Shown here piece by piece: positions 1 through 64,000 of a stretch of DNA of 64,000 nt. Origin of the DNA: Algoriphagus sp. NG3 (lineage in GTDB: Bacteria; Bacteroidota; Bacteroidia; Cytophagales; Cyclobacteriaceae). The stretch is taken from positions 1,240,001 through 1,304,000 of the forward strand of contig NZ_CP139421.1 in assembly GCF_034119865.1 (NCBI RefSeq), read 5' to 3'. The number at the start of each line of letters is the position of its first letter. Position 1 is the stretch's first letter. The translations under genes and the position numbers were made by a program. A model generated the notes under the pieces. The model saw nothing but the letters and a program-made list of their open reading frames with translations. It was not told the DNA's origin and searched no databases.

Positions 1-168
1 ACTCTTGCCCAAATGGCTATAGCATGGCTGTTGAAGGACAAGAGAATCACCTCTGTGCTGGTAGGTGTATCCAGACCTGAGCAATTGGATGATAATGTGG
101 CAGCAGTAGAAAACTCCATATTCAGTCCTGATGAAGTAGCCACAATCAAAGGGATTCTGGAAGCTTGA
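1..168 (+). CDS. Aldo/keto reductase, C-terminal end (partial)
   Basis: The window opens inside this gene; only the last 55 residues are present. They read TLAQMAIAWLLKDKRITSVL and continue with VGVSRPEQLDDNV, the pattern of the last helices of NADP-dependent aldo/keto reductases of the YghZ (L-glyceraldehyde-3-phosphate reductase-like) type. The GVSRPEQL segment lies where these enzymes bind the NADPH 2'-phosphate. The stop codon TGA at 166-168 overlaps the proposed TTG start of the MFS gene at 165, so the two genes are probably translated together. Substrate cannot be judged from this fragment. Confidence 0.8.
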   Translation, partial: TLAQMAIAWLLKDKRITSVLVGVSRPEQLDDNVAAVENSIFSPDEVATIKGILEA

Positions 169-1346
169 GCTCTCAATTGACCTCCCGGAGTGCCCTGATC
201 TTGATTGTTATCGCTCAATTTCTTGGCACTTCGCTTTGGTTTGCAGGAAATGTAGTCGCACCTGAAATCAGCCAACTGCTCAATATCCCTGGGATATTGG
301 CCAGCATTACTTCAGTAGTGCAATTAGGTTTTATCCTGGGCACCTTGACGTTTGCTTTCTTTTCTATCCCAGATCGCTTTTCACCTAGTTCGGTTTTCTT
401 TTTCAGTGCAGTATTGGCCGCCAGTTTCAACCTTCTGTTAATGATTCTACCTTTAAATCTTCCTACGGTTCTATTGTGTCGATTTATGGTGGGCTTTTTT
501 CTAGCAGGGATATATCCTGTGGGGATGAAAATCGCCTCTGATTATTTTCAAAAGGGATTAGGTTCTGCTTTGGGGTATCTGGTAGGCGCATTGGTTTTAG
601 GAACTGCTTTCCCATACCTTTTAAAAGGGCTTGATGTTGTTTTTTCCTGGAAGCTGATACTTTGGGTTACTTCCGGATTGGCGCTGATAGGTGGGGCGAT
701 CGTTGGTTTTTTTGTTCCTGATGGGCCCTTTCATCATAAAAATCCCAAATTTGACATCAGGCTTATACCCACTTTAGCCAAGGTCAAAGCCCTGAAAAGT
801 GCTGCCTCAGGTTATTTTGGGCACATGTGGGAACTTTATACTTTTTGGGCTTTTGTACCGGTATTGGTGTTTTTTCTCAGAGGAGAAGGAGAAATGAAAC
901 CAGCTGATAGTTTGCTTTCGTTTTTTGTGATTGGTATTGGAGCGATCTCTTGTGCAGTGGGAGGGAAAATCGCACAGCGGGTGGGTAGTAGGAACGTGGC
1001 AGCTGTTGCACTGGCTGGATCGGGCATTTGCTGCATGTTGATTTTATTTGCTTCATCTATACCTACTGCGGCTTGGCTTGTATTGTTATTGGTTTGGGGA
1101 TTATTGATCACAGCTGATTCCCCACAGTTTTCTACGCTGGTAGCGCAGAGCGTACCTGCAGAATATAAAGGAACCGCTTTGACCTTGGTCAATTCTATAG
1201 GTTTTGCTATTTCTATACTAAGTATTCAGCTTGCCCAGTTGTTACTGCAGTGGATGAGCATTGATACTGTTTTGTCCTCGTTATTTATGGGACCTGCAGT
1301 TGGGCTTTTACTCTTTAGGAGGTATCATCGACCGGTTAAGGTTTAA
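165..1346 (+). CDS. MFS transporter
   Basis: A 393-residue protein with about 12 hydrophobic segments, the usual size for the major facilitator superfamily. The first helix carries AQFLGTSLWFAGN, and the TM4 region carries RFMVGFFLAGIYPVGMK, where a conserved Arg and the GIYP turn match sugar- or anion-type MFS carriers. The loop between TM2 and TM3 (FSIPDRFSP) is a degenerate motif A. The only start I can justify is TTG at 165, overlapping the stop of the upstream reductase; the protein begins MSSQLTSRSAL and runs straight into TM1. Substrate unknown. A bidirectional hairpin at 1430-1455 lies downstream. Confidence 0.8.
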   Translation: MSSQLTSRSALILIVIAQFLGTSLWFAGNVVAPEISQLLNIPGILASITSVVQLGFILGTLTFAFFSIPDRFSPSSVFFFSAVLAASFNLLLMILPLNLPTVLLCRFMVGFFLAGIYPVGMKIASDYFQKGLGSALGYLVGALVLGTAFPYLLKGLDVVFSWKLILWVTSGLALIGGAIVGFFVPDGPFHHKNPKFDIRLIPTLAKVKALKSAASGYFGHMWELYTFWAFVPVLVFFLRGEGEMKPADSLLSFFVIGIGAISCAVGGKIAQRVGSRNVAAVALAGSGICCMLILFASSIPTAAWLVLLLVWGLLITADSPQFSTLVAQSVPAEYKGTALTLVNSIGFAISILSIQLAQLLLQWMSIDTVLSSLFMGPAVGLLLFRRYHRPVKV

Positions 1347-1429
1347 TATGGATTGGCTATTGGCTGTGTGGTTGTTTGGGCATTTGGTATTAAGCTCCGA
1401 ATCTAGGGTAGTTTATCCTATTTAATAAA

Positions 1430-1455
1430 AAAGAGGCTCCTTTCGAAGCCTCTTT
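1430..1455. terminator. Bidirectional intrinsic terminator
   Basis: A perfect 9-bp stem, AAAGAGGCT (1430-1438) against AGCCTCTTT (1447-1455), with an 8-base loop. Read on the minus strand it runs into TTTTATTAAA, so it best fits the end of the minus-strand gene at 1474-2265. It also lies about 80 bases after the plus-strand MFS gene. Confidence 0.75.
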
Positions 1456-1473
1456 ACGTAAGTTACAACCGGA

Positions 1474-2265
1474 CTATCGAACTACGTTTTCTAATGTCGC
1501 CAGGTAAACCCATTTCTGGTCTCTGGATTTTAAGCCTTTATTGACCGCCTCTCTTTGGGCGGCTGTTTGATTGATGTCTTCGTAAGATTGTGCATTGAAA
1601 AACTGCATGTAATCTTTATACATGTTCATGGTCAAATGTGTGGATTTGGCTTCAGATCCCAGTGGCAAAGCCGTTCTCAATAAACTCCAATGGCCCATAA
1701 GATTCTGATCCACATATTTTTGGTGGATTGGTTTGAATACCTCATCTTCGGCCTTTTCATAGGTGTCAAATTCACCTTCATTTGCCTTCATCAGGTCAAA
1801 GGAAGCCAAGACACCGGGTTTCATTTGAAAATTATCCTTGGTCTCAGTGATCTTTTTCATGTATAACCTCATAGGCATGTCCCTCATCTTGAGTGATTCC
1901 TGAAATAATTTTGCAACTTGGACGCTGCTTAGATGCGGATAGGCTATTTTAGTGTATTCCATCATGGATTGTTCATCTAATCCATTCATCATTTCTACCG
2001 GATTATTGTAATAAGTGACCATGATGTATTGGAAATCGGAATTATCCGCACCAGACTGCAAGGACCAGAAGTCCCATCCTATAATTCGCTTGTCATTAAG
2101 AGCCTGTCTATATACTTTCTCCATCAGACTTTTGAATTCGATGTAATCGAAAAGTTGCTCATTTTCAACTTTGACAAATTCAAATACCATATACTGCGTT
2201 TGTTGAGCCTTGAGACTACTTACCCAAAGCATCCCACAAAGCAGAAAAAACAATAACTTCTTCAT
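1474..2265 (-). CDS. Secreted protein of unknown function
   Basis: 263 residues beginning with a clear signal peptide (MKKLLFFLLCGMLWVSSLKA, cleavage near residue 20 before QQTQ). The mature part has two roughly equal halves, each starting with a strand-like segment (YMVFEFVKVENEQ and PGVLASFDLMKANEGE) followed by a helix ending in a GWDFWSL or GHWSLLRT motif. This suggests a tandem ferredoxin-like (dimeric alpha-beta barrel) fold of the NIPSNAP/EthD sort, which is inference from pattern only. No catalytic motif is recognised. It stands alone, with a terminator just downstream. Its leader contains TTAACCCTAAACCC just before the ATG. Confidence 0.65.
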   Translation of the reverse strand: MKKLLFFLLCGMLWVSSLKAQQTQYMVFEFVKVENEQLFDYIEFKSLMEKVYRQALNDKRIIGWDFWSLQSGADNSDFQYIMVTYYNNPVEMMNGLDEQSMMEYTKIAYPHLSSVQVAKLFQESLKMRDMPMRLYMKKITETKDNFQMKPGVLASFDLMKANEGEFDTYEKAEDEVFKPIHQKYVDQNLMGHWSLLRTALPLGSEAKSTHLTMNMYKDYMQFFNAQSYEDINQTAAQREAVNKGLKSRDQKWVYLATLENVVR

Positions 2266-2584
2266 GATTATTAGGGTTTAGGGTTAATTTCGCGTTTGTA
2301 TAATTTAAAAAAATATTTTGTTGAAAAGTATTTATAACGGAGAAAATTTTTTTTTGGGGTAAAATATAGCTTAAAACTTATTTTTAATAAAGTGTTCGGG
2401 AAAATGAAAATATGGTAATTCTCTGTTTAGTCTCTTATTGTTTTGATAATCATACTCTGGTTTTATAATGCATTTTGTAAGCGGATTTTTTTTAAGTATA
2501 GGCAGTAAATTTTAGAAAATGCAGTAAAATTGGATGGTTTTAGAATAATTTAGGTAGAAGATCTAATAATATTGACTGGCATCT
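2266..2584. other. AT-rich divergent intergenic region
   Basis: 319 bases between the minus-strand secreted protein and the plus-strand GNAT. It is strongly AT-rich with A and T runs around 2305-2360. It must hold both promoters, but I found no box pair close enough to consensus to name. No small ORF with a recognisable product was seen. Confidence 0.5.
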
Positions 2585-3148
2585 ATGAATTTCCAACATG
2601 TTATCCTTGAAAATGAGCGGATACAGCTCCGCCCCCTTTCCACCTCTGATTTTCCGGCTTTGAAAGTTCTGGCAAAGGATCCTACACTCTGGCATTATTT
2701 CACCTATGATCTCAGTACAGAGGAGGAATTTGAAAATTGGGCAGTGCAGGCTATGAATGGTGCTAGGATTCAGTTTGTGGTGATTGATAAATTGATTCAG
2801 AAAATTGTAGGCAGTACAGCTTTCGGGAATTATTCCGAACGTGATCAGCGCATAGAAATAGGGTGGACTTGGTTGGGAAGAGAGTTCCATGGCACTGGCA
2901 TAAACCAGGCAATGAAACTGTTGATGCTTGAATATTGCTTCGAAAAGCTCAAGTTGAAGCGGGTGGAGATCAAAACGGATGTGCTGAATGTCCCGGCACG
3001 GAAAGCACTGCTGAAATTGGGAGCTGTAGAGGAGGGTGTGCTGAGAAGCCATACGCTACTGGCAAACGGCAGACGAAGGGATAGTATTTACTACAGCGTG
3101 CTTCAAGAAGAATGGGATTCAATCAACAAGAGAGCTGGTCAGCCTTAG
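2585..3148 (+). CDS. GNAT N-acetyltransferase (RimJ/RimL-like)
   Basis: A 187-residue single-domain GNAT. It opens with ENERIQLRPLSTSDF, the typical beta1 of the RimJ/RimL protein-acetyltransferase branch. It continues through IEIGWTWLGREFHGTGIN, which carries the acetyl-CoA pyrophosphate loop in degenerate R-E-F-H-G-T-G form. It ends with LKLKRVEIKTDVLNVPARKALLKLGAVEEG, typical of beta5/alpha4 (seen at about residues 118-150). Family members acetylate ribosomal protein N-termini or small amines; the substrate here is not predictable. The long ORF on the opposite strand is a shadow. Confidence 0.8.
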   Translation: MNFQHVILENERIQLRPLSTSDFPALKVLAKDPTLWHYFTYDLSTEEEFENWAVQAMNGARIQFVVIDKLIQKIVGSTAFGNYSERDQRIEIGWTWLGREFHGTGINQAMKLLMLEYCFEKLKLKRVEIKTDVLNVPARKALLKLGAVEEGVLRSHTLLANGRRRDSIYYSVLQEEWDSINKRAGQP

Positions 3149-3220
3149 CCAACCTGGTTGGTTATATAAAGTGCTTATTTAATTACTTTCCAAGGGATGG
3201 CTGGTCGGCACCTTCAGACA

Positions 3221-4450
3221 TTAAACACCAATCTTCAACACGGCCATAATACTTTTCAGCCCTAAGAAAAGCATCACCAGCCAAATGCCGACAGCGAGAA
3301 AGGTGTGCACTGGCTTATTTCTGAAATCGCCCATGATGCTTCGTTGACATACGATCCGGATAATCCATCCACTGACCAGAGGCAAAAGAAACCCGTTGGC
3401 CAATTGTGCCAAGGTAATCAATTGTATAGGTTTGACTCCCAAGGAGGCGAACGCCAAACCCAACAAGACAATTGTTCCCATGGAAGCTCTCATGGTTTTG
3501 GAATGGATCGATTGGTCCCAACCCATTATCCCGCAGATAACCAATCCTGCAGCCAGCGGAGCCGTGAGACTGGATGTAAGCCCTGCGGCTATTAACCCAA
3601 AACCCATGAGGTATTGGGCAAATTTCCCAAAGACTCCTTCCAGTCCTTTAGACACATCCAGTGCATTGTTGATTTCACTGCCGGAATTGGTAGAGCCCAC
3701 TATCAGTATGGCCATGGACACCATGCCACCTAGCACGATGGCAATGACTATATCTCTCCGCATCCAAGGAATATCTGCCGAACCTGACCACCTGTTTTTT
3801 GCTAAGCTGGCATAGAGAAAAAGATTGTAAGGCACGACTGTGGTCCCTATTAAAGCCACGAGCGTTGGTAGGCTCGCATCATTCCATACCGGTAAAAAAC
3901 CTGTCATAACTTCCCCCCAGTCAGGATTGGTAAGAATAGCGGTACTTATAAAGGCTAAGGACATAAAGATCACCAAGCCCACCAGCACTCGTTCTAGGGT
4001 TTTATAATTGCCCAGCCAAAGTAATGCGAAAGCAAGGAACCCTATAAACAGATTGCCGGAATGAACTTCAAAGCCGGGAAAAACTAACTTAGGTGCTTCC
4101 CAAAATACCTGCAAACCTAAATTAGCCCCTGAAATATTACCTGACTCGTATGCGGCATTTCCCAAGCCTATGGCTATCAATACCAATATCATAGAAAAAC
4201 AGCGAATAACAGGATGGCCTTGTTGGCTCCGGATGAGCTGACTCAAATCCTTGCCGGTCACTAAGCCAATCCTGCCCGAAATCTCCTGCAGTACCACTGT
4301 GGAGACAACGGATAACCCTAAGGCCCAAAGTAAGGAAAAACCAAAATTTACTCCTGCCAGTGTGCATACCGTGACGGTGCCCGGCCCGATAAAGGCTGCA
4401 GCGACGATAGGGCCGGGGCCTAGGTTTTTGAAGATGGATTTAAGATTCAA
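3221..4450 (-). CDS. Nramp-family transporter, non-canonical binding site
   Basis: 409 residues with about 11 membrane segments and the Nramp/SLC11 fold signature. TM1 ends in GPIVAAAFIGPGTVTVCTLA and the sixth helix contains IGTTVVPYNLFLYASL. In metal-transporting Nramps these sites read DPGN and MPHN, and the Asp, Asn and Met bind the ion. Here they read GPGT (residues 22-25) and VPYN (206-209), so three ligands are lost. The helix-break glycines and prolines are kept. It is therefore an Nramp relative, but a Mn2+/Fe2+ substrate should not be assumed. It stands alone on the minus strand; no partner gene or regulator is adjacent. Confidence 0.8.
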   Translation of the reverse strand: MNLKSIFKNLGPGPIVAAAFIGPGTVTVCTLAGVNFGFSLLWALGLSVVSTVVLQEISGRIGLVTGKDLSQLIRSQQGHPVIRCFSMILVLIAIGLGNAAYESGNISGANLGLQVFWEAPKLVFPGFEVHSGNLFIGFLAFALLWLGNYKTLERVLVGLVIFMSLAFISTAILTNPDWGEVMTGFLPVWNDASLPTLVALIGTTVVPYNLFLYASLAKNRWSGSADIPWMRRDIVIAIVLGGMVSMAILIVGSTNSGSEINNALDVSKGLEGVFGKFAQYLMGFGLIAAGLTSSLTAPLAAGLVICGIMGWDQSIHSKTMRASMGTIVLLGLAFASLGVKPIQLITLAQLANGFLLPLVSGWIIRIVCQRSIMGDFRNKPVHTFLAVGIWLVMLFLGLKSIMAVLKIGV

Positions 4451-4818
4451 GAATCGTTTTTTATATAAAGTGAAGAAAGGGGCTAATTCTCTTTGTTTTT
4501 CACTTAGCGCAAACTATATAAAGAAACTCAAAAAAACCGATTTTAGGGTTTGGATCAAACGAATTTGGGAGTTGTGTGCAATTACTGGTCTGTGTAAAGG
4601 TTAAAAGGAACTAAGGTAGTCTCAAGGGGCTGAGCAGATAGTTGTATTATTTCATTGTCTGCTTTTAAACTACTATTTGTGTGGGGCTTTTGACCTTTTT
4701 TATAGTGAAGACCATTTGTGAAGAGAAGAAACCCCGACAGAATGTGTCGTTAAATAGTTGTCTTTTTTAGGGGTGGAGATCCGAAAAGACTACTTTCATG
4801 AGCCAAAACTGATGACCT
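4451..4818. other. Divergent intergenic region
   Basis: 368 bases between the Nramp-like gene (minus) and rmuC (plus), AT-rich with several A and T tracts. No credible ORF, hairpin terminator or known riboswitch was seen. A TACTTTC near 4791 resembles a weak -7 box for rmuC. Confidence 0.4.
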
Positions 4819-6063
4819 ATGCCGACAGATTACCTTTTAGTGTTGATTATTCTTCTACAATTGATTCTCCTTCTTGTATTTTTTTTTCGAAGGGGAAATG
4901 ATCGGGAAAAAGCTTTCCTGCAAGCTGAGCTAAGCAGAATGAGCAAAGAACTTGAATTTGCCTTGGCTCAGTCAAGGAGAGAGGCAAGCGAGAATCTGGC
5001 GAACCAGTTTCAGTTGGTGTTCAATAGTATCCGAGCTAACTCCAAAGATCAAAATGAGGCTTTGAAAACTTTTGGGGAGGTTTTTCGCCAGAATGTACAA
5101 GAATTTAATGTGTTGCAGAAGGAGAAGTTTGAAGATCTGAACAGGAGGCAGGAAGATCTGATGAAAACGACCGAGCTGAGGCTGGAAAAGATACGTGAGA
5201 CCGTCGATGAGAAACTTCAGAAAACATTGGAAACCCGACTGGGGCAGTCTTTTGAGCTAGTGAGCAACCAGCTTCAGGCAGTGCAGAAGGGTCTGGGTGA
5301 GATGCAGAACTTGGCAAATGGAGTAGGGGATCTAAAGCGGGTATTGACTAACGTAAAAAGCCGTGGGGTGCTGGGAGAGTACCAGCTGCATGCAATATTG
5401 GAGAATTTGTTGTCACCGGACCAATATATTCTGAATGCCGAAGTAGGAAAAGGCAACAGGGAAAGGGTGGAGTTCGCAGTGAAGATGCCAGGGCAACACG
5501 AATCAGTAGTATTGCCTATTGACTCAAAGTTTCCTCAGGAATCTTATTTAAGATTGGTGGATGCGTATGATATGGCTTTAAAGCCGGAGATAGAGATCTG
5601 TAGGAATGAGCTTTTCAAAGCTGTCAAAAAAGCTGCTCAGGAAATCCAAAGCAAATATATCAATGCTCCTTATACCACGGATTTTGCAATACTTTTTCTT
5701 CCTGTGGAAAGTCTCTATGCCGAGATTCTCAGGGAGCCTGGCCTGTCTCAGCAGATCCAGCAAGACTATAAAATCGTGGTGACTGGGCCAACCACACTCT
5801 CTGCGATTTTAAACAGTCTTCAGATGGGCTTTAGAACCCTGGCTATCCAAAAAAGGAGTTCTGAGGTATGGCAGGTTTTGGGAGCGATCAAGACGGAATT
5901 CGGTAAGTTTGGAGACTTGATAGAAAGGACTCAGAAAAAATTGTCTGAGGCTAATTCAGAACTGGATAAACTGGTGGGGGCCAGAACACGGGTGATCCAA
6001 AGAAAGCTCAAAAATATTCAGGAGTTGCCAGATGCAGAGAGCAGCAAGCTTCTGGAGGATTGA
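4819..6063 (+). CDS. rmuC: DNA recombination protein RmuC
   Basis: 414 residues with the standard RmuC plan: one N-terminal membrane anchor (residues about 5-24, LLVLIILLQLILLLVFFF), a long coiled coil to about residue 170, then the RmuC domain. That domain includes NVKSRGVLGEYQLHAILENLL and VVLPIDSKFPQESYLRL, with the D-x-K acidic/basic pair of a PD-(D/E)XK-like nuclease fold, and FAILFLPVESLYAEIL. RmuC limits inversions at short inverted repeats in E. coli; the biochemical activity is inferred from the fold. The gene is monocistronic here. Confidence 0.93.
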   Translation: MPTDYLLVLIILLQLILLLVFFFRRGNDREKAFLQAELSRMSKELEFALAQSRREASENLANQFQLVFNSIRANSKDQNEALKTFGEVFRQNVQEFNVLQKEKFEDLNRRQEDLMKTTELRLEKIRETVDEKLQKTLETRLGQSFELVSNQLQAVQKGLGEMQNLANGVGDLKRVLTNVKSRGVLGEYQLHAILENLLSPDQYILNAEVGKGNRERVEFAVKMPGQHESVVLPIDSKFPQESYLRLVDAYDMALKPEIEICRNELFKAVKKAAQEIQSKYINAPYTTDFAILFLPVESLYAEILREPGLSQQIQQDYKIVVTGPTTLSAILNSLQMGFRTLAIQKRSSEVWQVLGAIKTEFGKFGDLIERTQKKLSEANSELDKLVGARTRVIQRKLKNIQELPDAESSKLLED

Positions 6064-6224
6064 AAATAGAAAAATTACGTCTGTGAAAAACCCATGAAAA
6101 ATTTAATTTTTAGGTTTTCGATTTGTTACTTTGGACGGTAATGATGAAAAGAAATGGCTTAATAGCTGATTACCATTTGGAAAGCTATTACTTTCGCGAA
6201 TTATAAATCACCTGAATTACCTCT

Positions 6225-7571
6225 ATGGGGATGAATATTGTGATTGCCGGCGCCGGAGATATGGGATATCACCTCGCTGAGCAATTAAGTTACGATAATA
6301 AGGATATCACGTTAATCGATACTGATAGAGAAGTCTTGGACTATGTAGCTTCCAAACTTGATGTGTTGACCGTGCAGGGTGACGCTACTTCATTCGAAAT
6401 CCTCACGCGGGCCAATGTAAACCGTGCCAGTATGGTGTTGTGTGTCACCACCTCCGAGAAAACCAACATAGTTACGGCGGTATTGGCGAAGCAGCTTGGT
6501 GCAAAACGTGTGATGGCCAGAGTCAGAAACCATTCTTATATGGAGACTGATAACTTAACCTATTTCAAAAACCTGGGGATAGATAATTTGATTTCCCCTA
6601 CTATGCTTTGCAGCAAGCATATCTTCAATATGATCGAAAATTCCAGTTTTACGGAGGTTTTTGATTTTGAAGGAGGGAAACTGAATATTGTTGGGATCAC
6701 CTTGGATCAAAGTAATCCCTTGGTCAATCAGCGGATTTTGGATACTAAGACCAACCCTATTTTTGAGGATATCCGTATCATAGCCATACTTCGTGACCAA
6801 AAGACCATTATCCCCCGGGGAAGTACCATTATCCGGAATAATGACCATGTGTTTTTCATTTCCAACAAGAAAAACACCCAAACAATCATGGAGGTACTCG
6901 GGCAGGAGAAGCACACCATCAAGAATGTAATGATCATCGGTGGGGATGACATGGCACTGACTACTGCATTGCGACTGGAAGATCACTACCGGGTGACCTT
7001 GATCAATAAAGATAAGGAACGGTGCAAGTGGCTAGCTGAAAACCTCAAGAGTTCTTTGGTAATCAATGGTGATTATAAAAATGTAGAATTGCTTATAGAA
7101 GAAGGCCTTGAGCAGATGGATGCGTTTCTGGCATTGACCGATTCTTCGGAGACAAACATCATAGCAAGTCTTACAGCCAAAAACCACGGGGTCTATAAGA
7201 CTATTGCCCATGTAGATACACGGGAATATATTCATATTTCCCATAGTATTGGTGTGGATTCTCTGATCAATAAAAAGCTGGTAGCTGCAAATGAGATTTC
7301 GAGATTTCTAAAAAAAGGAACTGTTGAGGCAGTTTCGGGCATATATGGGGTGGATGCCGAGTTTATCCAATATTCTGTTTGTAAGAATAACAGGTTGATC
7401 AAAAAACCGCTGAGGGAATTGCACTTCCCGGATTCTGCCATAGTGGCCGGGGTCATTCGTGGAGAACAGGTATTTATTCCTGATGGGGATTTTCAGCTAG
7501 ATCTCAATGACAAAGCAATCGTATTGGCTTTACCCGAGGCTAAAACTGCCTTAGAAAAACTCTTTCATTAA
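6225..7571 (+). CDS. trkA: Trk potassium uptake regulatory subunit TrkA
   Basis: 448 residues: two RCK units, each an NAD-binding half (TrkA_N) and a TrkA_C half. The first Rossmann motif is intact (IVIAGAGDMGYHLAEQL). The second, near residue 240 (VMIIGGDDMALTTALRL), is degenerate, so only the first half is likely to bind nucleotide tightly. TrkA is the cytosolic gating ring of the TrkH channel encoded 3 bases downstream, so the pair is an operon. The ATG at 6225 gives MGMNIV; the ATG at 6231 gives the more family-typical MNIVIAG and is an equally good start. Confidence 0.93.
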   Translation: MGMNIVIAGAGDMGYHLAEQLSYDNKDITLIDTDREVLDYVASKLDVLTVQGDATSFEILTRANVNRASMVLCVTTSEKTNIVTAVLAKQLGAKRVMARVRNHSYMETDNLTYFKNLGIDNLISPTMLCSKHIFNMIENSSFTEVFDFEGGKLNIVGITLDQSNPLVNQRILDTKTNPIFEDIRIIAILRDQKTIIPRGSTIIRNNDHVFFISNKKNTQTIMEVLGQEKHTIKNVMIIGGDDMALTTALRLEDHYRVTLINKDKERCKWLAENLKSSLVINGDYKNVELLIEEGLEQMDAFLALTDSSETNIIASLTAKNHGVYKTIAHVDTREYIHISHSIGVDSLINKKLVAANEISRFLKKGTVEAVSGIYGVDAEFIQYSVCKNNRLIKKPLRELHFPDSAIVAGVIRGEQVFIPDGDFQLDLNDKAIVLALPEAKTALEKLFH

Positions 7572-7574
7572 GGG

Positions 7575-9020
7575 ATGATTCATTTTAAAGAAATCGGGAA
7601 AATCATGGGGGCACTCTTAGTGCTGATATCCTTACTGATGCTTCCCGGGATGATTTTTTCTATCTATTTTGACGAGGATCCCTGGCCGATATTGAGTTCT
7701 GCGGTGATCACAATGATCATAGGATTGATTCTGTTTTTCTCTTTTTCCAAGCAGGATCAGAATATCCGAAAAAGAGAAGGGTACCTCATCGTTGCCCTAA
7801 GCTGGGTTTTTATGGCTGGCTTTGGTATGCTTCCCTATGTTTTTAGCCAGCAGATAGGTGGCTTTGCCAATACCCTTTTCGAAACCATGTCTGGGCTCAC
7901 AACTACAGGCGCATCGATTTTGACCGATATAGAGGCTATGCCCAAGGGTTTGCTTTTTTGGAGAAGTATGACCCAGTGGATAGGTGGATTGGGGATTATC
8001 GTTTTGACAGTGGCTATATTTCCTTTGTTGGGAATAGGGGGGATTGAACTGTTTGTAGCTGAATCGCCCGGCCCTACTTCTGATAAGGTTCACCCTCGGA
8101 TATCTGAGACGGCAAAGCGTCTCTGGTATGTGTATGTTGGACTTACCGTTTTAGCAACTTTGCTTTATTGGGCAGGAGGAATGACCTTTTTTGATGCGAT
8201 CAACCATGCGCTCACTACGATGGCCACGGGAGGTTTTTCTACAAAAAATGCCAGTATGGCTTATTATGATTCCGCATTCATACAATATGTGGCGATTGTT
8301 TTTATGTTTTTGGCAGGTACCAACTTCACTGTGATCTATTTTGGGTTGATAGGGAAATTTAGAAGAGTATTGCGGAGTGATGAGTTCAAGACTTACGGTT
8401 TGGCTTTATTAGGAATTTCCATCATCCTGTATTTTCCTATTTCCACTATAGAACCCAGTTCTGAATTAGCTTTTAGAAAATCCCTGTTTCAGGTGGTTTC
8501 TCTGGTGACGACTACCGGCTATGTGACGGATGATTATACCAAGTACAGTCAAGGGGTTACTTTTATATGTTTTATGTTGCTTTTTATGGGAGGAAGTGCA
8601 GGTTCTACAGCGGGTGGAATCAAGTTTGTAAGACACCTCACTTTCATCAAGAATTCCTGGCTCGAGTTCAAACGCTTAGTGCATCCTAGAGCCATCGTCC
8701 CCTTGATCATTAATGGGGATCGGGTGACAGGGCGTATTATCACGCACATCATGAATTTTCTCCTGATTTATCTGTTGACGTTTGTGCTGGGAGCTTTGGC
8801 ACTTTCCCTGATGGGTTATGATCTGCCTACCTCACTGGGGGCAGTGGCTACTTCACTTGGGAATGTAGGGCCTGGAATCGGGGCTGTAGGTCCGGTGGAT
8901 AATTTTGCGTTTTTCTCACCCACTGCAAAGATTTTCCTGTCTTTCATAATGCTTCTGGGCAGGTTGGAGCTATTTACCATTTTGATCCTGTTTACTCCTT
9001 ATTTCTGGAGAGCAAATTAA
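7575..9020 (+). CDS. trkH: Trk potassium uptake channel TrkH
   Basis: 481 residues, membrane protein of the TrkH/KtrB superfamily. The four selectivity-filter loops are visible as TTTGASIL, TMATGGFST, VTTTGYVTDDY and TSLGNVGPG, each contributing the filter glycine to the K+ pore. An early ETMSGLTTTGASIL and the GTNFTVIYFGLIG helix are typical. It forms the K+ conduction subunit with TrkA from the same operon. Its stop codon overlaps the convergent helicase gene by 4 bases, with no room for a separate terminator. Confidence 0.94.
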   Translation: MIHFKEIGKIMGALLVLISLLMLPGMIFSIYFDEDPWPILSSAVITMIIGLILFFSFSKQDQNIRKREGYLIVALSWVFMAGFGMLPYVFSQQIGGFANTLFETMSGLTTTGASILTDIEAMPKGLLFWRSMTQWIGGLGIIVLTVAIFPLLGIGGIELFVAESPGPTSDKVHPRISETAKRLWYVYVGLTVLATLLYWAGGMTFFDAINHALTTMATGGFSTKNASMAYYDSAFIQYVAIVFMFLAGTNFTVIYFGLIGKFRRVLRSDEFKTYGLALLGISIILYFPISTIEPSSELAFRKSLFQVVSLVTTTGYVTDDYTKYSQGVTFICFMLLFMGGSAGSTAGGIKFVRHLTFIKNSWLEFKRLVHPRAIVPLIINGDRVTGRIITHIMNFLLIYLLTFVLGALALSLMGYDLPTSLGAVATSLGNVGPGIGAVGPVDNFAFFSPTAKIFLSFIMLLGRLELFTILILFTPYFWRAN

Positions 9021-11477
9021 TCCATTTGGAATTGTGCCTGGATTTTTGCAATTCGGTCTTCTATGGATTCAGAACTGATGGAGGTTCTGCTCAGCCTGTC
9101 CACCATGATGGGAAATGAAAATGGGGTAAACTGCACCGGATGTTTCACGATGATTTGTTGACGGTTGATTTTCTGTAGGGCATGGATCATTTTGTCCTCT
9201 TCCATCTGCTGGTCTATCGCTTCTCCATGTGCCTGTTTCAAAAGTAAATTGTCCGGGTCATATTGCTCAAAAACCTGAAAAAGCAGGCTGGAATTAGCCT
9301 GGACATGTTTGAAACTTGCCGGTTTGCCAGGATACCCTTGGAAGATCAGTCCTGCAATACTTGCGATTTCCCTGAATTTCCTGCGCGTCATTTCTGTTTC
9401 ATTGACGCATAACAGTATGTCTTCGCGAAGATTTTTTAGCGTAAAAATATCCTCCTCGAGGATTTCTTCCACATTTACAGCGCTGTCACAAAGAAGTTCA
9501 AATCCATAGTCGTTCATTGCCATACTGAAAGTGACCGGATAGCTGACACTGATTCTATATGCGATCAATGCGCTCATTAATTCATGGATAGCTCTTCCTT
9601 CAAAAGGGTAGAAAAATATATGGTATCCCTGATTACTTTGGTGTGATTCTATCAGGAAAGTTTCCCTGTCTGGGACTATAGAAAGACGGTTTTGTAAATC
9701 CAATATGGGAGCAGCATGCAAGATTTCGTCAGATAGAATGATTCCCTGGTTATATAGTTCTAGAATTTCCCGGATTTTATCAGAAAGCCGTGAGGAAAGT
9801 GACATGCGCGCTCCCATCCAGCTCACCACATTTCTCGTCTTTTTTTCTGAAAGTTTTACCAGGGCTGTGAGACCGTTCACTTTAAGCAATTCCAGGTTTC
9901 TTCCGGTAAAGAAAAACCGGTCTCCGATTTTCATTTTTGAGATGAATGATTCTTCCACCGTACCCAAGTAAGCTCCGTTTTTGAATTTGACCTTGATCAT
10001 AGCTTCAGATACTATCGTTCCCATCGACAATCTATGCTTCATGGCTATTCTTTTGTTTGTAACCCGATATAGTCCGTCTTCTGTCGGGACTACCTTCAAA
10101 AAGTCTTCATAGCTTCCCAGCGAAGCCCCACCTTTAGTGATGAAGTCCATTATCCAAGACATTTCCGCAGTTGATAGATCCTTATAAGAATGGCATTTTT
10201 TCACCACCTCATAGATTGATTTTTCATCAAATCCATCCCCTACGGCTAGGGTCACCAGAAATTGGATCAATACATCATAGGCTAGGATGGGAGGAAACTG
10301 GGATTCCAGTTCCTCTTTTTCAATCGCATCCCGGAGAGCCGCTGCTTCGATCAGTTCCAGGGAATTTGTAGGTACAAAGAATATTTCTGATGGTAGTTCT
10401 GGCTGGTGGGAGGCACGTCCCGCACGCTGCATAAACCGAGATACCCCTTTAGGACTGCCCACTTGTATTACCCGGTCTACGGGGCGAAAATCCACTCCCA
10501 GGTCTAAGCTTGAAGTGCACACTACCAATTTCAGTATTCCCTCATGTAGAGCATTTTCTACCCATCCCCGTACTGACATATCCAGTGAACCGTGGTGCAT
10601 GGCTATCCAACCTGCCCAATCCGGCCTGACTTCAAGAATCTTTTGATACCATATTTCGGTTTGGGAGCGGGTATTGGTGAAGAGAAGTACAGAACCTCCC
10701 GCTTCAATAATGGGGATTACCTGATCTAGCATCCTGATTCCCAGATGACCGTGCCAAGGGTATTTTTCTACTTCCTCCGGTATCACAGAATGCAGTATGA
10801 TCTGTTTTTTGATTGCTGCTTTTATGATGTGTATGGGGAGATTTTCACCGAGTAATGTCCGTGCAGCAGCTTGGAGGTTGCCCATAGTTGCAGAAATAGC
10901 CCACCTTCTGAAGGTGCTGGGACAGATTGATTGGATGTATTCCAGCGCAAGCTGCACTTGTACGCCTCGTTTGTTCCCTACAAGCTCGTGCCATTCATCT
11001 ACCACTATTGCCTGTAAAGATTGGAAAAGATGGGTATGATCCTTTTGGGAGATAAGTACATGCAAGGTTTCAGGAGTAGTGATAAGGCACTCAGGCGGCC
11101 TTCTTTTAATAGCTGCGCGGGTTTTGGCATCGGTGTCTCCATTTCTCACTACCACCTGCCACGGGAGACCTATGGTTTCGCAGACTTCCTGCATGGCTTT
11201 CTGTATATCCTGTGCCAGCGCACGCAGAGGGGTGACCCATATCAGTTGGATTCCGATTTTTTTTTTTAGCCTTCATCCAAGTATCAGGATTGTTTTGGAT
11301 GTATTCCAAAATGACAGGAAACCATAGCGCAAAAGTTTTACCTGATCCGGTAGGGGCATTCAAGAGTCCTGATTTTCCATCTAGATAATCATTCCAAGTC
11401 TGCTCCTGAAAAGGGAAAAGCGTCCAGTTTTTCTGTTTGAAATATGCTAAGCCAATTGCCAGACGCGTATTTTCCAT
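9017..11477 (-). pseudogene. Ligase-associated-type DEXH-box helicase, frame broken by one extra A
   Basis: Two ORFs make one helicase. The N-terminal part (11477 down to about 11268) holds FPFQEQTW and Walker A APTGSGKT (residues 41-48). The C-terminal part (from about 11270 down to 9017) holds ITTPETLHVL, the DEXH box VVDEWHEL, motif III ISATMGN, a second RecA domain with VCTSSLDLGVDF and motif VI QRAGRASHQP, followed by the long Lhr-like C-terminal region. The frames part in an A11 run (11257-11267, minus-strand sense). With 10 A it would read KKIGIQLIWVTPLRALAQDI and give 819 residues, the family's normal size. The family (an Lhr relative) usually sits with an ATP-dependent DNA ligase and a nuclease, but neither is here. 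It may be a sequencing error, a true lesion, or a gene rescued by slippage. Confidence 0.85.
11257..11267 (-). other. A11 homopolymer at helicase frame break
   Basis: Eleven Ts on the plus strand, hence A11 in the message. Removing one base (or adding two) restores a continuous 819-residue helicase. Runs of nine or more A are known sites of RNA-polymerase slippage and also of sequencing error. Confidence 0.85.
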
Positions 11478-11758
11478 AATGGGAAGCTGCCGGTAGTTTT
11501 TCGGTTTAATTACTATTAAACTATTTTTGAGAGAAAAAGATTAGTGGGTTATCCAAATGAATTGATAATTTTAAAGGTAAAGAAACCGATGTGGCTTTTT
11601 TACGTTTGCATAACCAATAATTGATTTCCGATATTGAGCATGAGGAAGGTGATTTAGAGAGTACATCGTCAGGATTCTGAGTACTTACAGATCTGATAGT
11701 GCTTTTCCTTTTTCTTAAATTGATCAATTTTGGAGGTTGTTGAATAAAAATCTTACTG

Positions 11759-12271
11759 ATGAAAAATGTACTCCTTAGTGTTCTTATTCTAATCGGTTTA
11801 GGATCTTGCAGCGAAGACGAACCTGAAATTTATACAGGACAAACACTGGAATATGCCATGTTTAAAGCCAGTGATTTTGACTATAACGGGACATTGACAG
11901 TGAGAGAGATGCGGGATGGAAACCTGCAATTGGATTTACAATTGGAAGGTGAGAGCAATAATTCCGGAATTGCATTTCCTGCACATCTACATCACGGAGA
12001 TTATTCCAATCCAGATGCTCCAATGGCTTTTATGCTGGAGCCCGTAGGTGGTTCGGATCTGAAAAGCACTACTGTGTTGGGGCCTTTGATCAATGGGGAA
12101 AAGCTTTCTTTTCAGGGTATGAAGACTTTTGATGGGCATGTGAAAGTGCATTTGGCGAGTGAAGGTCCTGACTATAAAGTAATATTGGTTGCAGGAGGTG
12201 TAGGTGCCAATCTGCAAGAAACCGCTGCATTTGACGCTGCTCAGATGTCTATTTGTTCACAGGATTTTTAG
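11759..12271 (+). CDS. Lipoprotein with CHRD/superoxide-dismutase-like pattern, function unknown
   Basis: 170 residues. The N-terminus MKNVLLSVLILIGLGSCSEDEP is a lipoprotein signal with lipobox GLGSC (Cys17) followed by acidic residues, as in surface-directed Bacteroidota lipoproteins. The core contains FPAHLHHGDYSNPDAPMAFML, with an HxHH cluster, and a C-terminal HVKVHL. This is reminiscent of CHRD or Cu/Zn-SOD-like beta sandwiches, but the similarity is weak and no full metal site can be claimed. It lies near the lipoprotein/TonB-receptor pair but on the opposite strand, separated from it by the hairpin element at 12292-12430. Confidence 0.65.
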   Translation: MKNVLLSVLILIGLGSCSEDEPEIYTGQTLEYAMFKASDFDYNGTLTVREMRDGNLQLDLQLEGESNNSGIAFPAHLHHGDYSNPDAPMAFMLEPVGGSDLKSTTVLGPLINGEKLSFQGMKTFDGHVKVHLASEGPDYKVILVAGGVGANLQETAAFDAAQMSICSQDF

Positions 12272-12291
12272 AATGAATATCCTGAAAATAC

Positions 12292-12430
12292 AGAAGAGGC
12301 TGTCTCAAAAGTAGGTTTTCTTGTCAGGCTGAGTGAAGTCGCAATGCGCTAATTGAGCCCATTTCGACTTCCTGCCCTCCGGGAGGCGGGCGCTCAATGT
12401 GACATTATGAATTATGAGACAGCCTTTTCT
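12292..12430. repeat. 139-bp inverted-repeat element (REP/MITE-like)
   Basis: Terminal inverted repeats AGAAGAGGCTGTCTCA (12292-12307) and TGAGACAGCCTTTTCT (12415-12430) pair over 16 positions with one G-T wobble. Inside are nested pairs GAAGTCG/CGACTTC (12335-12341 and 12365-12371), ATTGAGC/GCTCAAT and the palindrome CCTCCGGGAGG. It has no ORF. It lies between two convergent genes and ends in T-rich sequence, so it may also act as a terminator. Confidence 0.7.
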
Positions 12431-12448
12431 GTTTGATGTGCACATGTA

Positions 12449-13048
12449 TTATTCGATCACAAGCGGAAAGGTAATGTCCAAATCCGTCTCTCCTCCCGCT
12501 TGCACATAATTGGAGAAATTTGGATTGTCCGCTCCAGTGAAGTTTTTGTCCAAATCATGTCTTAATATGATCCGCATAGTTGCAGTAGCAGCAGCAGGAT
12601 CTTCGTTTACGGTCACGATTCCTTTTAAACCAAGTTTTATCCCGCCCTCATCATCATAGGCATAAGTGAGTACAGGAGTCCCTACAAATGCAGAGCCTAG
12701 AAAATAGAACTGATGTTCATCTGATTCCTCACTGATCTCTTCAGTGATATCCTCGTTTTCAATGGAATTATATAGTTCAATGGTCATCTGATACGTCTTC
12801 CCCTTTTCCAGTATTACAGATTCCACTGTGGGAGTAGCTCCGGTTTCGATCCCTTCAGGATCAGAGGCAGTGAAGTCAAACGCCACACCTACCGGATCAC
12901 TGTTTTCATCCAGTTCCAGAAAGGTAAGCGTGACATCAGTGATCAATTCTCCGTCATTTTCCGGAGTGGGGTCGTCACTACTACAGCCGAGCATAAGGGA
13001 CGAGGCTACTAAAAGAGCCACAAGATAAAATTGATTTTTAGTTTTCAT
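12449..13048 (-). CDS. Lipoprotein linked to TonB-dependent receptor
   Basis: About 199 residues if started at the ATG at 13048 (MKTKNQFYLVALLVASSLMLGC), which gives a standard lipoprotein signal with lipobox LMLGC followed by SSDDPTPEND. An ATG at 13069 would add seven residues and overlap the upstream gene. The mature protein is very acidic with alternating strand-like stretches (LITDVTLTFLEL, TYQMTIELYN, TATMRIILRHDL), suggesting a beta-sandwich. It follows the TonB receptor by 10 bases, so both are one transcript and it probably acts as the receptor's surface or periplasmic partner. No named family is recognised. Confidence 0.75.
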   Translation of the reverse strand: MKTKNQFYLVALLVASSLMLGCSSDDPTPENDGELITDVTLTFLELDENSDPVGVAFDFTASDPEGIETGATPTVESVILEKGKTYQMTIELYNSIENEDITEEISEESDEHQFYFLGSAFVGTPVLTYAYDDEGGIKLGLKGIVTVNEDPAAATATMRIILRHDLDKNFTGADNPNFSNYVQAGGETDLDITFPLVIE

Positions 13049-13058
13049 AAGTAATCGG

Positions 13059-15365
13059 TTAGAATTCATAATTGATTTTTATAAGTGCATTTGTTCCCAT
13101 ATCATAGGTGAAGTATCGGAATCGGTTCATATAGTCTTTATATCTGGTATTGAACAGGTTTTGTATCTGAAGTCCCAGATTTAGCTTGTTTTCTCCCACT
13201 TCAAACTGCCTACTGTAGGAGACGTTAAACAATGCATAAGCTGGTGGAGGAGGTGCTATATCAAAATCAGGATCTCTAGTTTGCTTGGCCACAAGAACAT
13301 TGCTTAAGGTTAATTTGTGTGTCGGGATGTTTATGTCTTTGGCAAAATCATATGAAATTCCCCATTCCATCCTGTTGGCAGGTATAAAAGGGAAGTAACT
13401 GTCATTATCTGTATTTTTAGCATGGACTATAGCGCCCTTCATATATCCGCGCAATTTGCTGGTGAAATCATAGCTCCCGGCGAAATCAAACCCATAAAAG
13501 AATGCATTGGCCTGCAAGTATTCATATACATTGAAAGTCCCTCTAAGGCTTACAAAAACCTCGCCTGTAGGATTGAGAAATATATAATCCCGGATAGGAT
13601 TAAGATAGGCGGTCAGTTCTAGATGAGTTCTACTACCATCATACTGGAGTTCATTCACCCATTTAAGGGATTTCTCTGACTTTAAGTCTGGATTTCCTAA
13701 TTCCACTGCTGCGGCACCATGATGAAGCCCTTCACTAAAGAGCTCATTGACATTTGGAGGGCGCCAGGCAGAGCCTAGATTTGAGTTGAAGGTAATGTCA
13801 GGGCTGATATGATATAATCCACCAAGAAATGCAGAAAAGTTCTGGTAATTTAAATCGGAGGATCTTAGTTCTTGATTGATAAATCTTGCGGTTTGAACAT
13901 TCCTAAAATCATATCGCAATCCTGCCTCTACTTCCAGAGGCCCTTTGGAGTAGTTCTCCATAGCATATATGCCTGCATTTAGCATATCAAAATTTGGAAT
14001 GAGTGGGGTAACTCCCGTGCCGGGTACATTTGAGTTTGCCTGTTGGATGAAATTAACTCCCCATGTCCCACTAAATTCATTCCGATGGGTGTGGTTTACA
14101 TAAATATCTACAGTGTTGGTGTAAAGCTCTAAATCCAGACTGGCTTGCTCATTCATATCCCCACGTCTTTTGTCAAATTCCTGTCGATGATTAAGCTGAA
14201 AACCATATTGTAAATTGATCTTCCAGCTCTCAGAAATATGATAATGAGATTTCAACTTTGCCAGATGATGGGTTACCCGCTGTTTTGGATTGATAATAGT
14301 ATAAGTAAAATCTCCATTTGAAAAAGGCCGCCCATTTTCAATGATTGCCTCTAAATCTGACAGATTTCCGGTATGTGAATCCTTTAAAATCCCCAATTCG
14401 GTATGGAAAAGACTGTAATAGGTTTCCAGCCCAAGCTTAGAGGAACTGTAACCAAGTGAGCCACTGAAATTGAGTTCACTCATGCCTGTGTTTTCTTGAA
14501 AGTATCTGGGAGATCTCACGTTTCCGGATCTTTTGGCTGAACCCTGAATCCGATATCCTAACCCCCTCACTTTATCAGAGCCACCCACATGCACCAGGTT
14601 GATGTTTCCCATTCGCCCGTTTGAACCTGCTATCAGGTTAAGGTTGGTTTTGCTTTCTTTTTTGGTAGGAAGAGGAGCAGGATTCACTAATATTACACCA
14701 CCCATGGCTTCGGGGCCAAACCTAACTGTTTCTGCACCTTTGACCACAGTGATTTCATCTGCCAGAAAAGGGTCGATCTCTGGTGCATGCTCGGCACCCC
14801 ATTGTTGCCCTTCCAGCCGAATACCATTATTCATGATCATGATTCGGTTACTGTGCATTCCATGGATCACAGGTTTTGCTATACTGTTTCCAGTAGAAAA
14901 TGTGGAAACGCCGGAGATTCGTTTTAGGCTCTCTCCAAGATTTTCTCCTCTTGATTCCAGGAGACTCTCTCCATAGAGGGCCGATACAGCGGTGGTAGTC
15001 TGGATGGCATCCCGGTGTCCATGTACATCTACTCCTGTCAGTGACATGCCTTCATCTTCCAGTCTGTAGGTTTTAGTGAAGTTGCTAGCTGTCAAAGTCA
15101 CTGTATCCTTGATAGATTTGTGACCTAAGTATTGAATAGTGATTGTATAGGTTCCCTTACATAGGTTTTTAACAGTAAAGTTGCCATTTTGATCACTCAC
15201 GGCTCCTTCTCCAGCTTCTATTATCCATACATAGGCCGCTTCAATCGGTTCGTTGTTTTCAAGGTGTATGACCTTTCCCCGAATAGAAAGACTGCATTCT
15301 TGGGCCTCGGTACTCAGAGTTAGTAGCAAGAGAACCGATAGTAGGATTCCTGATTTTAAATTCAC
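13059..15365 (-). CDS. TonB-dependent outer membrane receptor
   Basis: 768 residues: signal peptide (1-21, ending STEAQ), carboxypeptidase-like regulatory domain (about 26-105, IRGKVIHLENNEPIEAAYVWI), plug domain (about 120-230), then a 22-strand-type barrel ending in the aromatic ...LIKINYEF. The plug carries HGMHSNRIMIMNNGIRLEG and ends EITVVKGAETVRFGPEAMGG. The plug sequence recalls receptors linked to metal uptake such as ZnuD, but this is weak. The first gene of a two-gene unit with the acidic lipoprotein at 12449-13048. Ligand unknown. Confidence 0.9.
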   Translation of the reverse strand: MNLKSGILLSVLLLLTLSTEAQECSLSIRGKVIHLENNEPIEAAYVWIIEAGEGAVSDQNGNFTVKNLCKGTYTITIQYLGHKSIKDTVTLTASNFTKTYRLEDEGMSLTGVDVHGHRDAIQTTTAVSALYGESLLESRGENLGESLKRISGVSTFSTGNSIAKPVIHGMHSNRIMIMNNGIRLEGQQWGAEHAPEIDPFLADEITVVKGAETVRFGPEAMGGVILVNPAPLPTKKESKTNLNLIAGSNGRMGNINLVHVGGSDKVRGLGYRIQGSAKRSGNVRSPRYFQENTGMSELNFSGSLGYSSSKLGLETYYSLFHTELGILKDSHTGNLSDLEAIIENGRPFSNGDFTYTIINPKQRVTHHLAKLKSHYHISESWKINLQYGFQLNHRQEFDKRRGDMNEQASLDLELYTNTVDIYVNHTHRNEFSGTWGVNFIQQANSNVPGTGVTPLIPNFDMLNAGIYAMENYSKGPLEVEAGLRYDFRNVQTARFINQELRSSDLNYQNFSAFLGGLYHISPDITFNSNLGSAWRPPNVNELFSEGLHHGAAAVELGNPDLKSEKSLKWVNELQYDGSRTHLELTAYLNPIRDYIFLNPTGEVFVSLRGTFNVYEYLQANAFFYGFDFAGSYDFTSKLRGYMKGAIVHAKNTDNDSYFPFIPANRMEWGISYDFAKDINIPTHKLTLSNVLVAKQTRDPDFDIAPPPPAYALFNVSYSRQFEVGENKLNLGLQIQNLFNTRYKDYMNRFRYFTYDMGTNALIKINYEF

Positions 15366-15640
15366 AATGCAAAAATAGGGGGAGTGGGATATTTAAACCA
15401 TAATACTTGAAACAAAGTTGCATAGATGGGATAATTGGTCAATTTTGGTGTGGAATAGATCGATTTCTGACGATGGACTATTCTTGCGGCAGTTGGATGT
15501 TAGCGTGGCAGTGATTTTGTGTTGAGTTTGGTGGCCAAGGTACTTCCCCTTTGTCTTATTTTACCTGATGTGAATGAATGATCCTCGTCATTCTGTGTCA
15601 TCTATACCAATCTGAATTTTCTAATACTTACTTTTATACG

Positions 15641-17008
15641 ATGGAATTTGCCATAGTAGATATTGAGACCACGGGTGGGGCGCCTAAACATGGAGGAATT
15701 ACTGAAATAGCAGTTTTGATTCATGATGGGAAGTCAATTGTAAAAGAATATCAGACTCTCCTTAATCCAGAGCAAGCAATACCGACCTACATCACGGGGC
15801 TAACCGGAATTGACAACTTTATGGTCAGGCATGAGCCTACCTTTGAAGCTATCCATGAAGAACTATGGGAGATGCTGGCTGACCGGGTTTTTGTTGCCCA
15901 TAATGTCAATTTTGATTACGGCTTTCTGAGAGAGGCATTTATGAAAGTGGGTAAGGAACTCAAGACACCTAAGCTGTGTACCGTGCGGCTGAGTCGTAAA
16001 ATCTATCCAGGGATGAGATCTTATAGTCTGGGGAGGCTTTGCGAAAGCCAGCGTATTCCTATCGAGGCAAGGCACCGGGCAATGGGAGATGCTAAGGCTA
16101 CGGCTATTTTGTTTGATCGTATGATAAAAGCTGACTATCAGGTCATCAACCATTCCCTCAAGAAAAACACCGGTGAGGCTTTTTTGCCTCCTAATTTTCC
16201 CCATTCCAGATTCAAGGAAATACCCACTTCCTGTGGCGTCTATTATATGCTGGATGAGCATGGCAAAGCCATCTATGTAGGAAAAGCGATAAATATAAGA
16301 GAGCGGTTTAAGAACCATTTTTCCGGGCAACTACTTCCCAATCTAAAGCAGAAACTAAAGACTGAAGTTTTTGATCTGAAGTGGGAGTTGACGGGGAGCG
16401 AATTCATGGCACTGTTATATGAGGCTTTGGAAATAAAAAGATTGTGGCCTAAATATAATTCAGCTTTGAAACTTCCTAAGCGAACCTTTGGCCTGTTTCA
16501 TTACGAGGATAATTCGGGTTATGGAAGATTTCAGGTGTCTAAGGTGACTAAGTATTTTAAGCCCATAGAGTCTTTTTTCTCTATGGAGGAGGCAAATGCT
16601 TTTTTGAAAACCGGAATTGTGACCTATGGACTGTGTCCCAAGCTATGTGGGCTTAGGAAAATAAATTGTTCCACCGAAGACGAGATGTGTTGTGGAGGAG
16701 CTTGTGGCTTTACTGAGAACCCAAAGGAGTATAACCAGCGGGTAGGAGAGTTCATGGGGAAAATCAAAGAAAGCCAAAAGGAAATCCTGATCAGGCTGGA
16801 AGGAAGAACTCCCGAAGAATCCGCCTATTGCATGTTTGAAAGTGGTATGCTGAGTAAATTTGCTTATGTGGATTCCAAAGCAACTTCTGAAGAGAACATT
16901 CTTGCTTCGCTCAATCCAGTACCTCAGGTACCTGAGACATACTATTTACTGAGGCAATATATTCATCAAATCAAGCCAGAGCAGATTTCAGTACTCGAGC
17001 CCTCTTAA
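15641..17008 (+). CDS. DnaQ-like exonuclease fused to GIY-YIG nuclease
   Basis: 455 residues from the ATG at 15641. The open frame extends upstream to 15578, but MEFAIVDIETTGG is the family start. The N-terminal DEDDh exonuclease domain shows ExoI D7/E9 (DIETTGG), ExoII HNVNFDYGF (D92) and ExoIII HRAMGDAKA (H145, D150). A UvrC/Cho-type GIY-YIG domain follows: GVYYML (199-204), IYVGKA (211-216) and Arg220. The C-terminal part has many Cys residues (CPKLCGLRKINC, DEMCCGGACG), possibly a metal cluster. Fusions like this occur in several phyla and are annotated as Pol III epsilon-like; a repair role is inferred. Confidence 0.9.
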   Translation: MEFAIVDIETTGGAPKHGGITEIAVLIHDGKSIVKEYQTLLNPEQAIPTYITGLTGIDNFMVRHEPTFEAIHEELWEMLADRVFVAHNVNFDYGFLREAFMKVGKELKTPKLCTVRLSRKIYPGMRSYSLGRLCESQRIPIEARHRAMGDAKATAILFDRMIKADYQVINHSLKKNTGEAFLPPNFPHSRFKEIPTSCGVYYMLDEHGKAIYVGKAINIRERFKNHFSGQLLPNLKQKLKTEVFDLKWELTGSEFMALLYEALEIKRLWPKYNSALKLPKRTFGLFHYEDNSGYGRFQVSKVTKYFKPIESFFSMEEANAFLKTGIVTYGLCPKLCGLRKINCSTEDEMCCGGACGFTENPKEYNQRVGEFMGKIKESQKEILIRLEGRTPEESAYCMFESGMLSKFAYVDSKATSEENILASLNPVPQVPETYYLLRQYIHQIKPEQISVLEPS

Positions 17009-17013
17009 TACAG

Positions 17014-17916
17014 TTACAAGTCGTCAGTAGCAAATGTGTCTCCCTGGGTTAAGTCTCCGGTATCAAAACCCTTTTTGAACCATCTCATTCGCTGAGCTGA
17101 GGTTCCGTGCGTAAATGAATCTGGGATTACTCTGCCAGAAATTTGCTTTTGAAGGCGGTCATCACCTATGGCATTTGCAGCATTTAGTGCTTCTTCCAGG
17201 TCGCCCTTTTCCATCCATCCTTTAGATTTTTGGCTGTGATGAGCCCATACCCCTGCCAGAAAATCTGCCTGCAGCTCCAGTCTTACTGAATATTGATTGT
17301 ACTCTTTTTCACTGACTTGGCCTCTTAGTCTGTCCAGCTTCGCAGTGATTCCCATAAGTTTTTGAATATGGTGCCCTACCTCATGGGCGATTACATATGC
17401 CTGTGCAAAGTCACCTGGCGCATTGAGCTTCACTTCCATTTCCTTGAAAAAGCTGAGGTCTATGTAGAGCCTTTCATCACCGGGGCAATAAAATGGTCCG
17501 GTGGCACTAGACGCTGATCCGCATGCAGAAGATACCTGCCCGCTAAAAAGAACCAGCGTTGGCTCTCTGTAGCTTTCCAGTAGTTTATTCCATACATCTT
17601 CCGTGTCTGCCAATATCGTCTCGCTAAAAGCTGCCAGACGATCCTCTTCAGCAGAAGGAGTATAGTTTGACTCGGTAGTAAAGCCTTGACCTCCTCCTCC
17701 TCCAAGGAAGTCTCCTAGGAAGGAGAGTGGATTTGTCCCAGTCACTACAGAAAAGGCAATCACTATCCCAATAATTACAAGACCTGTTTTGGAAAACAGG
17801 ATCTTTATCAGTGAGCCGATCAGTAAGGGACTGAATCCCCCTCCCCGCATTCCGCCACCACGCTGGCCCCGTCTATCCTCTACATTGGAGCTTCGTCTTT
17901 TTCCTTCCCATTTCAT
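17014..17916 (-). CDS. Neutral zinc metallopeptidase (YpfJ/KPN_02809 family)
   Basis: 300 residues. A basic N-terminus rich in Arg and Gly (KRRSSNVEDRRGQRGGGMRGGG) precedes one membrane segment (about 43-59), then a periplasmic domain. The catalytic motif HEVGHHIQ (178-185) carries the two zinc His and the Glu, and FYCPGDERLYIDLSFF is the diagnostic preceding strand. The tail includes SFTHGTSAQRMRWFKKGFDTGD, found across the family. Its physiological substrate is not known. It converges with the exonuclease gene, leaving 5 bases between stops. Confidence 0.9.
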   Translation of the reverse strand: MKWEGKRRSSNVEDRRGQRGGGMRGGGFSPLLIGSLIKILFSKTGLVIIGIVIAFSVVTGTNPLSFLGDFLGGGGGQGFTTESNYTPSAEEDRLAAFSETILADTEDVWNKLLESYREPTLVLFSGQVSSACGSASSATGPFYCPGDERLYIDLSFFKEMEVKLNAPGDFAQAYVIAHEVGHHIQKLMGITAKLDRLRGQVSEKEYNQYSVRLELQADFLAGVWAHHSQKSKGWMEKGDLEEALNAANAIGDDRLQKQISGRVIPDSFTHGTSAQRMRWFKKGFDTGDLTQGDTFATDDL

Positions 17917-18013
17917 AGATCAAAAGGTTATATTTTGTTTAAAATTAACCAAATTGGACAATTAGATTGTGGCATCAATCTATATCAAAGAAATTTTAAA
18001 CAACCCAAAACCT

Positions 18014-18787
18014 ATGAATTATACCATTTTCAAACGGCTCACTTTATCCTTGGCATTGATAGCATCATTTACTGTGGCTTATGGCCAGACTGGACTAGGG
18101 ACTAAACCTGTAAAGGGAGCAAAATTATATCTGGATGGAAGCAAAAAATCCCTGGAGAAAAACTGGGAGTATTGGGAGGGGCCTAGGTTCAAAGCTGAAA
18201 TGCCCATTAAATGGCAGGAAGTGACCGATCCGGTAGATGGGGGCAAGGCCATCAGTAGTAATGACCCTGCGGCTGCCGGAGGATTGTATGGTGCTGCAGA
18301 TATAGTGACCAAGGATAAATTCAGGGACTTCCATGCGCATGTTGAATTTTTCATCAAAAATGAGGGAGGCAATTCAGGTGTTTACTTACAGAATAGGTAT
18401 GAGGTTCAGATTCTCGATGGCGACTATGGTGACCACGGAATGGCTGCACTGATCAACGAGCATATCCCCAGCTCTGAGGAATATCTTGGTATAGGCACCT
18501 GGAATGCCTACGATATTGTGTTTAAAGCTGCCCGGTTTGAAAATGGGAAGCTGGTGGCTAAGCCAAGAGCGACTGTGTATTTCAATGGGGTGAAAATCCA
18601 TGAGGACAAGGAAATTCAGCAAGTATGGGGTGGACCAAACTCTGGTCTTGATGGAGGGAATGACGGGGGTAAAGGGATCACGGATACTCCTGGCGGATTA
18701 AAATTGCAGGCAGAAGGCCATGATGTGTTTTATAGAAATATCTGGATAAAAAAGCTTGACCTTGAGGGGAAGTCCACAGACTTTTGA
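18014..18787 (+). CDS. DUF1080 (3-keto-disaccharide hydrolase family) secreted protein
   Basis: 257 residues from ATG 18014. An in-frame start at 17969 would put 15 unlikely residues before the signal peptide. The signal peptide is MNYTIFKRLTLSLALIASFT..YGQ. The mature part is one concanavalin-like beta-sandwich with the DUF1080 hallmarks: ITKDKFRDFHAHVEF-like strand, NSGVYLQNRYEVQILD and a GG-rich loop near the end. Family members include 3-keto-disaccharide hydrolases and many uncharacterised glycan-binding or hydrolysing proteins; the substrate cannot be inferred. It is followed by a strong terminator. Confidence 0.88.
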   Translation: MNYTIFKRLTLSLALIASFTVAYGQTGLGTKPVKGAKLYLDGSKKSLEKNWEYWEGPRFKAEMPIKWQEVTDPVDGGKAISSNDPAAAGGLYGAADIVTKDKFRDFHAHVEFFIKNEGGNSGVYLQNRYEVQILDGDYGDHGMAALINEHIPSSEEYLGIGTWNAYDIVFKAARFENGKLVAKPRATVYFNGVKIHEDKEIQQVWGGPNSGLDGGNDGGKGITDTPGGLKLQAEGHDVFYRNIWIKKLDLEGKSTDF

Positions 18788-18803
18788 TGTTGATACTCAC
18801 TGA

Positions 18804-18839
18804 AAAAAGCCCTGATCTTTACCAAGTTCAGGGCTTTTT
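18804..18839 (+). terminator. Intrinsic terminator after DUF1080 gene
   Basis: A perfect 12-bp stem AAAAAGCCCTGA (18804-18815) / TCAGGGCTTTTT (18828-18839) with a 12-base loop and a terminal T run. Confidence 0.9.
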
Positions 18840-19278
18840 CGATTTGATTTTTGCGACAGATCGGTAGATTTTCATCTACCTAAAGGCGCAAAAAAAGGTG
18901 ATTAAAGCAATTTAAATCCTTAGTGAAAACTATGGAGTCAAATTTGCTTAAGCTGTCAATCGAAATTTGGGTAGTTATATTCTTCAAAGGGTACTCGATG
19001 TTTTGTCAGCTGATATAGTATCATGCTTAGGTTCCATGGCATGGGATTCTTGCGAATATTTTGGGCGGGTTTGGAGCCAGAACTGTATGAGATAATACTT
19101 TAAGATTTGAATAAAATATGTTTTGTTTTGGTTACATGGGTGATAAAATCTACTTTTTGTAAATTTTTTTTGTAAATATATAAAAGGTAGGGTTTTTTTT
19201 TATGGATCACCCGTTAAATTTTTAATAAAAAATGGAAAAGTGGTTTTAGATCCTGATGGGCAGCAGTGATCTGGTCTG
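18840..19278. other. Non-coding stretch, no gene seen
   Basis: About 440 bases. The only structure I see is a 7-bp perfect hairpin GGTAGAT / ATCTACC at 18863-18880 with no T tail. The rest is AT-rich with T runs near 19160-19200. Short frames of fewer than 30 codons exist on the plus strand but resemble nothing. Confidence 0.5.
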
Positions 19279-19746
19279 TCATTGGAAAATTTCCTTAAGA
19301 GTGCCTGTTCCAAAGCCAGCCATTTTCCAATCTGTTATTTCCAAATCAATCACAGCCATCATACCTGGCTGTAGTCCTAAGTAATTTTCATTGCAGATAT
19401 GGGCTAAGAACAGGCTTAATGTCGGATTATGACCAATTATAAGGCATGTTTTTACTTCTGAAGGAGTTTTTTCCAGCATTGTTATGAGACTTCCAATGTC
19501 CGCCTGGTAAATTTCTTTAGTGAATTGAGAGTCTTTAAAAGTCATGTCATGGCCAACTATTTCTGCAGTCTCCATAGTTCGCTCAGCAGTGGAGCAGTAG
19601 AGTAAATCTACGTTTTTCAGTTCTTCGCTTAGGCTTTTAGCCATCCTACTCAGGTTTTCCCTGCCTTTTTTGGTGAGTTTCCTTTGGAAATCAGCTCCAT
19701 TTGAAAATCCTGCTTCTCCATGCCTGAGTAAAAACAATCGCTTCAT
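19279..19746 (-). CDS. Histidine phosphatase (SixA-like)
   Basis: 155 residues with the RHG motif at the start (LFLLRHGEAGFSN, His9 phospho-acceptor), the second-site STAERTMETAEIV and the C-terminal IIGHNPTLSLF (His106). This is a complete minimal histidine phosphatase of the SixA branch, which removes phosphate from phosphohistidine in phosphorelay or PTS proteins in E. coli. The target here is unknown. Divergent from topA with about 155 bases between. Confidence 0.88.
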   Translation of the reverse strand: MKRLFLLRHGEAGFSNGADFQRKLTKKGRENLSRMAKSLSEELKNVDLLYCSTAERTMETAEIVGHDMTFKDSQFTKEIYQADIGSLITMLEKTPSEVKTCLIIGHNPTLSLFLAHICNENYLGLQPGMMAVIDLEITDWKMAGFGTGTLKEIFQ

Positions 19747-19901
19747 GATAAGTGCTTTAGGTACTTAAAAGTATTCTTTGCTTTAAACAAAAACCCATCC
19801 AAATAAAGCTGACAAAATTTTAATTATTTGGACAAGAATACAATGCCGTCTATTTTTAGCTTTTCTTATCGGGTTTGAAAACCCAGAAAAACTGCTTTTC
19901 T

Positions 19902-22229
19902 ATGTCAAAAAACCTAGTTATCGTCGAGTCACCTGCCAAAGCCAAAACTATAGAAGGTTATCTGGGCAAAGACTATAAAGTAGCATCCAGCTACGGTCAT
20001 GTCCGGGATCTTCCTAAAGGTGATAAGGCTATTGATATCAAAAATAGATTTAGTCCTACCTATGAAGTCACGGCCGATAAAAAGGATGTGATCAAAAACC
20101 TGAAAGCTTTAGTAAAGGATGCAGAGACCATCTATCTGGCGAGTGATGATGACCGTGAGGGAGAGGCTATATCCTGGCATCTGAAAGAAGTATTGAAGCT
20201 CAAGGATGAAAATACCCGTAGGATAGTTTTCAGAGAGATCACTAAAAACGCGATTACCAAAGCAATAGAAAATCCTAGAGGGATAGATATAGATCTGGTC
20301 AATGCACAGCAGGCTAGACGTATTTTGGATCGCCTGGTAGGTTTCGAACTTTCTCCGATTCTGTGGAAGAAAATCAAAACCGGATTATCGGCAGGAAGGG
20401 TACAGTCGGTGGCTGTACGTCTTATAGTGGATAGAGAGCGTGAAATAGAACAGCATAAGGCAAAATCAAGCTTTAGAATCACTGCGATTTTTGAAGTAGA
20501 AGGAAAAACTTTCCAAGCGGAACTGCCCAAGAAATTTGATACCAAAGCAGAAGCAGAGGAATTCCTGAAAAAATGCCTGGATGCTGATTTTTCCGTTTCC
20601 AATCTGGAGAAGAAACCAGGGAAAAAATCACCAGCAGCACCATTTACCACGTCAACACTTCAGCAGGAAGCTAGCAGAAAGCTTTATTTTTCTGTAGCCC
20701 AGACTATGTCGGTGGCTCAGAAACTCTATGAAGCAGGTAAGATCACCTATATGAGAACTGATAGTGTGAATCTCTCTGATGATGCCATGGCGTCTGCCAA
20801 AAATGCCATCCATGATTCCTATGGAAGTAAATACCATAAATCCAGAAAGTTCGCTACCAAATCCGAAGGAGCCCAAGAAGCTCACGAAGCCATCCGACCA
20901 ACTGATTTCGGAGCTACGCAAGCTTCAGGGGACCGGAATGAGCAGCGGCTCTACGAACTGATCTGGAAGCGCGCAATTGCCTCCCAGATGGCAGATGCGG
21001 AACTGGAAAAAACGATTATCACCGTAAACATATCCAACCAACCCCAAAATCTTGTAGCTACTGGTGAAATCATCAAATTTGATGGGTTCCTGAAAGTCTA
21101 TCTGGAAAGTACGGACGATGAGCCAGAAGAGGAAGAGGGGAACGAAGGCAAGGCTTTATTGCCTCCGCTGACGGTGGGGCAGAACTTGAGCTTGCAGCAG
21201 ATGAAAGGCCGTGAGACCTTCACCAGGCCTTCGCCTAGATATACAGAAGCTTCCTTGGTGAAGAAATTGGAGGAATTGGGAATAGGCCGTCCTTCTACGT
21301 ATGCTCCTACTATTTCTACTATACAGCGAAGGGAATATGTGATCAAAGAGTCAAGGGACGGTACTCCTAGAAATTATGTGGAAATGCTCATTTCCAAAGG
21401 AGAATTTAAGGATGCAACCAAGACAGAGACGACCGGAGCGGAGAAGCAGAAGCTATTCCCTACCAATATAGCGATGGTGGTCAATGATTTTCTGGTAGAG
21501 CATTTCCCTAACGTGATTGACTTTAGCTTTACTGCAAGAGTAGAAAAAGAATTCGATGATATTGCGGCCGGAGGACAGGTTTGGCAGGATATGTTGGACT
21601 CTTTTTATGGGGATTTTCATAAAAATGTGGAGGAAACAGAGCAGGTTTCCCGTCAGGATATCAATTCTAGCCGTGAACTTGGCAACCACCCTGTTAGCGG
21701 AAAACCAATGATAGCCAGACTGGGCAGATTTGGTCCTTTGGTGCAGATCGGAGATGCAGAGGATGAAGACAAGCAGTTCGCCAGCCTCAAAAAAGGCCAG
21801 TTTATAGAGAATATCACGATGGAAGACGCACTAGAGCTATTTAAATTGCCTAGGGATATTGGGATGTTTGAGGATAAAAAAATGGTGGCGGCGATTGGTA
21901 GATTTGGGCCTTACATTCGTCATGATGGTAACTTTGTCTCACTTCCTAAGGAGATGGATCCATTAAGTGTGACCGAGGAAGAGGCTGTTCAGCTGATCAA
22001 AGACAAGCGTGAGGCAGATGCGAAGAAGCATATCAAATCTTTTGATGAAAATCCCGAGATTCAGGTTTTGAATGGAAGATGGGGTCCATACATCAAGATG
22101 GGGAAGAACAACTACAAAATCCCTAAAGATAAAGAAGCGGAAAGCCTGACTTATGAAGAGACTATTCATATAATTGAAAACCAGCCGGAGCCGAAGAAGA
22201 AAGGCGGAAGGTTCGCCAAAAAGAAATAA
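19902..22229 (+). CDS. topA: DNA topoisomerase I
   Basis: 775 residues from ATG 19902. An in-frame TTG at 19875 would add nine atypical residues before MSKNLVIVESPAKAKTIEGY. The TOPRIM domain carries DDDREGEAISWHL (82 onward), and the nucleophile is Tyr283 in ITYMRTDSVNLS. The protein relaxes negative supercoils by cutting one strand. At the C-terminus there are three GRFGP/GRWGP repeat units (GRFGPLVQIGD, GRFGPYIRHDG, GRWGPYIKMGK) and a Lys-rich tail, instead of the Cys4 zinc ribbons of E. coli TopA. A strong terminator follows. Confidence 0.96.
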   Translation: MSKNLVIVESPAKAKTIEGYLGKDYKVASSYGHVRDLPKGDKAIDIKNRFSPTYEVTADKKDVIKNLKALVKDAETIYLASDDDREGEAISWHLKEVLKLKDENTRRIVFREITKNAITKAIENPRGIDIDLVNAQQARRILDRLVGFELSPILWKKIKTGLSAGRVQSVAVRLIVDREREIEQHKAKSSFRITAIFEVEGKTFQAELPKKFDTKAEAEEFLKKCLDADFSVSNLEKKPGKKSPAAPFTTSTLQQEASRKLYFSVAQTMSVAQKLYEAGKITYMRTDSVNLSDDAMASAKNAIHDSYGSKYHKSRKFATKSEGAQEAHEAIRPTDFGATQASGDRNEQRLYELIWKRAIASQMADAELEKTIITVNISNQPQNLVATGEIIKFDGFLKVYLESTDDEPEEEEGNEGKALLPPLTVGQNLSLQQMKGRETFTRPSPRYTEASLVKKLEELGIGRPSTYAPTISTIQRREYVIKESRDGTPRNYVEMLISKGEFKDATKTETTGAEKQKLFPTNIAMVVNDFLVEHFPNVIDFSFTARVEKEFDDIAAGGQVWQDMLDSFYGDFHKNVEETEQVSRQDINSSRELGNHPVSGKPMIARLGRFGPLVQIGDAEDEDKQFASLKKGQFIENITMEDALELFKLPRDIGMFEDKKMVAAIGRFGPYIRHDGNFVSLPKEMDPLSVTEEEAVQLIKDKREADAKKHIKSFDENPEIQVLNGRWGPYIKMGKNNYKIPKDKEAESLTYEETIHIIENQPEPKKKGGRFAKKK

Positions 22230-22257
22230 GCATACTCTTATCCCAGCTTTTATGAAT

Positions 22258-22300
22258 AAGCCTAATCCAATTCTTCAGAAGATTGTATTAGGCTTTTTTT
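22258..22300 (+). terminator. Intrinsic terminator after topA
   Basis: Stem AAGCCTAAT (22258-22266) / ATTAGGCTT (22287-22295), 9 bp perfect, followed by a T run to 22300. Confidence 0.85.
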
Positions 22301-22423
22301 GTTGACGATCCATTTGGACTCCTAATGGAAGGATATATGGCTTGGGAAAGGGTAGGAGACCTGTTGCCTATAGATTATGAACCAAAGTAAGGTCTAGTGA
22401 AAATGGCTTGAGAATTCTCTTTA

Positions 22424-23302
22424 CTATGTGCAAAAATACTCATGTTTATAGCGTGGGTTTGGATATGTATAAAATCCTTCTCCGGATTTGATTCCCAGCT
22501 TCCCTTGATCTACATAGGTTTTGAGCAGTGCGGCAAAAGCCCGGGAGGCAGGATTTCTACGGGAATTGGTAATGTGCCAAGCTGTGTCCAGTCCTACCTT
22601 GTCCAATATCCCAAAGGGACCTGCAGACATGCCAAAATTTACCATCCAAGACTTGTCTATGGCCTCTACCTCTGCTATATCGCCTGTAAGCAATCGTCCG
22701 GCGGCATCTATCCAGGCGATGAGTAAGGTGTTAAAAATATAACCCGGATGTTCTTTTTTTACGAGAACCGGCACTTGATTCAGACTTTTTCCCAAAGCTT
22801 CCAAAATCCCAATAACCTCTGAATCCGTACCTAGGTGAGGCATGATATCCACCACCCTAGAGTAAAATACATCATGGAAGTGAAAAGCGCAGAATTTGGC
22901 CGGTCTCCCGGAAGCACCCGCCAATTGCGAAGGAAGTAAGTAGGAGGTGTTTGTGGTATAAATAGCCTGCTCTGCTGCCAATTCGCCTATCTGCTGCCAT
23001 ACTGCCAATTTAATTTCCAGGTCTTCAGTTACATTTTCACTTACAAGATCCACCAAGTGTACAGCGTCCTTGAGATTGGGTGAAAAAGAGATTCTTTCCA
23101 ACGATTGCTCGCCTTTTTCCTTGTCCAGAAGTTTTTCCCCATCCAATTGAGCCAATAGTTTTCGCATGGTGATCTTTGACCTTGCAAAGCTATTCTGATC
23201 TATATCGTATACATTCACCTTAAACCCGGAAATAGCAGCCTGCAAAGCAACCCGTGTCCCTAAATTGCCTGCTCCTACTATGCCGAGTGTTTGGATTTCC
23301 AT
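22424..23302 (-). CDS. 3-hydroxyacyl-CoA dehydrogenase
   Basis: 292 residues, the size of a stand-alone short-chain 3-hydroxyacyl/3-hydroxybutyryl-CoA dehydrogenase. The Rossmann motif is GIVGAGNLGTRVAL, with the NAD-selecting acid in VYDID. The catalytic region reads YTTNTSYLLPSQLAGASGRP..FCAFHFHDVFYS, with His in the usual HFHD/HFFNP place, and the C-terminal helical domain includes KKEHPGYIFNTLLIAWIDAAGRLL. It oxidises 3-hydroxyacyl-CoA with NAD+ in beta-oxidation or butanoate metabolism. The CAFHFHD and GNLG variants differ slightly from the textbook GAGTMG/HFFNP motifs. Divergent from the MDR gene. Confidence 0.88.
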   Translation of the reverse strand: MEIQTLGIVGAGNLGTRVALQAAISGFKVNVYDIDQNSFARSKITMRKLLAQLDGEKLLDKEKGEQSLERISFSPNLKDAVHLVDLVSENVTEDLEIKLAVWQQIGELAAEQAIYTTNTSYLLPSQLAGASGRPAKFCAFHFHDVFYSRVVDIMPHLGTDSEVIGILEALGKSLNQVPVLVKKEHPGYIFNTLLIAWIDAAGRLLTGDIAEVEAIDKSWMVNFGMSAGPFGILDKVGLDTAWHITNSRRNPASRAFAALLKTYVDQGKLGIKSGEGFYTYPNPRYKHEYFCT

Positions 23303-23548
23303 GTTATATTTAAATCACTTATATGATCATATCCAGTTGTTATACCGGACAAATGGATTTGGTCTATCAATCAGTTTCATTATGCTCTCAAGGTATAAAA
23401 GATCAGCAGTATGACTGAACAAATGGCAGATTTTCTTAGTTAAAAATGCTGGGAAATTTTAGATTCAAATTAGAGTTGTGGACTTATGCGTCTCAATACT
23501 CAATATCCAGATGTAGTAGATTTAGCATAGAAAATCAAATATATACAC

Positions 23549-24538
23549 ATGACACATATGAAGGAAGTGATTTTTGAAGAGACGGGCAGGGCAATAGATG
23601 TGCTAAAAGTACGCGAGGCTCCTGTTCCCGAGCCAAAACACGACGAAGTACAGATAGCTGTAAAAGCCAGAAATATCAACCCATCTGATCTGATGTTTAT
23701 CAAAGGTCGGTATGGTGTCAAACCTGATCTTCCTAGTAGTGCCGGATTTGAGGCTGCAGGGATTGTGAGTAAAGCTGATGCCGAGGGGAATTTTCCTGTG
23801 GGAACCAAGGTGATGTTTACCGCCCAAGGGACAAACATGGGAACTTGGAGAGAGTACATCACGCTTTCTGTGAATCAGGTTTTTCCTATGCCTGAGGGGA
23901 TGTCTTTCGAAGTTGCTTGCCAGGCATTTGTCAATCCCGTCACAGCTGTAGCCATGGTCAATAGGTCTGAACTCAAAGCTGGGGAGTGGCTTTTGTTAAC
24001 AGCCGGGGCTTCTGCTTTTGGGAAATTTGCCATCCAGGTGGCCAAGAGTAAGGGGATTAATGTAGTGTGTACCGTTCGACACGATGAGCAGAAAAAGTAT
24101 TTGGAAGATTTAGGAGCTCAATTGGTAGTCAACACGGAAAAAGAGGAGTTGAAACAGGCTATCTCTGGGGTCATCCCCGACGGCGTATCTGTGGTGTTTG
24201 ACGCGGTAGGAGGAGAATTAGGGGCTAAAGCGCTGGGTTGTTTAAGGCAATTTGGAAAAATGTACGTGTTTGGAATGCTGAGTATGCAGAACATGCCAGT
24301 GAATACCGGCTTGATGATATTTAAGGAGGTAACGATCGAGGGATTTTGGCTGAGTAGTTTGCTGAAGCGCATAAGTAATGAAGAAAGAGTCAAGCTTTAT
24401 AAAGAAACGGAGGATTTCCTGATGAGAGATGATGCCCGGGCAGAAGTAGCAGAGAAATTTCCACTCACTGAAGTAAAAGCAGCAATAGAGGCATACAATA
24501 GACCAGGGAGGAATGGAAAAATCCTCTTGGTGAGTTAA
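23549..24538 (+). CDS. NAD(P)-dependent MDR oxidoreductase (quinone oxidoreductase/enoyl reductase-like)
   Basis: 329 residues of the medium-chain dehydrogenase/reductase superfamily without the Cys/His zinc ligands. Visible features are the GroES-like start (VREAPVPEPKHDEVQIAVKARNINPSDL), the substrate-pocket PSSAGFEAAGIV, and the nucleotide motif LTAGASAFGKFAIQVAKSKG. The closest general type is the quinone-oxidoreductase / 2-enoyl thioester reductase branch. A second in-frame ATG at 23558 (MKEVIFEE) is the more family-typical start. It faces the 3-hydroxyacyl-CoA dehydrogenase across 246 bases, so a shared acyl metabolism is possible but unproven. Confidence 0.85.
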   Translation: MTHMKEVIFEETGRAIDVLKVREAPVPEPKHDEVQIAVKARNINPSDLMFIKGRYGVKPDLPSSAGFEAAGIVSKADAEGNFPVGTKVMFTAQGTNMGTWREYITLSVNQVFPMPEGMSFEVACQAFVNPVTAVAMVNRSELKAGEWLLLTAGASAFGKFAIQVAKSKGINVVCTVRHDEQKKYLEDLGAQLVVNTEKEELKQAISGVIPDGVSVVFDAVGGELGAKALGCLRQFGKMYVFGMLSMQNMPVNTGLMIFKEVTIEGFWLSSLLKRISNEERVKLYKETEDFLMRDDARAEVAEKFPLTEVKAAIEAYNRPGRNGKILLVS

Positions 24539-24611
24539 TTTCTCTGAAATAGTTCTTTATAAAAACAGGGAATCCCCATCTTTGCATTTCAAATCAAAAA
24601 AACGCAAAAGA

Positions 24612-25034
24612 ATGAATTGGGATACGCTGGATAAAGAGCTTACCGAAATAGTAGAAAAAAGAAATCAACTGGCTTCCATGGATTACAGCGATGAGCGCTA
24701 TGATGACCTGGAAGAAGAACTTCATGACTTAGAGGATGATTTCAACGAAAACTATGAGGATAGACTTGAGACTGAAATCGAAAAAATCCAGGAGAAGTTA
24801 CAGTCTGATACGGATATACTATTGCCCACTGCATACATTGCCAATGCTTATAAGCCACTATTACCGGATGCAAATGGTATTGTGAGCTATGAAGTCTCAG
24901 GTCATCAAGGGGTTCCCATCGAATCTGAGCAATTTGACAAACAGGATGTACGTATAGTTTTGATTCCTAATCCAGCTAGATTTGTGATGCTGATCAACGG
25001 CAGACAACTGAAGGATCTGTGGAGAAGCAGGTAA
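24612..25034 (+). CDS. Conserved hypothetical protein, charged coiled coil plus small beta domain
   Basis: 140 residues from ATG 24612; an earlier in-frame codon at 24582 gives a poor Lys/Arg-rich start. The first half (about 5-70) is a highly charged helical hairpin with D/E/K repeats (DDLEEELHDLEDDFNENYEDR). The second half (about 75-140) has strand-like segments ending QDVRIVLIPNPARFVMLING and RQLKDLWRS. No signal peptide, so cytoplasmic. I do not recognise a named family. It is followed by an intrinsic terminator and then fabF in the same direction. Confidence 0.7.
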   Translation: MNWDTLDKELTEIVEKRNQLASMDYSDERYDDLEEELHDLEDDFNENYEDRLETEIEKIQEKLQSDTDILLPTAYIANAYKPLLPDANGIVSYEVSGHQGVPIESEQFDKQDVRIVLIPNPARFVMLINGRQLKDLWRSR

Positions 25035-25094
25035 TTAGGTTTCAGAAGGCCTAGTGATGGTTTCGGATTTTCCCAAATATTAGTTAGCAAAAAG

Positions 25095-25119
25095 AACCTG
25101 GTGAGCAACCGGGTTTTTT
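25095..25119 (+). terminator. Intrinsic terminator upstream of fabF
   Basis: Stem AACCTGGT (25095-25102) / ACCGGGTT (25108-25115) with one T-G wobble and a 5-base loop, then T to 25119. Confidence 0.75.
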
Positions 25120-25159
25120 CATTCGAATTGGAAAAGTATTTCCTGATTTATATTAGACG

Positions 25160-26413
25160 ATGAATTCAAAAAGAGTAGTTATTACTGGGTTGGGAGCTTT
25201 ATCCGCTCTGGGAAATGATGTGAAGACAAATTGGCAAAACGCAAAAGAAGGTAAAAGTGGAGCCGGTGCCATTACTTATTTCAATACAGAAAAATTCAAA
25301 ACCCGCTTTGCCTGTGAAATCCAAGGTTTTGATCCATCTTTGAAGCTCGATCGAAACGAGATTAAACGCTCGGATCTTTACACCCAATACGGTCTGTATG
25401 TAGCAGCAGAAGCGATGGAAGATGCAGGACTGGATGTATCGCAATTGGCCTCACCCTTTGACGCAGGTGTGATCTGGGGAACTAGCCAGGGGGGAATGGG
25501 TACTTTCGAAAGAGAGATGAAGGGATTTTATGAAAATGATTCCAGCCCAAGATTTAATCCGTTTTTTATTCCTAAATACCTTGTAAATATGGCCTCAGGG
25601 GTCATATCCATGAAATTTGGCTTGATGGGGATTAACTATACTCCAGTCACAGCCTGTGCTTCGTCCAACAGTGCAATCATGGATGCTTTCAACTACATCA
25701 AGTGGGGAAAAGCTAAAGTAATAATCACCGGTGGTTCGGACGCCCCTATCACAGAAGGTTCCATGGGTGGGTTCAATGCCCTGAAAGCGCTTTCTACTAG
25801 AAACGACAATCCTGAATTGGCTTCAAGACCATTCGATGCGGATCGTGAGGGATTTGTGATGGGAGAGGGGGCTGCTGCCCTGATTTTGGAGGAATATGAT
25901 CATGCCAAAAAAAGAGGTGCGAAAATCTATGCTGAAGTGGTAGGTGCCGCAATGACAGCAGATGCTTATCACTTGACTGCCACTCACCCGGAAGGATCCG
26001 GAGCTAGACAATGTATGAAATTGGCTTTGGAGGAAGCTGGTTTGGCCATTCAGGAGGTGGATTACCTAAACGCCCATGCTACATCCACACCTACAGGAGA
26101 TCTAAGCGAGATTAAAGCTATTTCGAGCCTGCTTGACGGAAAGTATGATAAACTCCACATATCAGCGACTAAATCCATGACAGGGCATCTGCTCGGGGCG
26201 GCAGGAGCGATAGAAGCTATTTTGAGTGTCAAAGCGATCAATGAAGGAATAGTACCTCCTACTATCAACACAGAGAATCTAGATCCTGCTATACCAAAAG
26301 GAATCCAGATAGTCACTAAAGAGGCTCTTGAGAAAATGGTGAAGGTTGCATTGAGTAATACCTTTGGGTTTGGCGGGCATAATGCCACTGTGGTATTTAA
26401 GGAGTTTGTATAG
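25160..26413 (+). CDS. fabF: Beta-ketoacyl-ACP synthase II
   Basis: 417 residues, full-length FabF/KAS II. The Cys-His-His triad is visible: nucleophile C166 in TACASSNSA, H306 in NAHATSTPTGD and H343 in KSMTGHLLGAAGA. The N-terminal RVVITGLGALSALGNDV and C-terminal NTFGFGGHNATVVF are typical. It condenses malonyl-ACP with acyl-ACP in fatty acid elongation. No acyl-carrier-protein gene is adjacent, so this is not the main fab cluster; a secondary role in an aryl-polyene-like pathway is not supported by the neighbours. Confidence 0.94.
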   Translation: MNSKRVVITGLGALSALGNDVKTNWQNAKEGKSGAGAITYFNTEKFKTRFACEIQGFDPSLKLDRNEIKRSDLYTQYGLYVAAEAMEDAGLDVSQLASPFDAGVIWGTSQGGMGTFEREMKGFYENDSSPRFNPFFIPKYLVNMASGVISMKFGLMGINYTPVTACASSNSAIMDAFNYIKWGKAKVIITGGSDAPITEGSMGGFNALKALSTRNDNPELASRPFDADREGFVMGEGAAALILEEYDHAKKRGAKIYAEVVGAAMTADAYHLTATHPEGSGARQCMKLALEEAGLAIQEVDYLNAHATSTPTGDLSEIKAISSLLDGKYDKLHISATKSMTGHLLGAAGAIEAILSVKAINEGIVPPTINTENLDPAIPKGIQIVTKEALEKMVKVALSNTFGFGGHNATVVFKEFV

Positions 26414-26510
26414 TCTTTGAGGGCTACACGGCCTTAAGGTTTTGCTCTTTTACCGCAAAGCCGCTGAGATTGCATAGATTCCATAAAGATTTTCTTGATG
26501 ATATAAAATG

Positions 26511-26546
26511 AAAATGGCTCCTTCGATATCTGAAGGAGCCATTTTT
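26511..26546. terminator. Bidirectional intrinsic terminator (fabF / trpS)
   Basis: A perfect 14-bp stem AAAATGGCTCCTTC (26511-26524) / GAAGGAGCCATTTT (26532-26545) with a 7-base loop and T- or A-rich flanks on both sides, placed between convergent genes. Confidence 0.9.
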
Positions 26547-26652
26547 ATTCGGATCACAAACTTTTAATATAGCTTCAGGATTGTAAATACTGAAGAGCAG
26601 GTGTGATACCTCAAAGGTCATTTAACGTTGCTTCGCCGCGCCGTTGCGAGAT

Positions 26653-27627
26653 TTACCTAAACCCCAACTTCACCCTAACTTTATCCAATAATTCTGCACC
26701 CACAGCTTTAGCCTTATCTTCTCCGGCAGCAAGCCTTGATTCGATCTCCTCAGGATGGTTCATGTAGAAATCAAACAGCTCCCGTTCTTTTCTGTACTTA
26801 TCGATTATCAGTTGTAGAAATTCCTTTTTAGCATGCCCATAGCCATAATTTCCCCCCTCATAATTCGCCCGCATTTGCTTAGTTTCCTCTTCTGAGGCTA
26901 CCAAGCTATATAATTTAAACACGTTACATAAATCGGGGTTCTTGGGCTCCTCCATGGGCGTGCTGTCAGTTACTATGCTATTGACATTCTTCTTCAGCGC
27001 TTTTTCCGGCAGGAAGATATCAATGAAGTTATTGTATGACTTGCTCATCTTCTGTCCGTCAGTGCCCGGAATTGTCTTTACCACCTCATCGATTCGCGCC
27101 TCCGGAATAGTCAATATATCCTCGCCAACGATTCTGTTGAATGTGGAAGCGATATCCCGGGTCATCTCCAGGTGCTGCATCTGGTCTTTTCCCACAGGAA
27201 CCAGATCGGCGGAATACAGTAGAATGTCTGCCGCCATCAAGACTGGGTAGGTAAACAAACCTGCATTTACATCGGATAGCTTTTCTGCTTTGTCCTTGAA
27301 GCTATGTGCATTTGCCAGCATAGGGAATGGTGTAAAGCAGTTCAGGTACCATGTCAGTTCGGCTACTTCCGGTCTTCTGGATTGGCGATAGAAAGTCGTC
27401 TGCTCAATGTCCAAACCAAATGCCAGCCAAGCTGCTGCTACAGCATGTGTATTTTGCTTGCGTACTTCCCCATCCTTGGTGGTGGTAAGGGAGTGCAGAT
27501 CCGCTATGAAAATAAATGATTCTTCTTTGTTTTGTTTGATCAATTCGATAGCCGGCACAATTGCTCCAAGAATATTTCCCAGATGTGGTCTGCCGCTGCT
27601 TTGAATGCCTGTAAGTACTCTTGCCAT
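26653..27627 (-). CDS. trpS: Tryptophanyl-tRNA synthetase
   Basis: 324 residues, a class I synthetase of compact bacterial size. The HIGH-type motif is HLGN (15-18, after GIQSSGRP) and the KMSKS loop is intact (193-197, GQKMSKSYNN). The segment NAGLFTYPVLMAADILLY lines the tryptophan pocket as in other bacterial TrpRS. It charges tRNA-Trp. Single gene, convergent with fabF. Confidence 0.96.
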   Translation of the reverse strand: MARVLTGIQSSGRPHLGNILGAIVPAIELIKQNKEESFIFIADLHSLTTTKDGEVRKQNTHAVAAAWLAFGLDIEQTTFYRQSRRPEVAELTWYLNCFTPFPMLANAHSFKDKAEKLSDVNAGLFTYPVLMAADILLYSADLVPVGKDQMQHLEMTRDIASTFNRIVGEDILTIPEARIDEVVKTIPGTDGQKMSKSYNNFIDIFLPEKALKKNVNSIVTDSTPMEEPKNPDLCNVFKLYSLVASEEETKQMRANYEGGNYGYGHAKKEFLQLIIDKYRKERELFDFYMNHPEEIESRLAAGEDKAKAVGAELLDKVRVKLGFR

Positions 27628-27667
27628 TGGTCTGATTTTGCTGCAAATTAAGTAAATCAGCCTATAA

Positions 27668-27675
27668 TACGTTTG
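27668..27675 (+). promoter_or_regulatory. Candidate -7 box for DUF1573 gene
   Basis: TACGTTTG fits the Bacteroidota -7 consensus TAnnTTTG exactly and lies 22 bases before the ATG at 27698. No TTTG was found at the expected -33 spacing. Confidence 0.4.
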
Positions 27676-27697
27676 AAATTATGCGTTAATTGCGGCC

Positions 27698-28792
27698 ATG
27701 ATTAGAACAGAAAAATCCCTAGTACTAGTAGTGCTTATTTGCTGTATGTGTCAACTTGCACAGGCTCAGGATACTATAGCTCCGAGATTAATCTGGGCAG
27801 TGAACAAGGTGGATCTAGGGACTGTTTTGGAAGAGCAGGGGCCTCAGCTGGCAGAATTCCATTTTACCCATACGCAGGATTCCCTTTTTTATATAGAGAC
27901 CGTAGTCACGGATTGTGGATGCACTACAGTAGATTACACGCAGGACACCCTACAGGTAGGGGAAAGTGGCACCTTGCGGGTATCATTCGATCCCTCCTCA
28001 GGTGCTGGGCTGTTTTCAAGAATGATTGTTGTGAAAGGGAATCTGTTTGGTGTTCAGGACACACTCTATATAGAAGGAAATGCTATACCGAGAGCAAGTG
28101 ACCCGGGAGGGACATACAGAACCCGAAAGGGCGACTTGGGTTTTAGATTGCCGAAGGTTAATGTAGGTGAGGTGTTTACCAATGAGCCTAAACTAAAACA
28201 GGTGGAGGTTTACAATTTTGGGGATAAACCCTTTTATAAAGATAGTCTGGACTATACAGGCCCCGAATATATAGTGGTGAGCCAGTTGACCGATTCCATT
28301 ATGCCCAATGACCGGGGGCTGCTTCAGGTTCTTTATGATGGTTCTGAGAAAAATGATCTGGGGTACTTCGAGGATGAGGTGTCTCTTAATTGGCAAGACA
28401 GCACCACTTTTATCCAGTTAGAAGTATTGGCAGATGTCTTTGAATACTATGCGCCATTTGCCAAGGACAACCTGAACCTTGTGCCGCAGCTGGTGGTCGA
28501 GCCAAAGGAAATTGACCTGAAGACGATAAAGTCTACTGCTGTTCAGGTAGAGCATGTGGTGTTTAGCAATAGGGGCAAACAGGTGTTGGAAATCAAAAAG
28601 GTTCAGGGAAACTGTGAATGTCTAAAGCTTGAACTGCCTAAAACAACGCTTGATCCTGGAGAGTCTATCCAGTTAAAAGTAGTCTTTGATCCCAAAGGGA
28701 GAAAGGGGATAGACCAGCGGAATATTTATGTATTCAGCAATGATCCCGTGAATCCAGTGCAGATGTTTTTGCTGAAAAGCAGAGTGGAGTAA
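27698..28792 (+). CDS. Secreted DUF1573 protein
   Basis: 364 residues with signal peptide (MIRTEKSLVLVVLICCMCQLAQA). It contains two DUF1573 Ig-like units, one at about residues 35-125 with VVTDCGCTTVDY and LQVGESGTLRVSFDPSSGAG, the other at about 265-360 with VQGNCECLKLEL and LDPGESIQLKVVFDPKGRKG. A looser copy lies between. The paired Cys in D/N-C-x-C are a constant feature of the family, perhaps forming disulfides. Function of the family is not established; it is abundant in Bacteroidota envelopes. Confidence 0.85.
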   Translation: MIRTEKSLVLVVLICCMCQLAQAQDTIAPRLIWAVNKVDLGTVLEEQGPQLAEFHFTHTQDSLFYIETVVTDCGCTTVDYTQDTLQVGESGTLRVSFDPSSGAGLFSRMIVVKGNLFGVQDTLYIEGNAIPRASDPGGTYRTRKGDLGFRLPKVNVGEVFTNEPKLKQVEVYNFGDKPFYKDSLDYTGPEYIVVSQLTDSIMPNDRGLLQVLYDGSEKNDLGYFEDEVSLNWQDSTTFIQLEVLADVFEYYAPFAKDNLNLVPQLVVEPKEIDLKTIKSTAVQVEHVVFSNRGKQVLEIKKVQGNCECLKLELPKTTLDPGESIQLKVVFDPKGRKGIDQRNIYVFSNDPVNPVQMFLLKSRVE

Positions 28793-28950
28793 GAGTTTGA
28801 AATTAAAAGAGGCTAAGTGTTAGCTGACCAAGTTGTTAAGGGCTATTTTTTACTTTAGATAGAAAATTGTTTTAGCACATAGTTTAAAATTTTAGTCTAA
28901 ATTTAGTCTTTAATAGATCCTTAGTAACGATAAGTTATACTTGAGCAGAA

Positions 28951-31900
28951 ATGAGAATAAAACTATTTTTTATTTACTTTTTGGTTTTTTCGCTCCCGGC
29001 ATTCGCTGTCAAAAAATATGCGTCGCCAAATGGGAGTTCTTCAAATTCAGGAAACTCAGTGATGGCCGCGTGGTCGCTTTCATTTGCGCTTGGTTCTTCA
29101 TCGCCATTGAATCCTGGTGATTCTTTGATGTTGGCAGATGGAGTTTATCAGGGTGTTTACGTATCAAGAATTAATGGCACCGCCTCCAAGCCAATTAAAA
29201 TAATGGCTATGAATTCCGGCAAGGCCATTATAGATATGGGATTAGAGAGAGCTGCAGAAGCGGGGATTATTATCAATGGAAACAATACATGGTTTATAGG
29301 ACTACATGTTACTTCTTCTGATACAAATAGACAAATCGACCCTAATAGTGGCAGCACATCCGTTGCAAATACCTCTGGAATTACAGTATATGGAGATAAT
29401 AATAAGTTGATCAACTGTTGGATTTATGATGTATTAGGAGGGGGGGTAGGACTGTGGAGGTCTGGGTTGAACTTGGAAGTTTATGGCTGTGTGATTTTTA
29501 ACAACGGCTCCCAGGACGCATATCGTGGACATGGGCATGGCATGTATATACAGCATGATGATGTCGGTTCTCCCAAGCAGATTATCAACAATTTTGTTTT
29601 CCAGAATGCATCGCAAGGAATAAATATTTATACCACAAATCCAGTAAACCGGGGTATAATCGTGGATCGGAACGTTTCCTTTAATACAGGAGTTATGGCG
29701 GATTTTAATCCACTCCTTTTTCGGCCTCCGCATAATCTGACAATAGGTTCTCAAAATAACGTCAGCAGTGAGGTGGAGGTGCTGAATAATTTTTTTTATT
29801 CTGATTTGCAAGGAGGAAGACTCAACGCATCGCAGATCAGCAACGCGACCTTGGGCAGAACCTATTCTCCAAATGCCAATCTGAAGTTTTTCGGGAATAC
29901 AGTATATGGAGGACGAAACCAAGTTGAGTTTTTGCCTACCAATAATCTGGACTTTAGGGGAAATCTTTTATTCAATACTGATGGCAAGTTCATCGAATTG
30001 CGTGGGACAGATAAGACCTATTCCAATGCAAATTGGAAATCGAACACCTACATAAATCTATCTTCCAGCGCTGCTGTGTTCGATGGATTAAGCTTTTCTG
30101 ATTGGAAAAACACCTATGGTTGGGATAGTGATAGCAAGCTGTTTTCTACTCCTCAAAAATCAGTTGAATCCCTGATAGTCAATAATAAATATGTTCCAAA
30201 TCTATACTATGTCACTATTCTTAACCTTAGCAATAAGGAAATCATAGAGCTTGATTTAGCTGATTTTGGAATAAAAGATGGGCAGGACTATGTAATTAGG
30301 GATGTTCAAAATCCATTTGATCAGAACCAGAGAATTGTCGCTAAAACGAAAGGGAGTTTAATTCCTTTTCCTATGAACTGGGACCAATCCATGCAGCCTA
30401 AAGGCAACATGCCCCATCAGGTAAAACATACTGATAAATCGTTTGGTACATTTATTCTTGAATTTGCTAAAGCAACGGAGACTGCTCGTCCAGAAGTAAA
30501 AGACTCAGTGGCTGTTTACCTTGATCAAGATGGGAAAGGATATCTCAGCCCTGCCGAATATCTAAAAGCTGTACCAGAAGAAGATGGATATACTTATCTA
30601 AGTAGTCTGGGGCCGGAGGTGTCCTGTTCAGATCTAGGTGAAAATGAAGTTACCATCACTATCAAGCACCAACAACAGAGTGAAGAGTGGGTAGATGTGA
30701 CTAGAGTATATGTGCTGGACACCATTGCACCTACTTTTAGTTATGCCAGTGCTTATGTGGATTTTGATTTGGTCAAAGGCAATGTTTCTATAGGCGGTCA
30801 GGACTTCGAAATCTCGGATGCATGGGATAATTGCCCCACGTTTTTCGATATAGAAATAGATAAAAGCTACTTTACTTGCGCAGATATAGATGAAGAGTCT
30901 GGAAATATAACTTTGCCAGTTACTATTACAGTAAAGGATTTAAGAGGAAATAGTACGGTGAGAAACTCCTATGTGTTTTTAAATTTCATATCATCTACAA
31001 CTGTTTCTCTTCAGAATCTGGAAGAATTAAGTGAGGGTCAAAAAATTGAGATAAAGCTAGGAGACGAGTTGGAGTATGAAGTATTGGAGTGGTTTCAGAA
31101 CTGGCAGTTGATCCCGGGCGAAAAGAGCAAAACACTAGAAGTAGGGGAGCAAGGGGTTTATCAAGCCAAAATTAGATTATCATCTGGATGCATCACCATG
31201 TCCCAGGTATTATACGTCTCAGAAAATCAAAAACCATATCCTCCTGTGAAGGAGCAGGTAGATTTACTCCTGAATGATAAAGGGCAAGGCGTTCTTAGTT
31301 TGGAGCAAGTGTTTCAAACTTGGCCCGTGGGAAATGCTGCTCTTGATGTATCATTAAGTAAAAGTGAATTCAACTGTGAAAATATCGGGGTACAGCAAGT
31401 CACAGCAAGTATTAAAGATGACCAGGGAAATACCTGGACGGAGAAGTTTGAGGTAAAAGTCCGGGATGCAGATCCCCCAAAACTGGAAACTAAGGACATT
31501 GAAGTATCCTTTGATCTAAGTGCTGGAGAAGTGGTTTTGGATCCGGAAGATTTTGTAAAGTCCTTGTCTGACAATTGTGGAACCAAGAGTTTGGCAATCA
31601 ATAAACCAAAACTTACCTGCGGGGATGTAGGGAAGGAGGTTCTTATAGAGGTGGAAGCCTTGGATAATTCTGGGAATAAAACAGTGAAGCCAGCTAAAGC
31701 CAAGGTAAAGGCTGTAAATAGTAAGCCAGTTGTGGTAAAAGGAGGAAATTCATTCTGTACAGGGACTAAGCTAACGCTGACTTTGGAACCGCAGGCACAA
31801 TATGAAGTAATAGGCTGGAGAAGAAATGGGGCTGAAATACCAAATCAAAAATCCAAATCTTTGGATATAGAAGAAAGCGGAAGCTATCATGCGATCATTC

Positions 31901-32448
31901 GCTATGCAGGAGGATGCCTTTTCGAAACGGCGAAATTCGAAGTGCAAACCATAGCCAATCCAAATGGAGAAATTGCCGAAGATGGAAATATCCTGAGGGC
32001 ACCGGATGGGGAATTTACCTATAAGTGGTTTAAAAATGAGGTAGAGATCGGGGGAGCAACCTCCAGAACCCTAGAAGTACATGCAATGGGAGAATATGCG
32101 GTAGAATTGACCAATAAGGCTGGTTGTACCGCCCGGCTTGCTGCTGTGACTATGACGATTTCTGGAATACTGCAGCCAGGGATTATACTCTCGGAGGAGC
32201 TCAAAATCTATCCTAACCCTGCCTCTTCCCAAGTGGAATTGCAAACAGTGGGAGATCTGGAATTTGCGGAAAATAGCCTTAGGGTTTATAATTCTTCAGG
32301 GAAAGATGTAAGCTCCAGTGTAGAACTTATCCGGCAAAGCCCAAGCTCGGTTACCTTAGGGATCTCCGGATTAGCAGCAGGGACTTATGTGATTATGGTG
32401 GAGAGCCAGGAAAACCGGATGTTTGTTGGGAAGTTGATGAAGAGATAG
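28951..32448 (+). CDS. T9SS-exported beta-helix protein with HYR-like and Ig-like repeats
   Basis: 1165 residues. A signal peptide (1-19, ending SLPAFA) is followed by KKYASPNGSSSNSG and a right-handed parallel beta-helix (about 25-400) with repeated N-rich turns, as in polysaccharide lyases and chondroitinase-B-like folds. Two HYR-like modules follow (around APTFSYASAYVDFDL and PPKLETKDIEVSFDL). Three copies of an Ig-like motif of form W-x-x-N-x-x-x-I-x-G ... S-x-T-L-E-V ... GGC also occur. The tail (LKIYPNPASSQVELQ ... GKLMKR) is a type A T9SS sorting signal. It should be secreted and cell-surface anchored; enzyme activity is unproven. Single gene. Confidence 0.88.
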   Translation: MRIKLFFIYFLVFSLPAFAVKKYASPNGSSSNSGNSVMAAWSLSFALGSSSPLNPGDSLMLADGVYQGVYVSRINGTASKPIKIMAMNSGKAIIDMGLERAAEAGIIINGNNTWFIGLHVTSSDTNRQIDPNSGSTSVANTSGITVYGDNNKLINCWIYDVLGGGVGLWRSGLNLEVYGCVIFNNGSQDAYRGHGHGMYIQHDDVGSPKQIINNFVFQNASQGINIYTTNPVNRGIIVDRNVSFNTGVMADFNPLLFRPPHNLTIGSQNNVSSEVEVLNNFFYSDLQGGRLNASQISNATLGRTYSPNANLKFFGNTVYGGRNQVEFLPTNNLDFRGNLLFNTDGKFIELRGTDKTYSNANWKSNTYINLSSSAAVFDGLSFSDWKNTYGWDSDSKLFSTPQKSVESLIVNNKYVPNLYYVTILNLSNKEIIELDLADFGIKDGQDYVIRDVQNPFDQNQRIVAKTKGSLIPFPMNWDQSMQPKGNMPHQVKHTDKSFGTFILEFAKATETARPEVKDSVAVYLDQDGKGYLSPAEYLKAVPEEDGYTYLSSLGPEVSCSDLGENEVTITIKHQQQSEEWVDVTRVYVLDTIAPTFSYASAYVDFDLVKGNVSIGGQDFEISDAWDNCPTFFDIEIDKSYFTCADIDEESGNITLPVTITVKDLRGNSTVRNSYVFLNFISSTTVSLQNLEELSEGQKIEIKLGDELEYEVLEWFQNWQLIPGEKSKTLEVGEQGVYQAKIRLSSGCITMSQVLYVSENQKPYPPVKEQVDLLLNDKGQGVLSLEQVFQTWPVGNAALDVSLSKSEFNCENIGVQQVTASIKDDQGNTWTEKFEVKVRDADPPKLETKDIEVSFDLSAGEVVLDPEDFVKSLSDNCGTKSLAINKPKLTCGDVGKEVLIEVEALDNSGNKTVKPAKAKVKAVNSKPVVVKGGNSFCTGTKLTLTLEPQAQYEVIGWRRNGAEIPNQKSKSLDIEESGSYHAIIRYAGGCLFETAKFEVQTIANPNGEIAEDGNILRAPDGEFTYKWFKNEVEIGGATSRTLEVHAMGEYAVELTNKAGCTARLAAVTMTISGILQPGIILSEELKIYPNPASSQVELQTVGDLEFAENSLRVYNSSGKDVSSSVELIRQSPSSVTLGISGLAAGTYVIMVESQENRMFVGKLMKR

Positions 32449-32496
32449 GGGTAAAGGTCTGCAGTTCGTCTTAAATTCTGGTTTGATTTCCCGCAG

Positions 32497-32541
32497 ATAG
32501 ACGCAGAAAAGGTCGCGGATTTAACGCAGATGATTAGCAAT
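32497..32541. repeat. Degenerate intergenic repeat (GCAGAT/CGCAGA type)
   Basis: The stretch contains CGCAGATAGACGCAGA and later AACGCAGAT in a phrase built from CGCAGA units. It is a decayed copy of a phrase that recurs between Bacteroidota genes; related phrases occur at 26437-26480, 33575-33612, 34815-34858, 52558-52590 and 52640-52670. Confidence 0.45.
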
Positions 32542-32559
32542 TAAAGCAATAATCTCAAT

Positions 32560-32901
32560 TCAATTAACTAGCTGCTGAATCCAATTTCGGATGATTTCCG
32601 GTTGTAAGTCATCCAGCCTTTTTAGCTTAATATGTCTCATATCTTTCCCAGTCCCTTCTAAAAGATTTCTGTGGTCTTTTATTTTTTCATAATTATAAAA
32701 TCCAAAAGTCAGATGTGCTTTTGAAGTTCTAAAGTATGCAAAGTCCGAATCGGTGGAAAAGACAGGTCTGCTCCACTTAAAGTTCTCCACAACGGAAGGA
32801 ACTTCTGTATGAATTATTAACCGGATCGCTTCCATGATCTTTCTTTGCTCTTCTGTTGCTTCAGAAATGTACTTTGTTACCAGCTCTTCCATTCTAATCA
32901 T
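32560..32901 (-). CDS. DUF1801 domain protein
   Basis: 113 residues, single DUF1801 domain. It begins EELVTKYISEATEEQRKIMEAIRLIIH and continues FKWSRPVFSTDSDFAYFRTSKAHLTFGFY, the conserved centre of the family (related to the frataxin-like YdhG fold). Function unknown. The codon at 32892 (third Met option, MEELVTKY) would be an equally normal start. It lies in an AT-rich accessory patch with the flavin protein downstream on the same strand but about 100 bases apart. Confidence 0.82.
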   Translation of the reverse strand: MIRMEELVTKYISEATEEQRKIMEAIRLIIHTEVPSVVENFKWSRPVFSTDSDFAYFRTSKAHLTFGFYNYEKIKDHRNLLEGTGKDMRHIKLKRLDDLQPEIIRNWIQQLVN

Positions 32902-33001
32902 GTTTTTGGTTTTACATAGTCTTTTGAGACTTGCATTCCGGGGCGGCTTCGGGCTTCAAAACTGCGGAATGCGTCCCTGTTACCTGTTTGGATTTAGGTT
33001 G

Positions 33002-33487
33002 TTAAAGATTTTCAGTCATCTTACCCAAATTGATTTTCTCTCCCTTCGTAAACGTAAGTTCTCTTACAAATTCCATATTGCCCCAGAGATAATCATTCCC
33101 TTTAAGCCATTTTGTAAATCTCATTCTTGAGTTTAATTTTTTTATTTCTATGTCAGTTGCTTTTCTTCTTTCTCCAAGTTGCCCGTAAAGTTTAATGGCC
33201 GGATAATTGGTAAATCGACCTTTGAATAAGGAAGTTAACCAGAAGGAGGTGCTACTGTTTACACCCAAAACACAAATGTTTTTGTTGTTCTTACTACTTA
33301 CAGGAAGTTTTGTAGGAAATTTTTCAAAGTAAAAACCCGTTTGATCCCTGTTTAGAAATAATGAGCCTATAGGCGTTACAGTCGGATTGTCGTCTTTGTC
33401 AACCGAGCCAATTGATACGTGAAAATTTGTCCTAAAACTTTTGTTGAAATGCTTTCTTATTTCCGGCCAATGTTTTTGAATATCCAT
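33002..33487 (-). CDS. Pyridoxamine 5'-phosphate oxidase-type flavin-binding protein
   Basis: 161 residues with the split beta-barrel pattern of the PNPOx-like family: FHVSIGSVDKDDNPTVTPIGSLFLN, then GFYFEKFPTKLPVSSKNNKNICVLGVN. Members bind FMN, F420 or heme. Residues for true PLP synthesis are not evident, so PdxH function is unlikely. Isolated in an AT-rich patch, possibly acquired. Confidence 0.75.
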   Translation of the reverse strand: MDIQKHWPEIRKHFNKSFRTNFHVSIGSVDKDDNPTVTPIGSLFLNRDQTGFYFEKFPTKLPVSSKNNKNICVLGVNSSTSFWLTSLFKGRFTNYPAIKLYGQLGERRKATDIEIKKLNSRMRFTKWLKGNDYLWGNMEFVRELTFTKGEKINLGKMTENL

Positions 33488-33614
33488 TTAATAAGTAGTA
33501 TATCAGCAATCAGCTGCACGTTTTTTTATGTCTATTAATCTAAATAACTGATTATCTATTCGGATCTCCACTTGTGCCCTCCACTTAAGCACCGGGCTCT
33601 CCGTGGTTAAAAAC

Positions 33615-33780
33615 CTAAACAAAAGCCGGAATCTCAGTAATCTCCTGACCTAAAATAAGCAAGTGAATATCATGTGTTCCTTCATAAGTAATCACCTATT
33701 CCAGGTTCATCATATGACGCATAATCGGATATTCTCTGGTGATGCCCATTCCTCCATGGATTTGTCTTTCTTCACGAGAG
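33615..33780 (-). pseudogene. Decayed copy of glutaryl-CoA dehydrogenase 3' end
   Basis: 166 bases matching the last 166 bases of the intact gene (34860-35025) at about 89% by my count, in the same orientation. Read on the minus strand it gives RQIHGGMGITREYPIMRHMM, then NLE-stop-VITYEGTHDIHLLIL and a normal terminal stop. The in-frame TAG replaces the Ser codon of NLESVITYEG. The similarity stops abruptly near 33780. Together with the intact gene it brackets the ORF6N/PLD module. Confidence 0.85.
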
Positions 33781-33817
33781 AAATACTTTTAAAGATTTTT
33801 GTCTACTAATCATATGC

Positions 33818-34213
33818 TCAAATTAACAATGATATCTTATTGAACATGCTACTTAAACTTTCTTTTTCAAGCTTGGAAAAAGCAAACCATTTTTCACCTA
33901 AATCTTTCAGTGATGCCCCTAAGTGGTAAATCTCCGTTTTGTCAATTATTAAAAAGCGATCGTGACTTTGCGTAAAGGACTTTACTATAAACTTACCATA
34001 TTGGGCATTGGCTTTTTCCACATCCAAGATCAGTTGCTTGTTAATTATTTTTGTTAGTAAAAGGACTTCCACATTTTCATTCTTCTTTGATAAAAGAGTA
34101 AGTGTGCTTTCATCGATGTAATTGTCTATTAATAGAATGCTTTGTTTGGCAGATCGAATAATTTTTGATGCTAGTTTATATGCATCAAATACTTGCCCGT
34201 CACAAAAAAACAC
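33818..34213 (-). CDS. PLD-like C-terminal half of split ORF6N protein
   Basis: 131 residues starting, in this frame, with GTG (VFFCDGQVFDAYKLASKIIR). It contains a single phospholipase-D-like half-domain: SAKQSILLIDNYIDESTLTLL, EVLLLTKIINKQLILDVEKAN and the HxK-type SHDRFLIIDKTEIYHLGASLKDLGEKWFAFSKL (His but Arg-Phe instead of the classical Lys). This region is normally the C-terminus of Bacteroidota ORF6N proteins. It overlaps the ORF6N frame by 14 bases. Removing one T of the T7 run (34204-34210) joins both into 305 residues. Confidence 0.75.
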   Translation of the reverse strand: MFFCDGQVFDAYKLASKIIRSAKQSILLIDNYIDESTLTLLSKKNENVEVLLLTKIINKQLILDVEKANAQYGKFIVKSFTQSHDRFLIIDKTEIYHLGASLKDLGEKWFAFSKLEKESLSSMFNKISLLI

Positions 34214-34736
34214 CCTGATTCGGGGTCAATTCTTTACTTTCTAAGGCTTTAAATACCTGTTCAAATTGTTGATAGGTTTCAAGTTGTTTTAGTTCCAGAC
34301 GATCCAAGCGGTCATAAATTAATTGGTTTTCCTGAATTAGTTTGCGCATGGCTACGAAAGCTCGCATAATTGCCACATGGACTTTTGAAGCAGTTTCACT
34401 TTTAAGTACTCCTGACAATCCTGCTACTCCTTGCTCGGTGAAAACATAAGGAAGGTATTTACGATGTTTGCCCCGTTCGTTTTCTAAGATCGCATTTTGC
34501 GATCTTAGATTTGACTTAGCATGTTGTGCTATCAAATTGTCCCATTCGACTTGCGTAAGCTGAAACATAAAGTCCTCCGGAAATCGCTCACTATTTCTCT
34601 TTACTTGTTCGTTTAGTCTCCCTGTGGTGACATTATAAATCTCCGCTAAGTGACTATCTAGCATAGCCTGAACTCCTCGGATAGAAAAAATCCGATTTTC
34701 AATCTGCTTAGAGGATAATGAAAAATCTTTGTCCAT
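34200..34736 (-). CDS. ORF6N domain DNA-binding protein, N-terminal half
   Basis: 178 residues. The ORF6N domain (about residues 8-95) shows IENRIFSIRGVQAMLDSHLA, VKRNSERFPEDFMFQLT and PYVFTEQGVAGLSGVLKS. It is followed by a helical linker (AIMRAFVAMRKLIQENQLIYDRLDRLELKQ). The frame ends at TPNQGVFL just where full-length homologues continue GVFFDGQ. ORF6N proteins come from phages and mobile elements, and often act as repressor-like DNA binders. With the PLD half they may be nuclease-like or antiphage components, but this is not established. Confidence 0.82.
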   Translation of the reverse strand: MDKDFSLSSKQIENRIFSIRGVQAMLDSHLAEIYNVTTGRLNEQVKRNSERFPEDFMFQLTQVEWDNLIAQHAKSNLRSQNAILENERGKHRKYLPYVFTEQGVAGLSGVLKSETASKVHVAIMRAFVAMRKLIQENQLIYDRLDRLELKQLETYQQFEQVFKALESKELTPNQGVFL

Positions 34737-34859
34737 TTATTTTTCAAGTTATACTAAAAATTAATCTAGTTAGAAAGTACCTGAGTCTGTTATGGTTTAT
34801 GACTTTCTATTCTCGCGCCCTCTGCGTAACCCTCCGTGCCCTCCACGGTTAAAACCCCT

Positions 34860-36065
34860 CTACACAAAAGCCGATAACCCAGTAATCTCCTGACCCAAAA
34901 TCAGCAAGTGGATATCATGAGTTCCTTCATAAGTAATCACTGATTCTAGGTTCATCATATGACGCATAATCGGATATTCTCCGGTGATGCCCATTCCTCC
35001 ATGGATTTGTCTGGCTTCCCGGGCGATGTTAAGAGCCATTTCCACATTGTTTCGCTTGGCCATGGAGATATGGACAGTTTTGGCTTTGCCCTCATTCATC
35101 ATCTTGCCTACTTTCCAAGCTAAGAACTGAGCTTTGGTGATTTCGGTAAGCATTTCGGAGAGTTTCTTCTGCACCAGTTGAAAACCTGCGATGGGTTTGC
35201 CAAATTGGATTCGCTCAGCGGCATACTTTCTGGCAGACTCGTAGCAGTCCATCGCAGCACCGATCGCTCCCCAGGCGATTCCAAAGCGTGCAGAATCCAA
35301 GCACATCAGGGGAGCTCCCAAACCTGATTTGCCGGGAAGTAGATTTTCTTTTGGAACCTTTACATTATCAAAAACCAGTTCTCCGGTGCAGGAAGCCCGA
35401 AGTGACCATTTGCCGTGGGTTTCTGGTGTAGAAAATCCTTCCATTCCCCGCTCTACGATCAAACCGTGGATTCTGCCTTCTTCATTCTTTGCCCAGACTA
35501 CTGCGATATCAGCTTCCGGTGAATTGGAAATCCACATCTTGGCGCCATTCAGCAAGTAATAATCGCCGATATCCTTGAAATTGGTCACCATTCCGCTAGG
35601 ATTGGAACCATGATCAGGCTCGGTCAATCCGAAGCAGCCCAGCATTTCTCCTGAGGCTAGTTTGGGGAGGTATTTGTTTCGCTGCTCCTCCGAACCGAAT
35701 TTATAGATAGGATACATCACCAGCGAACCTTGCACGGAAGCCGTTGAGCGCATGCCTGAATCCCCGCGCTCTATCTCCTGCATGATCAGTCCATAGGAAA
35801 TGTAATCCAAGCCACCGCCGCCATACTGCTCGGGAATCTGGGGCCCGAAAGCTCCCACATCACCGAACTTCTTGACGATTTCGGAAGGGAAGTGGGCCTT
35901 CTGAGCCCAGTCTTCTATGTAGGGAGAGATCTCCTTTTTGACAAAATCCCGGATGGAAGTTCTGATCAATTTATGCTCATCTGTAAGCAAATCATCTAGA
36001 TCTAAGAAATCAACGCCTTCGAAGGTGTCTTGCTTTAATGACTTTCGGATTTCAACTGACTCCAT
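34860..36065 (-). CDS. gcdH: Glutaryl-CoA dehydrogenase
   Basis: 401 residues, acyl-CoA dehydrogenase fold. Characteristic stretches are GCFGLTEPDHGSNPSGM (FAD/substrate loop), RQIHGGMGITGEYPIMRHMM and ESVITYEGTHDIHLLILGQ, where the catalytic base is E380. The GTHDIH..LGQEITG ending is typical of glutaryl-CoA dehydrogenase, which oxidises and decarboxylates glutaryl-CoA to crotonyl-CoA in lysine and tryptophan breakdown. It is divergent from tryptophan dioxygenase. Its last 166 bases are duplicated at 33615-33780. Confidence 0.9.
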   Translation of the reverse strand: MESVEIRKSLKQDTFEGVDFLDLDDLLTDEHKLIRTSIRDFVKKEISPYIEDWAQKAHFPSEIVKKFGDVGAFGPQIPEQYGGGGLDYISYGLIMQEIERGDSGMRSTASVQGSLVMYPIYKFGSEEQRNKYLPKLASGEMLGCFGLTEPDHGSNPSGMVTNFKDIGDYYLLNGAKMWISNSPEADIAVVWAKNEEGRIHGLIVERGMEGFSTPETHGKWSLRASCTGELVFDNVKVPKENLLPGKSGLGAPLMCLDSARFGIAWGAIGAAMDCYESARKYAAERIQFGKPIAGFQLVQKKLSEMLTEITKAQFLAWKVGKMMNEGKAKTVHISMAKRNNVEMALNIAREARQIHGGMGITGEYPIMRHMMNLESVITYEGTHDIHLLILGQEITGLSAFV

Positions 36066-36144
36066 GTTATTTTTGGTTTATTAAAATGAATCTGTGACTT
36101 TTGTCGGGAATTTAACCCGCATTTTGCATTAAGTTTCGTTGTGA

Positions 36145-36253
36145 GGGCTGTAATTATAAGAAAATCAGGCTGTTTGGAGACTGAATCATAGCAACGACTA
36201 TGGTGAAGTCGAAAACAGTAACATAGTGACTGATTTTGAAGTAATTAAAGCCC
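36145..36253. repeat. 109-bp imperfect inverted repeat between gcdH and kynA
   Basis: Outer arms GGGCTGTAATTATAAG-AAAATCAG (36145-36168) and CTGATTTTGAAGTAATTAAAGCCC (36230-36253) pair over most of 24 positions. A nested CATAG/CTATG hairpin sits at the centre, near 36186-36201. It lies in the shared upstream region of the two divergent genes. It could be a regulatory cruciform or a MITE relic. Confidence 0.65.
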
Positions 36254-36355
36254 GCAATAGAAATGTTAATGCATAATTCGGGTTTATGCTCCTCTTCGAT
36301 TCTAATTAACCAGAAATGGGGGTAAAAAACTATCAATCCGATTAAAAAAACACAA

Positions 36356-37324
36356 ATGGCGGAATCCCAGTTTGATCCAAAAATATTAGAGAAAATAGAG
36401 CAGCTTCAGGGTAAGTTCAAAGCATCAGGCCAGGATCTGCTATCCTATTTGGAAGGCCTGTTGTATTCGGACTATCTTACGTATTGGGATTATATCAATT
36501 TGGATGTCTTGCTGTCCTTGCAGCAGCCTAAGACCTCTTTTAAGGATGAGAAAATCTTTATCATCTACCATCAGATCACAGAGTTGTACTTTAAACTGAT
36601 TATCTCAGAAATAGAACAGGTAGCTGATGAGCAACTAGTTACGGAGAAATTTTTAATGGGGAAATTGCAGCGGATCAATATGTACTTTGATCAGCTGATC
36701 AATTCATTTGCCGTGATGTGGAAAGGAATGGAGCGGGAGCAATTTCTTAAGTTCCGGATGTCCTTATTGCCTTCCAGTGGGTTTCAAAGTGCCCAGTACC
36801 GGGAAATAGAATTGATGTCATGCGATGCATTTAATCTTTTGGCGCTGAATAAAAGAATTGACCCTGATTTTCATACACCTACCGACGAGATCTTTGAAAA
36901 TCTCTACTGGCAGCAGGGGGCAATCGAGCTGGCAACAGGGGAAAAGACCCTTACGCTTAAGAATTTTGAAGCCAAATATGGCAAGAAGTTAATGGAGCTC
37001 ATCGATGCTTACCGCCGGAAAAACATCTGGCAGAGATTTATCAGCATAGAAAATCCTTCCGATGAACTGGTAGAGTTGATGAAGCAATTCGACCTGAAGG
37101 CAAATGTGTTTTGGCCATTGGCGCATTACAAATCTGCTGTAAGATACCTGCAAAGAGACCCTGTGGATATTGCAGCTACAGGTGGAACTAACTGGCAGAA
37201 GTATCTTCCTCCCCGCTTCCAAAAGGTGATCTTTTACCCTGAATTATGGTCTGAATCCGAGCAGGAAGAATGGGGGAAAGGCTGGGTAGTGAAGGAGATT
37301 TTCGGGGAGGATTATAATGTATAG
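36356..37324 (+). CDS. kynA: Tryptophan 2,3-dioxygenase
   Basis: 322 residues, heme-containing dioxygenase opening the indole ring of L-tryptophan to N-formylkynurenine. YSDYLTYWDYINLDVLLSLQ and IIYHQITELYFKLIISEIEQ (His72 in the substrate-side position) match the family core. FWPLAHYKSAVRYL supplies the proximal heme His region, and ATGGTNWQKYLPPRFQK is the conserved C-terminal loop. The later enzymes of the kynurenine route are not in this window. Confidence 0.92.
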   Translation: MAESQFDPKILEKIEQLQGKFKASGQDLLSYLEGLLYSDYLTYWDYINLDVLLSLQQPKTSFKDEKIFIIYHQITELYFKLIISEIEQVADEQLVTEKFLMGKLQRINMYFDQLINSFAVMWKGMEREQFLKFRMSLLPSSGFQSAQYREIELMSCDAFNLLALNKRIDPDFHTPTDEIFENLYWQQGAIELATGEKTLTLKNFEAKYGKKLMELIDAYRRKNIWQRFISIENPSDELVELMKQFDLKANVFWPLAHYKSAVRYLQRDPVDIAATGGTNWQKYLPPRFQKVIFYPELWSESEQEEWGKGWVVKEIFGEDYNV

Positions 37325-37455
37325 AAAATAAGGTGTGCCCCACTAGTAAGTAGGAACTGCTGCCGGTTTTTCCTGTTAGGGGCTTGATTTTAATCTTAGA
37401 TTTCTAATTCCAGAATTTTACTGGCATCTTAGTAAATCAAGTGAAATCAAGATTC

Positions 37456-38844
37456 ATGAGCAAAAAAACTGATTTGTCACAAGGGAGTTTGATACGAAGC
37501 CTTTTTACCTTGGCTTGGCCTATTATCATGGCCAATATTCTTCAGACAGCCTATCAGTTGATAGACACCTTCTGGCTTGGAAGGCTTGGTGCAAATGCCG
37601 TGGCGGCAGTCAGCATAAGTTTTCCGATTCTGTTTTTAGTGCTATCGCTGGGAGCAGGATTGACACTGGCAGGTACGGTGATCGTATCCCAGTTCAAAGG
37701 GGCGGAGGATGATAAAATGATTGACTTTGCATCCTCCCAGACAGTATTTGTAGTTTTTTTGATCTCAATCCTTCTTGCTGTAGTTGGATATTTCTCGGCG
37801 GCTCCATTGATGAGTTTGGTAGGGGCAGGGCCGGAAATATTGGAGGATTCGGTCACTTATTTCAAAGTTTCTTCCTTTGGCTTTGTATTCCTCTTTTTGT
37901 TCTTCGTTTTCCAATCCTTGATGAGAGGAATAGGGAATGTACTATTGCCGATGTACATCGTGTTTGGTACAGTGCTGTTGAACTTGGTACTTGACCCGCT
38001 TTTTATTTTTGGCTTTGGTACTATTGAAGGCTATGGTGTAGCAGGTGCAGCTATAGCCAGCATCATTACTCAAGGTTTGTCTGCGGCTGCGGGGCTTTTT
38101 ATACTTTTTAGGGGAAAGCAGGGGATCAAGATAAAATTAAAGAGCATGAGGCCTCAATTTACCTGGGTTAAGCGCCTGTTTGAACTGGGGATTCCGGCGA
38201 GCTTGGAGCAGTCCTCCAGAGCGGCTGCCATGACGGTGATGGTGATGCTGGTGACAAGCTATGGAAGTGAAATAGTGGCTGCCTATGGGATAGGGGCCAG
38301 GATTCTAAGTTTGGTCATCGTGCCTGCTCTCGGAATGGGCATAGCTACGACCACCCTAATTGGTCAGAATATCGGTGCGGGACAAATCAAACGAGCGGAA
38401 AAAATCGGTGATCTGAGTGCAGCTGTTGCATTTTTCGGACTTACGGCGATAGGCCTGATCTTGTTTCTGTTTGCAGAGACTCTGACAGCCTTTTTTGTCC
38501 CAAATGATCCACAAGTGATCAAAGACGGCGCAAGATTTATCAAAATTATGAGTCTAAGCTTTGGTCTCCTAGGTGTACAGCAAGTACTGAACGGAGTCTT
38601 CAACGGTAGTCGTTTTACCCAGGCATCCATGTTGATTTCCATCTTTAGCCTTTGGGTAGTCCGCTTTCCGGTCGCTTTTATCCTTTCCCATAAGACAGAC
38701 CTGAGTTTCGAAGGTATCTGGTGGGCATTCCCGATCTCCAACTTAGTTGCCGCATTGGTTGCATTTTCTTATTACAAAACCGGTTACTGGAAAATCAGGA
38801 CGTTCCGTAACAGAAAGCAATGGTTGGAATCTGGTTTAGGTTAG
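37456..38844 (+). CDS. MATE efflux transporter (first copy)
   Basis: 462 residues from ATG 37456; the GTG at 37441 gives five extra residues. 12 membrane segments in two six-helix halves, each beginning with a related motif (LFTLAWPIIMANILQTAYQLIDTFWLG and RLFELGIPASLEQSSRAAAMTVMV). This is the NorM/DinF type of Na+- or H+-driven multidrug antiporter. Substrate unknown. It is followed by a second MATE gene in the same direction but from a different branch, with about 230 bases between, so it is not a recent tandem copy. Confidence 0.9.
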   Translation: MSKKTDLSQGSLIRSLFTLAWPIIMANILQTAYQLIDTFWLGRLGANAVAAVSISFPILFLVLSLGAGLTLAGTVIVSQFKGAEDDKMIDFASSQTVFVVFLISILLAVVGYFSAAPLMSLVGAGPEILEDSVTYFKVSSFGFVFLFLFFVFQSLMRGIGNVLLPMYIVFGTVLLNLVLDPLFIFGFGTIEGYGVAGAAIASIITQGLSAAAGLFILFRGKQGIKIKLKSMRPQFTWVKRLFELGIPASLEQSSRAAAMTVMVMLVTSYGSEIVAAYGIGARILSLVIVPALGMGIATTTLIGQNIGAGQIKRAEKIGDLSAAVAFFGLTAIGLILFLFAETLTAFFVPNDPQVIKDGARFIKIMSLSFGLLGVQQVLNGVFNGSRFTQASMLISIFSLWVVRFPVAFILSHKTDLSFEGIWWAFPISNLVAALVAFSYYKTGYWKIRTFRNRKQWLESGLG

Positions 38845-39074
38845 GAAAACCATCCCGCTGCGTTTTAGCGGAGAAAAACACCAACGTTTGTTCATGCCGC
38901 GAATTCCAATGAAATTCTTGATTTCTACAGTTATCATACTCCAACAAGAGGGGCGCTCAGGGCAAACACGACAAAATGTGTCTGATATGCGTTTGGTAAT
39001 TCTTTATTAACCGAGGAGGTTTTTGGATGAGCGGAAAATTAACTTTCTTCGCCTTCGTAATTTTTGTAAAGACA

Positions 39075-40454
39075 ATGACCTGGCAATTAATCAAAGACGC
39101 CTTACAAGGCAAGGAGCAGGATTTTACTAGCCTAACCCTTAAAACAGCCATTTTCATTCTTGCGATTCCCATGATTCTGGAGATGATGATGGAGTCTGCC
39201 TTTGCGGTGGTGGATATCTTCTTTGTCGCAAAATTGGGAGAGCATGCCATCGCAACGGTAGGTTTGACAGAATCTGTAGTAGTACTGGTCTATGCGATGG
39301 GATTTGGAATAAGTATGGCCGCTACAGCTTTAATATCCAGAAGATTCGGAGAAAAGGAGTATAAAGAAGCTGGTGCGGCGGCTTTTCAGTTGCTGATAGT
39401 AGGTGGGGCAATATCCATTATCCTGGGGGTGCTGGGGTGGATGTTCGCACCCGACATTTTGGGATTAATGGGAGCGGAGGCAGAGGTGATCAAGACCGGC
39501 GTGAATTATACCAGAATCATCTTTGCCGGAAATACTGCGATTATGCTTCTGTTCTTACTGAACGGTGCTTTCCGTGGAGCCGGACAGGCACATCATGCAA
39601 TGCGATCACTTTGGATAGCCAATGGGCTGAACATGATTTTGGATCCGATTATGATTTTTGGCCTAGGAAACTGGGAAGGATATGGGTTGGAAGGTGCAGC
39701 AATAGCTACCACTTTTGGAAGAGGGGTGGGGGTAGTTTATCAATTGTACCATCTGTTCAATGGAAAGCACAGACTCAAAATTCTCAAAGAAAACATCATG
39801 ATTTCCTGGGAGATCATAAAAAAGATCATGGAAATCGCCGTGGGTGGGATGGGGCAGTTCCTAATTGATTCTGTGTCTTGGATAGCACTAACCCGGATGA
39901 ATGCTGAGTTTGGATCAGCCTCCTTGGCCGGTTTTACCATTGCATTTAGGATTCTGATATTTACACTTTTGCCGGCATGGGGTTTATCCGGAGCTGCATC
40001 TACTTTGGTAGGGCAAAACCTCGGAGCCAAGCAACCTGAGCGTGCTGAAAAAGCCGTCTGGTTGACGACAAGATATACGGTGATTTTCATGGCTTCGGTA
40101 ACAGGGATATATTTGCTTTTTAACCAGCAGCTCGCGGGTTTTTTTACGGATATTCCAGAAGTTCAGACTGTGGCAGCACAGGGTCTTTGGGTGGTCGTGT
40201 TAGGTTATGTTTTCTTTGCCGTAGGAATGGTGCTCACTCAGGCATTTAACGGCGCGGGGGATACCAAAACCCCGGCATGGATTAATATTGGTGTGCTTTG
40301 GTTTATAGAAATTCCGCTAGCCTATGTGCTTGCTTTTCCATTAGGAATGGCGCATTTGGGGATATTTATTTCCATTTCATTTAGCCATAGTTTTCATTCG
40401 TTAGTGGCTCTCTACTTCTTTAGAAAAGGCAAATGGAAGCTTATGGAGGTGTAG
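39075..40454 (+). CDS. MATE efflux transporter (second copy)
   Basis: 459 residues from ATG 39075 (MTWQLIKDALQGKEQDF). The ATG at 39027 would add 16 residues with a poor fit. 12 TM segments with AIFILAIPMILEMMMESAFAVVDIFFVAKLG in the first half and MEIAVGGMGQFLIDSVSWIA in the second. Less than obvious similarity to the neighbouring MATE protein argues for two different subfamilies. Cation-coupled export of drugs or metabolites is inferred. Confidence 0.9.
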   Translation: MTWQLIKDALQGKEQDFTSLTLKTAIFILAIPMILEMMMESAFAVVDIFFVAKLGEHAIATVGLTESVVVLVYAMGFGISMAATALISRRFGEKEYKEAGAAAFQLLIVGGAISIILGVLGWMFAPDILGLMGAEAEVIKTGVNYTRIIFAGNTAIMLLFLLNGAFRGAGQAHHAMRSLWIANGLNMILDPIMIFGLGNWEGYGLEGAAIATTFGRGVGVVYQLYHLFNGKHRLKILKENIMISWEIIKKIMEIAVGGMGQFLIDSVSWIALTRMNAEFGSASLAGFTIAFRILIFTLLPAWGLSGAASTLVGQNLGAKQPERAEKAVWLTTRYTVIFMASVTGIYLLFNQQLAGFFTDIPEVQTVAAQGLWVVVLGYVFFAVGMVLTQAFNGAGDTKTPAWINIGVLWFIEIPLAYVLAFPLGMAHLGIFISISFSHSFHSLVALYFFRKGKWKLMEV

Positions 40455-40560
40455 AGTTTTGTCAAAACATCCAGATTTATGTAACTTTTGAAGTCGTAAA
40501 AATTGATTTTCAGTAAGTAATATTTTCAGTAATCTTCTTCCACAATTAACCCTAATTATT

Positions 40561-40998
40561 ATGACTACTATCAACACTTACCTCACTTTTGAAGGAAACT
40601 GTGAAAAGGCCTTCAATTTCTATCGATCCGTATTTGGAGGCGAATTTGCCCATGTGGGAAGATTTTCAGATATGCCTGATGATCCAAATTACCCTGTGGC
40701 GGATGAATACAAAAACCAGATCATGCATATCAGTCTGCCTATCAGCAAAGAATGTGTCCTTATGGGAAGCGATACAGCTGGACAAGGCGGCCCTATCACC
40801 GTGGGAAATAATTTCTCCATTTCCATCAGCACAGATTCCAAGGGTAAAGCGGATACTTTTTTTGAGAAGCTATCTTCTGACGGAAAAGTAACTATGCCTA
40901 TGGCGGATACATTTTGGGGGGATTATTTCGGCATGTGTACTGATCGATTTGGGATCAATTGGATGATTGGTTTTGCTGAAGCTGCCCCGCAGGCTTGA
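40561..40998 (+). CDS. VOC-family (PhnB-like) protein
   Basis: 145 residues with the vicinal-oxygen-chelate fold: an opening TTINTYLTFEGNCEKAFNFYRSVFGGEFAH and a closing FWGDYFGMCTDRFGINWMIGF, both characteristic of the PhnB/YdcJ-type branch. In this branch metal binding is often lost and function is generally unknown. Its leader has TTAACCCTAATTATT immediately before ATG, resembling the leader of the gene at 1474-2265. Confidence 0.82.
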   Translation: MTTINTYLTFEGNCEKAFNFYRSVFGGEFAHVGRFSDMPDDPNYPVADEYKNQIMHISLPISKECVLMGSDTAGQGGPITVGNNFSISISTDSKGKADTFFEKLSSDGKVTMPMADTFWGDYFGMCTDRFGINWMIGFAEAAPQA

Positions 40999-41211
40999 TT
41001 CAAGCAAGTAGCATCTATGCCACCGTTCGTGTCACACAAAACGGTAAAGCTATTAAAGTAAGTCCTGCTTCTCCAGAGGCAGGACTACTGTAGTAATCAG
41101 AAAACTGGTAAAACACTGTGATTTCAGCATAGAACTCTATGTTCACCGTGGTTAAGGACTTCTCCAAAAAAGCCTTAATTTTGGCTTTTCAACCTAGATT
41201 TACCCCTTCGC

Positions 41212-41682
41212 ATGACCAACAACGACATAGCACGTAGCCTTCGCTATACCTTTGATTTCAATGATTTTACTGTGATAGAAATCATCAAATCCGGTGGGGA
41301 GACTGTTAGCCGAGAGTTGGTGGCCAACTGGCTGAAACGTGACGATGATCCTGAGTTTGAAGAAATGTATGACAAAGAACTGGCGACTTTCTTAAATGGA
41401 TTTATCATCCTCAAGCGAGGCAAAAAAGACGGAGAAGTTCCAGTTGCGGAAAAGCGGCTCAATAACAACATTATCCTCCGAAAGCTCAAAATTGCCCTCA
41501 ATCTAAGAGATGAGGATATTTTGCAGATACTGGAATCGGTGGATCGGAAGATCAGCAAGCATGAGTTGAGTGCATTTTTCAGAAAGCCAGGCCAAGCCCA
41601 GTTCCGGCCATGCAAAGACCAGATTTTGAGGAATTTTCTAAAAGGTCTTCAGGAGAAATACAGGCCTTCTACAGCCAGCTAA
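41212..41682 (+). CDS. DUF1456 protein (YehS-like)
   Basis: 156 residues containing two DUF1456 repeats: MTNNDIARSLRYTFDFNDF at about 1-70 and NNIILRKLKIALNLRDED at about 84-150, each ending in a helix with a Leu-Phe pattern (LSAFFRKPGQAQFRPCKDQ). Function unknown. Its stop overlaps the convergent ywbE stop by 4 bases. Confidence 0.85.
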   Translation: MTNNDIARSLRYTFDFNDFTVIEIIKSGGETVSRELVANWLKRDDDPEFEEMYDKELATFLNGFIILKRGKKDGEVPVAEKRLNNNIILRKLKIALNLRDEDILQILESVDRKISKHELSAFFRKPGQAQFRPCKDQILRNFLKGLQEKYRPSTAS

Positions 41683-41894
41683 TCCTCAATAAACACATTC
41701 ACAACTCTTCCTACTTCACCTGTATCCAGCATTACTTTGATCCCGTGAGGATGAGTAGGTGAGGAAGTGAGGATTCTTTTTACAAAACCCGCTGTAAGTT
41801 CCCCTGTCCGCTGATGGTGCTTCTGTACAATGGTGACCTCGCTGTCAATTTGTATGTTTTTGCGGATTGTGCCTGTGCGTGTTTTCTTTTCCAT
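41679..41894 (-). CDS. ywbE: YwbE family protein
   Basis: 71 residues from ATG 41894 (MEKKTRTGTIRKNIQIDSEV). The open frame extends to 41942, but the added residues are not family-like. It carries the diagnostic core HHQRTGELTAGFVKRILT and SSPTHPHGIKVMLDTGEVGR of the small YwbE/DUF2196 family. It is a predicted cytoplasmic beta-barrel protein of unknown function. Confidence 0.87.
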   Translation of the reverse strand: MEKKTRTGTIRKNIQIDSEVTIVQKHHQRTGELTAGFVKRILTSSPTHPHGIKVMLDTGEVGRVVNVFIED

Positions 41895-42097
41895 TTTATA
41901 GTTACGATGCCGAGACTTGTACCAAACCAGTAGCCATACCAAACTGCGGATAAGTCAGATATGACTTTGTAGTCCATGGGGAATTTCACCGAAGGAATAT
42001 TGACTTTCGGATCAATTAGCCCGGGTAATTGGCTTTTTGAGCTTTACATTTAATATGCAGGTTCAAGTATATTTGGACTAAAGATTTTTGCATGTGA

Positions 42098-43639
42098 TCA
42101 TGCATTTTGGTGTACTTTATGCTTGTATCCCTGTAAAGTTACTGATATGTTTTTGTCAGGACTTGACTCAATGAAATCATTTAGAACTACCTGGATATCA
42201 TGATCAATAAATTGGGCTTTCTCAGTATTGATGATCAACTCACTGCCTTCCGGGATTTTTTCCAGATTTTTCATCAACAAGGCTTTATTCAAAAAGGATA
42301 CATCTTTATGAAACTGTAGCAGGTAGGTTTCTCTCGTTTCTGTCAAAGTGACCGCACGTATAAAGTTGGTTTTGATCACGAAGAACAGTCCGAATACCAT
42401 ACCAATACCTATTCCAACCAGTAAGTCCGTAAATAAAATTGCTATGACTGTCACGATAAAGGGTATAAACTGATCCCATCCGTTTCTGTACATATATTGG
42501 AATATGGCCGGTTTGGCAAGTTTATATCCCACAAGAAACAATACTGCGGCCAAGCAGCTTAGCGGGATCATATTCAGGATATTAGGGATGGCTAATACTA
42601 ATATCATCAATAGGATGCCATGGAAAATAGCCGACATTTTTGTTCTGGCTCCTGAGGCTACATTTGCAGAGCTTCTCACTATGACAGCTGTCACCGGCAG
42701 CCCACCCATCAATCCAGATACTGTGTTCCCTATGCCTTGGGCAACTAGTTCCTTGCTTGGTGGGGTAGTCCTTTTTAAAGGGTCTAATTTATCAGCGGCA
42801 TCTATACTCAGAAGTGTTTCCAAGCTACCGATGATGGCGATTGTAGCGGCCACGACCCAAAAAGTACTTGCTCCTACACCAGAAAAATCCGGGAAAGTCA
42901 GAAGATCACCTATTTGACCTATAGAATCTAGAACAGGTATACTCACGAGATGATCGCCGGTCAATTTCCACTCAGGAATCCAGATACCATACAGGTAGTT
43001 TATGACTATCCCCGAAATAACAGCCCATAGCGCACCAGGAATAGCACCAAATAGTTTGTGGTTTTGGATTTTGGGTCTTTCAAAAAGGATCAAAATACCC
43101 ATGGCAATCAGTACTATTGGAATGGCTCCGATACTGTGGTATTTGATAGCATACCATATTTCCGTAAAAGTATTGTGATTATCAGCCTGAAGAAACGCCT
43201 GATCACCCATAAGATCCACATCATATCCTAGCGCATGGGGAATCTGTTTGAGGATCAAAATCAATCCTATAGCGGTAAGCATTCCTTTGATCACTGCATG
43301 GGGGAAATAATAGCCTATTACCCCGGCTTTGGCAATACCTAATCCAAACTGTATCAGACCAGCTGCAACTAATGCGGCTAAAAACAGTGGAAAAGATCCC
43401 ATGCTATTAATGGAATCCAAGACGATTACCGTCAGTCCGGCAGCAGGGCCACTTACACTCACGTGAGACCCCGACAATGCCCCTACGATGATTCCGCCCA
43501 CTATTCCCGCTATTAATCCGGACATGGGAGGGGCACCACTAGCCACCGCAATACCTAGACAAAGGGGTAAAGCCACTAAGAACACCACCAAACTTGCTTT
43601 TAAATCATATTTTAAATTCTTACCAAGAAGTGTGTTCAT
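42098..43639 (-). CDS. SulP-family anion transporter
   Basis: 513 residues from ATG 43639 (MNTLLGKNLKYDLKASLVVFLVALPLCLGIAVASG). Members move sulfate, bicarbonate or other anions in exchange or with Na+. The TM region includes GSHVSVSGPAAGLTVIVLDS, ASGARTKMSAIFHG and a 14-segment-type layout. The cytosolic tail (NKALLMKNLEKIPEGSELIINTEKAQFIDHD) is a short STAS domain. Some Bacteroidota SulP proteins sit next to carbonic anhydrase genes, but none is here. Same strand as the arg cluster, 104 bases after argH. Confidence 0.88.
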   Translation of the reverse strand: MNTLLGKNLKYDLKASLVVFLVALPLCLGIAVASGAPPMSGLIAGIVGGIIVGALSGSHVSVSGPAAGLTVIVLDSINSMGSFPLFLAALVAAGLIQFGLGIAKAGVIGYYFPHAVIKGMLTAIGLILILKQIPHALGYDVDLMGDQAFLQADNHNTFTEIWYAIKYHSIGAIPIVLIAMGILILFERPKIQNHKLFGAIPGALWAVISGIVINYLYGIWIPEWKLTGDHLVSIPVLDSIGQIGDLLTFPDFSGVGASTFWVVAATIAIIGSLETLLSIDAADKLDPLKRTTPPSKELVAQGIGNTVSGLMGGLPVTAVIVRSSANVASGARTKMSAIFHGILLMILVLAIPNILNMIPLSCLAAVLFLVGYKLAKPAIFQYMYRNGWDQFIPFIVTVIAILFTDLLVGIGIGMVFGLFFVIKTNFIRAVTLTETRETYLLQFHKDVSFLNKALLMKNLEKIPEGSELIINTEKAQFIDHDIQVVLNDFIESSPDKNISVTLQGYKHKVHQNA

Positions 43640-43743
43640 GAAAATTGGTTTTTTGGGAATTCGACTACTGTAACATAGACTTGGGTGCATTAAAGGCTAT
43701 TTGGCCTAATATAGACCTAATATAAATAGAAGAAAATTTTATT

Positions 43744-45078
43744 TTATTTAAGCATACATAAAATATTCTCATCGATAGCTTGAAAATTAAAATTCTGTAC
43801 CGACATTTTCATCTTTCCTTGTATAAGATCCAGGTTTAAGTTTCCTATGCTCCCTTCATGGGTATGGTTGAGTTGGCTTTGATCAAGAGCAAAATTTCCA
43901 GACTCAATATCCATCCCCACTTGCTTGTATGCGTCTCGGAAAGGAACCCCTTTTAGCACAAGCCCATTGACTACTTCTACCGAAAAAAGATGCTTATAAA
44001 AAGGATCAGCTAGTATGTTCTGTTTCACTTTTATCGCACTCAACATGAAAGTACACATGCGGAGGCAGCTTTTTAAGGTCTCTATCCCTGGAAAGATCTC
44101 TTCCTTCAAAAGCTGTAAATCCCGGTGATAGCCTGTGGTAGTATTAGTTAAAAGTAAATTTATTGCATTTGGGATAGCCTGTATTTGATTTGTCTTAGCG
44201 CGGATCAGTTCAAAAACATCAGGGTTTTTTTTATGTGGCATGATGCTGCTTCCTGTGGTGAGATCATCAGGAAAACTGATAAATGCAAAGTGCTGATTCA
44301 TAAATAAACACACATCCGAGGCCAGTCTGTTCAGGGTGCCGGCTAAACCCGAAAGGCCAAAAGCAAGTGTGCGTTCTGTCTTTCCACGGCTGTTTTGCGC
44401 GTTGATCACATTGTGATGAAGATCTGCAAAACCCAACAACTCCGTGGTCATCGTTCTATTTAACGGGAAACTGGAACCATACCCGGCAGCAGAGCCAAGT
44501 GGGTTTTTATTGGCGAGATCAAAAGCGGCTTTCAAAAGACCCAAATCTTCAGTAATGCCTTCGGCAAACGCACTGAACCAAAGCCCGAAGGAAGAAGGCA
44601 TGGCAAGTTGTGTATGGGTGTAGCCTGGCATCAGATCGTCTTTGTGCTTTTCGGCCAACTCAATCAGTAAGTCAAAAAGCTCACTGCTCTCTTCCACTAT
44701 TTCACGGATGGCTGCCCTGTAATATAACTTCAGATCCACTAACACCTGGTCATTTCTGCTTCTGCCACTATGAAGTTTTTTGCCCACGTCACCAAATCGC
44801 TCAGTCAATAGAAATTCAACTTGTGAATGTACGTCCTCTACTCCCGGCGCAATCCTAAACTCTCCTTTCTCTATTTCCTGATAGATTCCCTTTAGGCCTA
44901 GCTGCAGGATTTCATTTTCCTCGGCAGTCAAAAGTCCGATGGTGGAAAGCATCTGAGCATGTGCCATGGATCCTAATACATCAAAAGGTGCTAGAAGTAT
45001 ATCAAACTCCGGATCCCTGCCTATGGTAAATGATTCTACTTCCTTTTTGCTTCCGGTTTCTTTTTGCCAAAGTTTCAT
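43744..45078 (-). CDS. argH: Argininosuccinate lyase
   Basis: 444 residues. The fumarase/ASL superfamily signature is TTGSSIMPHKKNPDVFELIR with the mobile catalytic Ser. The N-terminal half has KLHSGRSRNDQVLVDLKLYYR, and the tunnel helix GYTHTQLAMPSSFGLWF follows. It releases arginine and fumarate from argininosuccinate. Last arg gene of the cluster; the argE stop to argH start gap is 2 bases, so they are co-transcribed. Confidence 0.95.
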   Translation of the reverse strand: MKLWQKETGSKKEVESFTIGRDPEFDILLAPFDVLGSMAHAQMLSTIGLLTAEENEILQLGLKGIYQEIEKGEFRIAPGVEDVHSQVEFLLTERFGDVGKKLHSGRSRNDQVLVDLKLYYRAAIREIVEESSELFDLLIELAEKHKDDLMPGYTHTQLAMPSSFGLWFSAFAEGITEDLGLLKAAFDLANKNPLGSAAGYGSSFPLNRTMTTELLGFADLHHNVINAQNSRGKTERTLAFGLSGLAGTLNRLASDVCLFMNQHFAFISFPDDLTTGSSIMPHKKNPDVFELIRAKTNQIQAIPNAINLLLTNTTTGYHRDLQLLKEEIFPGIETLKSCLRMCTFMLSAIKVKQNILADPFYKHLFSVEVVNGLVLKGVPFRDAYKQVGMDIESGNFALDQSQLNHTHEGSIGNLNLDLIQGKMKMSVQNFNFQAIDENILCMLK

Positions 45079-45080
45079 TT

Positions 45081-46163
45081 CTAATTAGTTTGGGTAAGCA
45101 TGTCAGCGTAAGTGTCCAAGAGTTGGATATAACCTGCTATGCCGTCATGAATTTCGTTCAAGTAAATAAATTCGTCCGCTGAATGTGATCGTGCAGAATC
45201 CCCTGGCCCTATCTTGACAGAAGGATAGGGGATAAGTGCCTGATCAGACAAAGTAGGGCTTCCATAGGTTTGCATGCCTAGTTTTTCTCCCACTTTCAAG
45301 ATTACATGTCCTTCCGGTACATGGGAAGACTGGAGCCGTAGCGATCGTGGCGTCAATTCTGCTTTTAGTGAGTTTTTCAATTCCTCTAATGCTTCCTCTA
45401 ATGTGTAAGCGTCAGTTACCCGCACGTCCAAGACAAATTCGCAGAGGTCTGGGACAACATTATGTTGCTGTCCAGCGTGGATTACAGTTGCGGAAACTTT
45501 TGTTTTTCCTAAAAATTTAGAGACTTTCTTGAATTCAAACTCCTTGATTTTCTGTAAATCTTCCAGTGCCAGGTAAAGTGCGTTCACACCTTCTTCACGT
45601 GCTGCGTGCCCTGCTTTTCCATGAACTTTGGCATCGATCACCATCAGTCCTTTTTCAGCTACTGCCATCTCCATCAGGGTTGGCTCCCCAACTATTGCCA
45701 GGTCACAGATAGGGAGTTGATCTATAACAGAGGCTATCCCGTTTTTCCCGGAAATTTCCTCCTCAGCTGAGGCGATCATGATCAGATTATACGGGAGTTC
45801 TTTACCATAAAAATGTGCAAATGCAGCCATTAAACTTACTAATGGCCCTCCAGCATCATTGCTGCCTAAGCCATAGAGTTTGCCATCTTCTGTACTTGCC
45901 AAAAAAGGATCTTTGGTGTAGCCGGCATTTGGCTTCACAGTATCATGGTGGGAGTTCAGCCAGAGCGAGGGCTTGCTTTTGTCGAATTGATTGGCAAAAG
46001 CCCAGATGTTGTTGTCAGACTTGGAATATGGGATCTCGCGATTAGCAAAAAACTCTTCTATGATATCCGCTGTGGCACTTTCTTCTCTGGATAGGGAAGG
46101 TGTTTCTATAAGCTGAGTCAGCAGCTCAACAGCATCTTCATACAATTCATGGATATCTTTCAC
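45081..46163 (-). CDS. argE: Acyl-ornithine/citrulline deacylase (M20 family)
   Basis: 360 residues, M20 metallopeptidase. Metal ligands are visible in NSHHDTVKPN, GSNDAGGPLVS, ASAEEEISGKNG (catalytic and bridging Glu) and the C-terminal GDSARSHSADEF. With a transcarbamylase acting on acylornithine (argF'), the step here is removal of the acyl group from N-acylcitrulline, not from ornithine. Acetyl versus succinyl is discussed under argF'. Confidence 0.9.
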   Translation of the reverse strand: MKDIHELYEDAVELLTQLIETPSLSREESATADIIEEFFANREIPYSKSDNNIWAFANQFDKSKPSLWLNSHHDTVKPNAGYTKDPFLASTEDGKLYGLGSNDAGGPLVSLMAAFAHFYGKELPYNLIMIASAEEEISGKNGIASVIDQLPICDLAIVGEPTLMEMAVAEKGLMVIDAKVHGKAGHAAREEGVNALYLALEDLQKIKEFEFKKVSKFLGKTKVSATVIHAGQQHNVVPDLCEFVLDVRVTDAYTLEEALEELKNSLKAELTPRSLRLQSSHVPEGHVILKVGEKLGMQTYGSPTLSDQALIPYPSVKIGPGDSARSHSADEFIYLNEIHDGIAGYIQLLDTYADMLTQTN

Positions 46164-46172
46164 TGTTTGAGG

Positions 46173-46973
46173 TCAATAAAGGTCATATCGGCTTCTTTCG
46201 ATTGTGGTGCCGGAAAGCTTGCCTTTTGCGGCCAGATGAAGGTTTTCCGCTTTCCCGATCCATACGTGATTTACCCCCTTTGCCAGTGCTTCGAAGGCAT
46301 TGTCCAGCTTAGGGATCATTCCGGAGTGGATCACATTTTCATTTCTTAACTCTTCGTAAATATCCTCATTGATGAGTGGAATGATGGAGTTTTCATTCTT
46401 CTCGTCTATAAGTACCCCGCTCTTGTTGAAGCAGAAATAAAGATTGACTTGATGGTCCTTGGCCAGGCTGGTGGCTAGGGCAGAGGCTATACTGTCGGCA
46501 TTGGTGTTGAGGAGCTGGCCTTTTGCATCGTGGGTGATTGCGTTCACTACAGGTAATAGATTTCCACTCAACAAATGGTCTATTAGCTTGGTGTTAACTT
46601 CTTGTATATCACCTACAAATCCGTAGTCAATACCTTTGACAGGGCGCTTGATAGAGCGGATGATATTACCGTCAGCTCCTGTCATTCCGATCGCGTTTAC
46701 TTTAAGAGCCTGGAGCTTTGCGACGATGTTTTTATTGATCAATCCCGCATAAACCATGGTCACCACGTCCAAGGTTTCCTGATCGGTGATCCTCCTACCG
46801 TCCACCATTTCGGGCATGACACCCAAGGATTCACCAAATCGCGAAGCCATTACCCCCCCGCCATGAACCAGGATTTTGTGTCCGGGAAACTTGGCGAATA
46901 GGGCTAAAAATTCATCTAGTTTTTCAGGAAAATCGATGACATTGCCACCGATTTTGATAATGCTGATTTTCAT
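46173..46973 (-). CDS. argB: N-acylglutamate kinase
   Basis: 266 residues, amino-acid-kinase fold. ATP-binding motifs are IIKIGGNVIDFPEKL (Lys and GG) and ILVHGGGVMASRFGESLG. The C-terminal SGMIPKLDNAFEALAKGV binds the nucleotide. It phosphorylates N-acetyl- (or N-succinyl-) glutamate. It lies 15 bases after argF'. Confidence 0.93.
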   Translation of the reverse strand: MKISIIKIGGNVIDFPEKLDEFLALFAKFPGHKILVHGGGVMASRFGESLGVMPEMVDGRRITDQETLDVVTMVYAGLINKNIVAKLQALKVNAIGMTGADGNIIRSIKRPVKGIDYGFVGDIQEVNTKLIDHLLSGNLLPVVNAITHDAKGQLLNTNADSIASALATSLAKDHQVNLYFCFNKSGVLIDEKNENSIIPLINEDIYEELRNENVIHSGMIPKLDNAFEALAKGVNHVWIGKAENLHLAAKGKLSGTTIERSRYDLY

Positions 46974-46988
46974 AAATCAAGTTTATAT

Positions 46989-47960
46989 TTAAAACTGTCC
47001 CAATAGCTGGCTGATTACCGCCTGGGCAGCATAGATTCGGTTATTTGCCTGCTGCTGTACCAAGGAACGGCTCCCATCGAGGATTTCATCAGACAGCTCT
47101 AGATTTCGCCTTACTGGAAGGCAATGCATTACCTTGGCATTTTTAGCCTGTGTTAAATGATCCTCAGTAAGCATCCAAGATGCATCTGTTGAAATTATTT
47201 TACCATAATCATTGAAGGATGACCAGTTTTTAACATACACAAAATCAGCTTCTTCCAGCGCTTTACTTTGATTGTATTCTATAGTTGCTCCTTTGGTGAA
47301 AGCTTCATCTAATTCATATCCTACAGGATGGGTGATGGTTAGCTCATGATCCATTCCCAACGTCCATTCTGCAAATGAATTGGCCACTGCATGTGGGATA
47401 GCTTTGATATGAGGTCCCCAAGTGAGCACTACCTTAGGCTTCCTTTTTTCTGGCCAGTTTTCCCTGATCGTGATCTGGTCTGCCAGGCTCTGAAGGGGAT
47501 GTCTAGTGGCAGATTCTAGGCTGATTACTGGAATCCCGCAATAGTGAACAAATTGGGAAAACACAAAATCTGAGCTGTCTTCCTCCTTATTGGTCAAGGA
47601 TGGGAATGCACGGATTGCCAGGATGTCAAAATAAGAACCCAATACCGCCGCAGCATCTTTGATATGCTCTACTGTACCGCGGTTCATTACTGCGCCATCC
47701 TGCATCTCCAATGCCCATCCTTCTTTATCCATATTCAACACAATAGGCTCCATGCCCAGATTTAAGGCTGCAAGCTGAGTTGATACTCTAGTTCTGAGGG
47801 ATGGATTAAGGAAAATACAGCCTATACGCTTTCCCGCTCCCTTTGCTTTGTCTAGGCTAGGGTTAGCTTTGTAAATAAGTGCCTGCTCGATCAGTTCATT
47901 GCCTAGGTCGATGGATTCGAATTTTGTGAAATGCTGTAGTGGCTGGATTTTATTTACCAT
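46989..47960 (-). CDS. argF': N-acylornithine transcarbamylase ArgF' (predicted succinyl type)
   Basis: 323 residues. Carbamoyl-phosphate motif is SLRTR (54-58, in place of STRTR), followed by TQLAALNLGM. The second substrate site has HPLQ (154-157) and HCLPVRRN (279-286). This is the AOTC/SOTC branch, not ordinary OTC. The 90s loop reads GTVEH (95-99), so residue V97 takes the place of Glu92 in Xanthomonas AOTC and Pro90 in Bacteroides SOTC. The product would be N-succinylcitrulline if the literature mutation rule holds. Confidence 0.92.
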   Translation of the reverse strand: MVNKIQPLQHFTKFESIDLGNELIEQALIYKANPSLDKAKGAGKRIGCIFLNPSLRTRVSTQLAALNLGMEPIVLNMDKEGWALEMQDGAVMNRGTVEHIKDAAAVLGSYFDILAIRAFPSLTNKEEDSSDFVFSQFVHYCGIPVISLESATRHPLQSLADQITIRENWPEKRKPKVVLTWGPHIKAIPHAVANSFAEWTLGMDHELTITHPVGYELDEAFTKGATIEYNQSKALEEADFVYVKNWSSFNDYGKIISTDASWMLTEDHLTQAKNAKVMHCLPVRRNLELSDEILDGSRSLVQQQANNRIYAAQAVISQLLGQF

Positions 47961-47961
47961 T

Positions 47962-49107
47962 TTAATTTGAAGGTGATTTACTTAAGATTTCTTTTAATGC
48001 GGATAAAAACGAATTTAACTGATTCCACCCGATATTTAATGGTGGCAGAAGCCTTATCGTATTCTTTCCTGCCGCACTGCCCGTGAACATATGGTATTTA
48101 TTCACCAATTCTGAACGGACTGGACCCGCTTCCCGGTCTAGATCAATGCCGATCATCAGCCCGGTTCCTCGGATAGCCGTGATACCGGATATTTCCTTTA
48201 CTCCCTCCAAAAGCTTTTCACCAAGGGTGGAAGCATTTTCCAGAAGGTGTTCTTTTTCGATTACTTCCAATACAGCCAAGCCTGCTGCACAGGCCAGATG
48301 GTTGCCCCCAAAAGTAGTTCCTAGCAATCCGTATGTTGCTTTGAATTCCGGAGAGATCAGTATTCCTCCTATAGGAAACCCGTTTCCCATGCCTTTGGCC
48401 ATGGAAATGATGTCCGGTCTTACACCTTCAGCTAGCTGATGGGCAAAGAATCTCCCGGTTCGTCCAAAACCAGACTGCACCTCATCCAAAATGAATTTGA
48501 CCTTATACTTCTTACAGAGGGAAGCTAATCCCTGCAGAAATGCTGGACTTGGCACCTGAATTCCATTGACTCCCTGAATACCCTCGATTATAATACCTGC
48601 CGTATTGTTTTCCTTCAAAACCTCCTCTACAGCTTCTAAATCTCCCCAGGGTAGGATTTGAAAATCTTCTCTCGCATTACAGGGAGCAACTATTTTGGGA
48701 TTGTCGGTCAAAGCCACTGCGCCGGAAGTCCTTCCATGAAAACTGCCTGAGAAAGCGATAAAGCCGGATTTTCCCGTAGCAAAAGAAGCGAGTTTGATGG
48801 CATTCTCATTGGCCTCAGCACCGGAGTTACACAGGAAAAGCTCATATTCAGGATAGCCAGAAAGCTCCCCAAGTTTCTGTGCATATTCCTTTTGAATAGG
48901 AATCTGGACAGAATTGGAGTAGAATGCGATCTGGCTCAGCTGTTCCTCGATACGCTTCACATAGTGGGGATGGGTGTGACCTATAGAAATCACGGCATGA
49001 CCACCATATAGGTCTATATATTCTTGTCCGTTTTCGTCCCAAAGTTTAGCACCTTCAGCCTTTGCGATGGTCACTGGGATCAGCGGATATACATCAAATA
49101 ATTTCAT
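47962..49107 (-). CDS. argD: Acylornithine aminotransferase
   Basis: 381 residues, class III PLP aminotransferase. The PLP Lys lies in ISMAKGMGNGFPIGG. FLCNSGAEANENAIKLA, FHGRTSGAVALT and ILDEVQSGFGRTG are all present. It makes N-acylornithine from the N-acylglutamate semialdehyde. Co-transcribed with argF' (1 base between). Confidence 0.94.
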   Translation of the reverse strand: MKLFDVYPLIPVTIAKAEGAKLWDENGQEYIDLYGGHAVISIGHTHPHYVKRIEEQLSQIAFYSNSVQIPIQKEYAQKLGELSGYPEYELFLCNSGAEANENAIKLASFATGKSGFIAFSGSFHGRTSGAVALTDNPKIVAPCNAREDFQILPWGDLEAVEEVLKENNTAGIIIEGIQGVNGIQVPSPAFLQGLASLCKKYKVKFILDEVQSGFGRTGRFFAHQLAEGVRPDIISMAKGMGNGFPIGGILISPEFKATYGLLGTTFGGNHLACAAGLAVLEVIEKEHLLENASTLGEKLLEGVKEISGITAIRGTGLMIGIDLDREAGPVRSELVNKYHMFTGSAAGKNTIRLLPPLNIGWNQLNSFLSALKEILSKSPSN

Positions 49108-49113
49108 ATGGAT

Positions 49114-49205
49114 TTACGAAGTACGATTTTCGAAGTACGAGGCATTACTATACCTCATACATCTATTTCAAAGTTGGAGAATGATGAATGAGAAATGATG
49201 AATGA
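49114..49205. repeat. Short direct repeats with 14-bp period in argC-argD gap
   Basis: CGAAGTACGA occurs at 49117-49126 and 49131-49140. AATGATGAATGA occurs at 49180-49191 and 49194-49205. Both pairs have a 14-bp spacing. This fills much of the only long gap (152 bases) in the arg operon. Confidence 0.6.
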
Positions 49206-49259
49206 CATATCGAAGTATTACTCATCAAATCTTGAATCTTGTGTCTAGCATCTAATATC

Positions 49260-50228
49260 TTAAAATGCTATACTTTTCAGATTCAAGCCCATCCTCTCCT
49301 CAAGCCCAAACGCCAAATTGTAATTCTGTACGGCCTGTCCTGAAGCTCCTTTCAGCAAGTTGTCTATGGTGGAATAAATCACCAATTGACCCGCTTCTTT
49401 TTGCACACGGACGATGCACTTATTCGTATTCACAGCCTGCTTCATATCGATATCCTGATCCGAAACATGTGTGAACGCTGCGTCTTTGTAGAATTCCTTG
49501 TAAGCATTTACCGCTTCCTCTATAGTTCCATCGAAAGGGAAATAGGCTGTAATCCATATGCCTCTGGGGAAATTGCCACGGTAAGGGACAAAAAGTATTT
49601 CAGAGGAAAAATCAGAATTCAATTGATTAAATGTCTGATTAATTTCCTTTAGATGCTGGTGGGTAAATAGCTTATAGACAGACATATTTGATGATCTATA
49701 GCTGAAATGGGAGGTCTCAGCTAATTTTTTGCCTGCACCAGTACTTCCCGTTACACCGGAGATATGAATTGTATCTTTAACCCAGCCCTTTGCGATAGCC
49801 GGAAGCAGCGCCAATTGGATTCCTGTGGCAAAGCAACCTGGATTTGCGATCTTTTTGGCCGATTTGATTTTCTCAGCATTTACTTCCGGAAGTCCGTAAA
49901 TAAACCCATTGGATTCATCACGGAAATCCGTAGACAAATCAATGAGAACGGTCTCCGGAGAAAACGAGTGTTGATCAAGAAATCCTTTGGTCTGACCATG
50001 TGGCAATCCCAAAAACACTGCGTCAATTCCTTCCGTCTGCACTTCATCCGTAAACACCAGCTCACAATCGCCGATAAGATCTGGATGAACCTCACTTACT
50101 TTCTTGCCTTTTTGGCTATTGCTATGTACATAGATCAGTTCACAGGCAGGATGATGAACCAGCAAACGAAGCAGTTCTCCTCCTGTGTATCCTGCTGCGC
50201 CTATAATCGCTGTTTTGATTTTAGTCAT
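49260..50228 (-). CDS. argC: N-acyl-gamma-glutamyl-phosphate reductase
   Basis: 322 residues. The Rossmann motif is IIGAAGYTGGELLRLL and the catalytic Cys is in NPGCFATGIQLALLPAI (the ArgC hallmark). SGVTGSTGAGKK is the conserved loop and VRVQKEAGQLVIYSTIDNLLKGASGQAVQN the C-terminal signature. It overlaps argG by 8 bases, so translation is probably coupled. Confidence 0.94.
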   Translation of the reverse strand: MTKIKTAIIGAAGYTGGELLRLLVHHPACELIYVHSNSQKGKKVSEVHPDLIGDCELVFTDEVQTEGIDAVFLGLPHGQTKGFLDQHSFSPETVLIDLSTDFRDESNGFIYGLPEVNAEKIKSAKKIANPGCFATGIQLALLPAIAKGWVKDTIHISGVTGSTGAGKKLAETSHFSYRSSNMSVYKLFTHQHLKEINQTFNQLNSDFSSEILFVPYRGNFPRGIWITAYFPFDGTIEEAVNAYKEFYKDAAFTHVSDQDIDMKQAVNTNKCIVRVQKEAGQLVIYSTIDNLLKGASGQAVQNYNLAFGLEERMGLNLKSIAF

Positions 50229-51414
50229 TGTCTGAATTTACTTTATGGAAGATCGCGGTTTGGTTGCCCAATATGCGTGTAAATCCTTTCACATCTTCAG
50301 CCGTGTAGCCTTTATTCATTTCTCCATAGCTGCCAAACTTGTTTGACATCAGGTCATGTTCAGAGTTGATACCCAATAGAGTAAAGCGGTAGGGTTGAAG
50401 TAGCACACGAACATCCCCGCTCACATAGGTTTGCGTACTTGCCATGAATTCTTCCAGATTCCTCATCACAGGATCCAGGTAGTGGCCTTCATGCAAGTGA
50501 TTGCCATAGAACTCGGCCAGCTGGTTTTTCCAGAAAAGCTGCCATTTAGTGAGGGTATGCTTTTCCAGTAATTGATGTCCTTTGATGATGATCAATGGTG
50601 CTGCGGCCTCAAATCCCACACGGCCTTTGATCCCGATGATCGTATCGCCCACGTGGATATCCCGGCCGATTCCATAGGGAGCAGCCAGCCCTTGCAATGC
50701 TTGGATGGCTTCTACAGGATCCTCATATTTTTTTCCGTCAACACCTTTTAATTCGCCTTTCTCGAAGGAAAGGATCAATTCATAAGGTTCAATAGCTGTG
50801 GCTTGGGTAGGCCATGCTTCATCAGGAAGGTAATCAGTGGATGTGAGTGTTTCTTTTCCTCCCACAGAAGTCCCCCAGATTCCCTTATTGATAGAATAGG
50901 CAGCTTTTTCAAAGTTCATCTCCACCCCATGCTTTTTGAGGTATTCGATTTCTTCCTGTCGGGATAATTTCAGATCGCGGATAGGAGTGATGATCTCTAT
51001 ATCAGGTACGATAGTCTGGAAGATCATATCAAAACGAACCTGGTCATTTCCAGCTCCTGTAGAGCCATGGGCAACAGCTTTTGCGTCTATTGACTTGGCA
51101 TATTCGGCAAGAGATTTTGCCTGAAGGATCCGCTCCGCAGACACAGAAAGTGGATAAGTTTGGTTTTTAAGTACATTGCCATAAACCAAAAACTTAATCA
51201 CTTCATTGTAATAAGTATCCATTACATGGAGGATTTTGAAGGAAGCAATGCCTAGGGTTTTGGCTCTTTCTTCTACATCTTTCAACTCATCTTCGGAAAA
51301 TCCGCCTGTATTCACTAAAACCGCATGCACTTCATATCCTAATTCTTTGGAAAGGTGCAGGGCACAAAATGTGGTATCCAAGCCTCCACTGTAGGCTAAT
51401 ACTATTTTCTTCAT
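50221..51414 (-). CDS. argG: Argininosuccinate synthase
   Basis: 397 residues. The PP-loop is LAYSGGLDTTFCALHL, and GSTGAGNDQVRFD and GIWGTSVGGKETLT mark the citrulline/aspartate sites. It ligates citrulline and aspartate using ATP. First of the assured arg enzymes in the operon, 35 bases after the GNAT gene. Confidence 0.95.
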   Translation of the reverse strand: MKKIVLAYSGGLDTTFCALHLSKELGYEVHAVLVNTGGFSEDELKDVEERAKTLGIASFKILHVMDTYYNEVIKFLVYGNVLKNQTYPLSVSAERILQAKSLAEYAKSIDAKAVAHGSTGAGNDQVRFDMIFQTIVPDIEIITPIRDLKLSRQEEIEYLKKHGVEMNFEKAAYSINKGIWGTSVGGKETLTSTDYLPDEAWPTQATAIEPYELILSFEKGELKGVDGKKYEDPVEAIQALQGLAAPYGIGRDIHVGDTIIGIKGRVGFEAAAPLIIIKGHQLLEKHTLTKWQLFWKNQLAEFYGNHLHEGHYLDPVMRNLEEFMASTQTYVSGDVRVLLQPYRFTLLGINSEHDLMSNKFGSYGEMNKGYTAEDVKGFTRILGNQTAIFHKVNSDND

Positions 51415-51449
51415 GTGTTTACGGTTTTTACTTCTGAATAAGGATTGGT

Positions 51450-52133
51450 TTATAAAAAGATGCCTGAAATTGTGTCCTTCGACTTGTTCAACTTAAGCAT
51501 CACATATTTCTTTAATCTAACCCAGCGGTCAAATAATTTAAGATCTTTCTTAAAATCATCTCTGAGCGCCAGTTCTTGTGTATGGTTTCTCTTGGAATTG
51601 GGATCATAAAGCATTGCTGTGCAAAGGCAGTTTTGTCTGTTTTTGCTCATGAGGATCTCATAATTGACACAGCTTTGGCAGCCTTTCCAGAATTCATTAT
51701 CATCGGTAAGGTCAGAATAGGATACGGGTATATAACCCAGTTCTGAATTGATCTTCATCACTGCGGCTCCAGTGGTCAAGCCAAAGATGTTGGATTCAGG
51801 ATATTTTTTACGGCTGAGTTTGAATACCTCGTTCTTGATCTTGCGCGCAAGTCCATATTTTCTGTATTCTGGAGAGACAATCAATCCTGAGTTTGCTACA
51901 TATTTCCCATGTCCCCAGGCTTCAATGTAGCAGAATCCCGCCCATTTGCCATCTGTGGTCAAAGCAATTACGGCCTTTCCTTCTTCCATTTTGGTTTCCA
52001 CGTAAGCCGGGCTACGCTTGGCTATGCCGGTACCACGGGCTTTTGCGGAATTTTCCATCTCATCTGTGATCTGAGTGGAATATTCTTTATGAGAAGCATT
52101 GGCTACAATAATCTGGAAAGAAATATTATCCAT
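51450..52133 (-). CDS. GNAT acyltransferase heading arg operon (candidate N-acylglutamate synthase)
   Basis: 227 residues from ATG 52133; the ATG at 52145 adds four residues. The GNAT core includes IALTTDGKWAGFCYIEAW and the CoA loop SPEYRKYGLARKI (87-99). It is unusual in having C152-x2-C155 and C169-x-C171 near the C-terminus, perhaps a metal site, then a basic tail. Position at the head of a full arg operon with no argA or argJ suggests it makes the first intermediate, N-acyl-glutamate. The assignment is by context. Confidence 0.7.
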   Translation of the reverse strand: MDNISFQIIVANASHKEYSTQITDEMENSAKARGTGIAKRSPAYVETKMEEGKAVIALTTDGKWAGFCYIEAWGHGKYVANSGLIVSPEYRKYGLARKIKNEVFKLSRKKYPESNIFGLTTGAAVMKINSELGYIPVSYSDLTDDNEFWKGCQSCVNYEILMSKNRQNCLCTAMLYDPNSKRNHTQELALRDDFKKDLKLFDRWVRLKKYVMLKLNKSKDTISGIFL

Positions 52134-52808
52134 TAGGGGTTGCATGTGTTAAACCCGGTGAAACCGGAAGTTTGGTAAATAAATCAAAGGGTAAAGGCGC
52201 GGGCAGGTACTCTACGTAGGAGTACAAAAATTCAAAACAGGGTTAAACCCTATAGAAAAATCTACACGTCCTTAAAGGAGTGAAAAAAGCAATAGCGTCA
52301 GCCATTACCACTACCGATGTAGTGGCTGAGCAATATGGCGCTATGTGATTTACTTGTGTCATGCGTAATAGTGTGGCAAAATTCATTCCTTAGAAAGGAA
52401 AATGCAAGAGTTTTGGTAAAAATATTAGTACAAACATGGTTTTTTTACAGTATTTACAATTATCGACTGTCTGATTTGCTAAAATCGTACAACTCAGAAT
52501 ATTATTTGGTGATCTGGTGACGAATACAAAAAAGTTCAACTGCAGTTGGTGTTTTTTTGAACCACAAAGTCCATCAAGGAACACAAAGGCTGGCTTTTCC
52601 TTCTCCATTGAATTTGAAAATTGAGGATTGACCATTTTTTTAACCACATAAAAGCATAGGAAACATAGCGGCGTTCGTATTTCAACAAGTCCAAGTCAGG
52701 AGGCTTGTGTCTACTGAGTCACGGTCAGTCAACTTATAATCATTTCCAATTCAGCCCTTAAGTATTTGTTGTTTTATACTGTAAAGTACACTTCTAAGGA
52801 AATCCGTC
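52134..52808. other. Arg-operon leader and repeat-bearing intergenic region
   Basis: 675 bases. From right to left on the minus strand it should contain the arg promoter. It has a dyad GTACTC..GAGTAC (52207-52225), a nested stem (52292-52344), a CAACTGCAGTTG palindrome with A and T flanks (52528-52558) and decayed repeat phrases (AACCACAAAG at about 52559, AACCACATAAAAG at about 52644). A 61-codon plus-strand frame at 52335 looks spurious. Confidence 0.55.
52292..52344. promoter_or_regulatory. Nested stem-loop upstream of arg operon
   Basis: Outer ATAGCG/CGCTAT (52292-52297 and 52339-52344), middle AGCCA/TGGCT, inner CCACTAC/GTAGTGG (52308-52314 and 52319-52325) with loop CGAT. Middle and inner stems share bases (52323-52325), so alternative folds are possible. 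It lies about 160 bases before the GNAT start on the minus strand. No function is shown. Confidence 0.5.
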
Positions 52809-52964
52809 TCATAGAATGTACCTGAAAACCCAAATCAACAGAAGTGCTATAGCAACCCAAATGATCCAAGGTGAACGTTTTGGGAATTCAAATTTACAGA
52901 TTGGGCAGATTGCTTCTTTTTCATCTATTTCCATTGCACAGGATGGACATTCTTTTGTTTTCAC
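52809..52964 (-). CDS. Small zinc-ribbon membrane protein
   Basis: 51 residues from GTG 52964. The start reads VKTKECPSCAMEIDEKEAIC; two CxxC pairs (ECPSC and ICPIC) form a zinc ribbon. It is followed by KFEFPKRSP and one hydrophobic helix (WIIWVAIALLLIWVF). Divergent from dsbA by about 60 bases. It resembles small zinc-ribbon proteins annotated in Bacteroidota, with no known role. Confidence 0.7.
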   Translation of the reverse strand: MKTKECPSCAMEIDEKEAICPICKFEFPKRSPWIIWVAIALLLIWVFRYIL

Positions 52965-53026
52965 GCTTAGCTGAACTCTTTTAGCTTGATTTATAGTTTA
53001 GCTAAAGTTACTCAAAGATTTTAGTG

Positions 53027-53731
53027 ATGAAAATAGAAATTTGGTCCGACATAGCATGCCCTTTCTGCTACATCGGAAAAAGGAAAATTGAAAAAGCACT
53101 TGAGAAATTTCCCCGCAAAGATCAAGTGGAGATTGAGTGGAAGAGTTTTCTGCTCAACCCTGACCAAGTGACTCAGACGAATAAGAGTTCACTAGAATAC
53201 CTGTCTGAAGCAAAAGGCTGGTCGCTGGAACAAACCAAAGAGATTACGTCCAACGTGACCAACATGGCAGCTCAGGAGGGACTCGAATATCATTTAGACA
53301 AAACTGTGGTAGCAAACACCAAGAAAGCCCACCGGATTTTGCACTTGGCAAAATCCCAGGGAAAAGGAGCTGAAATGAAAGAAAGTCTGCTGAAAGCTTA
53401 TTTTACTGAGGCAGTGAATATTGACGATGATGGGATTCTTTTGGGAATTGCTTTGCAGATTGGACTGGAAGAAAGCGCTATTTTAGAAGTCCTGAACTCA
53501 AATAAGTTTACGAATGAGGTAGATCAGGATATATATGAATCCCGTCAGATCGGGGTGAGGGGAGTGCCATTCTTTGTTTTAGATCGAAAATATGGGATTT
53601 CGGGGGCACAGCCTGATGAGGTTTTTGAGGATACCCTGGCAAAGGCCTGGAATGAATTTGCCAAAACAAACCCGTCACTTGAAGTTTCCGATGGGGAAGG
53701 GGAGACTTGTGCAATAGATGGGGGATGCTGA
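53027..53731 (+). CDS. DsbA-family oxidoreductase (FrnE-like)
   Basis: 234 residues from ATG 53027 (a GTG lies 3 bases earlier). DsbA/2-hydroxychromene-isomerase-like thioredoxin fold with the CPFC active site (residues 11-14, DIACPFCYIGKRK), and IGVRGVPFFVLDRKYGISGAQ carrying the cis-Pro. No signal peptide, so it is cytoplasmic like FrnE. The C-terminal tail has two extra Cys (ETCAIDGGC). Confidence 0.9.
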   Translation: MKIEIWSDIACPFCYIGKRKIEKALEKFPRKDQVEIEWKSFLLNPDQVTQTNKSSLEYLSEAKGWSLEQTKEITSNVTNMAAQEGLEYHLDKTVVANTKKAHRILHLAKSQGKGAEMKESLLKAYFTEAVNIDDDGILLGIALQIGLEESAILEVLNSNKFTNEVDQDIYESRQIGVRGVPFFVLDRKYGISGAQPDEVFEDTLAKAWNEFAKTNPSLEVSDGEGETCAIDGGC

Positions 53732-53891
53732 TTTGCGACTTGATGTCAATATATAAAGCAGAAGACAACTTAGTCGATTTTGTTTTACAAAGAATGAATA
53801 GCCGTAGAAATTCCCTACGATTACCTGTTACATTTACGCAACTAAAAAATCAGACAGCATCAAATCTTTCCCTATAGTCCTTCTGCTAATC

Positions 53892-54998
53892 TTGGTGTTG
53901 CTTTTCGGTGTGGGCTCTGAAGGGAATTCTCAGGGTTTTGTAAAACGCTATATCAACAGTCTCATCAATGACACATCTGATATCAGTAAACCACAGTTTC
54001 TAGTCTATCCTACCTTAGCTTACTCACCTGAGACTAGTTGGGAAATCGGTTTTTCTTCTCTTTATGTATATTATTCTAAGCGGGATACTACCAACCGTCT
54101 AAGTGAGATCAGTGGATTCACTTTTTTCACGTTGGAAAACCAATATGGGCTGTGGTTTGACCATGCCTTGTATTCTGACCAGAGTAAATGGTTTTTCCTT
54201 GGCCGCCTGCGCCTGCAGAGCTTTCCGTTGAAGTACTACGGAATAGGCATGGATAGTTCTCCGGATTACCTGGCCTTGGTAGAGGCTAATCAGATCCTCA
54301 TCAAGGAGCGCGTGCTTCGCAAAGTGCGTGATAACCTATTCTTTGGAGTAGAACTTGATTACCAGCGGCTAGGAGCGGTAAACTTTGTCTCAGCCCCGGA
54401 TTCACCTGTCTTTGAGCGTCCTGCAGGAAGTGAAGGATCTTCAAATTTGGGGATAGGAATGGGTGTGGTTTATGATGACAGGCACAATGTGCTTAACGTA
54501 AGACATGGGTTTTTCTCAGAATTAGGCTATCTAAAATATTTGGATGGGTTGAGTACGTACCAGTTCAATACTGTCATCTCTGATACGAGAATCTACAGAC
54601 CTGTGGGAAAGAACAACGTATTTGCTGCTCAGCTTTTGGGACAGTTCAACAAAGGAGATATCCCCTTCAATCAACTTGCGCTCATGGGAGGGGACAGTAT
54701 GATGAGAGGGTATTATTCCGGTCGTTTTAGGGATAACAACCAAATAGCCTCTCAGATAGAAATGCGCTTTCTTCCCCTTCCTTTGGGATTTTCCAAACGG
54801 ATCGGTGCGGCTGCCTTTGCAGGTGCTGCTACTGTTTTTCCGGATTTCAATAACCTTAACCTTGATAAATTTGCATGGTCAGCCGGTGCCGGTTTACGAT
54901 TCTTGCTTTTCCCTAAGAAGGATATTTATACCCGTCTGGACTATGCACTTACTGCCGAGGGATCAGGTTTTTATATATTTATTGGGGAAGCATTCTGA
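53892..54998 (+). CDS. BamA/TamA-family outer membrane barrel protein
   Basis: 368 residues from the TTG at 53892. A D15-type 16-strand barrel without POTRA domains. Motifs are VYPTLAYSPETSWEIGFSS, YFGIGMD-like YYGIGMDSSPDY, GVVYDDRHNVLNVRHGFFSE (barrel strand) and SAGAGLRFLLFPKKDIYTRLDYA with the terminal GFYIFIGEAF. The frame stays open upstream to about 53808. Codons 53859-53891 encode IKSFPIVLLLILV, extending the signal peptide, but no ATG/GTG/TTG begins it, so the true start is uncertain. Confidence 0.82.
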   Translation: MVLLFGVGSEGNSQGFVKRYINSLINDTSDISKPQFLVYPTLAYSPETSWEIGFSSLYVYYSKRDTTNRLSEISGFTFFTLENQYGLWFDHALYSDQSKWFFLGRLRLQSFPLKYYGIGMDSSPDYLALVEANQILIKERVLRKVRDNLFFGVELDYQRLGAVNFVSAPDSPVFERPAGSEGSSNLGIGMGVVYDDRHNVLNVRHGFFSELGYLKYLDGLSTYQFNTVISDTRIYRPVGKNNVFAAQLLGQFNKGDIPFNQLALMGGDSMMRGYYSGRFRDNNQIASQIEMRFLPLPLGFSKRIGAAAFAGAATVFPDFNNLNLDKFAWSAGAGLRFLLFPKKDIYTRLDYALTAEGSGFYIFIGEAF

Positions 54999-55046
54999 AG
55001 TTTATCGAAGAGGAAATTTCTAGAATAATCCACTTAAAATGTCCTC

Positions 55047-55096
55047 AAATACCACTTGACAACTATGTTTATAAATATAGTTGTCAAGTGGTATTT
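55047..55096. repeat. Perfect 20-bp inverted repeat
   Basis: AAATACCACTTGACAACTAT (55047-55066) is the exact reverse complement of 55077-55096. The loop GTTTATAAAT can pair further, and C55046-G55097 extends the stem. It lies between the BamA-like gene and the TonB receptor. It has no T tail, so it is not an ordinary terminator. Confidence 0.85.
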
Positions 55097-55270
55097 GCAA
55101 TTTCCAGAATATTTTCTTCATTTTTTTTGTCGATTTAATTTTATTGTAAATTCACTTAATTTCCTGATTGTTAAATATTTGTATTTCGTATACTTCGTTC
55201 TAAGCTCACGATTTCAGAGGAAAGGCAGAATAAATTTCTAGTCTTATTTAGATTAATTACAATTAAGGAT

Positions 55271-55278
55271 TACTTTTG
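55271..55278 (+). promoter_or_regulatory. Candidate -7 box of TonB-receptor operon
   Basis: TACTTTTG fits TAnnTTTG and lies 22 bases before the ATG at 55300. The -33 position has only TTTA. Confidence 0.45.
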
Positions 55279-55299
55279 CTGCCATTCAAACAGGAATCT

Positions 55300-57711
55300 A
55301 TGAAAGCAGCATTACCCTTACTAGTTTTTTGCGTTAGCTTTTTATTATCTATAGCTGGATTTTCCCAGACCGGGAAGGTAACGGGCACCCTGACTTTTGA
55401 GGACGGTGCCCCTGTAGCTTACGCCACTGTCTTTATCAAATCCTTGAATAAAGGAGTACTTTCAGATGAAAAGGGAAGGTACGAGTTAGCGTCTATCCCT
55501 TTTGGTAATCACCAGATCGCAGTAAGTAGTATAGAAATTCAAAAACATGATTTCAATATTACAATTGACAAGCCTAGCATCGATGTGTCAACAAAGCTTC
55601 AACGCGCAACTGAGAATGAATTGGCAGAAGTTTTAGTAAAAGGCGAATCACACAAAAGTGAAATTGAAAAATCCGGATTTGCTGTAAATATAGTAGATAC
55701 AAAAGAAGCCAGTCTGCGAAATATTCAGACAAACGAATTGTTAAATACCACCGTGGGAGTTAAAATCCGTCAAAATGGTGGACTGGGATCCGAGGTCAAT
55801 TATAGTTTAAATGGTTTGTCAGGAAATGCTGTCCGGATTTTTATCGATGGAATTCCCATCTCCGCATACGGAAACTCATTTAATCTGAATAGCATTCCAC
55901 CTGCTATGATCAAGGAAATCGAGGTGTACAAAGGGGTGGTTCCCGGACATTTGGCTGATGATGCTTTGGGAGGAGCTATCAATATTGTTCTTCAAAATTC
56001 CACACAATCAAATCTTAATGCTTCAGTTTCTTATGGTTCCTTTAATACCTTACAGGCCAGTGTCAATGGTCTGCACCGATTTAAAGAATCAGGCTTCACG
56101 GTTAAGGGATCTGTTTTCTATAATTATTCAGACAATGATTATAAGGTCTCGGGCAGAAGTGTAGTGGTAACGGGATTAGGAGGTGTGCAAACTCCGATTA
56201 CAGCCAGAAGATTCAATGATGCCTACAGATCTTCGGGGGGGATGTTTCAGGTTGGCTATACTGATGTAAAATGGGCTGATCAATTTTTAATTGGCTTTAC
56301 AGGATCCAGTGATTATAAAGAAATTCAACATGGGGCTTTTATGACCATTATGCCCTATAAGGACAGGTTTATGGAATCGGATGCCAGGCTGATGAATCTA
56401 GTCTACCAAAAGAAGAATCTTTTTACCAATGGGCTGGATGTTACTATCAATGGGTTGTATGGCAAGCGAAACCGTATGGTAAGTGATACGCAGGCATGGG
56501 CGTACAGCTGGAACGGAGAAAAGGCAATTGATTTTAGAGGCAATGAATATATGTATTCTTGGAAGTCACAGCAGGAAGGTGGCCCTACACTTGCTAGAAT
56601 AAACAGAAATGTATCCTCCATTAGAACGGGAGTATCTTATGCCATTAATAAGAATCACAGAATCATGCTTAATCATGTGTATAGTGGCATTGATCGGGTG
56701 GACACAGATCAGTTAAGATCGGTTCTGGAAAATACGTTCAGGGGAACAAGGGATTTACAAAAAAACATTGTCTCTCTAACCTATGAGCTAAGTGCTTTGG
56801 ATGAAAAACTTAGGGCCAATGTATTTGGAAAATACTATCAGCAGGAAACGATAAACATTGACCCTGAGATCAATAGAGAAACCAATGAAATAGTAGATGA
56901 TATTACACGTGCCAATAAAGTAGATGAAGGCTACGGCTTTACTGTTTCTTATGCAGTACTTCCGAATATCACCTTGTTGACTTCCGCTGAAAAAGCTGTC
57001 AGATTACCAAATGAAAGTGAAGTCTTTGGTAACGATGGGGATAATGTGGTAGCCAATCCAAGTATCAGACCAGAACTTAGCAATAACTTCAACTTAGGCT
57101 TTCGTCTAGGATCGTTCAACATAGACGGACACGACTTCACGTTTTCTTCCAATCTATTCACACGTAATATCAGAGACAGGATTGGTTTACCAATAGAGAC
57201 ATCTCTAAATATCAATGAAGAAACCATACTCTATGAAAACCAGGGGAATGGCACATCCAAAGGATTTGATGCTCAATTGGACTACACGTACAACGATAAT
57301 TTTGGATTCAATTTCAATGTTTCCCGATTTGATCTGAAAATTGTAAACAGGGGGGTAGAAATAGACGTGCCCAACACTCCTTTTTTCATCATGAATGGAA
57401 GTTTACGCTATTCATTTAAAGATTTGATTCAAAAGAGATCCAGATTGAATCTCTTTTACACCATGTATTTCACGGATGAGTTTTCATATCTGGTACCTCA
57501 GGGATCAAATACCGTAGGCGATGAATTTTTTAAGGTACCAACACAATTAGCACAAGATCTAGGACTTAGTTATGTTTTTCCGGGCAATAAGTTGGTCATG
57601 AGTTTTGACATCAAAAACATATTTGATGAAGCTGTTTTTGATAACCTCTCTGTGCAGAAACCTGGAAGGGCATTTTATCTAAAATTCAACTATATAATTA
57701 ATAACTTATAA
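55300..57711 (+). CDS. TonB-dependent receptor (XusA-like)
   Basis: 803 residues from ATG 55300 (the TTG at 55276 would add 8 residues). Signal peptide to about residue 23 (GFSQTG), carboxypeptidase-like domain (GTLTFEDGAPVAYATVFI), plug (NVVDTKEA-type segment, IFIDGIPISAYGNSF, EIEVYKGVVPGHLADDALGGAI) and a beta-barrel to the C-terminal FNYIINNL. An 18-base gap separates it from a DUF4374 lipoprotein. In Bacteroides the analogous receptor/DUF4374 pair is XusA/XusB for xenosiderophores. This is context inference. Confidence 0.9.
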   Translation: MKAALPLLVFCVSFLLSIAGFSQTGKVTGTLTFEDGAPVAYATVFIKSLNKGVLSDEKGRYELASIPFGNHQIAVSSIEIQKHDFNITIDKPSIDVSTKLQRATENELAEVLVKGESHKSEIEKSGFAVNIVDTKEASLRNIQTNELLNTTVGVKIRQNGGLGSEVNYSLNGLSGNAVRIFIDGIPISAYGNSFNLNSIPPAMIKEIEVYKGVVPGHLADDALGGAINIVLQNSTQSNLNASVSYGSFNTLQASVNGLHRFKESGFTVKGSVFYNYSDNDYKVSGRSVVVTGLGGVQTPITARRFNDAYRSSGGMFQVGYTDVKWADQFLIGFTGSSDYKEIQHGAFMTIMPYKDRFMESDARLMNLVYQKKNLFTNGLDVTINGLYGKRNRMVSDTQAWAYSWNGEKAIDFRGNEYMYSWKSQQEGGPTLARINRNVSSIRTGVSYAINKNHRIMLNHVYSGIDRVDTDQLRSVLENTFRGTRDLQKNIVSLTYELSALDEKLRANVFGKYYQQETINIDPEINRETNEIVDDITRANKVDEGYGFTVSYAVLPNITLLTSAEKAVRLPNESEVFGNDGDNVVANPSIRPELSNNFNLGFRLGSFNIDGHDFTFSSNLFTRNIRDRIGLPIETSLNINEETILYENQGNGTSKGFDAQLDYTYNDNFGFNFNVSRFDLKIVNRGVEIDVPNTPFFIMNGSLRYSFKDLIQKRSRLNLFYTMYFTDEFSYLVPQGSNTVGDEFFKVPTQLAQDLGLSYVFPGNKLVMSFDIKNIFDEAVFDNLSVQKPGRAFYLKFNYIINNL

Positions 57712-57729
57712 TCTGTTAATACTTACCAC

Positions 57730-59067
57730 ATGATGAAACAAATTTTTAAAAATTCCCAAAAACTGACTGCTATGATTTTAGCAGGCGGGCTAATGGCTGC
57801 ATGTACAGAAGATCCAGAACCAGATACAACTCCGGGTCCAATAGAAGAATCTCGGATGATCACCGTAGCGGCAGCAAGAATGGGGGATAACCCAGGTGAT
57901 GGAAATGGAGGGACACTTATTTACTCACTTAGTAGTGAGGAAGCCAAAGATCCTTCGGTATCCATAGCTCCTTTTGATAATGGTTTTATAGTACCTTCCA
58001 ACAGAACAGCCAGGCTGCAGTCTTCTGAAGATGGCAGCACCATATTTAACATTAGCTACGGTGGTGATACGGGTGGACAGTACACGAAGTACACGGTAGC
58101 AGGTGGACAAAATTTCACTCAAAATGGCACTGGAGTAAGTATTGCGCCCTATGTAGGTTCTGCGCCAAGATGGATTAAACTATTCGATGGAGACCAAACA
58201 GGGGCTGCTGTATATGTAAATACAGAAGCTCAATTTGATGATAATGACACCTATTTGCGTCACGAAGCAACCATGGGAGTTGTGACTTTGGACTTGGTAA
58301 ATTCCTCTATCATAGAATTCCAAGAAACTTCTCTAGCCTTGAGTGAAGAAGAAGAATCAAACGGCTATTATATCTCTAGAATCGACATGCCTACATTAAA
58401 TGCAGCTGGAGATAAATTATACATCGGAGCGCGTCTAAGCAAAGTAAATCCTGCAACTGGTGAATCTGATAATGGTGGGGATATTTTGGGCTCGAAGACC
58501 ATTGTGTTGGATTATCCTTCTTTGTTGAATCCAACAGTAATTACATCTGCTGTAGGATACGGAAACACCAATGGTTACCGTAGTATCAATTCTTTTGAAT
58601 ACAACGGAAGTGTTTATCAAGCGAACCAGGATGATCCCAACGGTTCGCACATCCTAAAAATTGACTCAAACAACCAATATGACGATTCATATGTGTTTAA
58701 TCTAGACGATGCTTTAGGTGTAGAAGGTGCTTATATACTTGCTTGGAGACCTGCTTCAAACGGAAAGGCAGTAATCGCTTATCGTCATGACGGGTCTGAA
58801 CAAGGAGTGGCAGGTGCCCAAGGTTACTTTGCTTTGGCCGACCTAAATGCCAAGACAGCTGTGAGGCTTGATGACATTCCTTACGAGGCAGACTTTTACT
58901 TGTTCCAATACCAAGGTTTCGTAGTGGACGGAACGGATATTTACCTTACTCAAGCTCCAGTAGGCAAAAACGGAAATATCTACGTGGTAGATACCGAATC
59001 AGGTGAGGTGACCAAAGGTGCTCAACTAGAAAACGTAGCTGGAAGTCACTATATAGGGCTATTCTAA
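57730..59067 (+). CDS. DUF4374 surface lipoprotein (XusB-like)
   Basis: 445 residues with lipobox (AGGLMAAC, Cys about 25) and an acidic tether (TEDPEPDTTPGPIEE) typical of surface export. A beta-propeller-like set of blades follows, ending AGSHYIGLF. DUF4374 includes XusB of Bacteroides thetaiotaomicron, which binds ferric xenosiderophores at the surface. It is co-transcribed with the receptor upstream. The usual third gene, a PepSY-type membrane protein (XusC), is missing here. A terminator follows at 59225. Confidence 0.88.
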   Translation: MMKQIFKNSQKLTAMILAGGLMAACTEDPEPDTTPGPIEESRMITVAAARMGDNPGDGNGGTLIYSLSSEEAKDPSVSIAPFDNGFIVPSNRTARLQSSEDGSTIFNISYGGDTGGQYTKYTVAGGQNFTQNGTGVSIAPYVGSAPRWIKLFDGDQTGAAVYVNTEAQFDDNDTYLRHEATMGVVTLDLVNSSIIEFQETSLALSEEEESNGYYISRIDMPTLNAAGDKLYIGARLSKVNPATGESDNGGDILGSKTIVLDYPSLLNPTVITSAVGYGNTNGYRSINSFEYNGSVYQANQDDPNGSHILKIDSNNQYDDSYVFNLDDALGVEGAYILAWRPASNGKAVIAYRHDGSEQGVAGAQGYFALADLNAKTAVRLDDIPYEADFYLFQYQGFVVDGTDIYLTQAPVGKNGNIYVVDTESGEVTKGAQLENVAGSHYIGLF

Positions 59068-59486
59068 TTAGGGACTTATATAAAATGATGAATGGAGGAA
59101 CAACTGGGGAATACAGGAAATAAACGATTTCCTAAGCGTATTAAGAAGTTTACTTAGAATCTAGATGGATTTCAAATAGATTCCCATCAGTCAACCCTTC
59201 AATTAAACAATCCCTTGAAATTTTAAAATCCGCTATGGAAACTTTCGTTCCCATAGCGGATTTTTATTTTTGGGGATAACATAGTCATCATAAATAGTGC
59301 ATGTTTTTGCCGACACATGGAGGACAAATATGATTCATGTCCATTGCTCCTATTTTCAACCCCCAAGCTTATATGAAAATGTTACGCTGTAGCTTCAATA
59401 TAGAAATAGGATCTATACTCGGTTTTACATCTGTCCCGGATACTGATTTTATGGCCAGAAGGTCATTTTGCTGAAAAAGGAGGGTC
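59068..59486. other. Intergenic, terminator only
   Basis: 419 bases between the DUF4374 gene and the convergent SMP-30 gene. Apart from the terminator at 59225-59265, I see no gene, repeat or known RNA. Confidence 0.5.
59225..59265 (+). terminator. Strong terminator after DUF4374 gene
   Basis: 14-bp perfect stem AAAATCCGCTATGG (59225-59238) / CCATAGCGGATTTT (59251-59264), then T-rich sequence. Confidence 0.92.
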
Positions 59487-60398
59487 TTACCAGACTCCCC
59501 GGTTTTTCATTTGTAAGGTATAGACGGCCTCAGAGGCGGTGATAAACAAGGTTTTCCTGTCCAGTGCTCCAAAGACCACATTAGCAGTCCACTTGGCAGG
59601 AACAGGAATATGGGCAATCTGCTCACCTTTTTTATTGAAAACGGTTACTCCATCACCGGTAAGGTAGAGGTTTCCACGTTCATCTATGGTCATTCCATCT
59701 GATCCCATTTCACAGAACAGTTCTTTATTGATCAGGTAACCATCCTCTCTGACCTCATATTTGTAGGTTTTCTTCGCACCTATATCGGCTACATACAGGT
59801 ACTTACTATCTGGTGTTCCGACGATGCCATTGGGCTGCACCAGATCATCGGCCACTTTAAATAGCTCAGTCTTATCTGCTGAGAGGTAATATACATTCTG
59901 CCCTTCCTGCTCTGATTCCTTGCTGCGATCCCAGTAAGGACGGGGATAAAGTGGGTCAGTAAAGTAGATACCTCCCTTCGGACGAACCCACAGATCATTG
60001 GGGCCATTCAGTTTCTTGCCTTTGAAGGCGGTGATCCATACCTCGTGATTTCCATCTGTGTCTATGGCCCAAAGTTCGTTTTTGTTATCAGCGCAAGCGA
60101 TCAATGTGCCATCCAGCAGGAAGTACATCCCATTGGATCTGCCAGCATCTTCTTTGAATATGCTGACTTCATTTGACAGCGCATTCCATTTATGGATCCG
60201 GTTGTTGGGCTGGTCAGTGAAGTACACATCCCCAAACCTGTTCACAGCGGGCCCCTCTGTGAAGGAGAATCCGTCCTGTACTTTTACTAATTCGGCGTTT
60301 TTAGCCACAAGGCCTCTTTTGTCTTCTATTTCCTGTGAAAACGCATGGGTGCTACCGATTAGGGCAGCCATTAAAATGGATGATTTGATAAGGTTCAT
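59487..60398 (-). CDS. SMP-30/gluconolactonase family protein, secreted
   Basis: 303 residues from ATG 60398, with signal peptide (MNLIKSSILMAALIGSTHAFSQ). A six-bladed propeller with SFTEGPAVNRFGDVYFTDQ (metal Glu), GPNDLWVRPKGGIYFTD (Asn/Asp) and YVADIGAKKTYKY. The family hydrolyses lactones or related esters; the substrate here is unknown. The PD40 gene upstream on the same strand stops 10 bases before this start, so they form an operon. Confidence 0.88.
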   Translation of the reverse strand: MNLIKSSILMAALIGSTHAFSQEIEDKRGLVAKNAELVKVQDGFSFTEGPAVNRFGDVYFTDQPNNRIHKWNALSNEVSIFKEDAGRSNGMYFLLDGTLIACADNKNELWAIDTDGNHEVWITAFKGKKLNGPNDLWVRPKGGIYFTDPLYPRPYWDRSKESEQEGQNVYYLSADKTELFKVADDLVQPNGIVGTPDSKYLYVADIGAKKTYKYEVREDGYLINKELFCEMGSDGMTIDERGNLYLTGDGVTVFNKKGEQIAHIPVPAKWTANVVFGALDRKTLFITASEAVYTLQMKNRGVW

Positions 60399-60408
60399 AG
60401 AGTTTGGA

Positions 60409-61287
60409 TTAGATTCTATCCATAGTGACCACCAGCACATTTAAATCTTCGCTGTAAGCCATTCTGGTAATTTTTTGATGTGTATCTGATTTTATTTCCC
60501 CAAGTGATTTCCACTCTGAATTGGAATATTTACGAATGAATATTTCATTTCCTGAAGCCATTAATAAGTGCTTTTTGTCAATCCAGATGAAATCCCTGGC
60601 GCCTTTGAGGCCCTCAAGGTGCACTTCCCTTGCGCCAGATTCAATATCAAAGCTTTTGATTGTTCCCGGTTCATCACCAGATACTTCAGTCACGTAGGTG
60701 ATTTCTGAAGTTTTGGGCCGTTTTACTATAGATCTATCTATTCCGCTGTCAATATGTAAAAGGTCATTACGTCCTCTTGCATATATGAGTTGATTAGGCT
60801 CTCCCAGGAGAAACATGGCAGCTTTGTTATCATACCAGTCGTAATACCCCACCGAATCGATGTCATCGTATAGTAGTTCTGCAGGTTCAAAACTCGTAGG
60901 ATACAGCCAGATTCTTTGCTTCTTATCTTCCTCCATTACCACTGCTGCGATGTACATCCCGCAATCTGTGATTCGGGGAGAAAATTCACTTCGGTCATCA
61001 GTTTTGGATAGGTTGGTGAATTTTTCAGACTCGAAATTATAGACGATAATATCGTGGTTCCCATTTTCATCTGCGGCGGAGAACACCAATTGATGTTCAT
61101 TGATAAAACTTGGTTGATTATCATATTCAGGCCTGTCTGTCAATTTTTTGGCTGTCTCTGGTAGGATTTTAAGATTTCCACCTTTGCCCGATGTTTCCAA
61201 GATCCAAAGGTCAGTTCCTGTCTGGGAATATCCAGGCGTAAGCAACACTGCATAGACAAAGAGTAAGAAGATAAGTTTGGTATTCAT
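60409..61287 (-). CDS. TolB-like (PD40) propeller protein, secreted
   Basis: 292 residues with signal peptide (MNTKLIFLLFVYAVLLTPGYSQ). WD40-like PD40 repeats are visible as LTDRPEYDNQPSFINEHQLVFSA, NLSKTDDRSEFSPRITDCG and later blades. It resembles the propeller half of TolB without its N-terminal domain. Forms an operon with the downstream SMP-30 gene, so the two probably work on the same substrate or complex. Confidence 0.82.
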   Translation of the reverse strand: MNTKLIFLLFVYAVLLTPGYSQTGTDLWILETSGKGGNLKILPETAKKLTDRPEYDNQPSFINEHQLVFSAADENGNHDIIVYNFESEKFTNLSKTDDRSEFSPRITDCGMYIAAVVMEEDKKQRIWLYPTSFEPAELLYDDIDSVGYYDWYDNKAAMFLLGEPNQLIYARGRNDLLHIDSGIDRSIVKRPKTSEITYVTEVSGDEPGTIKSFDIESGAREVHLEGLKGARDFIWIDKKHLLMASGNEIFIRKYSNSEWKSLGEIKSDTHQKITRMAYSEDLNVLVVTMDRI

Positions 61288-61394
61288 GGAAATCGGATGT
61301 TTGGGCAGGCAAAATACAAAAATACTAGGACTAAGAAAGTTTAGGCTGATCTGTAATAAGTAGATGTTTTTATTTAATCTTTATCGTGTTTCAA

Positions 61395-61428
61395 TTGTTC
61401 ATTTCCGTACACTTGGTTGTTCATTTCC
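61395..61428. repeat. 12-bp direct repeats, 22-bp period
   Basis: TTGTTCATTTCC at 61395-61406 and 61417-61428, i.e. two DNA turns apart, in the divergent gap between the PD40 gene and DUF2752. The second copy leads into CTTTGC, close to a -7 box for the plus strand. Confidence 0.65.
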
Positions 61429-61512
61429 TTTGCAATAAAACAGCATACCCTGCGATATTCGGCGTTTTAAGCTATGTTTGGGGTATGGCATCTTTTTCGT
61501 ATTAAACAGCAC

Positions 61513-61818
61513 ATGAAGGTAATAACCCAAGGATTTTCAAAACTGCCCCTGGAGCTGATCTTTTGGATCGTGAGCTTGGTTGCAGTACTCTTCCTGGATC
61601 CTCATGGTGACAGTCATTTAAGTCTCTGTCCTTTGAGCCAGTTAGGGATAGAATGGTGTCCTGGATGTGGGCTGGGCAGGTCTATGAGTCTGCTTGCAAG
61701 GGGAGAGTTTCAAGCTTCCTGGAGCATGCATCCCCTGGCCTCACTTGCCTATGTGGTTATTATCGCTCGGATCTGGCAACTTATTAAAAATTTAAAAACA
61801 ACACACAATTATGGCTAA
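61513..61818 (+). CDS. DUF2752 membrane protein
   Basis: 101 residues from ATG 61513 (MKVITQGFSKLPLELIFW). The frame also has an ATG at 61474. Two or three membrane segments. The family signature is CPLSQLGIEWCPGCGLGRSM with its CPGCG motif. Function unknown. Its 3' end overlaps the TM2 gene by 8 bases, so the two are coupled. Confidence 0.85.
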   Translation: MKVITQGFSKLPLELIFWIVSLVAVLFLDPHGDSHLSLCPLSQLGIEWCPGCGLGRSMSLLARGEFQASWSMHPLASLAYVVIIARIWQLIKNLKTTHNYG

Positions 61819-62191
61819 TGTATTAAGACATCTTCCTGAATTGGAAGGAATGGAACTGGGCTACATCCAGGGTTTGATGAAAAACATGGATGAGGATCAA
61901 GCCTCACTTTTCGCACAGGTTTACCGTGCCAGAAGAAAAGACGCCCAGATGATATTGATTTTGACACTTATTGGGTTCTTCGGGTTTGCAGGTTTGCACC
62001 GCTTTATCCTGGGACAAGTGGGATTAGGGATTCTCTATATATTGACTTTCGGATTATGTTTTATTGGGACTATCGTCGATTTGGTCAATTACAAGAGCCT
62101 TGCCTATGAGTTTAACATCAAAGTGGCTCACGAGACCATGAACATGCTGAACGCAAATTATCCGGGTGATGCCACGAACCCTACTGTATAA
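61811..62191 (+). CDS. TM2 domain membrane protein
   Basis: 126 residues. A soluble N-terminus is followed by the TM2 domain: LTLIGFFGFAGLHRFILGQ, then GILYILTFGLCFIGTIVDL. Two helices joined by a short loop with the DRF-like motif (HRF). Function unknown. In Bacteroidota it is regularly next to DUF2752, as here. Confidence 0.88.
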   Translation: MANVLRHLPELEGMELGYIQGLMKNMDEDQASLFAQVYRARRKDAQMILILTLIGFFGFAGLHRFILGQVGLGILYILTFGLCFIGTIVDLVNYKSLAYEFNIKVAHETMNMLNANYPGDATNPTV

Positions 62192-62216
62192 TCGCTGAAC
62201 GTGTTTAACCATTTAG

Positions 62217-62247
62217 AAAGCTGGGAGAAAATCCCGGCTTTTTGTTT
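62217..62247 (+). terminator. Intrinsic terminator after TM2 gene
   Basis: AAAGCTGGGA (62217-62226) / TCCCGGCTTT (62232-62241), one T-G wobble, with T-rich tail. Confidence 0.85.
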
Positions 62248-62344
62248 TAGGCATAATAATTAGCCTATTTATTATGCGATCGGTTTTTCAGCAAGTGCAA
62301 ATTCAATCTGCGTAAGATTTCTTGCTTGGAAGCGCTATAGAAAG

Positions 62345-62788
62345 CTAGATTCGCTTCAGCATTTCTATATGCTCTATACCATCTTCCAGATATGGCCTAC
62401 CTTCATTTTCAAATCCAAGGGACTTGTAGAAATCATTGAGGTAGGTCTGTGCTCCTATTCTGATGGTGCAAGAACCAAATTCCGATTTTATAAAGGAAAG
62501 TGATTGCTCCATGATCTTTTGCCCTAATCCCTTCCCTCGCGAATTCTTATCACATGCTACACGCCCTATAGAAACCTCTGGATACGAGATACCGGGGGGC
62601 AATACTCTGGCGTAGGCTAATAAAGCGTCCTCAGACTTGATCATGACATGATAAGCTGCCAGATCCTTGTTATCGGCATCCTGATACAGGCAATTTTGCT
62701 CTATCACAAAGATCTCATTCCTAAGCCTTATTATGGCATACAGTTCTTGGGTACTTAGTTGTTCGAAGTTTTTTATCTGGGTATTCAA
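62345..62788 (-). CDS. ElaA-type GNAT acetyltransferase
   Basis: 147 residues. Begins NFEQLSTQELYAIIRLRNEI and FVIEQNCLYQDADNKD, the ElaA family start, and carries the CoA loop IGRVACDKNSRGKGLGQKIM. The end (YKSLGFENEGRPYLEDGIEH) is typical. The substrate is unknown. Confidence 0.87.
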   Translation of the reverse strand: MNTQIKNFEQLSTQELYAIIRLRNEIFVIEQNCLYQDADNKDLAAYHVMIKSEDALLAYARVLPPGISYPEVSIGRVACDKNSRGKGLGQKIMEQSLSFIKSEFGSCTIRIGAQTYLNDFYKSLGFENEGRPYLEDGIEHIEMLKRI

Positions 62789-62923
62789 ATGGATTGATTT
62801 ATGGATTTTATGTTTTATTAGTCTGTGAATATTAAAATTGCCGGGATATTCTGATCTAAAATCTACTGATAAATATAAAGTGGATAGCTATACCTGCAAA
62901 AGGGCTCACTAGACTAAATATCC

Positions 62924-63631
62924 TTACCAATCATCCTCATTTTCTTCTTTTAAAGCCGCAGTGTCAAGATCATCAAACATAACCAAACCACTTTCGGAAA
63001 GTGTCAGATGAATGCTCCGGAGTTTGGTATGTATTGTCTGTAAGGTGCTAAAGTCAGGCTGTTGTACATGAAACGGAATCCTGATCAGGTTTTCGGCATC
63101 CTTGGAAAATGGTGGAGGGGGATCACTTCCCAGAAAATAAGGCCAAAGTGTTTTGCCACAGCTGTAGCCCCAGGTAGTAATCGCAAAATCCTTTTCATAC
63201 TCTTGAAGCCGTTCATTGATTTCCTCAAAAAAGTGTTCAGATTCTCCCAGTCTTAATCTAGAGCCAGCTCGGGATTTCCCTTTGGTTTTGAGGTATTTGA
63301 TCTGGCTTTTGCCCTGCTTCTGCCTGACCATATAGGCACGGAACACCTTATGATCCAGCATTTCTCCATTGTGGAAATAACCTGTGGTAGCGATCCCTGC
63401 CCGGATCATCACCAAAGCCAAGTGGAAATCATCTATTTCTTTCAAATTGCCAGATTGATCCGGTAGCGTGTGCCAGGGCAGGGATATCCGTGCCAGCCAG
63501 GAGTCTGAGTTCGATATAACCCATTGATGTTTAGGTTTTTCAAATGTTTTCGACAACCCTTTCTTCTTTGCCAGCGCTAAAAGGGCATGGTACTTTTCAA
63601 GGCTAATTAACTTTGGTTGGCCGGAATTCAT
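62924..63631 (-). CDS. VLRF1 (Vms1/ANKZF1-like) peptidyl-tRNA hydrolase domain protein
   Basis: 235 residues. The centre matches the VLRF1 domain of eukaryotic Vms1/ANKZF1: VMIRAGIATTGYFHNGEMLDH, then HKVFRAYMVRQKQGKSQ, a variable insert and SRAGSRLRLGESEHFFEEIN. In eukaryotes this domain cleaves peptidyl-tRNA on stalled 60S subunits, and its Gln (GxxQ) is essential. Here GKSQ gives Q110. No ankyrin or zinc-finger regions are present. The N-terminal 70 residues and the C-terminus (about 185-235) are not recognised. It is divergent from a HEAT-like protein with an unusual palindrome between. Confidence 0.8.
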   Translation of the reverse strand: MNSGQPKLISLEKYHALLALAKKKGLSKTFEKPKHQWVISNSDSWLARISLPWHTLPDQSGNLKEIDDFHLALVMIRAGIATTGYFHNGEMLDHKVFRAYMVRQKQGKSQIKYLKTKGKSRAGSRLRLGESEHFFEEINERLQEYEKDFAITTWGYSCGKTLWPYFLGSDPPPPFSKDAENLIRIPFHVQQPDFSTLQTIHTKLRSIHLTLSESGLVMFDDLDTAALKEENEDDW

Positions 63632-63651
63632 AGCGGGGGAGGCTTTTCAAT

Positions 63652-63667
63652 TATATTTGTACAAATA
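63652..63667. promoter_or_regulatory. Palindrome overlapping -7 box
   Basis: TATATTTG (63652-63659) fits TAnnTTTG for the plus-strand gene at 63680. It overlaps the perfect 14-bp palindrome TATTTGTACAAATA (63654-63667) between divergent starts at 63631 and 63680. Confidence 0.5.
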
Positions 63668-63679
63668 AACCGAAAAAAC

Positions 63680-64000
63680 ATGGACGAGGAAATCCAAGGC
63701 TTGATCAAGCGCATGAGTGATCCAAATGAAAAGGAGGCTTTTTATTTTGCAGATAAATTGGGTGCAAAACTGGATGAAAACTCTCTAGCTGAGGTAAGCA
63801 GCTTGGTAAGAGGGGACAATTGGGAGGTTGCATATTTGGCTTGCAGAGCGCTTTCTAAATCAAGCTTTAATGAGCAATCCCTGGATGTTATTTTTGAAGC
63901 TATTTATGACAAAAAAAACAGGCCCCACCAGGGTGCTTTTGTTCAGATTTTGGAGGAATTTGACCTAAGCCTGCGGTTTGTGGATATTTTTAGAGTCTAT
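63680..64000 (+). CDS. HEAT-like repeat protein (partial, runs off end)
   Basis: The first 107 residues are present, starting MDEEIQGLIKRMSDPNEKEA. Helix pairs such as LAEVSSLVRGDNWEVAYLAC and RALSKSSFNEQSLDVIFEAI have the HEAT/armadillo repeat pattern (W-E-V-A-Y-L-A-C-R-A-L). No signal peptide, so cytoplasmic. The rest lies beyond the window. Confidence 0.75.
   Translation, partial: MDEEIQGLIKRMSDPNEKEAFYFADKLGAKLDENSLAEVSSLVRGDNWEVAYLACRALSKSSFNEQSLDVIFEAIYDKKNRPHQGAFVQILEEFDLSLRFVDIFRVY

Follow-up and report, generated by a model that had tools for sequence, protein, structure and literature searches.

A stand-alone bVLRF1 protein of Algoriphagus sp. NG3, a candidate Vms1-like release factor that is kept in relatives without detectable rqcH

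Near the end of a stretch of 64,000 nucleotides from Algoriphagus sp. NG3 (here called the window), a short gene raises the question of what a relative of the eukaryotic factor Vms1, which releases incomplete chains from stalled ribosomes, does in a bacterium and whether it depends on RqcH. An earlier note had read the gene as that of a stand-alone VLRF1 protein keeping the catalytic Gln and, with it, as a candidate for rescue in bacterial RQC. Ubiquitin-based RQC is not expected in a bacterium. The features of the locus are the following:

62924..63631, minus strand: bVLRF1 gene, a predicted stand-alone Vms1-like release factor (open reading frame of 235 aa with an ATG start; PF18826 match).
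63005..63418, minus strand: VLRF1 domain, residues 72-209 (Pfam match; the predicted fold matches those of Vms1 and of the eRF1 middle domain, from about residue 67 to 206).
63248..63352, minus strand: catalytic core, residues 94-128, HKVFRAYMVRQKQGKSQIKYLKTKGKSRAGSRLRL (Vms1 alignment, invariant residues and the Vms1 mutants in passages of PMC5989216).
63302..63304, minus strand: codon of Q110, the putative catalytic Gln (coordinate arithmetic from the open reading frame; aligned with Vms1 Q295).
63434..63631, minus strand: N-terminal extension, residues 1-66, predicted to be structured (pLDDT; covered by the Vms1 fold rows, not by the eRF1 rows).
62927..62944, minus strand: acidic C-terminal tail with a terminal Trp, residues 230-235, ENEDDW (homologue tails; low pLDDT).
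63680..64000, plus strand, continuing to 64207 beyond the window: HEAT-repeat-like gene, divergent from bVLRF1 (HEAT_2).

A Pfam scan of the protein returned PF18826, described in Pfam as 'Bacteroidetes VLRF1 release factor', with 103.2 bits (E=1.6e-29; cut-off 27 bits) over residues 72-209. This score lies far above chance level and confirms the bVLRF1-family identity of the open reading frame; the absence of a profile hit, which the earlier note had named as a refutation, did not occur. The VLRF1 pattern that had been placed at residues 72-140 is indeed present as a domain, but the Pfam match extends it to residue 209. In the 5.89 Mb source genome, a profile search found one PF18826 match. 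The Pfam scan reported no second family in the protein up to E=10, with weak matches mostly filtered out, and it detected neither the Zn-finger and ankyrin parts of the Vms1/ANKZF1-proper (eVLRF-1) architecture, which also includes a Cdc48-interacting motif, nor a Pth domain nor a codon-recognition (stop-codon) domain. Relatives at E<=1e-3 amount to 1214 in a single-sequence search and 1549 in a profile search, and the counts on motifs and tails given below refer to the best 120 of each. The named relatives listed are Bacteroidota, and Algoriphagus provides the closest ones among the matches listed.

The bVLRF-1 family, its G-x-tiny-Q motif and its kinship to eukaryotic Vms1 were defined by Burroughs and Aravind (2019; PMC6514570, cited like the other papers here for the passages concerned), which bears out the remark in the earlier note that bacterial members are known by sequence. 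Judged by its sequence, the gene is a fresh member of this previously defined family, and in its 103-bit match, G-x-S-Q loop, Bacteroidota origin and stand-alone architecture with one Pfam domain, the protein departs nowhere from the described family, a stand-alone type of protein that is mainly found in Bacteroidetes. The passages of PMC6514570 suggest that bVLRF-1 proteins are single-component release factors and that they occur whether or not other RQC components are present; the release role proposed here is therefore not new. No experimental test of any bacterial VLRF1 member was found in the open-licence literature searched. Membership in acVLRF1 (Pfam PF18859, NCBIfam NF041024), a sister family of the same clade (PMC6514570), was rejected, with no PF18859 match in the genome and an NF041024 match of E=0.11 and 12.1 bits versus a cut-off of 125. 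A second bVLRF1 match in one genome of the survey, G648 (E=9.8e-4, below the cut-off), was taken as chance because its reading frame resembles an ABC-F ATPase by eye.

The case for a release factor starts from the catalytic core. The three motifs singled out in the earlier note are all present as it stated, with HKVFRAYMVR at residues 94-103, GKSQ at 107-110 and SRAGSRLRL at 120-128. In a search of solved structures, the single sequence matched yeast Vms1 weakly (E=0.025), and a profile of 29 sequences retrieved three Vms1 chains at E~5e-12. The Vms1 alignment is free of gaps from residue 92 to 110 and equates H94 with H279, Y100 with Y285, R103 with R288, G107 with G292 and Q110 with Q295, so that the Vms1 release residues R288, G292 and Q295 all have their equivalents and the claim that the catalytic Gln is kept proves correct. 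R103, G107 and Q110 are invariant in 29/29 sequences of alignment A1, made up of the window protein (whose gene is locus L001 of the order-wide set) and 28 of the other 34 order-wide reading frames (L008, L016, L021, L025, L027 and L029 omitted), and in 77/77 sequences of alignment A2, made up of the window protein and 76 of the 240 listed homologues. All 240 listed homologues carry G-x-S-Q, and the Gln is present in all 35 order-wide loci, where the preceding residue is S or A in 33 and the loop reads GKFQ in two, a departure from the published G-x-tiny-Q (PMC6514570), to which the GKSQ of the window protein conforms. According to passages of PMC5989216, hydrolysis activity is absent from yeast Vms1 R288A and G292A/G293A, Q295L and G292A are strongly impaired, Y285A partly impairs growth, and H279A is wild-type-like, as Ala at H283, R284 and T286 is also without effect. 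H94 is likewise invariant but its Vms1 counterpart H279 is dispensable, and thus conservation alone is no proof of a catalytic part. Compared with yeast Vms1 and human ANKZF1, the protein has a homologous core with the R, G and Q equivalents conserved, and its 235 aa contain no detected Zn-finger and ankyrin part.

The predicted structure resembles that of Vms1, N-terminal extension included: mean pLDDT is 95-97 per ten-residue block over residues 11-70, and fold comparison rows start at residue 7-11 for Vms1 and at 65-69 for eRF1 and aRF1. As in the eRF1 middle domain, the loop region with Q110 lies between a strand (90-98) and a helix (122-148) of the model; Q110 is thus placed inside this low-confidence loop region and not far from it, the outcome that would have spoken against the earlier note. 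In contrast to the eRF1/aRF1 middle domain, the protein has G-x-S-Q instead of GGQ, identity in the structural alignments is about 9-14%, and the stop-codon recognition domain of eRF1 was not found. At the other end of the protein, the terminal W is present in 120/120 listed closest homologues and in 62/120 of the listed profile-search relatives, and is missing from the members of genus g5 (see below) and some other relatives. The ENEDDW tail might be a docking peptide.

The gene neighbourhood was compared over 80 related loci, and since most of these are from Algoriphagus or Cyclobacteriaceae, it was taken as synteny. A divergent HEAT-like gene accompanies bVLRF1 in 75/80 loci (in the window, HEAT_2 at E=3.3e-5, its 24.5 bits falling short of the 27.7-bit cut-off), an HrpB-like helicase in 71/80, TM2 in 65/80 and DUF2752 in 64/80. 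A GNAT gene downstream of bVLRF1 is common to only 6/80 loci and was for this reason excluded from the parts list. In the order-wide set of 35 loci, where flanks reached no further than 1.5 kb, 11 loci gave a match to the HEAT-like gene; these all belong to family f1, and the 14 loci of families f58, f68 and f70 gave none. No translation-linked neighbour conserved beyond family level was found in this set. According to a simple ORF script, the starts of the HEAT-like gene and bVLRF1 are often very close or overlapping (region 63617-64000). The DUF2752 and TM2-domain genes overlap by a few bases (61474-62191). Elsewhere in the window (55276-59067), a gene for a 445-aa protein without a Pfam match at E<=0.001 comes after that of a TonB-dependent receptor with a Plug domain; when up to 8 kb of flanking sequence was compared, the receptor gene was matched in 8 and the gene of the 445-aa protein in 10 of the 80 loci.

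Does the factor go together with RqcH? The look-up of rqcH that the earlier note had proposed was positive: the genome encodes an RqcH of 526 aa with NFACT_N and NFACT-R above cut-offs, whose residues 241-517 match RqcH chains of solved structure at E~1e-23, and it also has MutS2, SmpB and ArfB. In a phylum sample of 392 genomes, bVLRF1 was detected in 6 and NFACT_N in 286 at E<=1e-3 (281 above cut-off), and five genomes have both (co-occurrence was counted by matching genome lists by hand). The rqcH share in passages of PMC11633108, 404 of 1,956 FCB-group genomes as its columns appear to read, is below 286/392, and samples and profiles differ. In an order sample of 341 genomes, bVLRF1 is present in 112 and NFACT_N in 304; NFACT_N occurs in 105/112 genomes with and 199/229 without bVLRF1 (Fisher p=0.064, uncorrected for relatedness), a figure confounded by small RqcH-negative genomes (about 1 Mb). 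Within the family, 50/56 genomes with and 14/14 without bVLRF1 have RqcH (p=0.34, likewise uncorrected). An association between bVLRF1 and RqcH is thus weak in the order and not visible within the family, and the distribution argues against a strict link.

Seven genomes of the order sample are bVLRF1-positive but NFACT_N-negative: six belong to genus g5, which is represented by eight genomes, and the seventh is G502. bVLRF1 is therefore not confined to genomes with a detectable rqcH. Using the RqcH protein of Algoriphagus sp. NG3 as query, no rqcH match at E<=0.01 was obtained in these seven, and the remaining two g5 genomes gave matches at E=1.5e-102 and 1.7e-105. rqcH adjoins a metallo-hydrolase gene in both rqcH-positive g5 genomes; pyk lies on its other flank in G496 and, by eye, in the source genome, and this flank falls outside the fetched stretch in G582. 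In the six rqcH-negative g5 genomes, 12 to 70 bp separate the pyk and metallo-hydrolase matches, and no rqcH match was found on the fetched stretch, its usual place. This position of rqcH beside the metallo-hydrolase gene and pyk was noted as a side observation (L119:6036-7616; L134-L141), together with its absence there in six of eight g5 genomes. The bVLRF1 proteins of the six retain a loop reading G-K/R/V/T-S-Q, and their 35-residue core shows 92% mean pairwise identity, versus 43% on the N-terminal and 71% on the C-terminal side. MutS2 and SmpB are above cut-offs in 8/8 g5 genomes. This gene content and the core conservation indicate that bVLRF1 is conserved in genomes that seem unable to carry out RqcH tailing, although the six genomes may represent one single loss event. 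The passages of the published papers cited here do not mention a genus that lost rqcH and yet retained bVLRF1. In view of these genomes and of the absence of bVLRF1 from 281 of the 286 RqcH-positive phylum genomes, the tie to RqcH-dependent RQC drawn in the earlier note is not supported, and the interpretation given there is, as a whole, partly supported.

Family, predicted fold, conserved catalytic residues and retention without rqcH form the basis of what we consider a moderately probable explanation, namely that bVLRF1 is a single-component peptide release factor that would enter the 50S A site and, with Q110 reaching the peptidyl-transferase centre, hydrolyse the peptidyl-tRNA ester; from this basis we infer ribosome binding, the 50S subunit as substrate and ester hydrolysis. 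Subunit splitting of a stalled ribosome, for instance by MutS2, would leave a 50S subunit still carrying peptidyl-tRNA. bVLRF1 would then bind to the large-subunit A site of the stalled ribosome, probably that of such a split 50S, its mobile loop would bring Q110 into the peptidyl-transferase centre, and R103, G107 and Q110 would mediate hydrolysis of the ester. As no Zn-finger or ankyrin domain was found, the protein would depend neither on ubiquitin machinery nor on RqcH as an obligate partner. In B. subtilis RQC, nascent chains are released by Pth (cited in PMC11317155 and PMC11633108), to which the alanine tail added by RqcH exposes the ester bond in the cytoplasm (PMC11633108). Both Pth and bVLRF1 would release chains, but a VLRF1 protein would presumably do so inside the peptidyl-transferase centre, and hydrolysis at this site would make alanine tailing optional.

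Another reading would make bVLRF1 the dedicated terminator of RqcH-dependent RQC, which stops alanine tailing and frees tailed chains like Vms1 after Rqc2. We regard it as unlikely: the RqcH of the source genome and the order-wide counts (105/112 versus 199/229, p=0.064, uncorrected for relatedness) would fit, but the six g5 genomes without detectable rqcH, the family counts (50/56 versus 14/14, p=0.34), the presence of bVLRF1 in only 5 of 286 RqcH-positive phylum-sample genomes and the release step performed by Pth in B. subtilis (cited in PMC11317155 and PMC11633108) argue against it. The chemistry could also differ. Passages of PMC11317155 and PMC12868832 ascribe to Vms1/ANKZF1 a cleavage of the CCA end of tRNA, which makes ester hydrolysis by bVLRF1 uncertain, and the conserved core fits either chemistry. 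That bVLRF1 is such an endonuclease nevertheless seems improbable, given that the invariant Gln in the G-x-S-Q loop is a release-factor signature and that passages of PMC6514570 favour a hydrolase.

A direct rescue of 70S ribosomes on stop-less messages, like that by ArfB, would suit a stand-alone, single-component protein with a fold common to eRF1, which acts on the full ribosome, and genome G707, which has no RqcH and no ArfB match above cut-off, keeps bVLRF1, MutS2 and SmpB. It is very unlikely in view of the codon-recognition domain not found in the Pfam scan and of the distribution of ArfB, which is above cut-off in 62/70 family genomes. bVLRF1 as a replacement of ArfB was rejected because ArfB is present in 52/56 family genomes with and 10/14 without bVLRF1 (nominal Fisher p=0.045, towards co-presence, uncorrected for relatedness). 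We give hardly any credence to a non-catalytic A-site factor, for example one that serves hibernation or dissociation in the manner of Balon, a baeRF-1 member, or Dom34/Pelota. Here the Gln, present in 35/35 order-wide loci and 240/240 listed homologues, speaks against it, as Dom34 and most baeRF-1 families are without this residue according to passages of PMC6514570.

If bVLRF1 is a single-component release factor, it may, as a tentative extension, provide tail-independent release on MutS2-split 50S subunits, letting a lineage discard RqcH tailing and yet recycle its 50S, as a second, Vms1-like ending of RQC beside Pth. To the knowledge of the bVLRF-1 family, the analysis adds the phylum and order distribution, the retention without rqcH and the acidic Trp tail in Algoriphagus relatives. 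Genus g5, in which rqcH was lost and bVLRF1 kept, represents a natural test of the factor's need for tailing. If the proposal is true, there would be bacteria with a Vms1-like route besides Pth, and Bacteroidota may show a simpler, machinery-free form of the eukaryotic RQC release factor.
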